This document shows positions 1 to 64,000 of a stretch of 64,000 nucleotides of DNA, in pieces (within the stretch, counting starts at the first letter, position 1; each line of letters starts with the position of its first letter). The position numbers were made by a program, and so were the translations under genes. The notes beneath the pieces are model-generated. The model saw only the letters and a program-made list of their open reading frames with translations. It was not told the origin of the DNA and searched no databases. This DNA is from Halomonas rhizosphaerae (GTDB lineage Bacteria > Pseudomonadota > Gammaproteobacteria > Pseudomonadales > Halomonadaceae). Location: contig NZ_JASCQP010000045.1 of NCBI RefSeq assembly GCF_030010555.1, positions 1-64,000 of the forward strand. Reading direction: 5' to 3'.

Positions 1-27
1 TGATCTTACCCAGCATTGGTGGACACC
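1..27 (+). repeat. IS left terminal inverted repeat
   Basis: Left tip of the IS. It matches the reverse complement of 1227-1253 apart from a few mismatches (TGATCTT-A-CCCAGCA against TGATCTT-G-CCCAGCA, then GTGGACACC in both). Confidence 0.85.
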
Positions 28-30
28 GGT

Positions 31-897
31 CTAAGCGATCATTTGGGCCTCAAAGGCCTCTGGACTGATCATCCCGATTGCACTGTGTCGGCGTTGCCGG
101 TTGTAGTCCAACTCAATGTATTCGAATACCTGCCGACGCATCGCCTCACGGGTCACGAACCGCTCGCCGTGGATGGCTTCGACCTTGAGGCTGTGAAAGA
201 AGCTCTCAGCGCAGGCATTGTCGTAACAGTTGCCCTTGGCGCTCATGCTGCACTTGAGACCGTGACGCATCAGCAGCGACTGGTACAGCGTCGAGCAGTA
301 CTGGCTCCCGCGGTCTGAATGGACAATTACGCCTTTGGGCATCTTCCGGCTCCACAGGGCCATTTTCAGGGCATCGCTGACCAGGTCAGCCGTCATGCGT
401 TCGCTCATCGCCCAGCCGATCACCTTGCGTGAGTACAGATCAATCAGCACCGCCAGATAGAGCCAGCCTTCACCCGTTGCCAGGTAGGTGATGTCGCCGA
501 CCCATTTCTGATTCGGTGCCGTAGCGGTGAAGTCCTGCTCCATCAGGTTCGGTGCGACTGGCAGGCCATGCCGTGAATTCGTGGTGGCCTTGAACTTGCG
601 AGCGGCTTTCGCCCGCAGGTTTTGCCGACGGAGGCTGGCGGCCACAGTATTACGGCAGATGGGTACGCCAGCATCGTTCAGGTCGCGGGTCAGCCTGGGG
701 GCGCCTGAGCGCCCCTTGCCCTGTTCGAAGGCCTGAGCCACGCGCTGATCCGTGATCGTTTGTCGGCGGCGGCGGGAAGACGGTTCACCACCACGCTGTC
801 GCCAGGCGTAGTAGCCGCTGCGGGCGACACCGAGAAACGCGCACATCCGATGAACGCTGAAGGCCTGACGGTGCTGCTCGATGAAGGCGTACTTCAC
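31..897 (-). CDS. IS3-family transposase OrfB (DDE integrase catalytic subunit)
   Basis: Catalytic part of the transposase. The HTH_21-like N-terminal part (about 1-110) is followed by an rve integrase core. The DDE triad is visible as D135 (VGDITY), D195 (HSDRGSQY) and E231 (NACAESFF), with 35 residues between D195 and E231 as in IS3 elements. The GTG at 897 overlaps the orfA stop (GTGA). It is probably made mainly as an OrfAB fusion by -1 slippage on the A7 run near 927-933. The frame is intact, so the element may still be active. Confidence 0.93.
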
Positions 898-1193
898 TTC
901 AGGCTCTTCGCGAAGTACACCGCGGCTTTTTTTGCGATTTCAAGCTCTTCCGACTTCTCAGCCAGCTGACGCTTGAGCCGCGCATTCTCGTCAGCCAAGG
1001 CCTGCTCGCGAGCCGAGACGGTTTGCTGCTGCTGGGCCTTGGCTCGCCATTGATAGAGCTGGCTGGACTGAAGCCCCAGCTCGCGAGCGGCGGCACTGGT
1101 GCCAACACGATCAGCGAGTGCCAGGGCCTCGTCCTTGTAGGCCTGGGAGTAACGGGTACGGGTCTTCTTCATCGCCGCTGCTTGCCTTGCCAT
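894..1193 (-). CDS. IS3-family transposase OrfA (DNA-binding subunit)
   Basis: About 99 residues. A helix-turn-helix of the IS3/IS911 type ([14 protein letters not shown]... SQLYQWRAK) is followed by a leucine-zipper-like coiled coil ([16 protein letters not shown]). It binds the IS ends and multimerises. The ATG at 1193 is preferred because GAGGTGA lies 4 bases upstream; a shorter start at 1172 and a longer one at 1235 are possible. Near its 3' end the codons GCA AAA AAA GCC give an A7 slippery run, from which -1 frameshifting reads directly into orfB. Confidence 0.88.
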
Positions 1194-1226
1194 GGGGTCA
1201 CCTCGTTCAGTGTACTGCCTTAACGG

Positions 1227-1253
1227 GGTGTCCACTGTTGCTGGGCAAGATCA
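1227..1253 (-). repeat. IS right terminal inverted repeat
   Basis: Right tip of the IS, inverted partner of 1-27. The last base of the IS is the A at 1253; the next bases (GTTTTAG) belong to the interrupted DGQHR reading frame, which stays open up to this point. Confidence 0.85.
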
Positions 1254-2078
1254 GTTTTAGATGAAAGTCGAGCAAAAGATATTGCTCATTACATCGATAA
1301 TGAGCTGGGCACTATCCCAACTTCGATCATACTTTCCGCACAAGCAGCAGCAGAGCTTGAGATTGTGGGGAGAGGGAAAACGCTTTCTTTTAAGGAAAAC
1401 CCAAAAGCATTTCTTGTGCTCGATGGTCAACATAGGGTTTTTGGCTTCTCGATGGCAAAAACTCATCTTCGTGTTCCTGTTGTTATTTATAACGGTCTTT
1501 CTCGCAGGGATGAGACAAGACTTTTTATTGATATAAACTCTAAGCAAAAGGGGGTTCCTAACGAACTTTTGCTTGATATTAAGAAGCTTGCAGAATATGA
1601 AAATAATGAAGAAGTTGTTCTTAGAGAAGTCTTCGATATGTTTGACGGGGATTTTTCTAGTGTCTTATATGGTTTGCTCTCTCCAGCAAAAAAATCAAAA
1701 AATAAGATATCCAGAGTCTCGTTTAGGCATGGCGTTTCTCCTGTGCTGGTCTATTTTAGGAATAGAGAGTCAGAGTATATTTTTAAAGTCCTTAATTCGT
1801 ACCTGACAGCCTTCAAAGAAGGGCTGAGTAATCTGGGGTGCGAAAAGTCAATTACTAGTTCAGTCGTATTTCGTGGTGTTATGGGGGCCTTTCCTATAGT
1901 TGTGACAAAAGTAAAGGATAGGTATGGGTCAGATTATAGCGTAAATAATTTTTATGACGTGTTGGAACCTGTCTTTTCTAAAGCCGGAGCTTATAACAAG
2001 TTTGATTCTCCCGGTACGTCGCCTAAGGCGTTAGTGGAGTTTATTGATTCGGGTCTTAAAACTGCCCTGGTGGTGTAA
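1254..2078 (+). pseudogene. DGQHR-domain protein (DndB-like), 5' end removed by the IS
   Basis: The frame is open from the IS border and carries the signature VLDGQHRVFGF, which defines the DGQHR domain found in DndB and related proteins of DNA-modification and phage-defence loci. The reading frame upstream of the first available ATG (1365) is still protein-like up to 1254 (residues such as SRAKDIAHYIDNELGTIP), so the gene was interrupted by the IS rather than starting inside it. The missing N-terminus should lie left of the window. About 274 codons remain. GC is far lower than in the neighbouring core genes, suggesting transfer. The TAA overlaps the ATG of the next gene by one base (TAATG), so the two were translationally coupled. 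The function of this subfamily is not known; a role in defence is inferred from DndB. Confidence 0.75.
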
Positions 2079-3028
2079 TGCGCGTAGATCATCTCCGAGT
2101 TTTTTATGCTCAAGGAATAAATTCAGTTCAGATTCCAAAAGATGATTTTGTCGATTTTAAAGCTTGGGTTTCATCAGGGAAGTACCAGTTAAAAGAAGTT
2201 AGAAATAAAGGTTTCGATGTGGTTGTGTCGGATTATCATAGTTTTTCAACAATGTTGGCCCATGATTCAAGTAGGTTTTGCTCTGCTGCTTTCGAAACAA
2301 TGAAGTTGATCAGTTTTCCCGAGAATCTGCCTCGTTCTTTGGCATGGGTTGCTGTGCAGACATATTATGCAGCCTTTTTTGCCGCGCATTCGGTTCTTCG
2401 GGTTTTTGGGAATGTGTTCAGTTTTTTATACCCTGGGCACCTCAAAATCGTCGAAGAATTTGCTGAAGTTTTGTCAATTCCCTCTAGGCACAATATGTCA
2501 GGTGGCAGCTATTCTGGGTCTTATGATATTAGATCTGGGGAGCTAAGGGTTTCGTCGGCTGGTAAATCCCATGAAGATTTTTGGGAGCGTTTTTTCTATC
2601 TTGTAATGATGCTGCGCGACCAAGTAGATGAACTTGATGTTTTAGAATCTGAAAAAATAAATAACACTAAATACCTATCCGAGATGGTTGATCTTTTGTC
2701 AAATAGTGGAAGCTATAGAAATGGTGCCTGGTTGTCCAGTGTTAGGAACAAGATAAACTACCAGCATACTGATGGTATGTGGTTTCCTTATTCTGGAGGG
2801 AATCATGACATTCCTCGAATACGGAGGATTCTTGGCCAATGGGAGGAAAATAATTCTAGTTATATATTAAACTTAAGATGCGTAAGCGATATGGAGAGGT
2901 TTTTTAAATGTTGTACGTTGATTGTAAATTTTTCTTACCTGATTTTTCAAGATGTTGTCTCAATATCAAGAGTGAAAAAAAACTGCTTTGAAATGTACCC
3001 AGGGGCACTTATTAATCACGCGGGATAG
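2078..3028 (+). CDS. HEPN-like domain protein paired with the DGQHR gene
   Basis: 316 residues, no clear named family. Two HEPN-type signs are visible: a helix with the pattern WVAVQTYYAAFFAAHSVLR (89-108) and, later, R223-N-x5-H230 (RNKINYQH), which fits the Rx4-6H catalytic motif of HEPN ribonucleases. No membrane segment or signal peptide is seen. The start ATG overlaps the stop of the DGQHR gene. It is AT-rich like its partner. The likely role, by inference, is an RNA-cleaving toxin or effector whose partner supplies recognition. With the DGQHR gene cut by the IS, expression of this gene may be lost or may now depend on an IS-derived promoter. Confidence 0.6.
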   Translation: MRVDHLRVFYAQGINSVQIPKDDFVDFKAWVSSGKYQLKEVRNKGFDVVVSDYHSFSTMLAHDSSRFCSAAFETMKLISFPENLPRSLAWVAVQTYYAAFFAAHSVLRVFGNVFSFLYPGHLKIVEEFAEVLSIPSRHNMSGGSYSGSYDIRSGELRVSSAGKSHEDFWERFFYLVMMLRDQVDELDVLESEKINNTKYLSEMVDLLSNSGSYRNGAWLSSVRNKINYQHTDGMWFPYSGGNHDIPRIRRILGQWEENNSSYILNLRCVSDMERFFKCCTLIVNFSYLIFQDVVSISRVKKNCFEMYPGALINHAG

Positions 3029-3058
3029 TTTTTTATTTCTCATTAATGTGATGTGATT

Positions 3059-3721
3059 ATGTGTGGACGTTTCTCTCTTTATAGCTCGTATTCCACGCTT
3101 TCCCAGGGTCTGAAATTGCCGCTGGAGGTGGCGGTGAAGCTGACGCCACGCTACAACGTGGCACCGGGCACCTGGATCACTGCGGTTCGTCATCCCACCG
3201 ATAATGAGCCGCTGGTGATGGACGAGGTTTGGTGGGGCTACCGGCCGCACTGGGCGAAGGAGAAGGCGCCCGAGCCCATCAATGCCACCGTCGAGAAGGT
3301 GGCCACCTCCAACTACTTCCGCGGGGCGTTCGCCCATCATCGCTGCCTCGTGCCTGCCGACGGGTGGTATGAGTGGTTGCCGCTGAATGGCAAGAAGCAG
3401 CCGCACTTCCTGTGCCGTGAGGATCGCGAGCCGATCTGGCTGGCGGCGATCTGGACGGAGCGGCCGGACGGTAAGCCGGGCTGCGCGATCCTGACCGAGC
3501 CGGCGCGCGGTGTGGCCAAGGAAATCCACCCGCGTATGCCGCTGGCCCTGGATGCCGAGAGCCTGAAGCCCTGGCTCGATCCGCACCTGACCGACCGCGA
3601 GACGATCCGCCAGGTGGTGCATCACCTGGATGCAGAGCTGATCACGCACTGGCCGGTGAGCACGCGGGTGAACCGGCCGACAAACGATGAAGCGAGCTTG
3701 ATTGAACCTTTGAAGCCGTAG
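3059..3721 (+). CDS. yedK: SRAP/YedK-family abasic-site processing protein
   Basis: 220 residues. SRAP (SOS response-associated peptidase, HMCES/YedK) proteins form a thiazolidine crosslink with abasic sites in single-stranded DNA through Cys2, which protects the lesion. The key residues are at the expected places: C2 (MCGRF), N75 (PINA), E105 (GWYEW) and H158 (IHPRMP). The start must be the ATG at 3059, since cleavage of its Met exposes Cys2; the in-frame GTG at 3053 would bury it. GC is that of the core genome, in contrast to the AT-rich pair upstream. It sits near umuDC, forming a small DNA-damage cluster. Confidence 0.93.
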   Translation: MCGRFSLYSSYSTLSQGLKLPLEVAVKLTPRYNVAPGTWITAVRHPTDNEPLVMDEVWWGYRPHWAKEKAPEPINATVEKVATSNYFRGAFAHHRCLVPADGWYEWLPLNGKKQPHFLCREDREPIWLAAIWTERPDGKPGCAILTEPARGVAKEIHPRMPLALDAESLKPWLDPHLTDRETIRQVVHHLDAELITHWPVSTRVNRPTNDEASLIEPLKP

Positions 3722-3775
3722 GCCACGCATGCACTGTGCTCCGCTGCTGACCTACTTCAGAGGGAGCCACCGGAG

Positions 3776-3946
3776 ATGGAACAGCACATACGGCATCTGG
3801 AGCAGGAAGTGGCAGTCGTCAAAGAGACCATGGCCACGAAGGAAGCGCTTGCCAAAACTGAGGCCAGCATTATCAAGTGGAATGTCGGCACCATAGTGGC
3901 TGTTGCCGCATTGGTATTCGCCATCATCCGCTTTGCTGGTGGCTGA
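3776..3946 (+). CDS. small coiled-coil single-TM protein (56 aa)
   Basis: Short reading frame starting MEQHIRHLEQEVAVVKETMA. The first 30 residues are charged and heptad-like (coiled coil); residues about 37-54 (NVGTIVAVAALVFAIIRF) form one transmembrane helix. AGAGGGAG lies about 11 bases upstream of the ATG. The layout resembles XhlA / DUF1640-type small proteins found near phages, but no family can be assigned with confidence. It lies between yedK and the end of umuC, convergent with umuC. Confidence 0.6.
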   Translation: MEQHIRHLEQEVAVVKETMATKEALAKTEASIIKWNVGTIVAVAALVFAIIRFAGG

Positions 3947-3966
3947 CCCGTATAATGCAATTGCTA

Positions 3967-5283
3967 TCAGCGCCCTGGCCACTGGTCAGGACGCTTGAGT
4001 TTGTGGCCTTCGCCTACCTGTAGCACCTCTCCCCATCGCGTGGTAAATCGCGGCGTGCGGTGCGCACAGCGCAGGTGCCATGCGGCGCCGGCGGTGGGCC
4101 GGCCAAGGGTGACGGTACCACGCCCCATTTTCTGATTGAGCTCGTCCAGGGCCGCCATCAATTGGCGGCCTTTGTCGTGTTCGGCCTGCCGTTCGGGTGT
4201 ATCAAGAAGCGAGAGCTGCTGGCGGTTGGCGTCCACCAGGTCGAGCAGCATCACCCCGGCCTTCATGAAGCGGTACCCGCGGCGATAGATCGCCTCGAGC
4301 CCCTGCTGGGCGGCGGCGAGGATCGGCCGGCTGTCGTCGGTGGGCTCGGGCAGCTCGACGACCACGCTGGGGGAGTATTGTGCGAGATCCGCTCGGTGCC
4401 GGTTGGTCTTAAGGAACACGTAAACCGCGCGGGCGTAGCTGTCCTGGGCGCGGAGTTTCTCAGCGCTGCGCTGGGCATGCTGGCGGATGGCGGCCTGTAC
4501 CTCGCCTAGTTCGCTTGTCAGGCGGCCGAAGGAGCGCGAGGTCATGATGCGGTCACGTGGCCGGTCGGCGTCGTTGAGCTCGATGCAGGGCGTGCCCTGG
4601 AGTTCGCGCACGGTGCGCTCGAGGGTGACGGAATAGCGCCGGCGGATGGCCTTGGGATCGGCCTGGCGGAGATCCCAGGCGGACTCGATACCCTGGATGG
4701 CCAGCCGTTCGACCAGCCGCCGACCGACGCCCCAGACATCACCCAGCGCGGTGCGCTCGAGCAGCCCGCGTGTCTCGTTCCCCTCGGGAGTGAGCACACA
4801 CACACCGTGGTAACCCGGCAGCTTCTTGGCGGCGCGGTTGGCGAGCTTGGCCAGCGTGCGGGTGGGGGCCACGCCCACACACACGGGGATGCCGGTGAAC
4901 TGCCGCACCTTGTGGTGCAGGGTGCGGCTCAGGGCGAGCGTGGTGGGGTGGTCGAAGCCATCGAAGCGTACGAACATCTCATCGATGGAGTAGGGCTCGA
5001 CGCCGGCGGAGAACTCCTCGAGGACTTCGCGCACTCTGGCAGACATGTCCCCGTAGAGCTCGTAGTTGGAGGAGAGCAGGTGGATGCGACCCTGACGGGC
5101 CCACTGCTGTAGCTCGAAGGCGGGGGCGCCCATCTCCACGCCCAGGGCCTTGAGCTCGTTGGAGCGGGCGATCACGCAGCCATCGTTGTTGGACATCACC
5201 CCCACCGGTACACCTTCGAGCCGCGGCTGGAACACCCGCTCGCAGCTCACGTAGAAGTTGTTGCAGTCCACCAAGCCAATCAT
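3967..5283 (-). CDS. umuC: DNA polymerase V catalytic subunit UmuC
   Basis: Y-family translesion polymerase, 438 residues (the E. coli protein has 422). The N-terminal motif [10 protein letters not shown] carries catalytic Asp6, and YSIDEMF supplies the second acidic pair; HhH and little-finger regions follow. With UmuD'2 it forms Pol V, which copies past damaged bases. The start is placed at MIGLVDCN (5283), 8 bases after the umuD stop; the frame is open upstream but only this start fits the family. It is co-transcribed with umuD from the LexA-controlled promoter. Confidence 0.95.
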
Positions 5284-5291
5284 GGGGCCGC

Positions 5292-5732
5292 TCACACCGG
5301 GTACTCGTGGATGACCGAGCGCACCACGCCCCACACCTGGCAATCCAGGTCAGTAAGGGGAATGGGGGCGTAGCGGGGGTTGCCGGAGCACAGCAACGGC
5401 CTGCCGTGGCGCTTCTCATAGCGCTTCACGATCACTTCGCCATCGACCAGGGCGACGAGGATGTGCCCGGGGCGTGGATCGATAGAGCGATCGACCACCA
5501 GGGTGTCGCCATCCTGGATGCCGAAGCCGTCCATGCTGTCGCCCTTCACGCTCATGAAAAACGTGGCCGAGGGTCGCTTCACCAGCCGCTCGTTGAGGTC
5601 CAGCGTGCGGCCGACGTAGTCCTCGGCTGGCGAGGGGAAGCCGGAGATACCGGCACGGATGGTGGTGAGTGGGAAGGGCAGCGGCCGTAGCGGCGGGGAT
5701 GGCAGCGGGTAATGGATCTTGGGATCGCGCAT
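5292..5732 (-). CDS. umuD: SOS mutagenesis protein UmuD, self-cleaving S24 peptidase
   Basis: 146 residues. The LexA-like peptidase fold has the Ser66 (GDSM) and Lys103 (IVKRYE) dyad at the spacing of E. coli S60/K97, and a likely cleavage site at A27-G28 (IRAGISGF). RecA-stimulated cleavage gives UmuD', the partner of UmuC. The start at 5732 ([10 protein letters not shown]) leaves a 21-base leader after the LexA box; the frame is open further upstream through the operator, which cannot be coding. First gene of the umuDC operon. Confidence 0.94.
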
Positions 5733-5753
5733 CGGAAGGCCTCTTGTCAAAGA

Positions 5754-5769
5754 CTGTATATTTGTACAG
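5754..5769. promoter_or_regulatory. LexA (SOS) box
   Basis: CTGTATATTTGTACAG fits the gammaproteobacterial consensus CTGT-N8-ACAG exactly, with an AT-rich centre. It lies 21 bases upstream of umuD on the minus strand and about 90-120 bases upstream of the divergent S24-like gene, so it could control both. Confidence 0.93.
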
Positions 5770-5887
5770 TATTCGGCAGGAGCGCTCTGTAAGGCAAACG
5801 CTAATGCAATGCGGGAGCTGAGCGACCGGCTGCCAGAGCCCGGCATGGCGAGGCTGAGCGATGAGAGAGCAACAAGGCAGGGACGAT

Positions 5888-6241
5888 ATGCGTGTGAACT
5901 ACCTCGGCCCGCTGTGCGCGGGCATTTCGCACCCCGCGCTGGAGGGCTATGACCTGAAGCGCTTCAAACCCACTTGCTACCTGGTGGAGGTCAGCGAGGA
6001 GGCCGGTGTGGTTGGCCCGCTGATGGAAGGCGACCTGCTGGTGGTGGACGAGCAGAAACCCGCACAGCACGCCGACCTGGTGGTCGTGGAGGTGGAAGGG
6101 GAGCAGCGGCTCTTCAACAGCCACCGCATCGGTGGACGGGTGCGTCTGATCCCCACCGCCGGGCCGCGGGAGTCGCTCTGGGCCCGGCAGTCGGATCTGC
6201 GGGGCGTGGTGGTGAGCCAGGCGAGGCGGTATGCCTGGTGA
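5888..6241 (+). CDS. S24/UmuD-like protein lacking the catalytic dyad
   Basis: About 117 residues (126 if the ATG at 5861 is used). The C-terminal part follows the UmuD/LexA peptidase fold: GPLMEGDLLVVD corresponds to the GDTLVVD strand of UmuD, and DLVVVEVEGEQRLF to the strand that should hold the lysine. At the positions of the nucleophile Ser and the general-base Lys there are Ala/Gly and Phe/Asn, so it is probably not a protease. It is divergent from umuDC and may share its LexA box. It could act as a UmuD'-like partner or regulator; this is inference. Start choice is uncertain. Confidence 0.7.
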   Translation: MRVNYLGPLCAGISHPALEGYDLKRFKPTCYLVEVSEEAGVVGPLMEGDLLVVDEQKPAQHADLVVVEVEGEQRLFNSHRIGGRVRLIPTAGPRESLWARQSDLRGVVVSQARRYAW

Positions 6242-6389
6242 TGTAGGCAAAAACGTACATAGCGTGTTGGTGATGGCGTAGGGCGCGATAGACCGGCTCC
6301 GTCCATGCTGCAGATATGACGCCAAGTGGTCGCGGCCTGTGGCCAGGTTGCCAAGGATAGATGCGGATGCGTCATGCGATGATGAAGCG

Positions 6390-6418
6390 GCCCCTGCCAG
6401 GGATGGTGAGGGGCTTTT
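6390..6418 (+). terminator. weak hairpin followed by T run
   Basis: A 6-bp stem GCCCCT/AGGGGC (6390-6395 with 6409-6414) is followed by TTTT at 6415-6418. It lies 150 bases after the S24-like gene and just before the convergent end of the Tat-signal gene. A modest candidate terminator. Confidence 0.4.
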
Positions 6419-6433
6419 CCCTATCGGTACGTT

Positions 6434-7204
6434 TTAGGCGGTCATGCATCGGCTTAACGTTTCGCGATTCCGGTACAGGGCGATCAGTAGCTCTGCAATC
6501 AACAATGCCAAACCTATCACCGGAACTTTTCGCTTTACGAGCCAAGAAACCAATATTCGAAATTCATTTGATCTCAGAGTTATCATGATAGATCTAAGGA
6601 TTTCATCGTCAGTTAATAGGTTTAGGAATATTTCAAGGTATGTTTTTGCGCGGTTTAAATCTCCTTCCAGCACTGATTCTGCGAGGCTCTCAAGAAGTGA
6701 AAGAAAATCATATTCGTTTTCAATAGTCTGAAAGGTAGCTGCCAACTGATTTATTTCTTCCGTTGTGAAACCGATTATATCAGCAAAGATCTGCAGCGCC
6801 GCCTCACTGCATGGGCCGATATTGATTGATCTGGGTAGCATGCTCTCGTTATCGATGGAGTCTCGGACCCACTCAATGGCAGTAGATGGCATGTTGGTTA
6901 GAATCCACGGCTCTACCTCTTCGAGCTCGATTAATTGTGTGTATTCTAGTGGTATGATTTCGTCCAAATTAGTTTGAGCACTGTCAAGCACGCCCTCGAG
7001 CTGATCAATATACTCCTCAGGAGATAGACAAAAATTGGAATATGTGAGTCTGAGCTGAATTTTTATCCGTTGGATTTCTACGTATTCCTCTGGGTTTAAG
7101 TTCAGGGTGCTCGACTGTGCAAAGCTTTTCATCGGCAAGAGGTAGCCCACGGAAGCCCCGGCCCCAAGAGTGACCAGAAAATGTCTTCGATGTAGCGATT
7201 TCAT
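6434..7204 (-). CDS. exported hypothetical protein with Tat-like signal, prophage-edge gene
   Basis: 256 residues of unknown family. The N-terminus (MKSLHRRHFLVTLGAGAS) looks like a twin-arginine signal with R6-R7 before a weakly hydrophobic stretch; cleavage is plausible after SFA (residue 29). The mature part is acidic and helical, and a hydrophobic segment near the C-terminus (VPVIGLALLIAELLIAL) could be a membrane anchor. AAGGAAA lies 7 bases before the ATG at 7204. The gene is AT-rich compared with everything around it and sits immediately beyond phage gene D, where P2 has ogr and att. It is probably a late arrival, either phage cargo (moron) or a flanking island gene. Confidence 0.65.
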   Translation of the reverse strand: MKSLHRRHFLVTLGAGASVGYLLPMKSFAQSSTLNLNPEEYVEIQRIKIQLRLTYSNFCLSPEEYIDQLEGVLDSAQTNLDEIIPLEYTQLIELEEVEPWILTNMPSTAIEWVRDSIDNESMLPRSINIGPCSEAALQIFADIIGFTTEEINQLAATFQTIENEYDFLSLLESLAESVLEGDLNRAKTYLEIFLNLLTDDEILRSIMITLRSNEFRILVSWLVKRKVPVIGLALLIAELLIALYRNRETLSRCMTA

Positions 7205-7256
7205 GAGTGTTTCCTTTTTGTTTTTTTCAGTGTAGCCATAGGTCAAAATTCCGCGA

Positions 7257-8285
7257 CTATGAAGATGCTTTGTCCGCTGTATTACGAACTTCCATCTTGA
7301 CGCCGCTGGTGTATGCAGTATCGGTGAGCTCGTGGGTGACCTCGGTGATCAGCCAAGGGGTGCCGTCGACCTTGGCCTTGAAGCCGGTAAGCGTGACCGG
7401 GGTTTCGGGGTAGAGGTCCGGCCGGCCCTCGGCCAGCGTCAACGAGCACTCGGCGCCGCCGCGCTGGATGCGCTGCCATTCGCTGCGCGCGGCATTGGCG
7501 GCGTCGTCGCGGCTGGCGTAGGTGTGGCGCAAACGTTTCACGTTCTCGTCACTGCCGGCGATGACTTCGCGGCGCTCGGCGGCGTCCGGGTCGTGCCAGT
7601 AGGCGAGCACGCCAGTGAAGGCGTGGCGGTCGGCCTCCACGTAGCGGTGGCCGTCGCCGTGGTGGCGGCGCAGGGTCATCGGGGCGATGGCGCGGCCGCT
7701 GGCGGTGTTGGCCTGGCCGGCGGCCATGAACAGCAGGCGACCGGCCTTGATGGTGGCGATGGCGTCATATTGCTCGGCCAGGCGGGTGAGGAAGTGCAGA
7801 TCCGACTCGTCGGTCTGGTCGGCGTGCTCTACGTAGACGCCCTGCAGGGTGGTGCCGAGGGCGGGCTCGAGTTGATGGCGGCGGGCGATGGTGGTGACGA
7901 TGTCGCCTAGGGTGAGCTCGTGCCAGCCCTGTGAGCGCTTGCCGGGCAGCTGGCGGCGCATGTCGGCGCTGCGCGCGCGGATGACGACGAAGTCGGGCGC
8001 GCCGGAGTGCTCGACCTCGTCGACGATGAAGGTGCCGCGCTCGACCAGGCCGGCATCCTGCCATCCCAGTGCCAGGGTAAGCTCGGCGCCGTGGCGCGGC
8101 AGCGCGAGGCGGCCGTCGTGGTCGCTCAGGGTGATGTCGAGCTGGTCGGCCTCGAGGCCGCGGCGATCGGTGAGGCGCAGGCGCATCAGGCGGGCGTCGA
8201 GCTCGGGGCTGATCACCTGGCCGGCGAGCGTGAGGCGGTAGCCTGGAGCGCGGGCCGGGCGGCCCTGTTGAAGGGAAGGGCTCAT
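7257..8285 (-). CDS. D: phage late control/tail hub protein gpD
   Basis: 342 residues, P2 gpD family (a fold related to the T4 gp27 baseplate hub; it attaches the tail tube to the spike). The start overlaps the stop of U by 4 bases (ATGA at 8282-8285), typical of the T-U-D operon. It is the last gene of the FI-FII-E-T-U-D transcript. In P2 ogr follows; here an unrelated AT-rich gene follows. Confidence 0.92.
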   Translation of the reverse strand: MSPSLQQGRPARAPGYRLTLAGQVISPELDARLMRLRLTDRRGLEADQLDITLSDHDGRLALPRHGAELTLALGWQDAGLVERGTFIVDEVEHSGAPDFVVIRARSADMRRQLPGKRSQGWHELTLGDIVTTIARRHQLEPALGTTLQGVYVEHADQTDESDLHFLTRLAEQYDAIATIKAGRLLFMAAGQANTASGRAIAPMTLRRHHGDGHRYVEADRHAFTGVLAYWHDPDAAERREVIAGSDENVKRLRHTYASRDDAANAARSEWQRIQRGGAECSLTLAEGRPDLYPETPVTLTGFKAKVDGTPWLITEVTHELTDTAYTSGVKMEVRNTADKASS

Positions 8286-8725
8286 GCCAGCAGCCCCGTG
8301 GCGGCGCGGGCCAGGGCCCCGGTGAGGCTGCCCAGCAGGTCGGCGCGGTCGTCGTCGACGCGCTGCAGGGTGAGCGAGAAGCCGATGCGCTGGGCGCTGC
8401 CGTCGCGCATCTGGTGGCTCTTGTTCTCATTGAGCGACTCGATGACATAGAGCCCGTAGAAGGTGCCGTTGCCCTCGATCAGCGGCCAGGCCGCGCCCTC
8501 GGCGGCCATCTGGCGCAGCTGGTTGAGGTTCTGCTGGCCACCGGTGAAGTGGGGCAGCAGGGTGCCGGTGAGGGTGATGGTGTCATCACCCGGGCCGAGG
8601 TATTGTCGTGCGGGACGCTTGCCCACGCGGCCCTGGCCCTCGTGGCGCCAGGCTGTTTGGCGTTGGAGCTCCTGGTAGGGGGCAGTGCCTAGCGCAAAGA
8701 CGAACATTCCGTAGGCCATCATCAT
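8282..8725 (-). CDS. U: phage tail terminator-like protein gpU
   Basis: About 147 residues, P2 gpU family; it ends the contractile tail and joins it to the head. Three consecutive ATG codons (8725, 8722, 8719) precede AYGMFVFALGT. AGGTGA lies 6 bases before the first, which is why 8725 is chosen. The expected neighbour T lies upstream, but a gene on the opposite strand (8741-9172) now separates them. Confidence 0.9.
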   Translation of the reverse strand: MMMAYGMFVFALGTAPYQELQRQTAWRHEGQGRVGKRPARQYLGPGDDTITLTGTLLPHFTGGQQNLNQLRQMAAEGAAWPLIEGNGTFYGLYVIESLNENKSHQMRDGSAQRIGFSLTLQRVDDDRADLLGSLTGALARAATGLLA

Positions 8726-8740
8726 CAAGAGTCACCTGCA

Positions 8741-9172
8741 ATGTTGAGAGAAACTGCATACTTCGGGTTCTTGTTCATCGTCATTATCAGCATCGTGCTC
8801 ACTGCCGATTTGGGGGGTGATAGAGGCTACGTCCTGCGTCTGGTGCAGAACGGTGGGGATGAAACGGTGTACCTGCTGATTGGTGCCACGCTGGGCTTGG
8901 TGTTGCGTGATGCCCCCGCCAAAGACGGAAGGCTAGCTTTGATGACAGCTGTCGCTGCTGCTTTTTCGGGTATGTTTCTGTCGGCTTTCAACAGTCTGGA
9001 AAGTACGGCCACGTGGCTGGCGGCCGTCATGCTGGTAACGTTCTTTTTCACCTGTCTCTTCTTGAGCGTTGTCCATACCTTCGAAGCCTTGAAAAAGGGG
9101 GCTCGGAGTGCCGAGCCTTCAGAGGCGCCGGCTCCACGCTTCGTGCGCACGCCACCGCCTCGGCGGCGTTGA
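8741..9172 (+). CDS. opposite-strand membrane protein inserted between phage T and U
   Basis: 143 residues, unrecognised. Three to four hydrophobic segments are visible (about 6-22, 43-56, 65-84, 92-112), and the tail is proline/arginine-rich (TPPPRRR). It reads rightwards, against the late operon, and exactly fills the space between the gpT stop (9173) and the gpU start (8725). Its upstream region is the start of gpU, and only a weak AAGAG precedes the ATG. It may be a moron (lysogen-expressed cargo) acting in the host inner membrane. Its reality rests on the coherent membrane topology, so confidence is moderate. Confidence 0.6.
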   Translation: MLRETAYFGFLFIVIISIVLTADLGGDRGYVLRLVQNGGDETVYLLIGATLGLVLRDAPAKDGRLALMTAVAAAFSGMFLSAFNSLESTATWLAAVMLVTFFFTCLFLSVVHTFEALKKGARSAEPSEAPAPRFVRTPPPRRR

Positions 9173-11638
9173 TCAATCGACGTCATAGAATGCGCTCCGA
9201 TGTCGAGCAGCAGCATCGTGTTCGGCGCGGGCCAGGACGCGCTGTACCTCGGCGTTGACCAGGCGGGCGAGGGCCTGCTCGTCCATGCCCGGGGCGGCGT
9301 GAACGTGGATATCGCCGATGGTGACGCTGCTGTTGCCGCCGGATGGGGCGGATAGCGGGGCGCGGGCGTCGAAGCTGGGCGCGCGCAGGGGGCCGCTGTC
9401 GGCGGCCACCGTGCCGGCGCTAGCCAGGGCGGCGGTGCCGAGTACCAGACCGCCGCCGGCCTGGCGCAAGCGCTTGGCGAAAGCGTCCACCTCGCGCAGC
9501 GGGCCTCGCTCGCTTCTCGCTAGGCCCTGCTGGTAGCCTTCCATGGTGTGGCCGCCGAGCTCGGCGAACACCCGGGAAGGGGAGTTGATCCCGAGCTTGT
9601 CCTTGAACCAGCCGGTGACCGCGCCGGCGGCGCTGCCGATCTTGTCCTTGAGCACCTGCCACTTCTCGTCGATGCCGTTGATCAGGCCGTCGAGCAGGTT
9701 GGCGCCGAAGCCGGCGAAAACCCTGGAGGGTGAGGCGATGCCGAGCTTGGCCTTGAACCAGCCGATGACGCTGCCGCCGACCCCGGTGATCTTCTCCTTG
9801 AGCGCTTCCCACTTGGCATCGATGCCGCCGATCAGGCCGTCGATGAGGGCGCCGCCCACGGCGCTGAGGCTGGCGGGCAGCTCCACGCCCAGGGCTTTCA
9901 AGGCGGTGCTGATGCCGCGCCACAGCAGGCCCAGTGGTGACCAATCGAGCAGTAGGCGCGAGACACCGGCGATGCCCTCCTGGAAGGCGGCCTTGATGCC
10001 GGCCCAGGCGGCGCCGGGCATGGCTTTGAGGCTCTCCCAGAGGGCGGCGAACTTGGGCCCGATGGTCTCCCAGTTCTTCCACAGGTAGGCCGCGCCCAGG
10101 GCGACGGCGGAGATGCCGCCGATGACCCAGCCGATGGGCGTGGCGGCGAAGGCCGCCGAGACCACCTTCACGCCGCTGGCAACGATGGGCAGGGTCTTGG
10201 CGAAGGCGGCCATGGCGCCGATGGCCTTGCCCACGCCCAGGCCGAAGCTGAGCACGCTGGTGATGGCCTTGCCGGCAAACAGGGTGGCGGTGATCACCGC
10301 CAGGTTATCGAAGCCGCCCACGGCGGCGGCGGCCTTGGTGGTCAGCACGCCGAGCGTGGCGGCGAAGGTGGCCGCGCCCCGGCCCAGCTCGAGGATCAAC
10401 GGCACGGCGGCCTTGAGACGCTCGCCGAACTCGCGGGCGAAGGCCTTCACCTCGTCACGGTTCTCGCGCATCCAGCCGGAGAGCTCGCCCATGAGGTCGG
10501 TGATGGCGGGCATCAGCTCGGCGCCGATGGTGTTCTTCATGCCGGCCATGCCGAGTTCGGCGTCGAGCATGGCATCCTTGAACACCTCGGCGTCGCGGGC
10601 TGCCTCGTCGCTGAGCACATAGCCGGTGGCGCGGGCGTCCTTGCGCAGCGCCTCGAGTCCGCTGGAGCCGTCCTTGAGCATGTTGACCATGGCCACGCCC
10701 TCGCGGCCGAAGAACTGGGCGGCGAGCGCCACCTTGTCGGTGTGGCTCTCGACCTGGGCGAGCCGATCGGCGACCACGCCGAGGGCGGCGTCGGGGGTGA
10801 GCTGGGCGAGCTGGTCGGCGTTGATGCCGAGCTGTTCGTAGGCCTTGGCGGCGGCGCCGCTGCCCTGGCGGGCCTCGCCGAGGCGCTTGACGAAGCGTTC
10901 CAGGCTGGAATCGAACTTCTGCGTGGATACGCCGGAGCGCTCGGCGGCGTAGCGCAGTTCCTGGAAGGGCCCCAGGGCGATGCCGATCTTGTCGCCGCTC
11001 TTCGCTACCTCATCGCCCAGGCTGGCGGTGGAGTTGGTGAGGCCGAAGATGCCGGCCGCCGCGCCGGCGGTGGCGAACAGGGTGCGCCGGCCGAAGCGCC
11101 CCACTTCGCCGGTCATGCGACTGAAGCGCCCCGAGACGTCGGCATCCGCCAGGCGCTGCATGGCGTTGCGCTGGCGGTTCAGGCGTTCATTCGTGGCGCG
11201 GATCTGGCGGTCGAGGGCCTGCTGCTGGGCGGTGAGGCCGCGGGTGCCGTCCTCGGCGCGGGGGAGGCCCTTGGCGAGCTCGCGCACCCGGTTGCGCTGG
11301 TCGCGATACTCGGTGTTGAGCTTGTCGACGGCGGCCTGTGCCTTGGCCTGCTGCTGGGTGAGCCGGCGGGTGGGGCCGGTGGTGGTCTTGAGCTCCTGGG
11401 TGACGCGGTCGAGCTCCTGGCGCTTCTCGCGCAGGGCGTCGCGGGTGGCGTGGCTCTGGCGCGTCATGTCGCGGAAGGCGCTGATGCGCTTCTGCTGCTC
11501 GTTGAAGCCCTTGAGCTCCTCGCGGCTCTCCTTCATGGCGCGGCCGACGCCGCGGCTGCCCTGCATGATCTTCTTGAGCGGGCCGGTGGCCTTGTTGATG
11601 GCCTTGAGGGTGACGGAAAGGTTCAGGTCCTTGGCCAT
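9173..11638 (-). CDS. T: phage tail tape measure protein gpT
   Basis: 821 residues. The N-terminal 180 residues are a long coiled coil (Q/R/E-rich heptads), followed by the TP901-type tape-measure core around 190-330, hydrophobic glycine/alanine-rich segments (about 415-520) and two similar copies of a motif ending KLGI-SPSRVFA (near 640 and 685). It sets tail length and sits inside the tube. AGGAG precedes the ATG. The stop directly abuts the opposite-strand gene at 8741-9172. Confidence 0.93.
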   Translation of the reverse strand: MAKDLNLSVTLKAINKATGPLKKIMQGSRGVGRAMKESREELKGFNEQQKRISAFRDMTRQSHATRDALREKRQELDRVTQELKTTTGPTRRLTQQQAKAQAAVDKLNTEYRDQRNRVRELAKGLPRAEDGTRGLTAQQQALDRQIRATNERLNRQRNAMQRLADADVSGRFSRMTGEVGRFGRRTLFATAGAAAGIFGLTNSTASLGDEVAKSGDKIGIALGPFQELRYAAERSGVSTQKFDSSLERFVKRLGEARQGSGAAAKAYEQLGINADQLAQLTPDAALGVVADRLAQVESHTDKVALAAQFFGREGVAMVNMLKDGSSGLEALRKDARATGYVLSDEAARDAEVFKDAMLDAELGMAGMKNTIGAELMPAITDLMGELSGWMRENRDEVKAFAREFGERLKAAVPLILELGRGAATFAATLGVLTTKAAAAVGGFDNLAVITATLFAGKAITSVLSFGLGVGKAIGAMAAFAKTLPIVASGVKVVSAAFAATPIGWVIGGISAVALGAAYLWKNWETIGPKFAALWESLKAMPGAAWAGIKAAFQEGIAGVSRLLLDWSPLGLLWRGISTALKALGVELPASLSAVGGALIDGLIGGIDAKWEALKEKITGVGGSVIGWFKAKLGIASPSRVFAGFGANLLDGLINGIDEKWQVLKDKIGSAAGAVTGWFKDKLGINSPSRVFAELGGHTMEGYQQGLARSERGPLREVDAFAKRLRQAGGGLVLGTAALASAGTVAADSGPLRAPSFDARAPLSAPSGGNSSVTIGDIHVHAAPGMDEQALARLVNAEVQRVLARAEHDAAARHRSAFYDVD

Positions 11639-11650
11639 GCCGGCTCCTGT

Positions 11651-11785
11651 CTATCGGTGGTGGCTCGCCTGCCTGGGCGGCTCGAGGCGTTGGCGGGCGC
11701 GCTCTCGCCAGTCGGCGAGCTCCTCGAGGGGCATGGGGTCCATCTCGCCGGGACCCCAGTGGAACACCATGGCGAGATCCGCCAT
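11651..11785 (-). CDS. E': phage tail protein gpE' (GpE family), frameshift partner of gpE
   Basis: Stand-alone ORF of 44 residues with the GpE pattern ADLAMVFHWGPGEMD...LEELADWRERA, close to P2 E' (FHW...ELxxWRxxA). In P2 it is translated as an extension of gpE by -1 frameshifting. Here the -1 frame stays open from the T TTT TTG heptamer at 11848-11854 to the TAG at 11651, which would give an E+E' product of about 160 residues from the ATG at 12132. E and E+E' are chaperones of tape-measure assembly and sit directly before gpT, as expected. Confidence 0.85.
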   Translation of the reverse strand: MADLAMVFHWGPGEMDPMPLEELADWRERARQRLEPPRQASHHR

Positions 11786-11811
11786 GGCGTCCTCGACGAA
11801 GTTGGGCAGGC

Positions 11812-12132
11812 TCAGCTCTCGGCGTCGGCCTTCATGCGCTTGGGTAGCAAAAAATTGGCCACCACGTTGCCCAGCTGAACCATGTCGGCCGGGTCCAGGT
11901 CGCGCAGCTCGGGCTCGGTGAGCGCCGGCTCGGTGATGCGCGGCAGCACCTTGGTGAGCGCCTGGACGTCCATGTTGAGCACGTCGGCCAACGAGACGCC
12001 GCGCAGGGCGCCGGACTTGGGCTTGCGCACCTGGATCTCGGTGACGGTGGTCTTGCCGCGCTGGATGGGCGAATCGAGCTCGACGGATTCGGTGACGGCG
12101 CAGGGCAGCTCGGCGGGGGTCTGGTCGGTCAT
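11812..12132 (-). CDS. E: phage tail assembly chaperone gpE
   Basis: 106 residues, P2 gpE / phage_tail_assembly family, starting MTDQTPAEL. An in-frame ATG at 12156 would add eight residues; the shorter start is preferred for fit to the family. Near the 3' end the codons AAT TTT TTG contain the slippery heptamer for making E+E'. Confidence 0.85.
   Translation of the reverse strand: MTDQTPAELPCAVTESVELDSPIQRGKTTVTEIQVRKPKSGALRGVSLADVLNMDVQALTKVLPRITEPALTEPELRDLDPADMVQLGNVVANFLLPKRMKADAES
11848..11854 (-). other. programmed -1 frameshift heptamer (T TTT TTG) in gpE
   Basis: On the minus strand the sequence is TTTTTTG, placed in the zero frame as T TTT TTG, the same heptamer used in P2 gene E. 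The -1 frame downstream encodes the GpE-family extension without a stop for about 65 codons. Confidence 0.85.
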
Positions 12133-12155
12133 GGAGTGAGGCTCCTGAGGGTGTG

Positions 12156-12308
12156 TCATGGGGTGATCAGCATTTGCCACGGGATATTGCCGATGAGGTA
12201 GCCGACGGCAATGGTGAAAGCGACGGCCCAGATGGCCAGGAATCGCCAGAGGGAAAGCCCTTCGTTCATGGTTCGCTGCTCCCTGATGAACTTGCTAAGC
12301 TGTTCCAC
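12156..12308 (-). CDS. small single-TM protein between phage FII and E (about 50 aa)
   Basis: A GTG at 12308, with AGGGGGA 6 bases upstream, opens a 50-residue frame; an internal ATG at 12269 (AGGGAG upstream) would give 37 residues. The sequence SLWRFLAIWAVAFTIAVGYL forms one membrane helix, preceded by a charged N-terminus (EQLSKFIREQR). P2 has no gene here between FII and E. Function unknown; it could be small phage cargo. Supported by the good ribosome binding site and clean topology, not by homology. Confidence 0.5.
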   Translation of the reverse strand: MEQLSKFIREQRTMNEGLSLWRFLAIWAVAFTIAVGYLIGNIPWQMLITP

Positions 12309-12381
12309 AGGTTCCCCCTAGCCTTGATAGGGTGAGAATCCAGAGCGTCTCGCCGGCCCCCACCGGCGGGGCGTTCGTCGT

Positions 12382-12891
12382 TTACAGGCCGAGGTTCTGG
12401 CGGCGCTCGGCGAGACGGTCGACGCCGCGCACGCGGAACACGTAGCCGGGCACGTCGATCTCGATCAGCTCCTCGCCGTCGACCACCAGCTTGTAGTAGG
12501 TGCAGGTGGTGGTGACCTCGATGGAGTTGCTGTCGCCGGCGGTGACCTCGCCCATGGCGATGGTCTTGTGGCGGCCGCGCACGGTGACCTCGACGGGGAT
12601 GGTTTCGCCGGTCTCGTCGGATTCATACGAGCCGGCGAAGCGCAGCAGGTTGGCGTCGTGCTGGGCGGTGCCGTACTCGGTGAAGATCTCCTTGAGGATG
12701 CCGCCGACCTGCCAGGCGAACTCGATCACCTCCTGGCCCATGTCCAGCTCGACGGTGCCGTCCATCCCGGCGCCGCGGTACTCCTCCACGGCGCGGGCGA
12801 GCTCCGGCAGGGTCAGCGTGGGCACCTGGCCCTGCCAGTTGTTGCCGTCGCCGAACAGGTTGAAGTCTTTCAGCTTGCGGGGAAGTGCCAT
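12382..12891 (-). CDS. FII: phage major tail tube protein gpFII
   Basis: 169 residues, P2 FII family, starting MALPRKLKDFNLFGDG. Forms the inner tube of the contractile tail by hexamer stacking. Its C-terminal half (EVTVRGRHKTIAMGEVTAGD, YYKLVVDGEELIEIDV) shows the strands of the tube fold. Directly follows FI on the same transcript. Confidence 0.95.
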   Translation of the reverse strand: MALPRKLKDFNLFGDGNNWQGQVPTLTLPELARAVEEYRGAGMDGTVELDMGQEVIEFAWQVGGILKEIFTEYGTAQHDANLLRFAGSYESDETGETIPVEVTVRGRHKTIAMGEVTAGDSNSIEVTTTCTYYKLVVDGEELIEIDVPGYVFRVRGVDRLAERRQNLGL

Positions 12892-12913
12892 TGGTCAGTC
12901 TCCTGTTTCAGCT

Positions 12914-14425
12914 TCAGGCAGCGGCGACGCGGTCGGCGAAGTCGACCAGGTAGCGGTCGGTGATGCGCTGCTGGAACATCAGGTTCTCTAGCGGCGGCAC
13001 CGGCGTGTAGTCGTAGTCGATGTAGAGCTTGCCGGCCTTGAGCACCTCGGGGGTGTTGAGCTCGGCGTCGAACCAGGCCTGGCCGCCCAGCAGGTAGCCC
13101 TGGCGGATCCACTCGCGGAACTTGGCGTTGATGCCCTCGATGATGTCCTTGACCAGGCTGGGGTGCATGGGCAGGTCGACGGCCCAGAGGTGCGCCTCGG
13201 CGATGGTGTCGGCGATCACCTGGGCGCTCCTGGTGTAGTTCTCGAAGGCGAACAGCGGGTCGATGGAGCAGGTGCGCGAGCCCCAGAAGCGATAGCCGCC
13301 GCGCTGGATGAGCGTGGTGACCTCGTGGCTGTTGAGGTAGCCCGCGTCGGTGGCCGGGTCCTGCAGGTCCCAGAAGACGTCCTTGCTGATGCCAGTGACG
13401 CCGTTGACGGGGCGGTTGGAGAGCGTCTTGTGCCAGCCGATCTCGTTGTCGAGCTTGGCGCGCATGCCCATGGCGCGGGCCACGGCGGAGAGGTTGCGGG
13501 TCGAGCTGGTGGCGGTGTCCCAGCCGGTGAACTCGGGCCAGATCACCATCACCTCGCGGGCGCCGAAGTTCTCGCGGTACATGGCAGCCTCTTCCTTGGT
13601 GGCGCTGTCGCCGGCGCTGGCGTAGACGAAGCCGCGCAGCTTCTGGGCGATGCCGATCAGCTCGGCGGTGACGTCGGCGTCGTCGAGCTCGGGCGCGCCG
13701 ATGATGCGCGGCTTGACGCCGAAGGTCTGCTCGGCAGAGAGCAGGGCCTGCAGGCCGGTCTTCTTGCCGCTGGCGTCGACGCCGCCGATGACGTTGGACT
13801 TGGTCTCCTCGTCGGTCTCGCCTTCGGCCACGCGTACCACGACGACCAGGGTTTTGGCCTGATCGGCGATGGCGTCGAGCGAGCGGGCCAGAGTGCCCTC
13901 CTCACCGGCGTTGCCCTGGGCCGCCAGCAGGTCGGTGAGCAGCACCGGGGTATCCAGCGGGAAGAGCTCGTCCTCGCCGTTCTGCAAATTCTGGAAGCTG
14001 GTGGCTTTTACCACGCCGCTGCCGTCGCCTTCCTCGGTGGCGCTGACCAGGGCGCTGGCGTCCGCCTCGGCGTTGACGGCGGTGGCGATCTCGGCGGCGG
14101 TGCTGGTGATGGCGCTGTCGATGTCGGTGGCCAGGCTGACAGTGATGTCGCTGCCCGAGACCGTGACGCCCAGGGTGGCCGAGGCGCTACCCGGGTCGAC
14201 GTAGCGCACGCGGATGGCGTTGCCGTCGGTGCCGGAGCTGGCGGCGGTGTAGGTGACGCCGGAATTCACTGCGGCGAAGTCGATCAGCCGGCTGGCGGCC
14301 ACGCCGGCGGCGGCATTGGGGGCGGTGGCCACCAGGCCGATGACCGCAGTGGCCACGGTGCGAATGGGCCGGGTGCCCTCGTTGATCTCTACGACACGGA
14401 TGCCGTGGTGGTAGTCCTGGGCCAT
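12914..14425 (-). CDS. FI: phage tail sheath protein gpFI
   Basis: 503 residues, about 100 longer than P2 FI (396). The start MAQDYHHGIRVVEINEG (14425) matches the family; the open frame upstream to 14476 is not used. The N-terminal strand and the C-terminal half (from about 180) are typical sheath. Residues roughly 48-155 form an inserted alanine/threonine/serine-rich domain with repeated strand patterns (ATLGVTVSGSDITVSLATD), probably exposed on the sheath surface. First gene of the FI-FII-E-T-U-D transcript, downstream of a late-promoter dyad. Confidence 0.94.
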   Translation of the reverse strand: MAQDYHHGIRVVEINEGTRPIRTVATAVIGLVATAPNAAAGVAASRLIDFAAVNSGVTYTAASSGTDGNAIRVRYVDPGSASATLGVTVSGSDITVSLATDIDSAITSTAAEIATAVNAEADASALVSATEEGDGSGVVKATSFQNLQNGEDELFPLDTPVLLTDLLAAQGNAGEEGTLARSLDAIADQAKTLVVVVRVAEGETDEETKSNVIGGVDASGKKTGLQALLSAEQTFGVKPRIIGAPELDDADVTAELIGIAQKLRGFVYASAGDSATKEEAAMYRENFGAREVMVIWPEFTGWDTATSSTRNLSAVARAMGMRAKLDNEIGWHKTLSNRPVNGVTGISKDVFWDLQDPATDAGYLNSHEVTTLIQRGGYRFWGSRTCSIDPLFAFENYTRSAQVIADTIAEAHLWAVDLPMHPSLVKDIIEGINAKFREWIRQGYLLGGQAWFDAELNTPEVLKAGKLYIDYDYTPVPPLENLMFQQRITDRYLVDFADRVAAA

Positions 14426-14512
14426 GGGGAGCTCCTGCGCAGGGGGATCGAGAGTCGATGCATGACGTGCTGCCATGCTTGCGCGCGCAGGGCGGGGGCT
14501 CTAGCGGTGGGC

Positions 14513-14535
14513 GTTGTGGATGTTGTGGTTACAAC
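14513..14535 (-). promoter_or_regulatory. putative late-activator site upstream of FI (GTTGT-N13-ACAAC)
   Basis: A dyad with arms GTTGT and ACAAC separated by 13 bases, 99 bases (centre) before the FI start. On the FI strand it continues with ATCCACAACGC and a CTAGAGCC block that is repeated before V. It corresponds in position to the P2 late promoter P_F, whose Ogr site is a TGT...ACA dyad. The rest of the 490-base gap is AT-rich and holds only the cargo-gene promoter. Confidence 0.7.
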
Positions 14536-14847
14536 GGCGGAGCGGCAAACGGCCGCTCGTCAGCGGCCAATAACTGCTCTACTAGAGCCACGCAGAACAT
14601 CCAGAAATGCCATTAATATGTGGTCATATCCAGAATCAGAGGTCGTCAGGTAAGAGTTTCCAGGTCCATTTAGAATAAGTTGTGGTTCAAAATGTGGCAA
14701 TCTACACAGTTTGCAGTGAATTTCATTTTGACAGTTGATGTTATTGGGAGGAAGAGCGCGTAGGTTCCTCATCAAAAAATATAGTATTGGAAGTTGATTG
14801 TTATAACTAGAGAGGCCTCTATGAATATAGTGTAATGTTGCAAATGG

Positions 14848-14876
14848 GTGACAATGCATATTTTTTATAGTATAAT
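14848..14876 (+). promoter_or_regulatory. sigma70-type promoter of the sulfatase/GDPD cargo gene
   Basis: GTGACA (14848-14853), a 17-base spacer and a perfect TATAAT (14871-14876), 41 bases before the ATG at 14918. It suggests expression independent of the late operon, from the lysogen. Confidence 0.65.
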
Positions 14877-14917
14877 TCTCAAGATAAACTCTTGGTTGTT
14901 ACAATGGGATATTCTAC

Positions 14918-17900
14918 ATGCAGTTAATCATTCTGTCGCTGCTGTCATTGTTAGTGGCCACATATTTTGGTTATAAATCACCGCTAAAGAATAAGGCAGC
15001 TTTTTTTGGTTCTTTTTTATTTATGGCCTCAATGCTGTTGTATGGTTTTTATTATGTGGCAAATTATTTTACAGGAAGCGGGATTGATGAATCCGTATCT
15101 TTTCACCTGAGTGCTGGGCTTGACGGTGCTGGAGCAGCTGAATATCAAAGTTTGATTTTTTCAACTATTGCGTATGTGTTGATTGTTATAATATTGAGTT
15201 ATTATGTATTTAAAGCGCTAAAAAAGCAGGCCAAAAATCCTAATGGTCATTTCATGCGGTACACCACTACAGTGTTCCTTTTGGTAGCCTCCTTTATCAC
15301 TAATCCAGCGGCACATGATATTTACTATGTGACATCATCTGTATTTTTAGAGGAAGCATATTCGAGCGAAGAAAGTTTTCCTGAAGATTTTATCTCCATA
15401 TCTCCTTCAATTGAAGAGAAGAAGAATATAGTCTATATCTACTTAGAAAGTGTTGAAGCTACATACCTTGATGAAGATTTGTTTCCCAATTTGATGCCTA
15501 ATATCAGGAAGCTCCAACAGTCTGCAACCACGTATACCAACATTCAGAATGTTACACATGCTGGCTGGACAATTGCCGGTATGACTGCCAGTCAATGCGG
15601 ATTTCCTCTTTTTTCCCCTTCTCATGGGAACTCTCTCTCAGGGATGGATCAATTTTTACCTGAGGCTAACTGCATTGGAGATGTGCTTAAAAACAACGGG
15701 TATTATCTTAGTTATATGGGAGGCGCGGACCTAAGCTTTGCTGGAAAAGGGAAATTCTATAAGTCCCACAGCTTTGACAGCGTGCAAGGAAAGAATGAGT
15801 TATCTACGCACTTAAGTGACCGAAAATACATGTCTGGCTGGGGGCTGTATGATGACTCTCTGTTTGCTATGCTTAAAGAAGAGTATTCTCAACTATCAAA
15901 AGACGAAACACCCTTTGGCCTTTTTACGTTGACTCTTGACACCCACCACCCCAAAGGGCATATGCCTAAGTCTTGTAAAAACCTTGAATATAAAGATGGT
16001 AGTAATCCTATCCTGAATTCTGTGCATTGTGCAGATGCATTAGTTAAGGATTTTGTTGACTATATTGAAAAGAACCCAAGTCAAAACGGCACCGTCATAG
16101 TAATCGCATCTGATCATTACGCTATGAAAAATACTGCCTGGGATGATTTAAACAAAGGGGAAAGAAGGAATCTTTTCATGGTCATCGACTCAGCATCAAA
16201 AGAGGAAGGTGTAAATGTCAATAAACCAGGATCAATACTGGATGTTACGCCAACGCTACTCTCCTTTCTTGATACTCCGGTCGATGGGCTAGGGTTTGGT
16301 AGAAACTTAAACTCTGACTCCCTGTCACTGATCGAACAAAAGAGTGATATTAACTCTTACCTCACTGAGCATCAGGGTGTTGTCAAATACCTCTGGAGCT
16401 ACCCGGAGCTAGATGAGGGGATAAAGTACAGCCTGGAGGAAGAGGGATTTCTTTTACTAGGCGACAGGAGTATTTCTATTCCGTCAATCATAAAGTTAGA
16501 TGGTGATGCCAAAGTTGACGAAATTGTTTTTGCTAATTCAGGGAGAAAGAAGCTTAGCGATTATATAGAGGAGATGTCAATAGGACAAGATTTTGTCTGG
16601 GTTGACGATTGCAAAATAATTAATGCGTTTGCATATCCGGGTGAAGCTGGTAGCAAAACAACCGAATTGTGTATCGCTTCTGGGACAACCGGCGCAAGTG
16701 AGATTTCTGCATGGGGCCTCGTTGACGGAACAAGTGTTAATCACTCTGAAATAAAGGATTCGCTGACAAGTAAAAATTTATCTGAAAAATTACATGAAGA
16801 GCGAGTTGGCAATGTATCTAACATTATTAAATACGGTGCTGCGAACCTAGAAACCTTTTCCGTTTCTTCTAGAAGTGACATGGCAGGAAGTGTAGTGGTG
16901 CGGTCTGCTGGTTATGGTACTGGCGCTTCTTTTATCGAACAAAATGGAAGTCGAATACGCTTTGAACGTGGTCTTACTCTTGTTGGATTATCCAACACTC
17001 ATGCGCCGATCAAGCTTAGCTACATAGATTCATATGGTGGCTCAGTGACTGACCAAGATGCTCTTGATTTTTCTGGCGACTTTCACTCCATGATGGAAGA
17101 TCACTCGGAGTCATTCGATACGTTCCTTATCATTGGCCATGATAGTGTTGTTGGCAGTGATACTGAACATTTAAACTCTTCATTCTCGGGAACCAAGCTT
17201 GAGAAATGGAGCGATATCAAGCACCGCCAGCCTTATCTTGCTGTACTGTCAAGTCATGGTGAAACCATAGAACTGCTTGGGGATAGTGAAGATTCTTTGA
17301 CCATAAGAATTAAAGATTTCGCCAAATCTTTTACGTCCGTAGACCAAAGGAACTTGGACAGCATAGAGAGGGTTGCTCACGCTGGCGGCGGGTATGAAGG
17401 GAAAACTTATACGAATTCATTAGAAGCGCTTGAATACAATAAAAATAATTACTCGTTCTTTGAAGTTGACTTTTCGTGGACATCAGACGCAGAGCTCGTT
17501 TGTATTCACGACTGGGACAATAGCTTTGAGCGCTCATTTGGATTTAGTACTGAGTCAGCTGTTACTTTAAATGAGTTTAAGACTTTGGTGGCCGATAAAT
17601 CAGATGTTGAAAAATGTACCCTCTCTTCTCTTGCTTACTGGGTGGAAAAAAATCCAGGAAAAAAAATTGTTACTGATGTAAAAGCAAGAAACGCTAACGC
17701 GCTAAAATTAATTGCTGAACGCTACCCGGATCTCAAGGACAGTTTTGTGCCACAAGTCTATCAGCCGACAGAATATTATATAGCCAGATTGTTAGGTTTT
17801 GATAATGTCATATGGACGCTGTATCGTTTCCGTGGTGACAACGAAGCTGTTATAAGTCATTTGGAAAATATGGATTTGTATGGATTGACCATGCCGCGTG

Positions 17901-18043
17901 GCAAGGTTGACGCTGGCTTGGCTAAGATGGCGTTTGATGAAAGGGGCGTGCGCAGCTACGTCCATACAATAAATAGTGAGGATGAGTACCAGAAGTACTT
18001 GGATCAGGGTGCTTCTGAGATTTATACTGACTGGCTATATTGA
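14918..18043 (+). CDS. membrane phosphoglycerol transferase (MdoB/LtaS-like sulfatase fold) fused to a GDPD domain
   Basis: 1041 residues. Four N-terminal membrane helices (about 2-19, 27-50, 79-100, 115-131) anchor a periplasmic sulfatase-fold domain (168-455). Its motifs are YIYLESVEATY (metal Glu177), GWTIAGMTASQCG (nucleophile Thr218), TLDTHHPKG and ASDHY (Asp399/His400), which most resemble MdoB/OpgB and LtaS-type phosphoglycerol transferases. A stretch of about 340 residues has no recognised domain. The C-terminal part (818-1041) is a glycerophosphodiester phosphodiesterase: H821 (AHAGGG), E849 and D851 (FEVDF), H864 (IHDWD). The fusion could both transfer and hydrolyse glycerophosphate esters at the envelope. 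It is AT-rich, opposite to the late genes, and lies between the tail-fibre assembly gene and FI, where P2 has Z/fun. Probably a lysogenic-conversion gene. Confidence 0.85.
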   Translation: MQLIILSLLSLLVATYFGYKSPLKNKAAFFGSFLFMASMLLYGFYYVANYFTGSGIDESVSFHLSAGLDGAGAAEYQSLIFSTIAYVLIVIILSYYVFKALKKQAKNPNGHFMRYTTTVFLLVASFITNPAAHDIYYVTSSVFLEEAYSSEESFPEDFISISPSIEEKKNIVYIYLESVEATYLDEDLFPNLMPNIRKLQQSATTYTNIQNVTHAGWTIAGMTASQCGFPLFSPSHGNSLSGMDQFLPEANCIGDVLKNNGYYLSYMGGADLSFAGKGKFYKSHSFDSVQGKNELSTHLSDRKYMSGWGLYDDSLFAMLKEEYSQLSKDETPFGLFTLTLDTHHPKGHMPKSCKNLEYKDGSNPILNSVHCADALVKDFVDYIEKNPSQNGTVIVIASDHYAMKNTAWDDLNKGERRNLFMVIDSASKEEGVNVNKPGSILDVTPTLLSFLDTPVDGLGFGRNLNSDSLSLIEQKSDINSYLTEHQGVVKYLWSYPELDEGIKYSLEEEGFLLLGDRSISIPSIIKLDGDAKVDEIVFANSGRKKLSDYIEEMSIGQDFVWVDDCKIINAFAYPGEAGSKTTELCIASGTTGASEISAWGLVDGTSVNHSEIKDSLTSKNLSEKLHEERVGNVSNIIKYGAANLETFSVSSRSDMAGSVVVRSAGYGTGASFIEQNGSRIRFERGLTLVGLSNTHAPIKLSYIDSYGGSVTDQDALDFSGDFHSMMEDHSESFDTFLIIGHDSVVGSDTEHLNSSFSGTKLEKWSDIKHRQPYLAVLSSHGETIELLGDSEDSLTIRIKDFAKSFTSVDQRNLDSIERVAHAGGGYEGKTYTNSLEALEYNKNNYSFFEVDFSWTSDAELVCIHDWDNSFERSFGFSTESAVTLNEFKTLVADKSDVEKCTLSSLAYWVEKNPGKKIVTDVKARNANALKLIAERYPDLKDSFVPQVYQPTEYYIARLLGFDNVIWTLYRFRGDNEAVISHLENMDLYGLTMPRGKVDAGLAKMAFDERGVRSYVHTINSEDEYQKYLDQGASEIYTDWLY

Positions 18044-18250
18044 TGTAAAGACTTTGCGCAATTAGATGTTTTGGGGATATATGTAAAAATTTAATACTTC
18101 GGCTTTGCCGGGGGGGTTGGTTAAGGCTGAGTATGGTCTGTATTTTATCGATCTCATATTCGCTGTCGTGGCGATGAAGGCGTAATCGACCAGGCGTCAG
18201 TATGGTAGGTCGTTACTAGTTTTCTAGTAAGTTCAGTCTGACTGCAAGTT

Positions 18251-18275
18251 ATAAAGGCCCCATAGCCTGGGGCCT
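18251..18275 (-). terminator. rho-independent terminator after the fibre operon
   Basis: A 7-bp stem AGGCCCC/GGGGCCT (18255-18261 with 18269-18275) is followed on the minus strand by TTTAT. It lies 15 bases after the tail-fibre assembly gene stop and ends the V-W-J-I-H-G transcript. The 200 bases between it and the cargo gene stop (18043) show no gene. Confidence 0.75.
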
Positions 18276-18289
18276 GATTTATGTAATCT

Positions 18290-18871
18290 TTACCATACCA
18301 CCGTCTCGATCCCCTCCCTCTCCTCAGCCTCGAGCGCGGACTTGATGGCGTCCTTGCGCTGCCAGGACTGGTCGTAGATGGCCTTCACGTGAGCTAGGGC
18401 GGCGTTGGTCATCTCGATAGCCTTGGTTGGGGTGATGGCGTAGGTGGTGTTCGAGGCAGCGCGGAACTCGATGACCGGGTCAGCGACGCCGGCGTCGCGC
18501 AGATCCCGCGCCTCGATAGCGATTCCCAGAAGGTTGGACTTGTCCTCTGGACGCGTCTGGACCACGTCCTCGCTGCCGTCGTGGAAGGTGAACGGCATAC
18601 CGGCGGCGAAGGCCGCATCGCGGGCGGTGTCGATCTCGCGGCGCTGGCGGGCTGCGAGGGTTTCGAGATCTATCGGTGGGATCGTCATCCAAGCCGGGCG
18701 GCCGTTCTCGTTTGCGCCGCGTCGCATTCCGGCTGGCGGGCTACCTTTGCCATAGGTTTCGTATTCCTCAGCCGTAGCCTTGATGGCATCACTAGGCCAC
18801 GTGCCGGCTCTCTGATACTCGGCTATTAGCTTGGAGGAATAAAAAGCGTTTTGTGTTGCGCTGTAATGCAT
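18290..18871 (-). CDS. phage tail fibre assembly protein (DUF4376-type)
   Basis: 193 residues. The N-terminus has the MHYSATQNAFYSSKL pattern of Mu/P2-type fibre assembly proteins, and the C-terminal half (from about 100) is a DUF4376-like helical region (ITPTKAIEMTNAALAHVKAIYD). It corresponds to P2 gpG and follows the fibre gene by one base. Acts as chaperone of the tail fibre. GC is slightly lower than in the other late genes, as is common for host-range modules. Confidence 0.85.
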   Translation of the reverse strand: MHYSATQNAFYSSKLIAEYQRAGTWPSDAIKATAEEYETYGKGSPPAGMRRGANENGRPAWMTIPPIDLETLAARQRREIDTARDAAFAAGMPFTFHDGSEDVVQTRPEDKSNLLGIAIEARDLRDAGVADPVIEFRAASNTTYAITPTKAIEMTNAALAHVKAIYDQSWQRKDAIKSALEAEEREGIETVVW

Positions 18872-18872
18872 A

Positions 18873-19898
18873 TCAGTATCCTATTACGATCACGTTAAAA
18901 TTAATGCCGGAACTGTTCGGCCCATAGGTATAGATGTCCACAGATGTCGCAGACTGCGTGCCATCATTGAAAAAAACGTGTTCCGTTTGAGCAGCGTTGT
19001 TATTTGAGCTATCCAGGATCGACAAATAGCCTGACAACATCCCCGTCGGAAACGCAATCGGGAAGTTGAAAGTGGTGTTTTGGGCATCTCCTAGTGCGCT
19101 AAGCCTGGCCCACTGAAAGATCAGGCCTCCCATCCAGCTGGGTAGCGCGATATAGCCTGTGGTGCCAAAAGAATAATCTACGCCCCACCTCAGCTTCTTC
19201 GGCGTGACCGCAGTGGTGTCGTCATCTCCCGCATCGACCTGCGCCTGAGTTGCAACTTTTAGAAGCCCCATGACACTTTCCGTGGCCTGCTTGACCCATG
19301 CCTTGAGCTTTTTCGCCGTGATGAACTTGCCGTCATCGATGCCGGCGTCGGTTTCTGCCTGGGTGGCGATACGGGCCATGCCCTGGGCGGCCTCGGTGGC
19401 GGCCGGGTGGTTGCGGCTGGCCTCGTGTTCGTCGCGCTCGGTGTCGACGTAGTCGCGGGTGGCGAGCACCACGTTGGGGTCGACCTTGAGGGTCACCGCG
19501 GCGGTGTCACTGACCTCAAGCACGAAGCGCACGGTCTGGGTGCGCGAGCTGCCCTCGGCGAGCACCGGCTTGTAGGTTTCGGGGTAGTTGCCGACGCCGA
19601 TCAGGTCGCCGTCGACGTCGAAAATACCGATCTCGCGGATCGTCCAGCCGCCGACGTCGGGCGGCAGCACCTGCTCGACGACGATCCAGCTGGGGTTGTC
19701 GGGGTCGGTGGTGCTGGTGTTGATCGGCGCGCGGCGCACTTCATTGATCAGGGCCGTGGCGCCGCTGTCGGGCGTGGGCAGGCTGCCCCCGCCATCGCCG
19801 ACGGCGAGCTCGGTGATCTCGATGGTCTGCCCCAGGGCGACGGCGTTGGCCAGCTTGGCCTGACCGACGTCGGTGAGCAGGGTGTAGAACTGGGCCAT
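18873..19898 (-). CDS. H: phage tail fibre protein (gpH-like, short)
   Basis: 341 residues; P2 gpH is about 670. The N-terminal 150 residues (MAQFYTLLTDVGQAKLANAV...) are the conserved DUF3751 baseplate-attachment domain. Short repeats of the form TQAETDAGIDDGKFITAKKL / TQAQVDAGDDDTTAVTPKKL (about 185-235) form the shaft, and a glycine/asparagine-rich tip ends the protein. The GC drop from about 19260 downwards suggests the receptor-binding tip was exchanged. Confidence 0.9.
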   Translation of the reverse strand: MAQFYTLLTDVGQAKLANAVALGQTIEITELAVGDGGGSLPTPDSGATALINEVRRAPINTSTTDPDNPSWIVVEQVLPPDVGGWTIREIGIFDVDGDLIGVGNYPETYKPVLAEGSSRTQTVRFVLEVSDTAAVTLKVDPNVVLATRDYVDTERDEHEASRNHPAATEAAQGMARIATQAETDAGIDDGKFITAKKLKAWVKQATESVMGLLKVATQAQVDAGDDDTTAVTPKKLRWGVDYSFGTTGYIALPSWMGGLIFQWARLSALGDAQNTTFNFPIAFPTGMLSGYLSILDSSNNNAAQTEHVFFNDGTQSATSVDIYTYGPNSSGINFNVIVIGY

Positions 19899-19931
19899 GT
19901 GGGTCTCCTGTTGTGTGACGATCCGGGTCGA

Positions 19932-20570
19932 TCAGGGCTGCGGGTAGACGGTGGCGGTGTCGACGCTGTCGGTGGCTGCGCCCAGGTAGAACAGGCCGGT
20001 CACCTGGGTCTCGGCGGCGACGAAGGGAAAGACGGCGGTGACGTCGCCGTCGTACATGGCGCTGCCGAGGTAGACGACGCCCTTGCTCTCCCCGGCGAGA
20101 TCCAGGGCGGTGATGTGCCGGGTAAGCGGCTTGGCATCTTCGATCAGGCGCTCGAGCTCGGTGTACATGGCATCGGTGATGCCGGTGTCGAGCACGCCGA
20201 TCTTGAGCGCGAAGGTTCCTGGCGTCCCCAGGGGGTCGGTCTGCCACCACTCGATGACCTCGAGCAGGTAGCCGAGCGGCTCGACCACGCGGCGCAGTGC
20301 GCTGATCGTGCCCTTCTTGCGGTGGATGTAGAACGCGGTGGCGATGACGTCGCGCTTGGCTGCCTCGGACCAGTTCGGGTCCCAGCGATCGACGCTGAAG
20401 GCCCAGGCGAGATAGGGCAGCAGCCGCGGCGGGCAGGTGGCCGGGTTCCATAGTTGGCGCAGCGGTACCGGGATGCGCTGGATCTCGGCCAGGGCCTCCG
20501 CGGCGGCGCGCTCCAGGGGCGTGCCGTTGGGCGGCAACAGGCTTCGGCGTGACTTGGCGGCGTCAGGCAT
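19932..20570 (-). CDS. I: phage baseplate protein gpI
   Basis: 212 residues, P2 gpI / tail_P2_I family. It joins the baseplate wedge to the fibre. Conserved stretch LLPYLAWAFSVDRWDPNWSE. The start overlaps the end of J by 8 bases, indicating coupled translation. Confidence 0.93.
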   Translation of the reverse strand: MPDAAKSRRSLLPPNGTPLERAAAEALAEIQRIPVPLRQLWNPATCPPRLLPYLAWAFSVDRWDPNWSEAAKRDVIATAFYIHRKKGTISALRRVVEPLGYLLEVIEWWQTDPLGTPGTFALKIGVLDTGITDAMYTELERLIEDAKPLTRHITALDLAGESKGVVYLGSAMYDGDVTAVFPFVAAETQVTGLFYLGAATDSVDTATVYPQP

Positions 20571-21474
20571 CGCTGCCTCCGATCACCACGGTGGTGCCGG
20601 TGCAGTGGGCGGCCTGGGTGTCATCGAGCACCACGTCGGCGGCCGGCGCAGCGAGTTCCACCCGCTGGACGCCCTCGACGTGCAGGGCGGCATGGATGGC
20701 CGAGATACGGATGTCGCGGCCCAGGCGGCGCTGCTCGGTGATGTAGGTGGCGAGCGCGGCCTCGGCGGCCTCGAGGATGGGCTCCTGCTCGGGCCCCGGG
20801 TAGACGTAGAGCGTGGCATCGACGGTGTAGTCGGTAATGTCGGCGGACTGCACGGTGAGGCGGTCGCCCACCGGGCGGATGTCCTCGGCAGAGAGGGCGG
20901 CGTCGACGGTATCGATGAGGTCCTGGCTGGCGGTGCCGTCGCCCTCGGTGCTGAGCAGGGTGACCAGGGCCTCGGCCGGGTTTGGGCTGATGGCGGTGGC
21001 GTCGGCCACGCGGCCGTCGGCGCTCATGGCGTGGAACACATAGGCACCGCGAGGGCCGGCAACGCTGAGCCCCTCCCAGGCCTGCTGGGCGCGCAAGCGA
21101 AGGTCCTCGTCACTCTCGTAGGTCGGCGGTACCGGCGGGGTGGCATCGGGGTCGCCCGCATCGATCAGCAGGCGCTCGACCTCGAAGCTGGCCACCAGCT
21201 GGTCGAGGTCATCGCCGCGCGAGTAGGCGAGCATCACGGCCTTCGCCGCCTCGTTGACGCGCTGCCGCCAGACGAGCTCGCGGTAGGCGTTCTCCTGAAG
21301 GAGCTTGGTGAGCGGCTCGCTCTCGTGCTCGAGGGTGGCCTCGACCCCGGTGCGCTGGCTGGCCGGGACGAGATCGAGCAGCGCCTGGCGGCGCTCGGCG
21401 AGGATCGTCTCGTAGTCGAGTTGTTCGACAACCGTTGGCGCGGGGAGCTGCGAAAGGTTGATGGTGCTGCTCAT
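20563..21474 (-). CDS. J: phage baseplate wedge protein gpJ
   Basis: 303 residues, the same size as P2 gpJ (302), Baseplate_J family (T4 gp6-like wedge). The start MSSTINLSQLP at 21474 overlaps the W stop by 4 bases. The frame is open for another 440 bases upstream, but that part overlaps W and V and is not used. Confidence 0.94.
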   Translation of the reverse strand: MSSTINLSQLPAPTVVEQLDYETILAERRQALLDLVPASQRTGVEATLEHESEPLTKLLQENAYRELVWRQRVNEAAKAVMLAYSRGDDLDQLVASFEVERLLIDAGDPDATPPVPPTYESDEDLRLRAQQAWEGLSVAGPRGAYVFHAMSADGRVADATAISPNPAEALVTLLSTEGDGTASQDLIDTVDAALSAEDIRPVGDRLTVQSADITDYTVDATLYVYPGPEQEPILEAAEAALATYITEQRRLGRDIRISAIHAALHVEGVQRVELAAPAADVVLDDTQAAHCTGTTVVIGGSDA

Positions 21475-21809
21475 GTAACAGGCACCTCCAGGCGGATGGG
21501 CTGGCCAGCGGTGGTCTGGCCTTCCACCTCGATGACGGCGTGGCCGGGGCGGATACTGCTGACTGCGCGACGGATGGCGGTTACGCGCAGGCGTGGCTCC
21601 CAGCGGATCAGTGCCATGGCGGTGGCGGCGTAGACCTGCAGCAGGGTGGCGTCGTTGAGGGGCCGGTCGATCAGCTCGGGGAGCAGGCTGCCGTAGTCGC
21701 GACGCATGACGCGCGAACCGATGGGTGTGGCGAGGATGTCGCTCACGCTCTGGCGGATATGCTCGACACCCTCCAGGGCGCGGCCGGTGGTGGCGTTCAT
21801 GCCGGTCAT
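21471..21809 (-). CDS. W: phage baseplate wedge protein gpW
   Basis: 112 residues, gpW/gp25 family: a lysozyme-like wedge protein that nucleates the sheath. Conserved GSRVMRRDYGSLLPELID near residue 30. Its ATG overlaps the V stop (ATGA, 21806-21809), which fixes the start. Confidence 0.94.
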   Translation of the reverse strand: MTGMNATTGRALEGVEHIRQSVSDILATPIGSRVMRRDYGSLLPELIDRPLNDATLLQVYAATAMALIRWEPRLRVTAIRRAVSSIRPGHAVIEVEGQTTAGQPIRLEVPVT

Positions 21810-22417
21810 AGTGGCGTCCCGGTGTTTTGCTGGCTGTCGCCGTCGCTGTCGTTGCCCTGCGGGTGCTGGTGACTGTCGCCGATGTCGGTGCCGTTGTGGG
21901 TGACGCTGCCGCCATTGATGGCGAGCGTGCCGTTGATCACGGTGTCGGCGTTGAGCGTGGCGCCGCCGCCGGCGGTGGCGGTGAGAGCGGCCGGGGTGTC
22001 GACGGTGACGTCGCCCTGGGCGGTGAGCGTGGCCGAGCCGGGCAGGGTGGCCTGCAGGTGGCTGGCGGCGTGGTTGTACTCGATGACTGCGCCGTCGGGC
22101 ATCACGGCGTGCCACTTGTCGGCGCTGTCGCTTGGCGCGGGGTGCTGGGTGCGGTAGAGGCCGGCGAGCACCACGGCGCTGGCCATATCCCCACCGGGGG
22201 CGAACACCACCACCTGCTCGCCCTCGGTGGGCGGGTTCCAGGTGCGGGTGGTGCCGGCGCGCTTCTCGAGCCAGGGCAGCCAGGCGGTGGTGATCTCGCC
22301 GGTGGCGACGCGCACCCGGGCGCGGGCGTGATCCACCTCGGCGACGGTGCCGAGGCGGACCAGGTTGTGAATCAAGCGCAGCAGCTCGGCGGCGCTATGC
22401 AGGGGGCGTTGGCTCAT
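21806..22417 (-). CDS. V: phage membrane-puncturing tail spike gpV
   Basis: 203 residues, P2 gpV family. An N-terminal OB fold is followed by a beta-helix (repeats such as DVTVDTPAALTATAGGG) and a C-terminal apex with HxH (DSHQHPQG), the iron-binding tip motif of P2 V and Mu spikes. First gene of the V-W-J-I-H-G transcript, with a late-activator dyad centred 56 bases upstream. Confidence 0.94.
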   Translation of the reverse strand: MSQRPLHSAAELLRLIHNLVRLGTVAEVDHARARVRVATGEITTAWLPWLEKRAGTTRTWNPPTEGEQVVVFAPGGDMASAVVLAGLYRTQHPAPSDSADKWHAVMPDGAVIEYNHAASHLQATLPGSATLTAQGDVTVDTPAALTATAGGGATLNADTVINGTLAINGGSVTHNGTDIGDSHQHPQGNDSDGDSQQNTGTPL

Positions 22418-22461
22418 GGCGCCATCGTTGCCCCTGGACGGGGCTGGCTCTAGCCGGGGGC

Positions 22462-22484
22462 GTTGTGGATCGGGGCGCTACAAC
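22462..22484 (-). promoter_or_regulatory. putative late-activator site upstream of V (GTTGT-N13-ACAAC)
   Basis: A dyad with the same arms and spacing as the sites before FI and between O and P. On the V strand GTTGTAGCG is followed by CGATCCACAACGC and a CTAGAGCC block, nearly identical to the P-side copy. The centre is 56 bases from the V start, the same distance as for P. It matches the place of P2 promoter P_V. Confidence 0.75.
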
Positions 22485-22503
22485 GTGCCGCGGCCTCGGG
22501 CGG

Positions 22504-22962
22504 CTAGAGGGCGCCGCCGATTCTCTCGAGGATCATGTCGCGCACCACGGCGCGGTCGGCGTCGCTGTAGCCGAGCAGGCGGCGCTCGGGGTAGTCGTGC
22601 CAGGGGCCGTTGCGGTCGACGTTGTCGCGCAGGCCGTACTGGTGCACCCGGGCAATGCGGGCCACGCGTCCGGCGAAGCCGACGGTGGCGGCGTCGGCCT
22701 GGCCGCGCCCCTTGAGGAACTTGGCCTGGCGGATCTTGGCGAACATCACGCCGTGGCGGATGGCGCCGGCCTGCTCGCGGGCCTGGGGCTTGCGCGGCTC
22801 GAACGGCGAGCCGTCGGGGTTCTCCTGGCGCTTGATGCGCGCGGCCTGGCGCTTGCGCAGCACGCGGGCGATGTCGCGGGCCAGCTTGCGGCGCTCGCCG
22901 GGCTCCAGGCGCTCGATCAGCGGGCCGATCCAGTCCTCGAGGGCGTCGAGATCGTCGGTCAC
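22504..22962 (-). CDS. S: phage tail completion protein gpS
   Basis: 152 residues, P2 gpS / phage_tail_S (virion morphogenesis) family. The GTG at 22962 (VTDDLDALEDW) lies one base after the R stop; the longer open frame upstream overlaps R. Basic C-terminal part (YPERRLLGYSDADRAVVRDM) is conserved. Last gene of the O-to-S transcript. Confidence 0.9.
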   Translation of the reverse strand: MTDDLDALEDWIGPLIERLEPGERRKLARDIARVLRKRQAARIKRQENPDGSPFEPRKPQAREQAGAIRHGVMFAKIRQAKFLKGRGQADAATVGFAGRVARIARVHQYGLRDNVDRNGPWHDYPERRLLGYSDADRAVVRDMILERIGGAL

Positions 22963-22963
22963 G

Positions 22964-23446
22964 TTATTGCTCCCACTCGGCGACCAGGTCGTACTCCTCG
23001 CTGTCGTCGACGTCGCGGATATAGAGCTGCCAGTTGCCGGCGGCACAGGGGTCGATCTCGAACTCGGGCTGGCGGTGGTCGACGTGGATGGTGCCGGCGT
23101 CGCAGTCGACGAGGGCGACCACGCGCTCGGTGAGGGTGACGTCGATGGCCAGATCCCAGCGCTGATTGTCGAGCAGCTCGGCCTGGAAGCTGACGGCCTC
23201 CTCGGGCACCAGGTCGGGCTGGTAGCGGGACAGCCACTGCAGCAGCGGGATGATCACGGTGTCGAGCTCGCCGGCGTGGTCGGTGAGCACGACGCGCACC
23301 GGCACCCGGTACTGGTGCGAGAGGTGGGCACCGCAGTGGAACTCGATGCTGCCGTCCTCGATGAAGGTGAGCAGGCGGTCGGGGTTGCGCTTGAGGCCGG
23401 GAATGCGCTCGAGCAGGTAGGCGCGCAGCGAGTGGAGCTTCTTCAT
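22964..23446 (-). CDS. R: phage tail completion protein gpR
   Basis: 160 residues, P2 gpR family (MKKLHSLRAYLLERIP). It is needed to finish the tail for head joining. The start overlaps the holin stop by 4 bases; S follows after one base. Confidence 0.92.
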   Translation of the reverse strand: MKKLHSLRAYLLERIPGLKRNPDRLLTFIEDGSIEFHCGAHLSHQYRVPVRVVLTDHAGELDTVIIPLLQWLSRYQPDLVPEEAVSFQAELLDNQRWDLAIDVTLTERVVALVDCDAGTIHVDHRQPEFEIDPCAAGNWQLYIRDVDDSEEYDLVAEWEQ

Positions 23447-23880
23447 CGGGTGTCGACCTCCTTCAGGAAGCCGCCGCGCTTGCCCTTGAGGGTGCCGGCG
23501 ATCTTCTCGCCGCTACGTCCGGCGATATAGCCGCCCACGCCCAGGGTCATCAGGTTCCACAGCGGCTCGGGTAGCTCGAGGTGCAGGCCGATTCCGAACA
23601 TGGCGCCGAGGTAGGGGGCGAGCAGGTAGTTGTTGGCGACGATGGCGACGATGACCAGCATCAGGATCGGGCGCCAGTTGCGCTGCAGCCAGCTCTCGCC
23701 GGTGGCCTCGGCGAGCACCACCTTCATGCGCGCCTTTAGGCCGGCATCCTGCTGGTCGATCAGGCGGCGCTGCAGCTCGGCCTTGAGCTGGGCGGCCTGG
23801 TCCTTGTCGGTAACGGCCTGGTCGATGACCTCCATCACCGGACCGGCGACGGTGCCGAGCACCTGGCGGATAAGGTTCAT
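23443..23880 (-). CDS. phage holin, 3-TM type (PF11351-like)
   Basis: 145 residues. A charged N-terminal helix is followed by hydrophobic segments at about 70-87 (PILMLVIVAIVANNYLLAP), 90-100 and 108-120, then a basic tail (GTLKGKRGGFLK). This fits the 3TM holin family of Pseudomonas/Halomonas phages, not P2 gpY. It forms the lysis hole that releases or activates the muramidase encoded upstream. Confidence 0.8.
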   Translation of the reverse strand: MNLIRQVLGTVAGPVMEVIDQAVTDKDQAAQLKAELQRRLIDQQDAGLKARMKVVLAEATGESWLQRNWRPILMLVIVAIVANNYLLAPYLGAMFGIGLHLELPEPLWNLMTLGVGGYIAGRSGEKIAGTLKGKRGGFLKEVDTR

Positions 23881-23919
23881 GCGGTCTCTCCTTATGGTTC
23901 CCGATGCCGAACCGGCCTT

Positions 23920-24726
23920 TCAGGCAGCCAGGGCGCGGGCGTGGCGCCGGTAGGCGGCATCGAGCCTGGTGTCGTAGTCGTTGCGCTCGAAGTCGGGGCC
24001 GTTGTAGCGCCGGGCGAAGTCGCGCCAGTCGCGGCGGCGCAGGGCGGCATGCAGGGCATGGTCGGCCTCGATGAAGCGCACGAAGGCCTCGAGTTGGCGG
24101 CCCTCGCTGGCCCTCATTGCCTCCTCCCAGACGCGGGCGCTGCTGTAGCCGAGGTGCTGCCAGTGGAAGCCCATGATCTGGAAAAGCCCCCAGCTGGCCG
24201 ACTCGATGGCGGCGCGTGCGTGGATCTCTCCGGCACGCGCCAGGCGGGTGTGCTCGTGGGGGCCGCCCTGGTAACCGCCGGGGCGGCGGTTGACCAGGTT
24301 GGGGCGCTTCTCCTCCCAGGGCGCGGGGCTGATGCCGTGGTGCTCGAGGCGGCGGCGCATGATGTGGCGCTCGAAGAGGAGCACCGGGGCGGCGTTGCGC
24401 GGCCCGCCGAGGTGGAAGCCGACGCCGCGGGACTCGACCTCGTTGACGGCCATCACCGCGGCGAGCTCGACCTCGAGGGTCTCGGCGGCGCCGACCAGAT
24501 CGGCCTGGCGCAGCGCCTTGGGGTCGCGGCCCTGCTGCAGGGCGCGCTGGGTCTTGCGGCCGGCGATGCCGTCGATGACCAGCCCCTGCTCGCGCTGGAA
24601 GGCGCGCACGGCGGTCTCGGTGGCGGGACCAAAGACGCCGTCGGTGGTGAGGCCGAAGCCATGGCGTCTCAGGTCGTGCTGCAGGCGTTCAACGGCGGGG
24701 CCGGTGGTGCCATAGCGCAGGGTCAT
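23920..24726 (-). CDS. phage endolysin: peptidoglycan-binding domain plus N-acetylmuramidase
   Basis: 268 residues. The PG_binding_1 domain (about 5-64, DGVFGPATETAVRAFQ) is followed by a DUF3380-type N-acetylmuramidase domain (80-265), whose likely catalytic Glu lies in VNEVESRG (96-98). No signal peptide is seen, so it should depend on the holin. Replaces the P2 gpK lysin. The start overlaps the preceding gene by 4 bases. Confidence 0.92.
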   Translation of the reverse strand: MTLRYGTTGPAVERLQHDLRRHGFGLTTDGVFGPATETAVRAFQREQGLVIDGIAGRKTQRALQQGRDPKALRQADLVGAAETLEVELAAVMAVNEVESRGVGFHLGGPRNAAPVLLFERHIMRRRLEHHGISPAPWEEKRPNLVNRRPGGYQGGPHEHTRLARAGEIHARAAIESASWGLFQIMGFHWQHLGYSSARVWEEAMRASEGRQLEAFVRFIEADHALHAALRRRDWRDFARRYNGPDFERNDYDTRLDAAYRRHARALAA

Positions 24727-25031
24727 GGGCGGGACTCCTCCTCGAGCTGGCTGACGCGGCCGTCGAGCCGGGTGATGCGTTCCTGAAGGGCGCCGATCTC
24801 TCGGCTGGCGTCGCTCTTGCGGTAGTACAGGTCGCTCCAGTCGCGCAGGTCGCGGCGCAGGCTTTCGATCTGCTCGCCCTGGTAGACCAGGCGCTCGCGC
24901 AGCACGGCGGTATGCTCGCCTAGCGTGACCAGCTTGAGTCCCGCCCAGGCGAGCAGGGCGACCAGGGTGAGCTGGATGCCGGTCTGCAGATGACGTTCGA
25001 AGACGTTGGGTTTCACGGTGGTATCCGCCAT
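24723..25031 (-). CDS. lysis-cassette protein with one TM and a long coiled coil
   Basis: 102 residues. The N-terminal 16 residues are cytosolic-like, followed by a helix at about 17-36 (GIQLTLVALLAWAGLKLVTL) and then a long charged coiled coil (RERLVYQGEQIESLRRDLRD ... ALQERITRLDGRVSQLEEE). The topology is that of an inner-membrane spanin (Rz) or an antiholin-like regulator; no embedded Rz1 lipoprotein was found. It takes the place of P2 gpY between X and the lysin. The role is inferred from position and shape. Confidence 0.75.
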   Translation of the reverse strand: MADTTVKPNVFERHLQTGIQLTLVALLAWAGLKLVTLGEHTAVLRERLVYQGEQIESLRRDLRDWSDLYYRKSDASREIGALQERITRLDGRVSQLEEESRP

Positions 25032-25050
25032 GCGGTCCTCTTGTTGCGGG

Positions 25051-25260
25051 TCAGCTCCAGAGCTGGACGGTGTCGACCACGGCAGCCGTCGGCGGCTCTT
25101 CCGGCAGCTCGACCAGAGTGCCGTGGGGAAGGATCGGCCCGAGCTCGGCGAGCCCGGGGTTCATCTCGAGCGCCTGCTCGGTGACGCCGGCGGTGGTGCC
25201 GAGCACCCGGTAGCAGAGCGCGTCCAGGGTCTCGCCCTGGTGGGTGCGCACGCGGGGCAC
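25051..25260 (-). CDS. X: phage tail protein gpX (LysM-like)
   Basis: 69 residues, very close to the P2 gpX pattern: QGETLDALCYRVLG, NPGLAELGPILPHGTLVELP, DTVQLW. It starts with GTG at 25260, overlapping the L stop by one base (TAGTG). Baseplate hub component. Confidence 0.92.
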   Translation of the reverse strand: MPRVRTHQGETLDALCYRVLGTTAGVTEQALEMNPGLAELGPILPHGTLVELPEEPPTAAVVDTVQLWS

Positions 25261-25733
25261 TAGATCAGCTCCACGGTGGTGTGGCGCTCGCCGAGGATCT
25301 CGCTGACCGCCCAGCGGGCGTCGCGGCGGAAGTCGTCGGCGGCCAGGTCCTTGGCCTCGCCGCGCTCGTCGCCCTCGCCGGTGGCGCTGTAGTCGCGGTA
25401 GCGCTCGAGCAGGCTGGCCATGGCGGTGGCGTAGAGGGCGCGCTGGTAGAGCAGCACGTAATGCCCCTCGGCGGCCCAGCCAGGTGCGGCGACCTCCTCG
25501 GCGGTGGTGGCGCCGTCGTCGATCCGCGCGGCCTGCCAGTCGGCGAGCTGGCGGTTGACGTCGGCCAGGGCCACGCGCAGGGCATGGGCTACGCGGGCCT
25601 CGGTGACGGTGGAGTCGAGGCGCTCGGCGTCGCGGAAGGCGACGGGGTCGACGGCGGGCCAGAAGCCGTTGTTGGTGATGGCGGCCGGCGCTTCGGTGGT
25701 CTCGCCGGTGCCGTAGGAGATGAGTGACGACAT
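25260..25733 (-). CDS. L: phage head completion/stabilisation protein gpL
   Basis: 157 residues, P2 gpL (phage_GPL) family. It finishes the DNA-filled head and offers the tail-joining surface. Coupled by one base to X. About 100 bases without a gene separate it from M; they hold a short palindrome GGACCATGGTCC but no obvious promoter. Confidence 0.92.
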   Translation of the reverse strand: MSSLISYGTGETTEAPAAITNNGFWPAVDPVAFRDAERLDSTVTEARVAHALRVALADVNRQLADWQAARIDDGATTAEEVAAPGWAAEGHYVLLYQRALYATAMASLLERYRDYSATGEGDERGEAKDLAADDFRRDARWAVSEILGERHTTVELI

Positions 25734-25837
25734 GGCCGGGCCTCAAGGTGAAGGAAGGGGGTGGGCCGGGATCGACGAGATGGGACCATGGTCCGCTCTC
25801 CCCCGGCGCCCCCTTGGCGTCGGCGTGCGACTCGGGG

Positions 25838-26551
25838 TCAGCCCTGGGCGTTGCCGCCCTGGGCAGCGTTCTTGAGCTCGCGCTCCAGCTTCTCGATGTC
25901 CTTCTTGACGCCGGCGCGCTCGTTGAGCTGCAGGGCGCGGCGCAGGTGCTCGAGGGCCTCCTCCAGGTTGCGCGAGTCGCGGTGGGCGTAGCCGAGGGCC
26001 TTGTGCAGCTTGGCGCGGATCTGGTCGTGCATGTCGGCGTCGGCGGTCAGGGCCTCGGCGCGGGCGAGATGCATGACCAGGTCGGCGGCGACCTCGGGCA
26101 GGGTATCGCCCTCAGTGGCCTCGAGCCGTGCCAGCGCTTCCTCGGCGACCTGCTCGGCGACGATCGAGGCGGTGTCGCGCTCGAAGCGGTCGGGGGTGTC
26201 GAGGCCGTGGCGCAGGGCGTACTCGGCGACTTCGATGCCGCCGGCGAGGTCGCCCACGTCGAGGCGCCACAGCATGACGGTCATTAGCACGTCGTCGGCG
26301 GCGCCCTGGCCGCCCTCGAGCACGCCGGCCACGTAGGCCTCGAACTCGGGGAGCAGCTCGCGCTTCTTGGCGACCTTGGCCTCCAAGGACTTGATGCCCT
26401 TGAGGGTGCGGCGGGCCTCCCAGAGGGCGGCGGCGTGCAGCTCGTACTGCTCGCCGCTCTGGGCGGCGCGGGGATCGGCGGCCCCCGCCGCTTGCGCGGC
26501 GGTGGCTCGCTGGTAGTGCTTACGGGCGGGGCTGCTGTTCTGGCTCACCAT
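25838..26551 (-). CDS. M: phage terminase small subunit gpM
   Basis: 237 residues, P2 gpM family. It recognises cos and brings DNA to the gpP ATPase. Alanine-rich N-terminus with RKHYQRATAAQAAGAADP, then a helical core; the C-terminal NLEEALEHLRRALQLNERAG segment looks TPR-like. Confidence 0.92.
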   Translation of the reverse strand: MVSQNSSPARKHYQRATAAQAAGAADPRAAQSGEQYELHAAALWEARRTLKGIKSLEAKVAKKRELLPEFEAYVAGVLEGGQGAADDVLMTVMLWRLDVGDLAGGIEVAEYALRHGLDTPDRFERDTASIVAEQVAEEALARLEATEGDTLPEVAADLVMHLARAEALTADADMHDQIRAKLHKALGYAHRDSRNLEEALEHLRRALQLNERAGVKKDIEKLERELKNAAQGGNAQG

Positions 26552-26564
26552 GGGGGCTATCTCC

Positions 26565-27587
26565 TTATGCGCCGGTCCAGTCGCCGAAGACGATGTTCTC
26601 GACCAGACAGCCGGCGCCGAAGTCCTCGATGACGTAGGCGTCGTTGGAGGACTCGTAGTTCTCCACGCGCTTACGCTCGGGCTTGTCCTTGATGTAACGG
26701 CGACGGCTGCCCTGCTGCCAGTAGAGCGAGAGGTTCTCGGGCATGGTGATGAACAGGCTGCCGTCGGGGTAGAAGGGCACCCGTGCGGCCTGTTGGCCGC
26801 CCATGCGCTTCTGGCTGATGACCATGTCCAGCGCCTGGGCCTCGGTGGGCGTGGTGGCGTGCTCCTGGATCAGCGGGAAGTACTTGTCGGCCATGATCTT
26901 CCGGCCGCAGATCACGCGCAGATCGGTGGACTCGCGGTGCCAGGGGTCAATCAGCTCGTTGACCACGTCATAGACCAGGGCGTCGAGGTTCTTGTAGTCG
27001 CCTCCCGGGCCGACACGCACCTCGCCGACGTTGTCGCCCTCGGCCAGCACCCGGGCCGTGGCCCGCTCGCGGTAGTGCTGCAGCCAGCCCTTGTTGACGT
27101 CCTGCAGCAGCGGGTTCGCCACGCGGTCGGTGGCGGCGGCGCCGCTGGTGCCGTTGAAGCCGATCATGATGCGGTCGAGCGCCTGCTGGCGGACGATGGC
27201 GTTGCGCACGCGGGTCTGGAAGTCGGGGAACTTGGCCCAGGCGTCGAGCTTGCTCCACGGCAGGAAGGTGTCGAACTCGGTGGAGAGACACTCGTAGCCG
27301 TTGTCGTCCAGGGTGGAGAGGTCGCGCGGGCTGCGATCGTTGGCGGAGACGTCGGTGCGCCCGGCGATCGGGCCGGAGAGGCCGAGGCCGAGCTTCTCGC
27401 CCTTGATCTCGTCGACGCCGACCATGTTGATCATGCCCAGGAACTGGCTGGACTCCTGGATCTTGGATTCCAGGGTCTGCTGGACGCTGGGCTCCATGGC
27501 GAAGCTCTCGGTGGCGCTGGGCACGCCGGAGAGCTGGGCCACGCGGGTCAGCAGGGCGTTGAAGTTCTTGCGGGTATCGTTACGCAT
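26565..27587 (-). CDS. N: phage major capsid protein gpN
   Basis: 340 residues (P2 N is 357), HK97 fold, family phage_cap_P2. It begins MRNDTRKNFNALLTRVAQLSGV as in P2; the N-terminal arm is normally cleaved by gpO. Lies 12 bases after O. Confidence 0.95.
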   Translation of the reverse strand: MRNDTRKNFNALLTRVAQLSGVPSATESFAMEPSVQQTLESKIQESSQFLGMINMVGVDEIKGEKLGLGLSGPIAGRTDVSANDRSPRDLSTLDDNGYECLSTEFDTFLPWSKLDAWAKFPDFQTRVRNAIVRQQALDRIMIGFNGTSGAAATDRVANPLLQDVNKGWLQHYRERATARVLAEGDNVGEVRVGPGGDYKNLDALVYDVVNELIDPWHRESTDLRVICGRKIMADKYFPLIQEHATTPTEAQALDMVISQKRMGGQQAARVPFYPDGSLFITMPENLSLYWQQGSRRRYIKDKPERKRVENYESSNDAYVIEDFGAGCLVENIVFGDWTGA

Positions 27588-27599
27588 GGGCGGCGGTCC

Positions 27600-28409
27600 T
27601 TAGCAGTCGGTCAGCAGTGCGTTCCCGCCGCCGGTGGCGGGGGCGCGGGGCGGGGTGGTCGGTTCGTTGTCGAGCGCGGTATAGAGCTCGTCGAGGCGGC
27701 GCTGAGTCTCGGCGTGGGCGGCCTCGAGTTCGCTGAAGGCCTCGGCGCTGGGGCGGCCCGCGAGATCTGCGGCGAGCGCCTGGTGCTTCTGCACGAAGAC
27801 CTCGAGGGTCTGCTCGAGCTCGGTGCGGAAGGCGGCGAAGCCCTGGTCGGTCTTGGCGTCGTGCTTCTTGAACAGCGCCTTGACGCGCTCGGCGAGGCTC
27901 GGGCCCTTGTCCTGCTCGGCAGGCGGCTCGCTGAAGTCGAGCTCGGTCTCCATGGCGGCGGTGAAGACGTTGTGCGCCGACTGCTTGCGGGCGGCCAGGG
28001 GCGAGGCGCTGCCCTGCTGGGCGCTGAACTGCAGCATGTCTGTGCCCAGGCTCGCCGGGGAGTCGGTGACGGCCAAGCCGACCAGGTAGGCCTCGCCGGT
28101 GTCGGCGAACTCCGGATCCACCTCGATGGAGGTGTAGACCTTCTGACGCTCCTGGTTCATCTGCTTGAGGCGGTCGGTGGGGTCGATCTCGGCGAACAGC
28201 GCGAGCTTGCCGTCGATCTCGCGGGCCTCGAGCTTGGTGACGTCGCCCAGGGCGGGGAAGGGGCCGTCGGCGAACATGCCGCGCATGTGCTCCATCCAGA
28301 CCCTGGCGCCATAGGTGGCGGGGTCGAAGTTCTTGGCCATCTGCTCGATCCACTCGCGTGAGATATTGCGGCCGTCGGTGGTGGCGCCTTCGGTGGCGAT
28401 CCGGAACAT
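27600..28409 (-). CDS. O: phage capsid scaffolding protein and protease gpO
   Basis: 269 residues (P2 O 284). The N-terminal serine protease triad can be placed as D12, H41 (MEHMRG) and S94 (VYTSIEV); the D-H spacing of 29 equals that of P2 (D19/H48). The coiled-coil C-terminal half is the scaffold that guides capsid size. First gene of the leftward O-N-M-L-X...S transcript, divergent from P. Confidence 0.93.
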   Translation of the reverse strand: MFRIATEGATTDGRNISREWIEQMAKNFDPATYGARVWMEHMRGMFADGPFPALGDVTKLEAREIDGKLALFAEIDPTDRLKQMNQERQKVYTSIEVDPEFADTGEAYLVGLAVTDSPASLGTDMLQFSAQQGSASPLAARKQSAHNVFTAAMETELDFSEPPAEQDKGPSLAERVKALFKKHDAKTDQGFAAFRTELEQTLEVFVQKHQALAADLAGRPSAEAFSELEAAHAETQRRLDELYTALDNEPTTPPRAPATGGGNALLTDC

Positions 28410-28488
28410 GGCGGGGGCCTCTGCTGGTTGCTCGGCGATACGTTGCCGTCAGGTTCCGCGCGGCCGGTCATGGCCTCAACGTTGTGGC

Positions 28489-28511
28489 GTTGTAGCGGCA
28501 CGATCCACAAC
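28489..28511. promoter_or_regulatory. putative late-activator site between O and P (GTTGT-N13-ACAAC)
   Basis: A dyad identical in arms and spacing to those before V and FI, in the 146-base divergent gap. Its centre is 56 bases from the P start. An extra GTTGTGG half-site at 28481-28487 gives a second, leftward-facing arrangement that could serve O. P2 has promoters P_P and P_O at this place. Confidence 0.75.
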
Positions 28512-28555
28512 GCGCCCGGCCGTGAGCGCCCCGCGCGCACGGTTAGGCTGGCGGC

Positions 28556-30331
28556 ATGACGACGATGCCTGCCGACACCCTCGATTCACCGCGCGTGACC
28601 GCCCGCCACCTCTACTGGCAGGGGTGGCGCGTGGTGCGTATTGCCGAATTCCTGGGCGAGAAGCCGCCGACGGTGCACAGCTGGAAACAGCGCGACGGCT
28701 GGGACGAGGCCTCGCCCAGCCAGCGGGTGGAGGGCGCGCTCGAGGCGCGGCTGGTGCAGCTGATCAGCAAGGAGGGCAAGGAGGGCAAGGACTTCAAGGA
28801 GATCGACCTGCTGGGCCGGCAGATCGAGCGCCTGGCGCGGGTGCACAAGTATGAGGCGACCGGCCGCGAGGCGGACCTGAACCCCAACATCAACGCGCGC
28901 AACGAGGCGCCGCGGCGCAAGCAGCGGCGCAACTTCCTCGATGAGGAGCAGATCGAGCAGCTGCGCGCAGCCTTCCTGGAGACGTGCTTCCAGTACCAGC
29001 TGGACTGGTACGAGGCGGGCCAGAAGCACCGCATTCGCAACATCCTCAAGAGCCGCCAGATCGGCGCGACCTTCTTCTTCGCCCGCGAGGCGATCGTCGA
29101 TGCCTTCGAGCAGGGCCGCAACAAGATCTTCCTCTCGGCCTCGAAGGCGCAGGCGCACATCTTCAAGAACTACATCGTCCAGTTCGTGAAGGAGGTGTGC
29201 GACGTCGAGCTCAAGGGCGACCCCCTGGTGCTGGACAACGGCGCCGAACTGCACTTCCTGGGCACCAACTCGAAGACCGCCCAGGGCTACCACGGCGACG
29301 TCTACCTCGACGAGTACTTCTGGATTGGCCGCTTCGCCGAGTTCCGCAAGGTCACCAGCGGCATGGCGATGCACAAGAAGTGGCGCCAGACCTACTTCTC
29401 GACGCCCTCGAGCATCGGCCACGAGGCCTATCCGTTCTGGACCGGGGAGATGTTCAACAAGCGGCGCAAGAAGGCCGACCGCCAGGCCTTCGACGTCAGC
29501 CGCGAGGCGCTGGCCGGCGGCCGGCTGTGCCCCGATGGCCAGTGGCGCCAGGTCGTCACCGTGGAGGACGCCATCGCCGGCGGCTGCGACCTCTTCGACC
29601 TCGAGCAGCTGCGCCTGGAGTACAGCGAGGACGAGTTCGCGAACCTGCTGATGTGCGAGTTCGTCGACGACAGCCAGAGCGCCTTCCCGCTGGCGATGGT
29701 GCACCCGTGCATGGTCGACAGCTGGGAAGTGTGGGACGACTACCGGCCCTTCGCGCCGCGCCCGGTGGGCGAGCGCGGGGTGTGGATCGGCTACGACCCG
29801 ACCGGCACCGGCGAGGAGGGCGACGGCGCCGGCCTGGTGGTGGTGCTTCCCTCGCGCAGCGCCGAGGAACCGCACCGGATCCTTGAGCGCCACCGGCTCA
29901 AAGGCCAGGACTACGAGGCCCAGGCGGCATTCATCCGCAGCTTCGAGAGCCGCTACCAGATCGATCACATCGGCATCGACGTCAGCGGGCTGGGCGAGGC
30001 GGTGGCCGAGCACGTCGAGAAGTGGTTCCCCACCGTGGCGCGCTACCAGTACAGCCCCGACGTGAAGAGCCGCATGGTGATGCAGGCCCAGCAGATCATG
30101 CGCAAGGGCCGCCTCGAGTTCGACGCCGGCTGGTCGGATCTCGCCCAGTCGTTCATGGCCATCAAGCGCGAACTCACCGCCTCGGGCCGCCAGTTCACCT
30201 ACACCAGCGGGCGCAGCCAGGCGACCGGCCACGCCGACCTAGCCTGGGCCACCATGCACGCCCTGCACCACGAGCCAATCGACGGCCCGGCGGAGGATGC
30301 CGGGCGATCCATGATGGAGATCTTCGAATGA
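28556..30331 (+). CDS. P: phage terminase large subunit gpP (ATPase/nuclease)
   Basis: 591 residues, P2 gpP size. An N-terminal helix-turn-helix (WRVVRIAEFLGEKPPTVHSW) is followed by an ATPase domain with a Walker A-like KSRQIGATF (about residue 163) and a Walker B YLDEYF. The nuclease domain starts near GYDPTGTGEEGDGAG and contains IGIDVSGLGEAVAEHV. Packages DNA at cos with gpM. Its stop overlaps the Q start (ATGA). Confidence 0.95.
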   Translation: MTTMPADTLDSPRVTARHLYWQGWRVVRIAEFLGEKPPTVHSWKQRDGWDEASPSQRVEGALEARLVQLISKEGKEGKDFKEIDLLGRQIERLARVHKYEATGREADLNPNINARNEAPRRKQRRNFLDEEQIEQLRAAFLETCFQYQLDWYEAGQKHRIRNILKSRQIGATFFFAREAIVDAFEQGRNKIFLSASKAQAHIFKNYIVQFVKEVCDVELKGDPLVLDNGAELHFLGTNSKTAQGYHGDVYLDEYFWIGRFAEFRKVTSGMAMHKKWRQTYFSTPSSIGHEAYPFWTGEMFNKRRKKADRQAFDVSREALAGGRLCPDGQWRQVVTVEDAIAGGCDLFDLEQLRLEYSEDEFANLLMCEFVDDSQSAFPLAMVHPCMVDSWEVWDDYRPFAPRPVGERGVWIGYDPTGTGEEGDGAGLVVVLPSRSAEEPHRILERHRLKGQDYEAQAAFIRSFESRYQIDHIGIDVSGLGEAVAEHVEKWFPTVARYQYSPDVKSRMVMQAQQIMRKGRLEFDAGWSDLAQSFMAIKRELTASGRQFTYTSGRSQATGHADLAWATMHALHHEPIDGPAEDAGRSMMEIFE

Positions 30332-31446
30332 GCGACACCGCCACCGACAAACCCCGCGTGCGCGTGCCGGCCTACCGGGTCGACGAGCCCGGTGCCATGT
30401 CAACCGAATCGGCCAGCCTGTCAACGGAATCGGTCGGGGCGTCAAGCGCTCGGCCCGAGGCGTTCAGCTTCGGCGACCCCGAGCCGGTTACCAGCATGCG
30501 CGACTTCTTCTACGAGGGGCTGTGGCTCTCGGCCGACGAGTGGTACGAGCCGCCGATCCCGCTGGACGTGCTGGCCAAGAGCTACCGGGCGACCGCGCAC
30601 CATGGCAGCGCCATGCAGGTGAAGCGCAACATCCTGCTGCGCACCTTCGAGCCGCACCCGCTGCTGGGGCGCCAGGCGTTCAGCGGCCTGGCCCTCGACT
30701 ACCTGGTGTTCGGCAACGCCTACCTCGAGGAGGTGTTCGGGCGGCTGGGCAAGCGGCTGCCGTTCCGCCACCTGCGCAGCCGCTACATGCGCCGGGGCGG
30801 GCTCAATGCCGACCGCTATTGGTGGGTGCCCAACTTCGTGGACCGGGTCGAGCTGCCGGCGGGGCGGGTGATCCACCTGCTCGAGCCCGACATCGACCAG
30901 GGCATCTACGGTGTGCCGGACTATATCGGCAGCCTGCAGTCGGCCTGGCTCAACGAGTCTGCCACCCTGTTCCGCCGGCGCTACTACCTGAACGGCAGCC
31001 ACGCCGGGTTCATCATGTACGTCAACGATGCCGCCCATAACAAGCAGGACATCGACGCCATGCGTGAAGCGCTCAAGAACTCCAAGGGCCCCGGCAACTT
31101 CCGCAACCTGTTCCTCTACTCCCCCGGGGGTAAGAAGGACGGGGTGCAGGTGATCCCCGTGTCGGAGGTCGCGGCGAAGGACGAGTTCTGGAACATCAAG
31201 AACATCACCCGGGACGACCAGCTCGCGGGCCACCGGATCCCGCCGCAGCTGATGGGCATCATCCCCAGCAACACCGGCGGCTTCGGGGACGTCGAGAAGG
31301 CCGCGCGTGTGTTCGTGGCCAACGAGCTAGAGCCGCTGCAGGAGGCCATGATGGAGATCAACGAGCGCGTCGGTGAAGAGATCGTGCGCTTCCGGCCCTA
31401 CTCGCTCGACGGCGACTCGGGCCCAGGCCTCGACCCGACACGCTGA
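30328..31446 (+). CDS. Q: phage portal protein gpQ
   Basis: 372 residues (P2 Q 344). PBSX/P2 portal family with PEAFSFGDPEPVTSMRDFF, PPQLMGIIPSNTGGFGDVEKA. The start is fixed by the 4-base overlap with P. An N-terminal extension has two near-repeats (AMSTESASLSTESVG). It forms the dodecameric packaging channel. Followed by a strong terminator. Confidence 0.95.
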   Translation: MSDTATDKPRVRVPAYRVDEPGAMSTESASLSTESVGASSARPEAFSFGDPEPVTSMRDFFYEGLWLSADEWYEPPIPLDVLAKSYRATAHHGSAMQVKRNILLRTFEPHPLLGRQAFSGLALDYLVFGNAYLEEVFGRLGKRLPFRHLRSRYMRRGGLNADRYWWVPNFVDRVELPAGRVIHLLEPDIDQGIYGVPDYIGSLQSAWLNESATLFRRRYYLNGSHAGFIMYVNDAAHNKQDIDAMREALKNSKGPGNFRNLFLYSPGGKKDGVQVIPVSEVAAKDEFWNIKNITRDDQLAGHRIPPQLMGIIPSNTGGFGDVEKAARVFVANELEPLQEAMMEINERVGEEIVRFRPYSLDGDSGPGLDPTR

Positions 31447-31470
31447 CCAGCACCCGCCAACCTCATCGCA

Positions 31471-31495
31471 GCCGCCCCGACCCGGGCGGCTTTTT
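31471..31495 (+). terminator. rho-independent terminator after Q
   Basis: A 7-bp GC stem GCCGCCC/GGGCGGC (31471-31477 with 31484-31490) is followed by TTTTT at 31491-31495, 25 bases after the Q stop. Confidence 0.88.
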
Positions 31496-31556
31496 CGTGT
31501 CCGCACGCCAGACCAGGGTGACCCCACCCCACCCGGGCCGCGCCCCAGCGCGCGCC

Positions 31557-31575
31557 GTCGACACCCCGCCCCGCC
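31557..31575 (-). other. candidate phage cos site
   Basis: Read towards Q (minus strand), the sequence starts GGCGGGGCGGGG, one mismatch from the first 12 bases of the P2 cohesive end as I remember it (GGCGAGGCGGGG). The orientation and distance beyond the Q 3' end are as in P2. The last seven bases of the 19-base end differ. The region is GC-rich, so chance similarity is possible. Confidence 0.4.
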
Positions 31576-31750
31576 TGCGATCTAAATATTTTTGTTTTTA
31601 TGCATATACGCACTATGGGCGAGGCCCGGCGTATGCGGGGCGCCCTGGTGGTCTAAGTGACTGTGACAGCATGCGTTTTTATGCGAATTGCCAGCTTTGG
31701 AGGTTGCCGCAGCGCTTGCGGGCCAATCTGAGAAGGTGAGGGGGGCTCGG

Positions 31751-32033
31751 AAAAAGGTAACATCGGTAACTTGGCCGATTTTCGCTTGTATCTATCTGAT
31801 TATATTGATTTCTACCGTTACCTTTAAAAGGTAACAAGAGGTACTGAAAAAGGTAACGGGCTACCAAGTCATTGATTTTAAAGGATAGAGAAATCTCTCT
31901 CTGTGACCTTTCAAAAAGGTAACGCATCACCTTTTCATTACCTTTTTGTTACCTTTTGGACACCCGTTTGAACGCCTTTGAGATCAATTGCCTACGTCAT
32001 TTTTCGGCATGCCATTACCTTTGTTACCTTTTT
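31751..32033. repeat. cluster of GTTACCTTT / AAAGGTAAC repeats
   Basis: Within 283 bases about ten copies of GTTACCTTT (or its complement, up to two mismatches) occur in both directions: 31751-31761, 31765-31770 (core only), a perfect inverted pair at 31817-31835, 31847-31857, an imperfect pair 31903-31923, 31937-31947, 31948-31957, 32014-32022 and 32023-32033. Tandem copies at 31937-31957 and 32014-32033 have 9-11 base periods. No gene was found between 31447 and 32458; the apparent short frames here mostly translate the repeats. They could be binding sites for a replication or regulatory protein. Confidence 0.8.
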
Positions 32034-32388
32034 CCGAGACCCCCACGGATTCTAGAGCTGCCCCGCGCATGATGTGCACGCACGCGTCGTACACGCGCAC
32101 GCATCACCTCACGACAACCAACGAGGTTCGCAAGGAGAAAAGGAAAAGTTGCTGGTAGAAATTTGGTACGTGATGGCAATGAATGCCGGAATGGCGGGGC
32201 TCAGTTCCTATCCATCATGGGCGCGACGGAGAAGGTACGGTCGAGCTGGAGCATCGGCATCACGGGGGTGTCGGTCGGGAGGGCGGATATTCTACCAGTA
32301 CTGGTCAATTTCTGGCCAATGCTGGCAGGGTGATATCCCCGCAGCCTTGCGGTCCTTGGCGGGTGCACGAAAACCCGACACGCAGAAA

Positions 32389-32418
32389 CACCAAGGCCCG
32401 CATCAGCGGGCCTTGGTG
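32389..32418 (-). terminator. terminator of the cold-shock gene
   Basis: A perfect 13-bp stem CACCAAGGCCCGC/GCGGGCCTTGGTG with a 4-base loop, followed on the minus strand by TTTC. It lies 40 bases after the csp stop. Confidence 0.8.
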
Positions 32419-32458
32419 CTCGGCGTCTTGCGAAGCGATAGGTCTGTCTGATCGGCGA

Positions 32459-32662
32459 TCAGATGACTTCGATGTTCGAAGCCTGCAGGCCTTTCTTGCC
32501 CTGAACCACATCGAAGGAGACCTGCTGACCGTCCTGGAGGGACTTGAAGCCGTCTGCCTTGATTTCGGAGAAGTGGGCAAAGAGGTCATCGCCACCGTCG
32601 GTCGGGGTGATGAAGCCGAAGCCTTTTGCGTCGTTGAACCACTTGACTGTGCCAGTAGACAT
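32459..32662 (-). CDS. cold-shock protein (CspA family)
   Basis: 67 residues, a single cold-shock OB fold with both RNA-binding motifs: RNP1 KGFGFI and RNP2-like DLFAHF. It starts [18 protein letters not shown], with AAGGAG 7 bases before the ATG. An RNA chaperone that melts mRNA secondary structure. A noncoding stretch of nearly 290 bases upstream, shared with the divergent gene at 32950, leaves room for the long regulated leader usual in this family; no specific cold-box could be assigned. Confidence 0.93.
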
Positions 32663-32949
32663 AGTTGTCTCCTTTCGCGCTATGCGCTCTTTACGAATTA
32701 CCGGGTAATGCCCCGAGTGCTAGTGGGTCAAACAAGGGGATATAACCAGACAACCGAAAGGATTCGACTACTACTGACAATATGCATCTTGCTAACCAAC
32801 TGACGCTACGGTGTCACGTATGGCGGCCGCCGTCAATGCCTTGTGTGCTGTCGCCTCCATCCCGACCTGCAAGGGCAGTAGGCCGAGGCCGCATCTGGCG
32901 TTCCTCGTCCATACTGACCGACACCCATGATCATCAGGAGCAGCAGAAC

Positions 32950-33189
32950 ATGAGCGGCGATCTCACCGAGCATCAGATGGAGCTGCTGGCCCGCGTGCTG
33001 CAGCACGGCGGGGAACTGGCATCACCCTTCGGCCATCCGGGCGAGGACAGCCTGCTGGAGGAGGTGCTGGAGGACATCGACACCCTGGAGGCCAGGGGGC
33101 TGATCACCGTCGACCGGACCCGGGGCAGCGACGAGCCCGAGCGCATCTCCCTGACCCAGGAGGGCTATGACGCCCTGGGCATGGCCTGA
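32950..33189 (+). CDS. small hypothetical protein, winged-helix-like (79 aa)
   Basis: 79 acidic residues with the layout helix-helix-strand (EHQMELLARVLQHGGELASP ... LEARGLITVDRTRGSDEPERISLTQEGYDALGM). The last part resembles the wing and final helix of winged-helix proteins (x-L-T-x-E-G-x-x-A). AGGAG lies 8 bases before the ATG. No family name can be given. It sits alone between csp and the DksA-like gene. Confidence 0.75.
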   Translation: MSGDLTEHQMELLARVLQHGGELASPFGHPGEDSLLEEVLEDIDTLEARGLITVDRTRGSDEPERISLTQEGYDALGMA

Positions 33190-33365
33190 GCGCTGGTCCA
33201 GCGGAACGGGAATGCCCTTGCGCGCTCCGAGGGCTCGCCCACGGGACGGGACGGGGAAAGCGGCGTCGTGACCCTCGTCACCGTGGGGCAGGGCGCGATG
33301 TGCTATCTAGAAGGAAGCGGGGCGGTGCCCCTTCGGCATTGCCGACAATGACAGGAGGCGACGTC

Positions 33366-33689
33366 ATGGCGGATCGGAAGCAGGAACTGGAAGCGCTGCG
33401 CGACGAGCTGATCGACCGGTTCGACCGCTACAAGGCCCACAAGGAGCAGCGGGGCGGTCCGCTGGATAAGGACATGGAGGACCAGTCCATCGAACTGCAG
33501 AACGATGACGTGATCGAGGCCCTGCAGCAGGAGGCCGAGGATGAGCTTCGCCAGGTGATGCATGCGCTCGCGCGTATCGACGAAGGCGAGGGCGATCGCT
33601 GCGAGGAGTGCGGCGAGTCCATCGATGCCCGCCGGCTGGCGGCGGTGCCCTATACCACGGTATGCCGCGACTGTGCCGAGCTGCGCTGA
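33366..33689 (+). CDS. TraR/DksA-type zinc-finger protein
   Basis: 107 residues. An N-terminal coiled coil (about 1-70, with QNDDVIEALQQEAEDELRQV) is followed by the four-cysteine finger CEECGE...CRDC typical of TraR/DksA/YbiI-type proteins. Such proteins enter the RNA polymerase secondary channel or are of unknown role; this short form lacks the full DksA length (about 150). GGAGG precedes the ATG at 33366. In-frame codons upstream are not supported. Confidence 0.88.
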   Translation: MADRKQELEALRDELIDRFDRYKAHKEQRGGPLDKDMEDQSIELQNDDVIEALQQEAEDELRQVMHALARIDEGEGDRCEECGESIDARRLAAVPYTTVCRDCAELR

Positions 33690-33753
33690 GCGGACGCGCC
33701 GTGGACGGGAATGATGGTAGTCTGGCCTCTCATCGACCGGGCGGGAGGCGTGC

Positions 33754-34350
33754 ATGACGGCGTGGTATCGAGCAATGGGGGCAGGCCTGCTGCTGGTGTG
33801 GCTGGCCGGTTGCAGCGGTGGCGAGGAGGAGGAGGCGGCGTCCGAGCCCGCTCAGACGGACACTGCCGAAGAGACCCGCGAGCCACCGCCGGAGGCGAAG
33901 CCCGAAGTGCCCGCGGTGCCGCCCTTCGACCAGCCGGCGATGATCGACCTCACCTCCCGCCTGGGCAGCGACCGGCGCCTGACGGTGGAAGGCGAGACCA
34001 ACCTGCCCGAGGCGACCCGCCTGCAGGTCATCGTGGAGCGGGAACTCAGCGGGGTGCGCTGGCGTGAACGGGTGTCGGTGGAGGAGGGCGGCTTCGTGGC
34101 TGGCCCTTTCGGCCCCGGGAGCGGGCTACCGGACGGCGGTTATCGCGTCACGGTCGACGTGCAGGAAGGAAGCGTGCAGCCGCGGTCGGTGCGTGACCGC
34201 CTCGGCGAGGAGAACGAGCATCTGAGTGGTCCCCTGGTACAGGAGTCACGTCATGGCCTGGGGCAGGTGGCCAGCTACAGCCAGCGCTTCCTGGTGGGCA
34301 GCGAGACCCGCCGCACCCTCGACCACGTCGAGGTGCTGGAAGTGGAGTGA
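33754..34350 (+). CDS. predicted lipoprotein
   Basis: 198 residues. The signal peptide ends in lipobox LAGC (Cys20), followed by an acidic linker (GGEEEEAASEPAQTD) and a proline-rich stretch. The rest looks like a beta-sandwich (RLTVEGETNLPEATRLQVIVE, GGYRVTVDVQEG), which resembles domains found in secreted proteins of unknown role. Ser follows Gly after the Cys, with no Asp at +2, so outer-membrane sorting is likely. Function unknown. Confidence 0.85.
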   Translation: MTAWYRAMGAGLLLVWLAGCSGGEEEEAASEPAQTDTAEETREPPPEAKPEVPAVPPFDQPAMIDLTSRLGSDRRLTVEGETNLPEATRLQVIVERELSGVRWRERVSVEEGGFVAGPFGPGSGLPDGGYRVTVDVQEGSVQPRSVRDRLGEENEHLSGPLVQESRHGLGQVASYSQRFLVGSETRRTLDHVEVLEVE

Positions 34351-34354
34351 ACCC

Positions 34355-34942
34355 TCACAGCGGCTGGACGCGCCAATGGGCCACCATCTTGCCGACCAGC
34401 CGGCAGGCCGGGGTCCAGGGCATGGCCTCGTCGCTGTTCTCGCGGTGGAACATCAGCTCCCCGGTGGGGCCCTGTTCGACCCGGCGGATGGCCAGGCTGC
34501 CGTCGTCGTCGATCAGGTAGAGCCCGGGCTGGCGGAAGATGTCGCTGGGGGCAATTGCGACCAGGTCCCCCTGGGTGAGGAAGTCGAAGTGCTCCCCCGG
34601 GGCGGGGGTGACCAGGTGGCAGTCGCCGTCCCAGCGCTGGCCGGGCACCATCTCGATCGGCAGGTCGATGCCCTTCTGCCGACCATCCTGCCAGGGTAGC
34701 GGCGGGCGGCTGCGCAGATAGAGCGGCGAGGCCTGGGCGCCCGTTTCCTCGAGCAGCCGCGACAGCGGGCAGTTGAGGGCCTGGGCCAGGGCCACCAGCC
34801 GCTCGTGGCCGATCTGCCGGATGGCACCGGATTCCCAGTAGGAGATGGTCACATCGGACACACCGACCCTGCGCGCCAGGGCCGCCTTGTTGAGCCTGGC
34901 CTCCAGCCGAAGTTCTTTGATCCGCGGGCCGAGTGTGTCCAT
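34355..34942 (-). CDS. XRE-type helix-turn-helix regulator with S24-like C-terminal domain
   Basis: 195 residues. The N-terminal Cro/CI helix-turn-helix (about 5-60, LNKAALARRVGVSDVTISYWESG) is followed by a LexA/CI-like beta domain (LTQGDLVAIAPSDIFRQPGL) in which no Ser nucleophile or Lys is apparent, so autocleavage is doubtful. The start MDTLGPRIKEL (34942) has AGGA 7 bases upstream. A chromosomal regulator rather than the prophage repressor, since it lies 3 kb beyond the prophage in core-type sequence; that point is inference. Confidence 0.85.
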   Translation of the reverse strand: MDTLGPRIKELRLEARLNKAALARRVGVSDVTISYWESGAIRQIGHERLVALAQALNCPLSRLLEETGAQASPLYLRSRPPLPWQDGRQKGIDLPIEMVPGQRWDGDCHLVTPAPGEHFDFLTQGDLVAIAPSDIFRQPGLYLIDDDGSLAIRRVEQGPTGELMFHRENSDEAMPWTPACRLVGKMVAHWRVQPL

Positions 34943-35063
34943 TTCAGCATCCTGTGGGGAATTGAGTTGGCTGATCTTCTGTGATCGATTTATGCCGTGC
35001 AAGGGCACGCATCAACGTTAATTCTGCCCTAATCCGGGCCGGGTCGGCATGCGCCTTCGGGGC

Positions 35064-35804
35064 TCACCACGCCACGGGTTCGCCGGCCCAGTCGAGGAAG
35101 ACCCCGCTCTGCTCGGGGCCGCAATCGTCCAGTACCGCCAGCAACCGCTGGGCCACGAACCGCGTCGTGAACAGCTTGTCCGCCGGGACCCGCGCCTGGA
35201 AGGGTTTCGACAGGGCGGTATCGGTGGTGCCGGGATGCAGGCAGGCGACGCTGACCTGGGGGTTGAGGCGGCGCAGCTCCACGGCGGCGGTCTTCATCAG
35301 CATGTTGTGGGCAGCCTTGCTGGCCCGGTAGGCGTACCAGCCACCCATCCGGTTGTCGCCGATGGAGCCGACCCGTGCCGAGAGGCTCGCGACCACAGCC
35401 GGATGGCGCCCCTTGAGGCCGGGCTGCAGGGCCTTGAGCAGCAGGGCCGGGGTGATCGCATTGACATGGTAGAGTCGGCTCATGGCCTCGGCGTCCAGGT
35501 CGTCGAGCTTCTTCTCGGGCCCGATGCCGAGCCGCTCGTCGTGCAGCATGCCGATGGCATTGAACACCAGGTGCAGCGGGGTGGTGTCCAGGGCCTGCTC
35601 CAGGGCCGCGACGCCGTCCGGCTCGCCGACGTCCAGGGCGAGGGACTCGAAGCGGGGGTCGGGGTGCGTGTGGCCGGCGCGGCTGATGCCGACCACCCGA
35701 CCGGGACGGTCGCTTTCCAGCAGGGCATCGACCACGGCGCGGCCGATGCCGCCGGAGGCGCCGGTGACCAGGGCCGTGAAGCCGTCGGGGAGTCGCGAGA
35801 GCAT
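35064..35804 (-). CDS. short-chain dehydrogenase/reductase (CsgA/C-factor-like)
   Basis: 246 residues, classical SDR fold. The NAD(P)-binding TGASGGIGR (about 12-20), NA-type motif in VFNAIGMLH and catalytic YRASK are present. A C-factor-like subgroup by length and the LHPGTTDTALSKPFQ segment. Substrate unknown. The start at 35804 (MLSRLPDGFTALVTG) is chosen because the open frame further upstream overlaps the gltX promoter and start. Confidence 0.9.
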   Translation of the reverse strand: MLSRLPDGFTALVTGASGGIGRAVVDALLESDRPGRVVGISRAGHTHPDPRFESLALDVGEPDGVAALEQALDTTPLHLVFNAIGMLHDERLGIGPEKKLDDLDAEAMSRLYHVNAITPALLLKALQPGLKGRHPAVVASLSARVGSIGDNRMGGWYAYRASKAAHNMLMKTAAVELRRLNPQVSVACLHPGTTDTALSKPFQARVPADKLFTTRFVAQRLLAVLDDCGPEQSGVFLDWAGEPVAW

Positions 35805-35962
35805 GAGGTTCCTTGGTGGGGAATTCGGGCTCAAGCATGGACCACGAGGCGGGGGAATGATTCCCGGCCACGGCTGCCCGGCGCCGGCCAGGTGCGTATA
35901 ATGCGGGGCATTCGCCCTCCCGGCAGGGCAAGCCCCACACCATCGACAGGACCAAGGACGAC

Positions 35963-37444
35963 ATGACCGTACGCACTCGTATCGCGCCGTCACCCACCGG
36001 CGACCCCCATGTGGGCACCGCCTATATCGCCCTGTTCAACCTCTGTTTCGCCCGCCAGCACGGCGGCCAGTTCATCCTGCGCATCGAGGACACCGACCGG
36101 GTGCGCTCGACCCCCGAGTCCGAGCAGATGATCCTCGATTCGCTGCGCTGGCTGGGGCTGGAGTGGGACGAGGGCCCCGACGTGGGTGGCCCCCATGGCC
36201 CGTACCGCCAGAGCGAGCGCGGCGACATCTACGGGGAATACGCACGCCAGCTGGTCGAAGCCGGCCATGCCTTCAAGTGCTACCGCACCAGCGAGGAGCT
36301 CGACGAGCTGCGCGAGGCGCGCAAGGCCGCCGGCATGCACCTGGCCCTCAAGCCTTCCGACCTCGCCCTGCCCGCCGAGGAGCAGGCGCGTCGCGAGAAG
36401 GAGGGCTGGCCCCATGTGGTGCGCATGAAGGTACCCGCCACCGGCAGCTGCGTGATCGATGACATGCTGCGTGGCGTGATCGAGGTCGACTGGGCCCAGG
36501 TGGATGCCCAGATCCTGCTCAAGTCCGACGGCATGCCCACCTACCACCTGGCCAACGTGGTGGACGACCACCTGATGGGCATCACCCACGTGCTGCGCGG
36601 CGAGGAGTGGATCAACTCGGCGCCCAAGCACCAGCTGCTCTACGAGTACCTCGGCTGGGAGATGCCGCAGCTCTGCCACATGCCGCTGTTGCGCAATCCC
36701 GACAAGTCCAAGCTCTCCAAGCGCAAGAACCCGACCTCCATCAACTACTACCGGCGCATGGGCTTTTTGCCCCAGGCGGTGATCAACTACCTGGGCCGCA
36801 TGGGCTGGTCGATGCCCGACGAGCGCGAGAAGTTCAGCCTCGACGAGATGATGAGCCACTTCGATGTCCAGCGCGTGTCGCTGGGCGGGCCGGTGTTCGA
36901 CCTGGAGAAGCTGACCTGGCTCAACGGCGTCTACATTCGCGAGGAGCTCGACGACAAGGCTTTCCTCAAGGCGCTGATGGAGTGGGCCTTCAACGAGGAG
37001 TACGTCAGCCAGATCCTGCCCCAGGTGCGCCCGCGGGTGGAGACGCTCTCCCAGGTGGTGCCCCTGGCCGGCCACTTCTTCTCGGGCCTGCCGGCCATCG
37101 AGGAGGAGAGCTTCGACGAGGTCAAGCTCTCCCGCGAGGAACTGCTCAAGCTGCTGCAGTTCCTGGTGTGGCGCTTCGAAGGCGTACCGGCCTGGCACAA
37201 GGCGGTGCTGCTGGAGGAGGTCAAGACGCTCGCCGGCCACTTCGAGCTGAAGATGAAGGCCTTCCTGGCACCGGTGTTCATCGCCATCACCGGCTCCAGC
37301 GCGAGTACCTCGGTGATGGACGCCATGGCGATCCTGGGCTCCGACGTGACCCGGGCGCGCCTGCGCCACGCCATCGAGGTGCTGGGCGGCGTCTCCAAGA
37401 AGCAGGCCAAGCGCTTCGAGAAGGAATTCCGTGAGCTCGCGTGA
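35963..37444 (+). CDS. gltX: glutamyl-tRNA synthetase
   Basis: 493 residues, class I aminoacyl-tRNA synthetase that charges tRNA-Glu. The HIGH motif appears as [13 protein letters not shown] (9-21) and KMSKS as KLSKRKN. The C-terminal anticodon-binding domain contains [18 protein letters not shown] at 35897-35902 is a likely -10 box, 61 bases before the ATG. The gene is followed directly by tRNA-Ala and tRNA-Glu, the latter being its own substrate. Confidence 0.97.
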
Positions 37445-37451
37445 TTTCCTG

Positions 37452-37480
37452 TTGACGAAGGCGGGGCTTATCAGTAACAT
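37452..37480 (+). promoter_or_regulatory. promoter of the tRNA pair, GC-rich discriminator
   Basis: TTGACG (37452-37457), a 17-base spacer, TAACAT (37475-37480), then the GC-rich discriminator ACGCCCCGTC. This is the pattern of stable-RNA promoters under stringent control. The first tRNA starts 23 bases after the -10 box. Confidence 0.7.
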
Positions 37481-37502
37481 ACGCCCCGTCTTCGAGAGAT
37501 AC

Positions 37503-37578
37503 GGGGCCTTAGCTCAGCTGGGAGAGCGCGACACTGGCAGTGTCGAGGTCAGCGGTTCGATCCCGCTAGGCTCCACCA
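37503..37578 (+). tRNA. tRNA-Ala (anticodon GGC)
   Basis: A 76-base cloverleaf. The acceptor pair is GGGGCCT/AGGCTCC with one G-T; the anticodon stem CGACA/TGTCG closes the loop CTGGCAG, giving anticodon GGC. The T-loop is GGTTCGATCCC-like and CCA is encoded. Confidence 0.95.
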
Positions 37579-37600
37579 CTTCTCGCATCGAGGATGTTGC

Positions 37601-37676
37601 GTCCCATTCGTCTAGTGGTCCAGGACACCGCCCTTTCACGGCGGTAACAGGGGTTCGAACCCCCTATGGGACGCCA
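37601..37676 (+). tRNA. tRNA-Glu (anticodon TTC)
   Basis: A 76-base cloverleaf. The acceptor pair is GTCCCAT/ATGGGAC; the anticodon stem CCGCC/GGCGG closes the loop CTTTCAC, giving anticodon TTC. CCA is encoded. Lies 22 bases after tRNA-Ala. Confidence 0.96.
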
Positions 37677-38000
37677 CCTTCTACCGCTCTACCTTCCTAA
37701 TGCTTTTTCATTATCAGCCGGCCAGTTCGCTCGCCGGGTGCTTCGCCGTGTCCGGGCGGCCCGCCGCTGCGGCCCTGGCATCCGAGGCGATATCGGCTTG
37801 ACATCCCCCTTGACTTGTCCACTTTCCCGCGCACCCCGGGTCGACCTGTGCACAGTCTCGCCCCGAACCCGCATGGTTGCTGGCTTCCTGTATTTACTCT
37901 TTTATTTCAATGAGTTACGATAGATCAAAAATTGATCAATCTAAGCCGGCCCCGCTTCTCATGGCGATTCTGCGACCTTTTCGAGAGGTTTTGAACAGGC

Positions 38001-38023
38001 TTATCCACAGAATGTGTGGAAAA
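38001..38023. promoter_or_regulatory. perfect DnaA box with a facing imperfect box
   Basis: TTATCCACA (38001-38009) is the strongest DnaA-box consensus; TGTGGAAAA close by (about 38015-38023) is a facing copy with one mismatch. About 80 bases to the left lies an AT-rich patch with two GATC sites (around 37922-37940). The 516-base gap between tRNA-Glu and gltA contains nothing else recognisable apart from the gltA terminator. Confidence 0.6.
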
Positions 38024-38134
38024 CGGGCGGTGCCGCGGAGGAGGGCGTTTCCGTAATAAAGTCAACCTGAATAAATGAAGATTCTAGTTCTCCGGTACTA
38101 AGTCGCTAAGGGGGTCGACGTGGCCCGCAAACGC

Positions 38135-38160
38135 GGAAGGCCGCCCGAGGGCGGCCTTCC
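38135..38160 (-). terminator. terminator hairpin after gltA
   Basis: A stem of 11-12 bp (GGAAGGCCGCC with its complement) closed by a very small loop, 34 bases after the gltA stop; GCGTTTGC follows on the minus strand, so the T run is weak. Confidence 0.65.
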
Positions 38161-38193
38161 TGGTGGTGTCGGCGTGCGCGCCGCCGTGCCGGC

Positions 38194-39480
<1,287 letters not shown>

Positions 39481-39768
39481 GCTGGCCTCCTCTCGAGTTC
39501 ATGGTGGGACGATTAAGTCGTTATTCCGCTGATGGTGCCGGCGAAAAGGTTCGCCCACTATAGAAGCGTGCCAGCGATTGTCAATTCCACCATTGTGCGG
39601 TCGGTATTGTACATTAGCTTGTTAAGTGGATGGCTTTTGTATAGGAAATGGTGCTCCGCACCATGGCGGTGCGCCACGGCCCCGGTCGACGCCTCCGGAT
39701 GCCCGGGTAGACGCCGCCAGCGCCGAGAAATCGGCCTTCCACCATGGTCGAGTACGCTCTGTGTCCAT

Positions 39769-39797
39769 TTGTCATGACAGGGCGATGTCCCTATAAT
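39769..39797 (+). promoter_or_regulatory. sigma70 promoter of the sdh-suc operon
   Basis: TTGTCA (39769-39774), exactly 17 bases, then perfect TATAAT (39792-39797). The transcript would start about 39804, giving a leader of about 120 bases before sdhC. The rest of the gltA-sdhC gap is moderately AT-rich around 39590-39650, where gltA's own promoter should lie, but no clear pair was assigned. Confidence 0.75.
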
Positions 39798-39926
39798 CTC
39801 AGCGCGCGACTGGCAGGAACCGGTGGTCGTGTCCAACTCGGCCACGATCGTGTCCCTTCCCGAAACCACCGCCCGCTCGGGCCTTGTCCGACGACCGAAC
39901 AGCGGGCCAAGAGAGTGTGTAGAGCC

Positions 39927-40304
39927 GTGAATAGCAAACGACCCGTAAATCTGGATCTGTCCACGATACAGTTTCCCCTTCCCGCCCTGACGTCGATCGC
40001 TCATCGCATCACCGGCGTCATCCTCTTCATCGGCCTGATCTTCGCCTTCTGGGCGCTCGACACGTCGCTCTCCTCGCCGGCAGGTTTCGCGGCCGTGAGT
40101 GACGCCTTGGCCCACAACTTGCTGGCCAAGCTGATCGCCTGGGGGCTGCTGTCCGCCCTGGCCTTCCACTTCGTGGCCGGCATCAAGCACCTGCTGATGG
40201 ACATGGATATCGGCGTGACCCTCGAGGGCGGCGTCAAGAAGGCGCAGATCACCGTGGTGGTAAGCGTGGTCCTGATCATTCTGGCTGGAGTCTGGGTATG
40301 GTAA
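39927..40304 (+). CDS. sdhC: succinate dehydrogenase cytochrome b556 subunit
   Basis: 125 residues, three membrane helices. Starts with GTG at 39927 to give (M)NSKRPVNLDLSTIQFP, matching E. coli RPVNLDL. The haem ligand His81 lies in AFHFVAGIKH (E. coli His84). With SdhD it anchors complex II and forms the ubiquinone site. Overlaps sdhD by 7 bases. Confidence 0.94.
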   Translation: MNSKRPVNLDLSTIQFPLPALTSIAHRITGVILFIGLIFAFWALDTSLSSPAGFAAVSDALAHNLLAKLIAWGLLSALAFHFVAGIKHLLMDMDIGVTLEGGVKKAQITVVVSVVLIILAGVWVW

Positions 40305-40645
40305 CCAACATCACGAATCTCGGGCGCAGCGGTCTTTCCGACTGGCTGCTCCAGCGCGTCTCCGCCGTCATCCTGGCGCTCTACACTCTCTTCATCGTCG
40401 GCTTCCTGCTACTCAGCCCCGGCCTGGACTACGCGGCCTGGAGCGGCCTCTTCTCCGCTACCTGGATGCGCATCTTCTCGCTGCTGGCCTTCATCTCCCT
40501 GGCGGCCCACGCCTGGGTCGGCCTGTGGACCGTGACCACCGACTACCTCAAGTCGACCGGCGTACGCGTCGCCGTCCAGCTCATCATCATCCTGGCCATC
40601 TTCGTGTTCCTGGTCTGGGGCATCACCGTTCTGTGGGGAGCCTGA
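40298..40645 (+). CDS. sdhD: succinate dehydrogenase membrane anchor subunit
   Basis: 115 residues, three membrane helices. His71 (AAHAWVG, haem ligand) and Asp82-Tyr83 (TDYLKS, ubiquinone site) are at the same numbers as in E. coli SdhD. Confidence 0.95.
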   Translation: MVTNITNLGRSGLSDWLLQRVSAVILALYTLFIVGFLLLSPGLDYAAWSGLFSATWMRIFSLLAFISLAAHAWVGLWTVTTDYLKSTGVRVAVQLIIILAIFVFLVWGITVLWGA

Positions 40646-40648
40646 TAC

Positions 40649-42421
40649 ATGTCCACCATGCGTAGCCTGTCTTTCGACGCCATCATCATCGGCGGGGGCG
40701 GTGCCGGCCTGCGGGCCGCCCTCGAGCTGGCCAAGTCCGGCAAGAAGACCGCCGTGCTGTCCAAGGTCTTCCCGACCCGCTCGCACACCGTCTCGGCCCA
40801 GGGCGGCATCACCTGTGCCATCGCCTCCGCGGATCCCGACGACGACTGGCGCTGGCACATGTACGACACCGTCAAGGGCGGCGACTACATCGCCGACCAG
40901 GACGCCTCCGAGTACATGTGTTCCGAGGGCCCCAAGGCGGTGTTCGAGCTCGAGCACATGGGCCTGCCGTTCTCCCGCTTCGACAACGGCCGCATCTATC
41001 AGCGCCCGTTCGGCGGCCAGTCCAAGGACTTCGGCAAGGGCGGCCAGGCGGCACGCACCTGTGCGGCCGCCGACCGCACCGGCCACGCCCTGCTGCACAC
41101 GCTCTATCAGAACAACCTGAAGAACAACACCACCTTCCTCAACGAGTGGTACGCCGTCGACCTGGTCAAGAACGCCAACGGCGACGTGGTGGGCTGCATT
41201 GCCATGGACATCGAGACCGGCGAAGTGGTGCACGTCAAGTCCAAGGCTACCGTCATGGCCACCGGCGGGGCGGGGCGGATCTTCGCCTCCACCACCAATG
41301 CCCTGATCAACACCGGCGACGGCATCGGCATGGCGCTGCGTGCCGGCTTCCCGATGCAGGACATGGAGATGTGGCAGTTCCACCCGACCGGCATCTACGG
41401 CGCGGGCACCCTGGTGACCGAAGGCTGTCGCGGCGAGGGTGGTTACCTGATCAACAAGGACGGCGAGCGCTTCATGGAGCGTTATGCCCCCAACGCCAAG
41501 GACCTGGCCGGCCGCGACGTGGTCGCGCGCTCCATGGTCATGGAGATCCTCGAGGGCCGTGGCTGCGGCGAGAAGGGCGACCACGTCTTCCTCAAGCTGG
41601 ATCACCTGGGCGAGGACGTCCTCGGCAAGCGCCTGCCCGGCATCGTCGAGCTCTCCAAGACCTTCGCCCACGTGGACCCGGCCAAGGAGCCGATCCCGGT
41701 CGTCCCCACCTGCCACTACATGATGGGCGGGATCCCGACCAACGTGCACGGCCAGGCGATCATGCAGGACGCCGACGGCAACGACCAGATCGTCAACGGC
41801 CTGTTCGCCTGCGGCGAGGCGGCCTGCGTGTCGGTCCACGGCGCCAACCGCCTGGGCGGCAACTCGCTGCTCGACCTGGTGGTGTTCGGCCGTGCGGCCG
41901 GCATGTTCATCGAGGGCGCGCTCAACGAGGGCATCGAGTACCTCGACGCCTCCGAGTCCGACGTCGCGTCCGCCATGAAGCGCATCACGCGCTGGAACGA
42001 GTCGGAGGGCGGCGAGACCGTTCCCGAGCTCAAGCGCGAGCTGCAGGACATCATGCAGACCTCCTTCGGCGTGTTCCGCGAGGAGAAGAACATGGTCGAG
42101 GGTGTCAAGCGCCTCGAGGAGCTGCGTGGCCGGATCGCCAACGCCTACCTGCCGGACAAGTCCAACACCTTCAACACCGCGCGCGTCGAGGCGCTGGAGC
42201 TGGACAACCTGATGGAAGTGGCCGAGGCCACCGCCATCGCGGCCCTGGAGCGCAAGGAGAGCCGTGGCGCCCACTCCCGCTACGACTACCCGGACCGCGA
42301 CGACGTCAACTGGCTGAAGCACTCGCTCTACTTCCCGGCCGAGAAGCGACTGGGCAAGCGCGATGTGAACTTCGCACCCAAGACCGTCGACATGTTCGAG
42401 CCGAAAGTCCGCACCTACTAA
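40649..42421 (+). CDS. sdhA: succinate dehydrogenase flavoprotein subunit
   Basis: 590 residues (E. coli 588). [10 protein letters not shown] is the FAD-binding site, and His46 in [11 protein letters not shown] carries the covalent FAD (E. coli His45). Active-site segments such as HPTGIYGAG and the C-terminal RGAHSR are present. Oxidises succinate to fumarate in the TCA cycle and the respiratory chain. Confidence 0.98.
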
Positions 42422-42433
42422 GGGGGAGTCACG

Positions 42434-43144
42434 ATGTCCAAGCTTCAGGTATCCCTGTACCGCTACAATCCGGAAACCGACTCCGCGCCCTACATGCAGG
42501 AGTTCCAGGTCGACACCCAGGGCCGCGACCTGATGGTGCTCGACGTCCTGCACCTGGCCAAGGAGCAGGACAATGGCCTGGCCTATCGCCGCAGCTGCCG
42601 CGAGGGCGTGTGCGGCTCCGACGGCATGAACATGAACGGCAAGAACGGCCTGGCCTGCATCACCCCGCTCTCCGAGGTGGTCAAGGGCAACAAGCTGACC
42701 CTGCGTCCGCTGCCGGGCCTGCCGGTCATTCGCGACCTGGTGGTCGACATGGGGCTGTTCTACAAGCAGTACGAGCGCATCCAGCCCTACCTGCAGAACG
42801 ACGAGCCGGCGCCGGCCATCGAGCGCCTGCAGTCGCCGGAGGAGCGCGACAAGCTCGATGGCCTCTACGAGTGCATCCTGTGTGCCTGCTGCTCGACCTC
42901 CTGTCCGTCGTTCTGGTGGAACCCGGACAAGTTCGTCGGCCCGGCCGGGCTGCTGCAGTCCTACCGGTTCCTCGCCGACTCCCGTGACACCGCCACCCGC
43001 GACCGCCTGGCGGAGCTCCAGGACCCGTTCTCCGTGTTCCGCTGCCGCGGGATCATGAACTGCGTCGCGGTCTGCCCCAAGGGGCTCAACCCGACGCGGG
43101 CGATCGGCAAGATCCGCGAGATGCTGCTGGCCGATGCCACTTAA
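42434..43144 (+). CDS. sdhB: succinate dehydrogenase iron-sulfur subunit
   Basis: 236 residues. The 2Fe-2S ligands C55, C60, D63 and C75 lie exactly as in E. coli; CILCACCSTSC and CRGIMNCVAVCPKGLNP bind the 4Fe-4S and 3Fe-4S clusters. Carries electrons from SdhA to quinone. Lies 12 bases after sdhA. Confidence 0.98.
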   Translation: MSKLQVSLYRYNPETDSAPYMQEFQVDTQGRDLMVLDVLHLAKEQDNGLAYRRSCREGVCGSDGMNMNGKNGLACITPLSEVVKGNKLTLRPLPGLPVIRDLVVDMGLFYKQYERIQPYLQNDEPAPAIERLQSPEERDKLDGLYECILCACCSTSCPSFWWNPDKFVGPAGLLQSYRFLADSRDTATRDRLAELQDPFSVFRCRGIMNCVAVCPKGLNPTRAIGKIREMLLADAT

Positions 43145-43231
43145 ATCGTGGCGTCCAGCTTGTTATCATGTCCACCGCTCTCGGGCTGCGGCGAGAGGTC
43201 GCAGCCGAGTCCGGTGCGGAGCATGATGCAT

Positions 43232-43258
43232 AGAGCCGGTGCCCTGGGCACCGGCTCT
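43232..43258. other. strong intercistronic hairpin between sdhB and sucA
   Basis: A perfect 12-bp stem AGAGCCGGTGCC/GGCACCGGCTCT with a 3-base loop and no T run. It may protect the sdh mRNA 3' end or reduce read-through into sucA. It lies in the 222-base gap. Confidence 0.7.
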
Positions 43259-43366
43259 TGACCATGGAATTCAGGATGCCCTTCCTCCGGCAGGGCACCA
43301 GCGATGTCGATGCGGTCGAGTCGTGTCGGCGCCGATACCACCCCATCAGTGCAGGGTGACCAAGAG

Positions 43367-46195
43367 ATGCAACAAGGCATAATGGAGTTGATGTGGCGCT
43401 CCTCCCACGTGAGTGGCGGCAATGCCCACTATGTGGAAGCGCTCTACGAACAGTACCTCGATGATCCCTCCGCCGTTCCCGACGAATGGCGCCAGTACTT
43501 CGACCAGTTGCCGCGACCCGAGGGCGGGGCCAGCCACGATGTCCCGCTAGCACCGGTCCGGGAGCAGTTCTACCAGTTGGGCCGCCATCGGCGTACTGCC
43601 CAGGCCGGTGTCGACAGTGGCGAGAACAAGAAGCAGGTCAAGGTTCTCCAGCTGATCAACGCCTACCGCTTCCGCGGGCACCAGAAGGCCGACATCGACC
43701 CCCTCGGCCTGCGCAGCCCCACTCCCGTTCCCGATCTCGACCTCTCCTTCCACCAGCTCTCGAAGGCCGACCTGGACACCGAGTTCCAGACCGGTTCCTT
43801 CTTCCTGGGCATGGACAAGGCGCCGCTCAAGGAGATCGTCAGCGCCCTGGAGCAGACCTACTGCCGCTCCATCGGCTGCGAGATCATGCATATCGTCGAC
43901 ACCGAGGAGAAGCGCTGGCTGCAGCAGCGCTTCGAGTCGGTGCGCTCGGCCCCCAGGTTCAGTCCCGAGGTGCGCAAGCACGTGCTGGAGCGGCTGACCG
44001 CCGCCGAGGGCCTGGAGAGCTACCTGGCCTCCAAGTACCCGGGGACCAAGCGCTTCGGCCTCGAGGGTGGCGAAGCCTTCATCCCGATGATGGACGAGCT
44101 GATCCAGCGTGCCGGCGGCTACGGCACCAAGGAAGTGGTCATCGGCATGGCCCACCGCGGTCGCCTCAACCTGCTGGTCAACATCCTCGGCAAGAACCCC
44201 TCGGACCTGATCGACGAGTTCGATGGCAAGAAGGTCATCGAGCGTGGCTCGGGTGACGTCAAGTACCACCAGGGCTTCAGCTCCAACGTCATGACGCCGG
44301 GCGGTGAGGTGCACCTGGCGCTGTCGTTCAACCCCTCCCACCTGGAGATCGTCGCCCCGGTGGTCGAGGGCTCGGTGCGGGCCCGCCAGGACCGTCGGGA
44401 CGACCCGGTCGGCAACAAGGTGCTGCCGATCAACGTCCACGGCGATGCGGCCTTCGCCGGCCAGGGCGTGGTCATGGAGACCTTCCAGATGTCCCAGACC
44501 CGTGCCTACAAGACCGGCGGCACGGTGCACATCGTCATCAACAACCAGGTGGGCTTCACCACCTCGCATCCCCAGGACTCGCGCTCCACCGAGTACTGCA
44601 CCGACATTGCCAAGATGGTCCAGTCGCCCATCTTCCACGTCAACGGCGACGACCCCGACGCCGTGCTGCATGCCACCCAGGTGGCGCTGGACTATCGCCA
44701 GCAGTTCAATCGCGACGTGGTCATCGACCTGGTGTGCTACCGCCGCCGCGGCCACAACGAGGCCGACGAGCCCTCCGGCACCCAGCCGATGATGTACAGC
44801 AAGATCAGGGAACATCCGTCATCGCGGGCCCGCTACATCGAGCGGCTGGTCGGCGAGGGGCTGCTCAGCGACGACGACGCCAAGGCGATGATGGAGAAGT
44901 ACCGCGATGACCTGATGGCCGGCAACCACGTGGCCAACGCCCTGGTGCAGAAGCCCAACAAGTCGCTGTTCGTCGACTGGACCCCCTACCTGGGCCATGA
45001 GTGGACCGGCCATGCCGACACCACCGTGGACATGAAGCGTCTGCAGCGCCTCGCCGGCAGGATGTGCGAGATTCCCGACGGGATCGAGGTGCAGCGCCAG
45101 GTGGCCAAGATCTACGACGACCGGCGCAAGATGCAGGCCGGCGGCCTGGCGGTCAACTGGGGCTTCGCCGAGACCCTGGCCTACGCCACGCTGCTCGACC
45201 AGGGCCATCCGGTGCGCATCACCGGCCAGGACGTCGGTCGCGGCACCTTCTCCCACCGCCATGCGGTGGTGCACAACCAGAAGGACGGCAGTGCCTACGT
45301 GCCGCTGCAACACATGGCCGACGGCCAGCCGCGTTTCACCATCCACGACTCCTTCCTCTCGGAAGAGGCGGTGCTGGCCTTCGAGTACGGCTACGCCACG
45401 ACCATGCCCAACGCCCTGATCGTCTGGGAAGCCCAGTTCGGCGACTTCTTCAACGGCGCCCAGGTGGTGGTCGACCAGTTCATCTCCTCCGGCGAGACCA
45501 AGTGGGAGCGCCTGTGTGGCCTGACCATGCTGCTGCCCCACGGCTACGAGGGGCAGGGGCCGGAGCACTCCTCGGCGCGTCTCGAGCGCTTCCTGCAGAT
45601 GTGTGCCGAGCACAACATGCAGGTCTGCGTCCCGACTACCCCGGCGCAGATCTTCCACCTGCTGCGCCGCCAGGTGATCCGTCCGCTGAGAAAGCCGCTG
45701 GTGGTGATGTCGCCCAAGAGTCTGTTGCGCCACAAGTCGGCGACCTCGACCATCGAGGAGCTGGCCCATGGCGGCTTCCAGATGGTGCTGCCCGACCAGG
45801 GAAACCTCGAGGCCGGCAAGGTCGAGCGCATCATCCTCTGTGCCGGCAAGGTCTACTATGACCTGGCTAACTGGCGCGAGGAGAACGCCCGCGACGACGT
45901 GGCGATCCTGCGCATCGAGCAGCTCTACCCCTTCCCCAAGGAGGAACTGCTGGAGGCCATCAAGGACTACACCAACGTCACCGACGTGGTGTGGTGCCAG
46001 GAGGAGCCGCTCAACCAGGGCGCCTGGTATTCGAGCCAGCACCACATGCGGGCCGTGGCCGACATGCTGCGTGACGGCCTGGGCGGCAAGCTCAAGTTCG
46101 CCGGTCGCCCGGCATCCGCGGCACCCGCGGCGGGCTACATGTCCGTGCATACCGAACAGCAGCGCCAGCTGGTGGAAGACGCCTTCAACCTCTGA
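43367..46195 (+). CDS. sucA: 2-oxoglutarate dehydrogenase E1 component
   Basis: 942 residues (E. coli 933). Thiamine-diphosphate-dependent decarboxylase that starts the conversion of 2-oxoglutarate to succinyl-CoA. Segments [13 protein letters not shown] and [15 protein letters not shown] (thiamine binding) and [13 protein letters not shown] are typical. The start [19 protein letters not shown] (43367) matches relatives; the ATG at 43382 (MELMW) is an alternative with AAGG nearby. The open frame further upstream overlaps the hairpin region. Confidence 0.97.
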
Positions 46196-46236
46196 GGCGC
46201 CCACCGGGACGAGAGAGAACAGACAAGGGATACGAC

Positions 46237-49297
<3,061 letters not shown>

Positions 49298-49306
49298 GGA
49301 CAACAA

Positions 49307-49326
49307 GCGCCACCGGCAGGTGGCGC
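49307..49326. other. intercistronic hairpin between lpd and sucC
   Basis: A perfect 8-bp stem GCGCCACC/GGTGGCGC with a 4-base loop, 9 bases after the lpd stop and without a T run. Probably affects mRNA stability or partial termination within the operon. Confidence 0.6.
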
Positions 49327-49436
49327 ATCGCTTCCGGCCAAGTATCGGAGGCGAACGGTGGTGACACGGCGACCGCTGCCCAGAGGCTGCGAGCCGCGTC
49401 ATCGTTCGAGTCACATGCAACCAATGGCATGAATCG

Positions 49437-50602
<1,166 letters not shown>

Positions 50603-50603
<1 letters not shown>

Positions 50604-51475
50604 TGAGCATCCTGATCGACAAGAGCACCAAGGTCATCTGCCAGGGCTTCACCGGCGGACAGGGGACCTTCCACTCCGAGCAGGCGATCGCCTACGGCAC
50701 CCAGATGGTCGGCGGCGTGACCCCGGGCAAGGGCGGCCAGGAGCACCTGGGCCTGCCGGTGTTCAACACCGTCAAGGAAGCCGTGGCCGAGACCGGCGCC
50801 GAGGCCAGCGTGATCTACGTGCCGGCCCCGTTCTGCAAGGACTCCATCCTCGAGGCGGCCAATGCCGGCATCAAGCTGATCGTCTGCATCACCGAGGGCA
50901 TCCCGACCCTGGACATGCTCGACGTCAAGGTGAAGTGCGACGAACTGGGCGTGCGCCTGATCGGCCCGAACTGCCCCGGCGTGATCACCCCGGGCGAGTG
51001 CAAGATCGGCATCATGCCGGGGCACATCCACAAGCCGGGCAAGGTCGGTATCGTGTCGCGTTCCGGCACCCTGACCTATGAAGCGGTCAAGCAGACCACC
51101 GACCACGGCTTCGGCCAGTCCACCTGCGTGGGCATCGGCGGCGACCCGATCCCGGGCTCCAACTTCATCGACATCCTCGAGCAGTTCGAGAAGGATCCGG
51201 CGACCGAGGCGATCGTGATGATCGGCGAGATCGGCGGCACCGCCGAGGAAGAGGCAGCGGCCTACATCAAGGCCAACGTCTCCAAGCCGGTGGTCTCCTA
51301 CATCGCCGGCGTCACCGCGCCTCCCGGCAAGCGCATGGGCCATGCCGGCGCCATCATCGCCGGTGGCAAGGGCACCGCGGACGAGAAGTTCGCCGCCCTG
51401 GAAGCCGCAGGCGTGAAGACCGTGCGTTCGCTGGCCGAGATCGGCGATGCGCTGAAGGCAGCGACCGGCTGGTAA
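50603..51475 (+). CDS. sucD: succinyl-CoA synthetase alpha subunit
   Basis: 290 residues. CoA-binding Rossmann domain ([16 protein letters not shown]) and the phosphohistidine loop [11 protein letters not shown] near residue 246. Last gene of the operon, followed by a terminator. Confidence 0.98.
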
Positions 51476-51511
51476 GTCAGCTGCGCTGCCTTCGGGCAAA
51501 AAGAAGTACTC

Positions 51512-51545
51512 CAAGGGCACCCGCTGGGTGCCCTTGTTGTTATCG
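51512..51545 (+). terminator. terminator of the sdh-suc operon
   Basis: An 11-bp stem CAAGGGCACCC/GGGTGCCCTTG (51512-51522 with 51526-51536) with a 3-base loop, then TTGTTAT, 37 bases after the sucD stop. Confidence 0.85.
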
Positions 51546-51585
51546 GCGTTTGATTTCCAACTGATCCACACCCGGCACACGCATG

Positions 51586-51613
51586 ACGGCCCACCACAAG
51601 GTGGGCCGTTTTT
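51586..51613 (+). terminator. second, tandem terminator
   Basis: A 10-bp stem ACGGCCCACC/GGTGGGCCGT with a 4-base loop, followed by TTTTT (51609-51613). It insulates the next gene from sdh-suc read-through. Confidence 0.88.
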
Positions 51614-51627
51614 GTCTTCCCCCCGTC

Positions 51628-51655
51628 TTGACTACTGTCTCGGTTGGCTTAATAT
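51628..51655 (+). promoter_or_regulatory. promoter of the RHH regulator / PHA depolymerase genes
   Basis: TTGACT (51628-51633), 16 bases, TAATAT (51650-51655). It starts only 15 bases after the second terminator and touches the palindromic operator at its downstream end. Confidence 0.7.
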
Positions 51656-51673
51656 ACCATCCATATGGATGGT
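51656..51673. promoter_or_regulatory. 18-bp perfect palindrome, likely operator
   Basis: ACCATCCATATGGATGGT is a perfect dyad directly after the -10 box, covering the expected transcription start. Ribbon-helix-helix dimers commonly bind such palindromes, so autorepression by the product of the next gene is likely (inference). Confidence 0.75.
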
Positions 51674-51747
51674 GTATAGAGTATATAAAAATGGTCATAG
51701 ACAACCGGGAGGGGAGTCTCCCCTCCTGGGCCAACGAGGTACACCAC

Positions 51748-52164
51748 ATGAGCGTCCATGAGCTTCGCCGCAAGTCCGGCGATTCCAGCGAGAAGATCAC
51801 CATCAACCTGGGGGTCGTCGACCTGGGGCAGATCGATCTGCTGGTCCAGGAAGGGTTCTATTCCAATCGCACCGACCTGATCCGCACGGCCATCCGCAAC
51901 CAGCTGGCGACCCATGCCGAGGTGGTCAGGGAGACCGTGACACGCAAGGCCTTCGTGCTGGGGCTCGAGCATTACAGTCGCACGGACCTGGAGGCCCTCC
52001 AGTCGGCAGGAGAGACGTTGCAGATACAGGTCCTGGGCATGGCCAGCATCGCCGACGACGTACCACCGGAGCTTGCCCGCGCCACCATCGAGTCGGTGGT
52101 CGTGCTGGGCGCCCTGCATGCCAGCGCGGCGGTCAAGGCCGCCCTGGCGGATCGGATCCACTGA
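51748..52164 (+). CDS. ribbon-helix-helix (CopG-type) transcriptional regulator
   Basis: 138 residues. Residues about 16-55 (KITINLGVVDLGQIDLLVQ, FYSNRTDLIRTAIRNQL) form a strand-helix-helix DNA-binding unit; the C-terminal 80 residues, rich in Ala/Leu/Val, may be an oligomerisation or sensor domain. GAGGT lies 7 bases before the ATG at 51748; an in-frame ATG at 51691 is less likely because of the leader. Lies 24 bases before the PHA depolymerase gene, so it probably controls it. Confidence 0.85.
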   Translation: MSVHELRRKSGDSSEKITINLGVVDLGQIDLLVQEGFYSNRTDLIRTAIRNQLATHAEVVRETVTRKAFVLGLEHYSRTDLEALQSAGETLQIQVLGMASIADDVPPELARATIESVVVLGALHASAAVKAALADRIH

Positions 52165-52188
52165 ATCATTGAATTGGGGAGAGCGACG

Positions 52189-53529
52189 ATGATCGACGCC
52201 ACCATGACGCGACGAATGGAAGACGCAACACGGCTCACCCGCGCCGGGAAGCTGCACGAGGCCATGGCCATCCTGCAGGGCGCCGTGCCCGGGGGGAGGG
52301 GAGGGGCGAGGGACGAGGCAACGCCGGAAGAACCGAACCGCTCGGGGAATATTTTCGAGGGGACCTGCCAGGTCATCGACGGGGAGGCGCGGGCGTCGAG
52401 GTCAGCGTCCGCTGAGTCGGGGTCGCACCGAAGAGGGGAGCCGTCAGCGGGAGCGGCGCAATCCACGGCATTTGACCATGCCCGTCAGGCGACCAGGGGG
52501 ATTTTCCCGGGCGGAGATGTCGGGCTGCCCTCTGCCTGGCGCGACAAGTGGCGCCACTTGCGTGAGACCGTGGTGCAGCAGCCGGAGCAGGCTCGGCGCA
52601 CCAGCGCGCCAGCGGCGCCCGGCACGTTCACCGCCGGTAGCTTTGCCAATCAGGCCGGCACGCGCGAGTACAAGCTGTATCTCCCCAGTGGCTATCACGG
52701 GCAGGCACTGCCGCTGGTGGTCATGCTGCATGGCTGTACGCAGGATCCGGACGACTTCGCTGCAGGGACCTCCATGAATCGGCTGGCCGAAGAGCAGCCG
52801 TGTTGCGTGCTCTATCCGGCCCAGCCGATGACCGCCAACAGTTCGAAGTGCTGGAACTGGTTCAAGGCCGACGACCAGCAGCGCGAGGGCGGTGAGCCAG
52901 CCATCCTTGCCGGCATGACCCGTCAGGTCATCGACATGCACGGGCTCGATGCGAGCCGGGTCTACGTCGCGGGACTCTCGGCGGGTGCGGCCATGGCAAC
53001 GACACTTGCGATGACTTATCCGGATCTCTTTGCGGCGGTGGGCGTGCACTCCGGGCTGCCCCATGGCGTTGCCCAGAGTCTTCCCGATGCCCTGGGGGCG
53101 ATGCAGGGGGGCACGAGGCCCCTCGGGGGTGGCGGCACAGCGCGAGCCTCAGGGTGGGCGTCGGAGGTGCCTGCCATCATCTTTCATGGCGACCGGGACA
53201 CGACCGTGCATCCCAGCAATGCGGATCGCGTTGCCGCCCAGTACGCCGCCACGCGCAGAGAGGACAAGACGGCAAGCCACCGTGAGGGCAACGCCAGGGT
53301 AACGGTGGAGCAGGGGCAGGTGGCCGAAGGCCATGCCTATACCCGTACGACGCATCACGATGCGAAGGGTGAGCCACGCCTGGAGCAGTGGCAGGTACAC
53401 GGCGCGGGTCACGCCTGGTCGGGGGGGAGCGCGCATGGAAGTTATACCGATCCCAGCGGGCCCGATGCCGCGAAGGAGATGCTGCGCTTCTTCTTCTGCC
53501 ATCGGCGGGACGAGCGCAGCATGAGCTGA
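52189..53529 (+). CDS. PHB/PHA depolymerase-family esterase
   Basis: 446 residues, alpha/beta hydrolase of the esterase_phb (LpqC-like) family, which cleaves short-chain polyhydroxyalkanoates or related esters. The catalytic domain starts near residue 145: oxyanion region LHGCTQ (about 180), lipase box GLSAG with Ser264, Asp in GDRDTTVHP and His in GAGHAWSGG. The N-terminal 140 residues start with an amphipathic helix (DATRLTRAGKLHEAMAILQ) usual in this family and a poorly conserved linker. No signal peptide is seen, so the substrate may be intracellular PHA. GGGGAGAG precedes the ATG at 52189. Confidence 0.88.
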   Translation: MIDATMTRRMEDATRLTRAGKLHEAMAILQGAVPGGRGGARDEATPEEPNRSGNIFEGTCQVIDGEARASRSASAESGSHRRGEPSAGAAQSTAFDHARQATRGIFPGGDVGLPSAWRDKWRHLRETVVQQPEQARRTSAPAAPGTFTAGSFANQAGTREYKLYLPSGYHGQALPLVVMLHGCTQDPDDFAAGTSMNRLAEEQPCCVLYPAQPMTANSSKCWNWFKADDQQREGGEPAILAGMTRQVIDMHGLDASRVYVAGLSAGAAMATTLAMTYPDLFAAVGVHSGLPHGVAQSLPDALGAMQGGTRPLGGGGTARASGWASEVPAIIFHGDRDTTVHPSNADRVAAQYAATRREDKTASHREGNARVTVEQGQVAEGHAYTRTTHHDAKGEPRLEQWQVHGAGHAWSGGSAHGSYTDPSGPDAAKEMLRFFFCHRRDERSMS

Positions 53530-53611
53530 GGCGTCATCTGGCAGTCGTGAGCCCCTTGACACAATTCACTAGCATGTCGGGTATCGCTCGACTAGCCAAG
53601 GAGACAGGGTA

Positions 53612-54481
53612 ATGGCAAAGGTGCCCGCCGCCTATCGCGCCACGCAAGGTTCCATTCTCGACGTGGACCGCGACTTCTATGCCCGGCTGACGGCGCCAGA
53701 GGCGCGGACGCGTATTCAGCAGCTGGTCGTGCCGATCCGCGAGGGACTGGCCTGGGAGGTGCCGGCCGGTCATGTGCTGCGTCTCTCGACGCTGGAGGGG
53801 CCGCAGGTGGGAGATCTCAACCTATGGCATCGCCATAACCCGCGGGAGCGCTTCTGGGCCTCACGCACTCGCCAGCTGCAGCGGGCCCATGTGTCCACGT
53901 TCGATCGCCTGTGGTCGTCGCTACCCTATCTGCGGCCCATGGCGACCATCATCGACGATACCCTGGCGGGCTACGGCATGGACGCCGACGGTGGACGCGT
54001 CCATGACCTGCTGGGGACGCGCTGTGACCCCTACGTCAACAAGCTGCTGACCGGCGAGGACTTCGACCATCACTGTCATTCCAATCTGGTGCGTGCGGTG
54101 GCTCCCTTCGGGCTCACCGAGTTCGACGTGCATGACGTGCTGAATGTCTTCCAGTGCACCGGACTCAATGACGATGACCAGTACTTCATGAAGGCCTGTC
54201 CGGCACGCGATGGCGATTATATCGAGCTGTTCGCCGAGGTCGACCTGCTGTGCGCGCTGTCGTGCTGCCCGGGCGGGGACCTGTCGGCCGACCTGTGGGG
54301 CCCCGACGCCCGAGATCCTCTGGCAACCTGCCATCCCATCGGGGTCGAGGTCTTTCGGCTGGCGCCGTCACTGCTGGCGGGCTGGGAGCCGCCGGCGTAT
54401 GCGCCTTACCGGGGCGGGCACGGCATGCGCACCCCGGCCATCGACTGGACGGCGGAGAAGCAGCGTCGTTACAACAGCTGA
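53612..54481 (+). CDS. DUF1989 (urea carboxylase-associated family) protein
   Basis: 289 residues. The DUF1989 domain covers most of the protein, with conserved GDLNLWH, LLGTRCDPYVNKLLTG, HCHSN and CALSCCPGGD motifs; Cys and His there may bind a metal. Relatives lie beside urea carboxylase or aminomethyltransferase genes, but none is present here, so the substrate is unknown. Lies 82 bases after the PHA depolymerase. Confidence 0.85.
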   Translation: MAKVPAAYRATQGSILDVDRDFYARLTAPEARTRIQQLVVPIREGLAWEVPAGHVLRLSTLEGPQVGDLNLWHRHNPRERFWASRTRQLQRAHVSTFDRLWSSLPYLRPMATIIDDTLAGYGMDADGGRVHDLLGTRCDPYVNKLLTGEDFDHHCHSNLVRAVAPFGLTEFDVHDVLNVFQCTGLNDDDQYFMKACPARDGDYIELFAEVDLLCALSCCPGGDLSADLWGPDARDPLATCHPIGVEVFRLAPSLLAGWEPPAYAPYRGGHGMRTPAIDWTAEKQRRYNS

Positions 54482-54579
54482 GGAGGCATAGGCGTTCAAC
54501 ATGGCTCAGGCCATGAGGTTACCCTTGGAGCGTGGAGCCTTCGGCACCAGGCAGGTGTCGAAGGCGTGACGGCAGAGGC

Positions 54580-56520
54580 TCAGTCGGCCGGACGACCCAC
54601 CAGCGAGCGGGTCTCCTCGCGGGCCTCGGTCAGCACCACGCGGATGACGTCGCCGAGCTTGAAGCGCTCCTCGCCCTCGACCTGGACGCGTCCCTCTTTG
54701 TCGTCGATTGCCACCTTCGTGCGGTCGCTGTGCATCAGCGGGGCCGGGATGAAGGCGGTGGCGCCATTGGCGGTCAGGCGCACCCGCATGCCGCCGCGGT
54801 TGACGGCGATGACCTCGGCCTCGAAGCTCTCCTGGGCCTCGGCGGCCGGGGTCAGGTAGCGCACATAGAGCCAGTCCTTGACGTCGCGCTCGGCCATGCG
54901 GTTCAGCCGGCGGCGCTCGGTGAGCTGCTCGGTGAGCTGCTGGCTGGCCTCGGCCGGGGCCTGCTCGCCCTTGAGGACCCGCTTGATCAGGCGGTGGTTG
55001 ACCATGTCGCCGTACTTGCGGATCGGCGAGGTCCAGGTGGCATAGGCGGCTAGCCCCAGGCCGAAGTGCGGGCCGGGCTGGGCGGACATGCTGGTGAAGC
55101 CCTGGAAGCGGCGCAGGCGGGCATCCAGCCAGGCGTCGTCGCGGCCCTCGAGCTCGCGCTTGAGCTCGGTGTAGCGGGGCAGTTCGGTGAGCTGCTCGCG
55201 CTCCACCTGGATGTCCTGGCTGGCCAGGAACTCCTGGGCGGCCTCGGCCTTCTCCGGTTCGAACGCGCGGTGGACGTTGAAGATGCCGTGACCGACGTGC
55301 TCGGCGAGCAGGTGCGCGCAGCAGGCGTTGGCGGCGATCATCGACTCCTCGATCATGCGGTTGGCGATGCGCCGATGCTCGGTGCGGATGTCCAGCACGT
55401 TGCCGGCCTCGTCCAGGTCGAAGACGAAGTCGGGCCGGTCCTTGAACACCAGGGCGTGGGCCGCCCGCCAGGCGCTGCGCGCCTCGGTCATGGCTTCGAG
55501 TGCCTTGAGCTGTTCGCCGATCGCATCAACCGGCGCCCAGTCGCCCTGACCCTCGAGCCAGTCGGAGACCCGGTCGTAGGCGAGCTTGGCATGGGAGCGC
55601 GCGGTGGCGGCGAAGAAGCGATAGTCGCCGAGGCTGCCGTCGGCGCCGACCTCCAGGGTGCAGGCCAGCACCGGGCGATCCTTGTCCTCCCACAGCGAGC
55701 AGAGGTCGTCGGCCAGCTGCTCGGGCAGCATGGTGACGTTCTGGCCCGGCAGGTAGACGGTGAAGGCGCGGGTGCGGGCCTCCAGGTCGGCGGCATGCCC
55801 CTCCTCCACGTAGGCGGTGGGGTCGGCGATGGCCACCGTCAGCGACCAGCCGCCCTCCTCGCGGGAGCGGATGCGCAGAGCGTCATCCATGTCGCGGGTC
55901 TTCTCGCCGTCGATGGTGAAGAAGGGCTCGGCGGTCAGGTCCTCGCGCGCGAGGCCTTCGTCGCGCAGCGGCCAGTCATGGCCGGCGTCCGGGCACTCCT
56001 GCTCGAGGGCATGGCGGGCCAGGGTCACGCGCCACGGCACGGCCGGGTCGTCGGTCTTGGCCACCAGCTCGTCGATCTGGGTGAAGAAGGCGCGATCGTC
56101 GGGCTTGAGGGGGTGGCGCACCAGGCGGGCCACCACCCAGTCGCCGTCGGCGATGCTCGCCTCGTCGAGGCTGCGCTTGATGCGGGCCTTGAGGGCGGTC
56201 TTGATCGAGGGGTGATCGGGAATCACCGCCAGGCGACCGTCGCGCTTCTGCACCCTGGCGATGAAGCGTTGCATGCCGGTCTCGATCAGGGTGTCGGGCT
56301 CGACCGAGGTCTTGTCACCCTCCTCGTGGAGGATGGCCTCGACGCGGTCACCATGCAGCACTGTCTTCATGGCGGGGGGCGGCACGAAGTAGGAGTTGCC
56401 GTCGTCGGTCTCGAGGAAACCGAAGCCCCTGTCGGTGGCCTTGATCACGCCCTCGACGCGAGGGGTGTTGGAGCGGATCTGTTGCTTGAGCTGGGCAAGC
56501 GCCGAGTTGTTCTGCAGCAT
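54580..56520 (-). CDS. rnb: exoribonuclease II
   Basis: 646 residues (E. coli Rnb 644), aligned along its whole length: MLQNNSALAQLKQQIRSNTPR (E. coli MFQDNPLLAQLKQQ). Cold-shock domains at the N-terminus (GFGFLETDDGNSYFVPPP), RNB catalytic domain with TIDGEKTRDMDDAL (Mg-binding Asp residues) and a C-terminal S1 domain. Degrades mRNA 3' to 5'. The start at 56520 is fixed by homology; the open frame upstream to 56955 is not coding. Confidence 0.97.
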   Translation of the reverse strand: MLQNNSALAQLKQQIRSNTPRVEGVIKATDRGFGFLETDDGNSYFVPPPAMKTVLHGDRVEAILHEEGDKTSVEPDTLIETGMQRFIARVQKRDGRLAVIPDHPSIKTALKARIKRSLDEASIADGDWVVARLVRHPLKPDDRAFFTQIDELVAKTDDPAVPWRVTLARHALEQECPDAGHDWPLRDEGLAREDLTAEPFFTIDGEKTRDMDDALRIRSREEGGWSLTVAIADPTAYVEEGHAADLEARTRAFTVYLPGQNVTMLPEQLADDLCSLWEDKDRPVLACTLEVGADGSLGDYRFFAATARSHAKLAYDRVSDWLEGQGDWAPVDAIGEQLKALEAMTEARSAWRAAHALVFKDRPDFVFDLDEAGNVLDIRTEHRRIANRMIEESMIAANACCAHLLAEHVGHGIFNVHRAFEPEKAEAAQEFLASQDIQVEREQLTELPRYTELKRELEGRDDAWLDARLRRFQGFTSMSAQPGPHFGLGLAAYATWTSPIRKYGDMVNHRLIKRVLKGEQAPAEASQQLTEQLTERRRLNRMAERDVKDWLYVRYLTPAAEAQESFEAEVIAVNRGGMRVRLTANGATAFIPAPLMHSDRTKVAIDDKEGRVQVEGEERFKLGDVIRVVLTEAREETRSLVGRPAD

Positions 56521-56755
56521 GGTCACGATCGGTTGGCGGGTAGGGGGGTCACTATACGGATTCGCGACCGTGGCGCCAAACGGCGTGCCGGGGCACCAAA
56601 CGGAATCAGTCACTTGCGATGGCGCCCCGGCCAAAGGCGAGGGAGTGGCGCCCGGTGAACGCTTCCCGGGGCCAGGAGCGGCCGGCGCGAGCCAAGGAAG
56701 ACAGGGCGGGGCGCCTTCGGTAGCCTTGAAGGCTTCACGACATGCGGAAGGCCCC

Positions 56756-57556
56756 ATGACCCCACGACTGATCGTCTCCGACCTCGACGGCACCCTGCTC
56801 GGAGCCGACCATGACCTGCACCCGACGACCGTCGACACCCTGCGGGCACTGGCGGGGCAGGGCCACCATCTGGCATTTGCCTCGGGCCGACACTTCCGGG
56901 ACATGCAGCGCTTCCGCGAGCGTCTGGGTGTGCCGGTGCACGTGATCAGCACCAACGGCGCCTATCTCCACGACACCGAAGGCCGCCTGGTCACCGCCCG
57001 CCACCTGGAGGCCTCACTGGCCCGGGCGCTGATCGCCCTGCCGCGTCCTCCCGAGGTGCGCCTCAACCTCTACCACGAGCACGAGTGGCTGATCGATGCC
57101 GAGGCGCCTGGCCTGCTGGCGCTGCATGCCCACACCGGCTTCGGCTACCGGGTCGCCGACCCCGGTGAGCTCGACGGCGAGGGGGTCGGCAAGGTGCTCT
57201 ATATCGGCGAGCCGGACGAGGTCAGGCGGCTGGAAGCGACGATCCGCGCTCGCCATGGCGCGCGGCTTCACCTGACCTGGTCGATGGCCACGTCCCTGGA
57301 GATCATGGCCGAGGGGGTGAACAAGGGTACCGCCCTCGCCGCACTGCTCGAGCGCCTGGGGCTCGGCCCCGAGGCGTGCCTGGCCTTCGGCGACAACCTC
57401 AACGATACCGAGATGCTCACCCTGGCCGGCGAGGCCCACCTCATGGCCAATGCCCATCCCGACCTGGCCAGCCGGCTTCCCGGGGCCGAGCGCATCGGCC
57501 ATCACGATGACCAGGCCGTGGCCACTTGGCTGCGCGAGCGCTTCTACCTCTCATGA
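56756..57556 (+). CDS. HAD-superfamily (Cof-type) phosphatase
   Basis: 266 residues. HAD motif I VSDLDGTLL (7-15), motif IV GDNLNDTEML near 208, and a Cof/YidA-type C2 cap. Likely dephosphorylates sugar or nucleotide phosphates; the specific substrate cannot be told. Divergent from rnb with a 235-base gap that shows no other gene. Confidence 0.92.
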   Translation: MTPRLIVSDLDGTLLGADHDLHPTTVDTLRALAGQGHHLAFASGRHFRDMQRFRERLGVPVHVISTNGAYLHDTEGRLVTARHLEASLARALIALPRPPEVRLNLYHEHEWLIDAEAPGLLALHAHTGFGYRVADPGELDGEGVGKVLYIGEPDEVRRLEATIRARHGARLHLTWSMATSLEIMAEGVNKGTALAALLERLGLGPEACLAFGDNLNDTEMLTLAGEAHLMANAHPDLASRLPGAERIGHHDDQAVATWLRERFYLS

Positions 57557-57563
57557 ACGCATA

Positions 57564-57583
57564 ACGGCGCCCGCGGGCGCCGT
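57564..57583. terminator. bidirectional hairpin between the HAD gene and uspA-like gene
   Basis: ACGGCGCCC/GGGCGCCGT, 9-bp perfect stem around a 2-base centre, in the 51-base convergent gap; no T run on either side. Confidence 0.6.
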
Positions 57584-57607
57584 CGATGGCTTGTTCGTCG
57601 CCTGGGG

Positions 57608-58048
57608 TCAGTGGACCGTGATCACGGTGCAGTCGGCGGCGTGGCTGACCTTGTGGGAGACACTGCCGACCACCAGCCCCTTGAGGTCGCTCAGGCCCCG
57701 GCTGCCCATGACGATGGCATCCACGCCCCGGCGGCGGGCCTCGCTGATGATGGTGCGGGCCGGGTCGCCCTGGCCGATGACCGTCTCGATGTCGGTGGCG
57801 CCGAGCTCACGGGCCGCCTCGGCTGCCCGGTCCACGACCTGCTTGCCGGCCGCCTCGCGTTCCTGCCGCGAGGCCTCGACGGCGATGGCGCCGATGCCCC
57901 ACACCAGTGTGGTCTCGTGGGCGAGTTCCTCGGGAATGTGCAGCAGGTGCAGGGCGGCGCCTTCCTGCCGGGCGAGTTGGCAGGCCACGGACAGCGCCTT
58001 CTTGGCGTGCTCGGAGCCGTCGATGGGAACCAGGATGGAGTGGAACAT
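57608..58048 (-). CDS. universal stress protein (UspA family)
   Basis: 146 residues. Starts MFHSILVPIDGSEHAKKAL; the ATP-binding signature GSRGLSDLKGLVVGSVS (G-x2-G-x9-G-S) is complete, so it belongs to the ATP-binding MJ0577-like group. Cytosolic stress protein. Confidence 0.94.
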   Translation of the reverse strand: MFHSILVPIDGSEHAKKALSVACQLARQEGAALHLLHIPEELAHETTLVWGIGAIAVEASRQEREAAGKQVVDRAAEAARELGATDIETVIGQGDPARTIISEARRRGVDAIVMGSRGLSDLKGLVVGSVSHKVSHAADCTVITVH

Positions 58049-58127
58049 GGTGGCATCCTTCAGGGGTGATGGTAGGGGTACCTACCGAGGAGCCTAGCTC
58101 CCCGCTTGCGCGGTGTCATGATCCGCA

Positions 58128-59198
58128 TCAAGGATGGCGCGCCTTCGCCTTTTCCTCGCCGGCCTCCAGGCGGCGCAGCTGCTGCCAGAGGTCGCGGCGC
58201 AGGTCGGCCATGCGGGGGGCCTCCTCCGCGGCGAAGTCCAGCGGCCGGGCCAGGCGCTGGGTGCGCAGCCCCAGCCGTGCCCCCAGCAGTCCGACGCCGA
58301 GGCCCTGGGCGGCACGCGTCGAGAGCTTGCCGGCCAGGTCCATGGACAGCATCTGCATGCTCGCCTCGCTGGCGATCTCGCTGACCCCGGCGAAGGCCAT
58401 CTGGTAGAGCACGCTGCGCAGCAGCCGCAGGCGTGCCGCATAGCCCAGTTCCAGCCCGTAGAGGCGGCACAGGCGGTCGATCATCGCCAGGTGGCGCCAG
58501 GCGACCAGCGCCATGTCGACCAGGGTCAGGGGGCTCACCGCCACCATCACCGCCGTCTCGCCGGACATCCGCGAGATCAGTCGGCGGGCCTCCCGGTCGC
58601 GGGGGGCGAGCAGGTGATGGGTGAGCAGTGCCCGGGTGTCGCGCCCGTCATGGTGGGGCTCGCGGGCGGCCAGGAAGGCCTGCCAGTGGGGGTGGTCGTC
58701 GTCCAGGCCGAGGTCGCGGCGCAGCTGGTCCCCCAGCGACTGCGCCCGGGCCGGGGTGGCCTCGGGCAGGGCGGCGAGGCGCTCGCGCAGCCGGGCGTGG
58801 CGGGCCAGGCGGCGCAGGCGCCACAGCTCGCGCAGCAGGGCCGAGCCGCCGAGCCCCAGGGCCAGCAGCAGCAGCAGGCTCCAGCCGCCGGCCAGCCAGT
58901 CGCCGCCGAGGCTGGCGGCCTGCAGGGTCCGGCCGGCCTCCACCGCGCCCAGGCTCAGGCTGCCGCCGAGCAGCGCGAGCAGCCCCCACCGCCGCCTGCG
59001 CGGGCGCATCAGGGCATCCCCCAGCGCCTGTTCGCCGGGGGCCGCATCGGCCTGGGGGTCGGCCAGGGGCTGGCTCGGCAGCCCGGCCTCGAAGTGCCGC
59101 CCGGGCCGGGGATCTCGGGCGTCGGCCTCCGGGGGCGGCGCGTCATCGAAGGTGAAGCGCTCGCCCGGGCGTGGGTCCTGTTCGCGGGAAGGGGTCAT
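58128..59198 (-). CDS. ycjF: YcjF-family membrane protein (TIGR01620/DUF697)
   Basis: 356 residues. A disordered acidic N-terminus, two membrane helices (about 71-90 and 103-123), then the DUF697 domain. E. coli YcjF (353 residues) is encoded after YcjX beside the psp genes. The start overlaps the YcjX stop by 4 bases. Role in envelope stress is suggested by the family only. Confidence 0.9.
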   Translation of the reverse strand: MTPSREQDPRPGERFTFDDAPPPEADARDPRPGRHFEAGLPSQPLADPQADAAPGEQALGDALMRPRRRRWGLLALLGGSLSLGAVEAGRTLQAASLGGDWLAGGWSLLLLLALGLGGSALLRELWRLRRLARHARLRERLAALPEATPARAQSLGDQLRRDLGLDDDHPHWQAFLAAREPHHDGRDTRALLTHHLLAPRDREARRLISRMSGETAVMVAVSPLTLVDMALVAWRHLAMIDRLCRLYGLELGYAARLRLLRSVLYQMAFAGVSEIASEASMQMLSMDLAGKLSTRAAQGLGVGLLGARLGLRTQRLARPLDFAAEEAPRMADLRRDLWQQLRRLEAGEEKAKARHP

Positions 59199-60589
59199 GA
59201 CAGCTTGTCTCCGATCAGCCAGTCCAGGGCGGCATCCATGCGGATGTGCGGCAGCGGCGCCCCCTTCTCGCGGGGCAGGGGGCGGAAGGCCGTGAAGTCG
59301 AAGCCCTGGCGAGCCCAGAAGTCCGCCCCCGGCAGCCGGTCGGGGACCTCGCCGGGAAACAGCAGCAGCGACTCGCCGGCCAGGGTGGTGCCGCGCAGGG
59401 CCGGGGTGCGTCGCCCCTGCTGGTTCACCTCGCGGCTCTGGGTGGCGCGGATCGCCGCCAGGGACAGGGCCCGGACCGGCACGTCGGCGAAACGCAGGTC
59501 CTTCAGCGGGTCGGCGAGCAGGGCCTCGAGCAGGGCGACCAGCCGGCCGTGCTGCTCGGGGGTGACATGGTCGGCCTTGGTGGCGGCAATGGCCAGGCGG
59601 TCGATGCGCGGGGCGAACAGCCGCGTCAGCAGGCTGCGCCGGCCGTAGTCGAAGCTCTGCATCAGGTTGGACAGGGCGCGGGAGAGGTCCTCGAAGCGCT
59701 CCGGCCCGGCGTTGAGGGCACCGAGCACGTCAACCAGCACGATCTGGCGGTCGAAGCGACGGAAGTGCTCGCGATAGAAGGGCTTGACGATGTGCTGCTG
59801 GTAGTGGCGAAAGCGCCGGGCGAGGGTGGCGTAGAGGCTCTCGGCCGGCAGGGCGGCGAGTTCGGCGGGGTCGGCCTCGGCGATGCCCGGCAGGGGGAAG
59901 AACTGCAGCACCGGCGCCCCCTCGAGCTCCCCGGGCAGCAGGAAGCGTCCCGGCTGCAGGTCGGCGAAGCCGGCCTCCCGCGCGGCCCGCAGTCCCTGCG
60001 CATACAGCTCGGCGATCTCGGCCAGGCGCGCCTCGTCGACCTCCTCGTCGGGGTTAAGGCCGGCCACGGCCCGATGCCAGTCGGCGAACAGGGCGGCGCG
60101 CTCGCTGCCGACGTCCTGTCGCTGGGCCTGGCTCCAGCTCGGGTAATCGTGCGCCAGCAGCGGCAGGTCGAGCAGCCACTCGCCGGGGTAGTCGAACAGA
60201 TCCAGGGTCAGCTGGCGTGTCTCGCCGCCCAGCAGGCCGCGCCGGGCCGGCCGGTAGCGGATCGCCAGGCGTAGCTCGCTGATGCCGCGGGTCGGCTCGG
60301 GCCAGCGCGGTGGCTGGTCGTCCAGGGCCAGCATCGCCTGGTCATAGGGGAAGCGCGGCACGCCGAGGTCCTGCTGCTGCACTCGCCGGGCGCCGAGCAG
60401 GCGCCCCTCGCGGGCGACCGGGAGCAGGTCGAGTCGCGCCTCGAGGCCGGCATGGCGCAGCTGGTTGACCAGCGAGGTGAGAAAGGCCGTCTTGCCCGAG
60501 CGCGACAGGCCGGTCACCGCCAGGCGCAGCTGGCGGTCGCGGCCGCGCTCGAGCAGGTCATGGAGTTCACGGGTCAGCGGGGTGCGCAT
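59195..60589 (-). CDS. ycjX: YcjX-family P-loop GTPase (DUF463)
   Basis: 464 residues (E. coli 465). Walker A GLSRSGKTAF (about 26-35) and D-x-x-G-like LDLFDYPGEWLLDLP. The start MRTPLTRELHDLL at 60589 is chosen over a longer frame because AAGGAT precedes it and the family begins there. Paired with YcjF. Confidence 0.92.
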   Translation of the reverse strand: MRTPLTRELHDLLERGRDRQLRLAVTGLSRSGKTAFLTSLVNQLRHAGLEARLDLLPVAREGRLLGARRVQQQDLGVPRFPYDQAMLALDDQPPRWPEPTRGISELRLAIRYRPARRGLLGGETRQLTLDLFDYPGEWLLDLPLLAHDYPSWSQAQRQDVGSERAALFADWHRAVAGLNPDEEVDEARLAEIAELYAQGLRAAREAGFADLQPGRFLLPGELEGAPVLQFFPLPGIAEADPAELAALPAESLYATLARRFRHYQQHIVKPFYREHFRRFDRQIVLVDVLGALNAGPERFEDLSRALSNLMQSFDYGRRSLLTRLFAPRIDRLAIAATKADHVTPEQHGRLVALLEALLADPLKDLRFADVPVRALSLAAIRATQSREVNQQGRRTPALRGTTLAGESLLLFPGEVPDRLPGADFWARQGFDFTAFRPLPREKGAPLPHIRMDAALDWLIGDKLS

Positions 60590-60714
60590 GGGGCATCCTT
60601 GCAGGGTCGTATGCTGACCTAATGTGCGGGTCGGGCGTCCGCCTGACAAGGCGTGAGGTCATGAAGCGACGCTGCCCCGCACGGGGCGGGGCAGCGTCGG
60701 GTAGCCCTGGCGCG

Positions 60715-62310
60715 TCAGCCGGCGAAGGCCACGTAGATGGCGATCACCAGGACCACCAGCACGATGCCGGCGGGGATGGCGCCCCGCCAGGGGGTCAGGT
60801 CGACGGCGCCGCTGTCCTCGTGGACCCAGGGGGTCTCGCGTGGCATCAGCCGGCCGATCAGCAGCATCACCGCCACCAGCAGCACGAAGACGCTGGCCAC
60901 GAAGTGGAACTCGTGCATCACCACCGGCAGCCTGTCGAAGGGCGGGATGAAGTAGCCGGCGAAGATCAGCAGACAGCCGCCCACTAGGGCCACCTTGGCC
61001 GCCAGGGCCGGCACGCGACGGGTCAGCAGGCCCACCAGCACCACGGCCAGGATGGGGATGAAGTAGATGGCGTTCATCTTCTGCAGGTAGCCGAACAGGC
61101 TATCCTGTCCGGCCAGCAGCGGGGCGATGGTCATGGCGGCGACGGCCATGATCCAGCCGAAGACCTTGCTCGAGCGCACCACCTGCGCCTCGCTGGCGTC
61201 CTTGTTGAGGACCACCTTGTAGAAGCCGAGGCTGAACAGGGTGGTGGTGCTGTTGAGCGCCGAGTTGAACGACGACAGGATGGCGCCGACCATCACCGCG
61301 GCGAAGAAGCCGGTGAGCGGCGCGGGCAGCACGTTGAACACCAGGTGGCCGTAGGCCTCGTCGGCGACGATGCCCTGGTCGGCATAGAGGTGGTAGGCGA
61401 TGATGCCGGGCAGCACTAGGTAGAGGGGGCCGAGCAGCTTGAAGAAGCCGGTCAGCAGCACGCCCTTCTGGCCCTCGGCGAGGGTCTTGGCGGCGAAGGT
61501 CCGCTGGATGATCTGCTGGTTGGTGGTCCAGTAGAAGAGGTTGATCAGGAAGACCCCGGTGAACAGGGTCGCGAAGGGCACCTGCTGCTCGCTGCTCCCG
61601 ATGGAGTTGAGCTTTTCGGGATCACTCTCCTTGAGGATCGCCCAGCCCTCTAGGACGCCGCCGTCGCCGCTCACCGCCTGCAGGCCGAAGTAGACGATCA
61701 CGAAGCCGCCGATCAGCAGGCCCACGCCGTTGAGGGTGTCGGAGACGGCGACGGTGCGCAGGCCGCCGAACAGGGCATAGACGGAACCGATCAGCCCCAC
61801 CAGCCAGACCATCAGCCACAGCAGCACGGTGGGCGACTCGATGCCGGTGAGCCCCTGCAGGTCGAGCATGCCCTGCAGGCCCATGGCGCCGGAGTAGAGG
61901 ATGATCGGCAGCAGGATCACCGCATAGGCGATCAGGAAGATGATGTTGGTGATCAGCTGGGTGGTCTTGTCGAAGCGCAGCTCCAGCAGCTGGGGCAGGG
62001 TGGCGATGCCGCTCCTCAGGAAGCGCGGCAGGAAGAACAGCGCCAGCGCCACCAGGGCGATGACCGCCACCACCTCCCAGGCCATCACGGAGAGACCGTC
62101 GCTGAAGGCCGCACCATTGAGGCCCACCATCTGCTCGGTGGAGAGGTTGGTCATCAGCAACGAGCCGGCGATCAGCGGAAAGGTCAGGCTGCGTCCGGCC
62201 AGGAAGAAGCCGCTCGAGGTCGTGTGGTCGTCGCGGCGCGTGATGCGCCAGGTGATGAAGGCGACCAGGCCCGTGAAGAACAGGAAGGACGCCAGGGTCA
62301 GGGCATGCAT
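60715..62310 (-). CDS. sodium:solute symporter (SLC5/SSS family, YidK-like)
   Basis: 531 residues, about 14 membrane helices. Typical motifs are [33 protein letters not shown] (Na+ site region) and [19 protein letters not shown]. It is closest in pattern to YidK/vSGLT-type sugar symporters, but the substrate is not determinable. The start [12 protein letters not shown] at 62310 has AAGGATG upstream; the longer open frame upstream is noncoding. Confidence 0.92.
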
Positions 62311-62475
62311 GTCGGAAACATCCTTGTGAGTCGTGAATTCGGCCGCATCCCCGATGGCAGCGGCAAGAATGTAGGTAAACTTACTAGATTGATGGGCGAG
62401 TCTAGTCCCGTGACTCGGCACCGCCATTCACCTTTCGTCTAATTGTCCGACATTGAAGGGGTGATGTCATTCCGC

Positions 62476-62694
62476 CTAGCGGGGCGGCACGGCACCCACC
62501 GGCACGGGTTCGACCAGGCCGAAGAGCTGCACCAGCACGGGGGCCGCGGCGATCACGAACCCCAGCACCGCCAGGCTGCGACCGAGCAGGCGGCGGTCCG
62601 GGCGGCGGGCCAGGGTCAGGCCGCCGATGCAGACCAGCAGGCCCAGGATGTTGAAGACGTAACCCAGCATCTGTAGCAGGTCGTAATTGGTCAT
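62476..62694 (-). CDS. small two-TM membrane protein
   Basis: 72 residues, two membrane helices (about 8-28 and 40-62) separated by a basic loop ARRPDRRLLGR. Unknown function. Lies upstream of and in the same direction as the symporter, with a 165-base gap, and is divergent from the DUF924 gene. Confidence 0.75.
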   Translation of the reverse strand: MTNYDLLQMLGYVFNILGLLVCIGGLTLARRPDRRLLGRSLAVLGFVIAAAPVLVQLFGLVEPVPVGAVPPR

Positions 62695-62779
62695 GGGGCT
62701 CCCTTCGGTGGTGGGCAGGGGGTGGGACGGCTAACCTGTGATGGTATCAGCTCCACCCCGGGGCGATGAGGAGGCCAGC

Positions 62780-63328
62780 ATGGAAGAGCGTCGCCCCGAG
62801 GCGGTGATCGATTTCTGGTTCAGGGAACTCGCGCCCGCCCAGTGGTTCCGCAAGGACCCGGCCCTGGATGCCGAGATCGCACGGCGCTTCGGTGACTGGC
62901 TCTCGGCCGCGGGGCGGGGCGAGTTCTGGCAGTGGCGGACATCCGCCCGCGGCCGCCTTGCCGAGGTGATCGTGCTCGACCAGTTTCCGCGCAATATCCA
63001 TCGGGGATCGACGCATGCCTTCGCCTGGGATCCGGTGGCCCTGGTGCTGGCCCAGGAGGCGGTTGCCCAGCGGGCGGATCGGCTGCTGGACGTGCCCTGG
63101 CGGGCCTTCCTGTTCATGCCCTACATGCACAGCGAGTCGCTGGCGATCCATGACGAGGCGATGCGCCTGTTCGCCCAGCCGGGGCTGGAAGAGAACCTGC
63201 GCCACGAGCACCGCCACCGCGAGGTGATCGCGCGCTTCGGCCGCTATCCCCATCGCAATGCCGTACTCGGGCGGGACTCCACCCGCGAGGAGCAGGCCTT
63301 TCTCGCCCAGCCCGGTTCCGCGTTCTGA
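62780..63328 (+). CDS. DUF924 family protein
   Basis: 182 residues. DUF924 pattern VIDFWFRELAPAQWF, VIVLDQFPRNIHRGS, AFLFMPYMHSES, FGRYPHRNAVLGR. An all-helical, TPR-like fold of unknown role. GAGGAGG lies 5 bases before the ATG at 62780. Confidence 0.92.
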   Translation: MEERRPEAVIDFWFRELAPAQWFRKDPALDAEIARRFGDWLSAAGRGEFWQWRTSARGRLAEVIVLDQFPRNIHRGSTHAFAWDPVALVLAQEAVAQRADRLLDVPWRAFLFMPYMHSESLAIHDEAMRLFAQPGLEENLRHEHRHREVIARFGRYPHRNAVLGRDSTREEQAFLAQPGSAF

Positions 63329-63395
63329 GGCTTTTCTCTCGGCGCCGGGCAAGGCACCATCGAAATCCCTTCATCAAGGAAAAGGAGCGTATGCC

Positions 63396-63638
63396 ATGGG
63401 AATCATTGCCTGGTTGATCATCGGTGGCCTGGCCGGCTGGATCGCCGGCCATATCATGCGAGGCGGCGGCTTCGGCATCCTCGGCAATATCGGGGTCGGC
63501 GTGGTGGGGGCCGTCATCGGTGGTGGCCTGTTCAGCCTGCTGGGCCTGCAAGCCGGTGGCTTCATCGGCTCGCTGGTCACCGCTATCGTCGGGGCCGTGG
63601 TGCTGCTTTGGATAATCGCCAAGGTCAAGAAGGCCTGA
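63396..63638 (+). CDS. GlsB/YeaQ/YmgE family membrane protein
   Basis: 80 residues, three glycine-rich membrane helices (IIAWLIIGGLAGWIAGHIM, GNIGVGVVGAVIGGGLFSLL, FIGSLVTAIVGAVVLLWII). Stress-related small inner-membrane protein, known as transglycosylase-associated. AAGGAG 9 bases before the ATG. Confidence 0.92.
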   Translation: MGIIAWLIIGGLAGWIAGHIMRGGGFGILGNIGVGVVGAVIGGGLFSLLGLQAGGFIGSLVTAIVGAVVLLWIIAKVKKA

Positions 63639-63669
63639 GACAGCCGGCCTGACCCGACGCGCGAGATGG

Positions 63670-63699
63670 CCGCCCGGTTGGTGACAATCGGGCGGTTTC
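63670..63699 (+). terminator. terminator after the GlsB-like gene
   Basis: CCGCCCG/CGGGCGG stem (63670-63676 with 63689-63695), 12-base loop, then TTTC. Also usable by the convergent gene at 63710. Confidence 0.65.
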
Positions 63700-63709
63700 G
63701 CGTGGGCCG

Positions 63710-64000
63710 TCAGCCGGCGGGGGTGGGCAGGATGCGCCGATAGCGATCCAGGCAGCGGTCCAGCCAGACGCCGTTCGGCGTGCCCTCGGGGGGCGAGGCG
63801 GGCACCTTGAGGGTCAGCAGGAAGAGGCCATGGCGCTCGGCATCGCCGTCGGGCAGGTGCCGGCCGAGCTGCCGGGCGAGGTCGGGCGGCAGGGCACCCG
63901 GGCGCCGCCAGGCGAGCCGCAGGGCCTGATGGTCGATCAGGTACTGGAAGCGCGCTGCGTCCTTGAGCACCGCCATGCCGCCCTGCACCAGCCCCTGGGA
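63710..64000 (-). CDS. hypothetical protein, partial (cut by the window end)
   Basis: C-terminal 96 residues of a protein whose start lies beyond base 64000; the frame is open to the last base (..SQGLVQGGMAVLKDAARFQ). The tail NGVWLDRCLDRYRRIL is helical. No family recognised. Confidence 0.7.
   Translation of the reverse strand, partial: SQGLVQGGMAVLKDAARFQYLIDHQALRLAWRRPGALPPDLARQLGRHLPDGDAERHGLFLLTLKVPASPPEGTPNGVWLDRCLDRYRRILPTPAG

What the first reader, a model, noticed from the sequence alone, without database searches (positions are those of the whole stretch)
1254..3028. DGQHR-domain protein coupled to a HEPN-motif protein: candidate two-gene defence module
Seen: the DGQHR signature (VLDGQHRVFGF), a one-base TAATG overlap with the next gene, and an Rx6H motif (R223-H230) after a YYAAFFAAHSVLR-type helix in the second protein. 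Both genes are AT-rich against a GC-rich genome. Known: DGQHR proteins include DndB of phosphorothioation systems, and HEPN Rx4-6H proteins are RNases in toxin-antitoxin and abortive-infection systems. Inferred: the pair is a compact recognition-plus-RNase system not matching any named system I know.
Basis: partly seen in the sequence, partly recalled or inferred. Interest (0 to 1): 0.8.

Follow-up and report, generated by a model that had tools for sequence, protein, structure and literature searches.

The report
Prophage DGQHR–HEPN two-gene defence candidate
Two neighbouring genes, one a ParB-like nucleotide-switch protein and one a HEPN-fold protein, travel together through phages, plasmids and genomes, often beside DNA methyltransferases or in phage-defence sites, so they are probably an unnamed anti-phage system, although the copy in this window has been broken by a transposon.

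Summary
The pair is real, with two corrections. (1) The DGQHR gene is broken: an IS copy (window 1-1253) cuts it, and its first 48 codons lie on another contig, behind a phage repressor. (2) Rx6H is not the conserved feature: H230 is kept in 64 of 84 aligned relatives, R223 in 83, and N224, Y228, H104, R108 and H165 in 84.

The second protein gives a confident model whose best structural match is the HEPN protein AF0298. In an intact relative, the DGQHR N-domain has the ParB-CTPase/sulfiredoxin fold. Relatives of the second protein have a DGQHR gene directly upstream in 14 of 16 loci elsewhere; the two exceptions look decayed. Related pairs sit at the tin/old site of a P2-like prophage, behind a Pf-phage repressor, in an MTase-NotI plasmid operon, and behind an N6/N4 methyltransferase in six viral contigs. 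Chromosomal copies mostly lack such neighbours.

No Pfam, NCBIfam, PHROG or PADLOC model covers the HEPN protein. The nearest tested system is PD-T4-2 (DUF262 + HEPN): same plan, different proteins.

Verdict: new variant of a known kind (NTP-switch sensor plus HEPN effector), probably anti-phage, probably inactive here. The mechanism is inferred.

The parts
1..1253 (-). insertion sequence with two transposase ORFs (31-897 and 894-1235, - strand); it cuts the DGQHR gene. IS3-like by eye, not tested with a model
   Evidence: 6 near-identical copies of 1253-1258 bases in the genome; ends in inverted repeats TGATCTTaCCCAGCA.../TGATCTTgCCCAGCA...
1254..1256 (.). 3-base target repeat GTT; the same GTT ends the left flank on contig C21
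1254..2078 (+). 3' part of the DGQHR gene (codons 49 onward of a 321-codon empty-site frame)
   Evidence: TIGR03187 109.4 bits from model position 44; 5' part on G000:C21:1254-1400 - strand
1422..1436 (+). DGQHR motif codons
   Evidence: translation; invariant in A2 and A3
2078..3028 (+). HEPN-fold protein, 316 aa (P0002)
2570..2572 (+). H165 codon: invariant histidine at the start of the helix after the insert; proposed alternative active-site histidine
   Evidence: 84 of 84; analogy with AF0298/AbiV in PMC3710099 passages
2744..2761 (+). R223-N224-x-x-N227-Y228 codons, the conserved form of the motif
   Evidence: R223 83, N224 84, N227 79, Y228 84 of 84
2765..2767 (+).
   Evidence: 64 of 84
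3053..3721 (+). SRAP (SOS response associated peptidase) gene, downstream neighbour; possibly associated, since one also follows the pair in L024
   Evidence: PF02586 9.1e-56 here, 3e-54 in L024

Best explanation
The pair is a compact anti-phage module carried by mobile elements. The first protein is a ParB/sulfiredoxin-fold nucleotide switch of the DGQHR (DndB-like) family; the second is a HEPN-fold effector of the AF0298/AbiV type, in which R223 and an upstream histidine (H165) would replace the classical Rx4-6H dyad. I propose that the DGQHR protein binds NTP and reads the state of DNA (methylated against unmodified, or phage-altered) and, when it meets incoming phage DNA, licenses the HEPN partner, which then cleaves RNA and stops phage growth, probably at the cost of the cell. 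In this window the module belonged to a P2-like prophage, directly behind its repressor gene, and an IS has since cut the sensor gene, so it is probably inactive. Shown here: operon, folds by prediction, conservation, prophage and methyltransferase settings, IS disruption. Inferred: anti-phage function, NTP binding, DNA-state sensing, RNase activity, direction of control.
For: Operon: DGQHR directly upstream in 14 of 16 loci elsewhere, over Gamma-, Beta- and Alphaproteobacteria, Acidobacteriota, a Deltaproteobacteria MAG and a Verrucomicrobia MAG; gaps of -101 to +18 nt over 23 pairs, 18 of 23 within -4 to +12.
Active-site variant: PMC3710099 passages say that AF0298-type HEPN-T and AbiV lack the H of Rx4-6H but keep the R and a second conserved H from the insert between helices 2 and 3; here R223 83/84, H165 84/84, H230 64/84.
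Defence setting: L034 pair between the replication nickase and the portal gene of a P2-like prophage, the tin/old hotspot described in PMC9519451 passages; Pf phage PfAC19 repressor-DGQHR-partner; Acinetobacter pTR3_4 MTase-NotI-DGQHR-HEPN; N6/N4 MTase directly upstream in 6 of 33 viral DGQHR loci (Pfam-tested in 3 of the 6); Massilia EcoRI-type MTase and GmrSD_N-HNH just downstream.
Precedent: PD-T4-2, which combines DUF262 and HEPN (PMC10952713 table), blocks T4 in its native strain (PMC9519451 passage). A DndB-like protein binds ATP and GTP (PMC12704722 passages).
Confidence: 0.55

Rival explanations
1. Toxin-antitoxin-like pair: the HEPN protein is an always-on RNase and the DGQHR protein is its neutralising partner; phage infection or loss of the element frees the toxin.
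For: Two-gene operon, partner first and HEPN second, mostly with tiny gaps; HEPN RNases are common toxins (PMC3710099 passages); linked inheritance, mirror-tree r 0.854 against a permutation maximum of 0.367 in 2000 (expected for any stable operon).
Against: Two independent loci keep an open HEPN frame after the DGQHR gene was cut or lost beside a transposable element: this window and Tritonibacter L081. A free constitutive toxin should not be tolerated, unless it is no longer transcribed, which I could not test.
Confidence: 0.2
2. Modification-dependent or R-M-coupled restriction: the pair is a second-line partner of DNA methyltransferases, acting when restriction fails (as PrrC does for its R-M system) or cutting DNA through the ParB-fold protein, with the HEPN protein as a nucleic-acid-binding subunit.
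For: MTase-NotI-DGQHR-HEPN on pTR3_4; N6/N4 MTase directly upstream in six viral contigs; EcoRI-type MTase and GmrSD_N-HNH in Massilia; PrrC precedent in PMC3710099 passages; variable H230 fits a binding role.
Against: The window pair and most other pairs have no MTase beside them; the six viral contigs belong to a more distant partner group (profile match 89.9%) and some are near-copies of one another; H165, H104, R108 and R223 are invariant or nearly so, which looks like an active site rather than a bare binding fold.
Confidence: 0.2
3. Not defence: a prophage housekeeping or regulatory pair, for example a repressor-linked regulator of lysogeny.
For: The pair follows the repressor in this prophage (51 bases between the genes on C21) and in PfAC19.
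Against: The same pair occurs on plasmids, at the P2 tin/old site and in chromosomes without phage genes nearby, so it does not depend on one lysogeny circuit; accessory cargo beside the repressor is the rule in Pf phages that carry known defence systems (PMC11878078 table passage, which lists the systems but not their position).
Confidence: 0.1

Closest known systems
PD-T4-2 (Vassallo et al. 2022) and the DUF262-HEPN pairs (PADLOC NsnA / PD-T4-2_A)
   Same: A ParB/Srx-fold NTPase-type protein plus a HEPN protein; PMC10952713 table passages list both DUF262 and HEPN for PD-T4-2. In 7 of 7 HEPN_MAE_28990 loci over the Pfam cut-off, a GmrSD_N (DUF262) gene precedes the HEPN gene; two of these DUF262 proteins match NsnA and PD-T4-2_A in PADLOC.
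   Different: DGQHR instead of DUF262; the HEPN protein is 316 aa with RN..NY, not detectably related to the MAE_28990 family (hhalign probability 0.2%, 6 sequences); no PADLOC model for PD-T4-2 matches either window protein at E <= 10. The HEPN proteins of the two MAE loci that I tested also have no PADLOC match, so their identity with PD-T4-2 is not settled.
AF0298-type HEPN-T (PF05168) and AbiV
   Different: 316 aa against 126; no PF05168 match for the window protein (E <= 10); conserved RN..NY, H...W and WFPY-type motifs of its own.
DndB of DNA phosphorothioation, DpdB of the 7-deazaguanine system
   Same: Same DGQHR superfamily: PF14072 DndB 30.3 bits (cut-off 29.1), DpdB 1.6e-5 in PADLOC.
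   Different: Far below the equivalog cut-offs (58.4 against 450 for TIGR04172; 24.7 against 300 for NF041060); no dnd or dpd genes recognised beside the pair.
PrrC beside the type Ic R-M system
   Same: HEPN effector kept near an R-M system as a second line (PMC3710099 passages).
   Different: PrrC carries its own ATPase; here a separate DGQHR protein would be the switch, and most copies have no R-M genes beside them.

Membership tests
DGQHR domain family (TIGR03187) | score over the curated cut-off, with DGQHR motif | tested here: met
   109.4 bits against 58.85, model positions 44-272
DGQHR domain family (TIGR03187) | complete domain including the N-terminal QR pair | tested here: not met
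   in the window the first part is cut off by the IS; it lies on C21
Dnd phosphorothioation (DndB) | equivalog-level match and dnd genes beside it | tested here: not met
   TIGR04172 58.4 bits against 450; neighbours are IS, SRAP, umuC, S24 peptidase and phage tail genes
Dpd (DpdB) | equivalog-level match | tested here: not met
   NF041060 24.7 bits against 300
HEPN superfamily | HEPN four-helix fold | tested here: met
HEPN superfamily, classical RNase type | conserved Rx4-6H motif | tested here: not met
   R223 83 of 84 but H230 64 of 84
AF0298/AbiV-type HEPN-T | R of the motif kept, H lost, second conserved H N-terminal to it, from the region between helices 2 and 3 | tested here: met
   R223 83/84, H165 84/84 at the start of the helix 164-183 after the insert; the spatial distance R223-H165 was not measured because the model's coordinates are not given
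AF0298/AbiV-type HEPN-T | PF05168 profile match | tested here: not met
   no match at E <= 10; a distant partner, L045, reaches 0.0022, 18.6 bits against 22
HEPN_MAE_28990 (PF18737) | profile match | tested here: not met
   no match at E <= 10; hhalign of A1 with six members 0.2%
PD-T4-2 | match to the PADLOC components | tested here: not met
   neither window protein matches at E <= 10, while two DUF262 proteins match PD-T4-2_A at 7.7e-37 and 1.7e-33
PD-T4-2 | anti-phage activity | not testable with these tools
   needs phage assays
type II toxin-antitoxin pair | second protein toxic alone, first protein neutralises it | not testable with these tools
   needs expression tests; two loci keep an open HEPN frame without an intact partner

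The most novel reading that the evidence does not exclude
DGQHR proteins are a general sensor hub of mobile-element immunity: an NTP-gated ParB-fold switch that reads DNA modification and is wired to interchangeable effectors. The HEPN partner is one; others seen in viral contigs are a small multi-pass membrane protein (L043, L052, L053), a RelA/SpoT-type alarmone enzyme (L054) and DNA methyltransferases. The window's pair would be one member of an undescribed, widespread class of defence systems, and its HEPN an RNase with a relocated active-site histidine.
Probability: 0.3. Interest if true: 0.78.

Novelty: new variant of a known kind. Interest (0 to 1): 0.57.

Why it matters
If true, it adds a two-gene system without a Pfam or PADLOC entry for its effector to the defences spread by prophages and plasmids, and it gives a genetic handle on what stand-alone DndB-like DGQHR proteins do, which is open: PMC12704722 found a DndB-like protein that binds ATP and GTP and called its role unexplored (passages). 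The neighbouring methyltransferases make a testable prediction about DNA-modification sensing. The invariant H165 with a variable H230 is a direct test of the 2013 suggestion that some HEPN families use an alternative histidine.

Tried and rejected
Rejected: the Rx6H dyad as catalytic. Rejected: Dnd or Dpd membership. Rejected: membership of PF18737. Rejected: a simple reading of the DGQHR ORF as a whole gene with a GTG start at 1365.

Led nowhere: sequence search of the PDB with A1, best E 0.2, unrelated chains. Foldseek against viral models, nothing with E <= 0.001. tblastn of the window HEPN in phage records, no match at E <= 1, although the distant partner in PfAC19 exists there. The L034 HEPN in phages and plasmids, no match; the L034 pair in E. 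coli genomes, no match. Search for LexA-type boxes upstream of four pairs printed none. Literature searches with HEPN, ParB, prophage, defense (eight papers, listing only) and HEPN, sulfiredoxin, prophage (none) did not show this pair. Comparison of A1 with two further partner groups was not convincing: L038 + Leptospira 6.6%, L045 35.1%. The group-B comparison held a wrong member (a DGQHR protein taken for L037's partner); it was repeated correctly (97.7%, three column-shuffled controls 0.1-0.2%).

Not in print, as far as searched: (open-licence PMC only, no bioRxiv, passages of the hits read, not whole texts).

Full report
OBSERVATION. The window is contig C35, bases 1-64000, of a 4.07-Mb genome. 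The host is probably a member of the Halomonadaceae: the same-family genome G494 has a contig of 480,424 bases, the length given for the Salinicola aestuarinus relative P0004; the family placement of Salinicola is recalled. The DGQHR motif lies at 1422-1436, the two frames overlap by one base at 2078, and both genes are AT-rich (0.40 and 0.389 against 0.642 for the window).

THE FIRST GENE IS BROKEN. Bases 1-1253 are an insertion sequence with two overlapping transposase frames on the minus strand and six copies in the genome. TIGR03187 matches only from model position 44. With a profile of related DGQHR proteins (A2), the missing start was found at C21:1254-1400, minus strand, profile positions 6-54, abutting another IS copy. 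GTT repeats on both sides, and the empty site is one open frame of 321 aa. The same IS has a visible left flank at three places (C43, C21, C8), and the profile search found the missing start only at C21. Fifty-one bases upstream of the gene start on C21 ends a phage repressor gene (phrog_4, 2.2e-40). C21 also carries a phage primase (phrog_1139) and an integrase, while the window carries a tail sheath, the GPD baseplate protein and a terminase of the same PHROG as in the P2-like contig L034. The natural reading is a P2-like prophage split over two contigs at the IS. The join is inferred.

THE PAIR. Thirteen distinct loci found with the HEPN profile (eight by scanning genome and viral contigs; five in sampled genomes) were read: 13 of 13 have a DGQHR gene directly upstream on the same strand. 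Three plasmid records matched the window protein: Acinetobacter pTR3_4 has the pair, while Tritonibacter and Microvirga lack DGQHR. In Tritonibacter, two frames that look like an IS21-type transposase and its ATPase (by eye) sit immediately upstream; in Microvirga the HEPN gene itself is a degraded remnant. The tally is 14 of 16. Over 23 pairs the gene gap runs from -101 to +18 nt, the widest overlaps probably being start codons called too early; the distance matrices of the two proteins correlate at r 0.854 (2000 permutations, maximum 0.367), as expected for any operon inherited as a unit. The HEPN gene is rare: 2 of 369 class, 2 of 151 family and 4 of 398 phylum genomes, each including this one and with overlapping samples.

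THE REVERSE QUESTION. Ten have a downstream partner that matches the HEPN profile (E < 0.05 among that locus's ORFs). Six more belong to a divergent group whose profile matches A1 with 89.9% probability over the same motifs (YYAAFFA, H...W, RN..NY). That is 16 of 33. The PfAC19, Providencia and Burkholderia plasmid partners and L037 match with 97.7% (three shuffled controls 0.1-0.2%). The remaining loci show other neighbours: a small protein with three to four predicted membrane segments overlapping or abutting DGQHR (L043, L052, L053; no Pfam match for the two tested), a RelA_SpoT-domain protein (L054, 3.5e-10), an FRG-domain gene in opposite orientation (L033), 400-440 aa proteins without a recognised domain (L055, L056, L058, L060), and others.

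SETTING. For defence: L034 is a P2-like prophage with the pair between the replication nickase (phrog_91) and the portal gene, the place that PMC9519451 passages describe as home of tin, old and new defence systems. PfAC19, a filamentous phage, has repressor, DGQHR, partner in that order, as in this prophage; sister Pf phages carry IetAS, Avs and others (PMC11878078 passages). Acinetobacter pTR3_4 has DNA methyltransferase, NotI endonuclease, DGQHR, HEPN in a row with gaps of a few bases. Six viral contigs have an N6/N4 DNA methyltransferase directly upstream of DGQHR (three of the six tested by Pfam; some are near-copies of each other). Massilia has an EcoRI-type methyltransferase and a GmrSD_N-HNH gene just downstream, and Granulicella an AlbA_2 gene. 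Providencia plasmids hold the pair between umuD and umuC, with an AbiH gene nearby. Against: L013 has a pyruvate dehydrogenase gene upstream and two unrecognised genes downstream, L023 conjugation genes, and the neighbours of L012, L016, L024, L028 and L029, not tested with models, look like ordinary chromosome. The window prophage has no recognised R-M gene beside the pair.

MECHANISM. Best-supported chain: DGQHR binds NTP (inferred from fold); it reads DNA state (inferred from methyltransferase neighbours and from SspE); it licenses HEPN (inferred from the operon and from PD-T4-2-like precedent); HEPN cleaves RNA through R223 and H165 (inferred from PMC3710099); phage growth stops (inferred). 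A constitutive toxin held by DGQHR is less likely, since two loci keep an open HEPN frame without an intact partner, though silence of the gene would excuse that.

COMPARISON. It works like PD-T4-2 (DUF262 plus HEPN, active against T4) but is not a member by sequence. The seven HEPN_MAE_28990 loci over the Pfam cut-off all have a GmrSD_N gene upstream (three weaker matches were not examined), a parallel pair with unrelated HEPN sequence (hhalign 0.2%); PMC3710099 had listed that family in operon with ParB and methylase. So the plan is known, the components are new. Searches for the pair in print did not show it.

VERDICT. New variant of a known kind; probably an anti-phage module; this copy probably inactive. 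Interest 0.57.

Noticed in passing
window 14918-18043: AT-rich 1041-aa gene inside the prophage tail region: Sulfatase domain (1.5e-27) plus a weak GDPD match; a second cargo gene of the prophage.
   Followed up: partly
window 6437-7246, - strand: Lower-GC gene for a 270-aa protein with a twin-arginine-like start (by eye) and no Pfam match, next to the baseplate gene.
   Followed up: partly
L010 (G000:C33, about 51.6-53.9 kb): A second, complete DGQHR gene of the same genome stands before a PAPS-reductase-domain gene: probably dndB-dndC, so the host may have DNA phosphorothioation as well.
   Followed up: partly
L043 4798-6452, L052 2388-4117, L053 7417-9122: DGQHR gene directly behind a small gene with three to four predicted membrane segments; in L043 the pair sits between tail genes of a phage-like region. 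A possible alternative effector.
   Followed up: partly
L054 6485-9119: DGQHR gene overlapping a RelA_SpoT-domain gene.
   Followed up: partly
L044, L046, L047: DGQHR proteins of about 780-800 aa beside a gene that looks like a Dam-type (D12) DNA methyltransferase by eye.
   Followed up: no
L055, L056, L058, L060: DGQHR proteins of about 500 aa followed within a few bases by 400-440 aa proteins; the one tested (L055) has no recognised Pfam domain.
   Followed up: partly
L078, L080 (plasmids pNL1 and Agrobacterium S7/73): Gene order DGQHR, radical SAM protein, ATP-binding protein, with a second long DGQHR gene nearby.
   Followed up: no
L085-L091: In 7 of 7 HEPN_MAE_28990 loci over the Pfam cut-off a GmrSD_N gene precedes the HEPN gene.
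   Followed up: yes
window 3053-3721 and L024 7337-8014: An SRAP gene follows the pair in both halomonad loci; a SRAP-like frame also follows the DGQHR gene of L053 by eye.
   Followed up: partly
L076 3688-8184: Providencia plasmids hold the pair between umuD and umuC; umuC and an S24-peptidase gene are also near the pair in this window.
   Followed up: no
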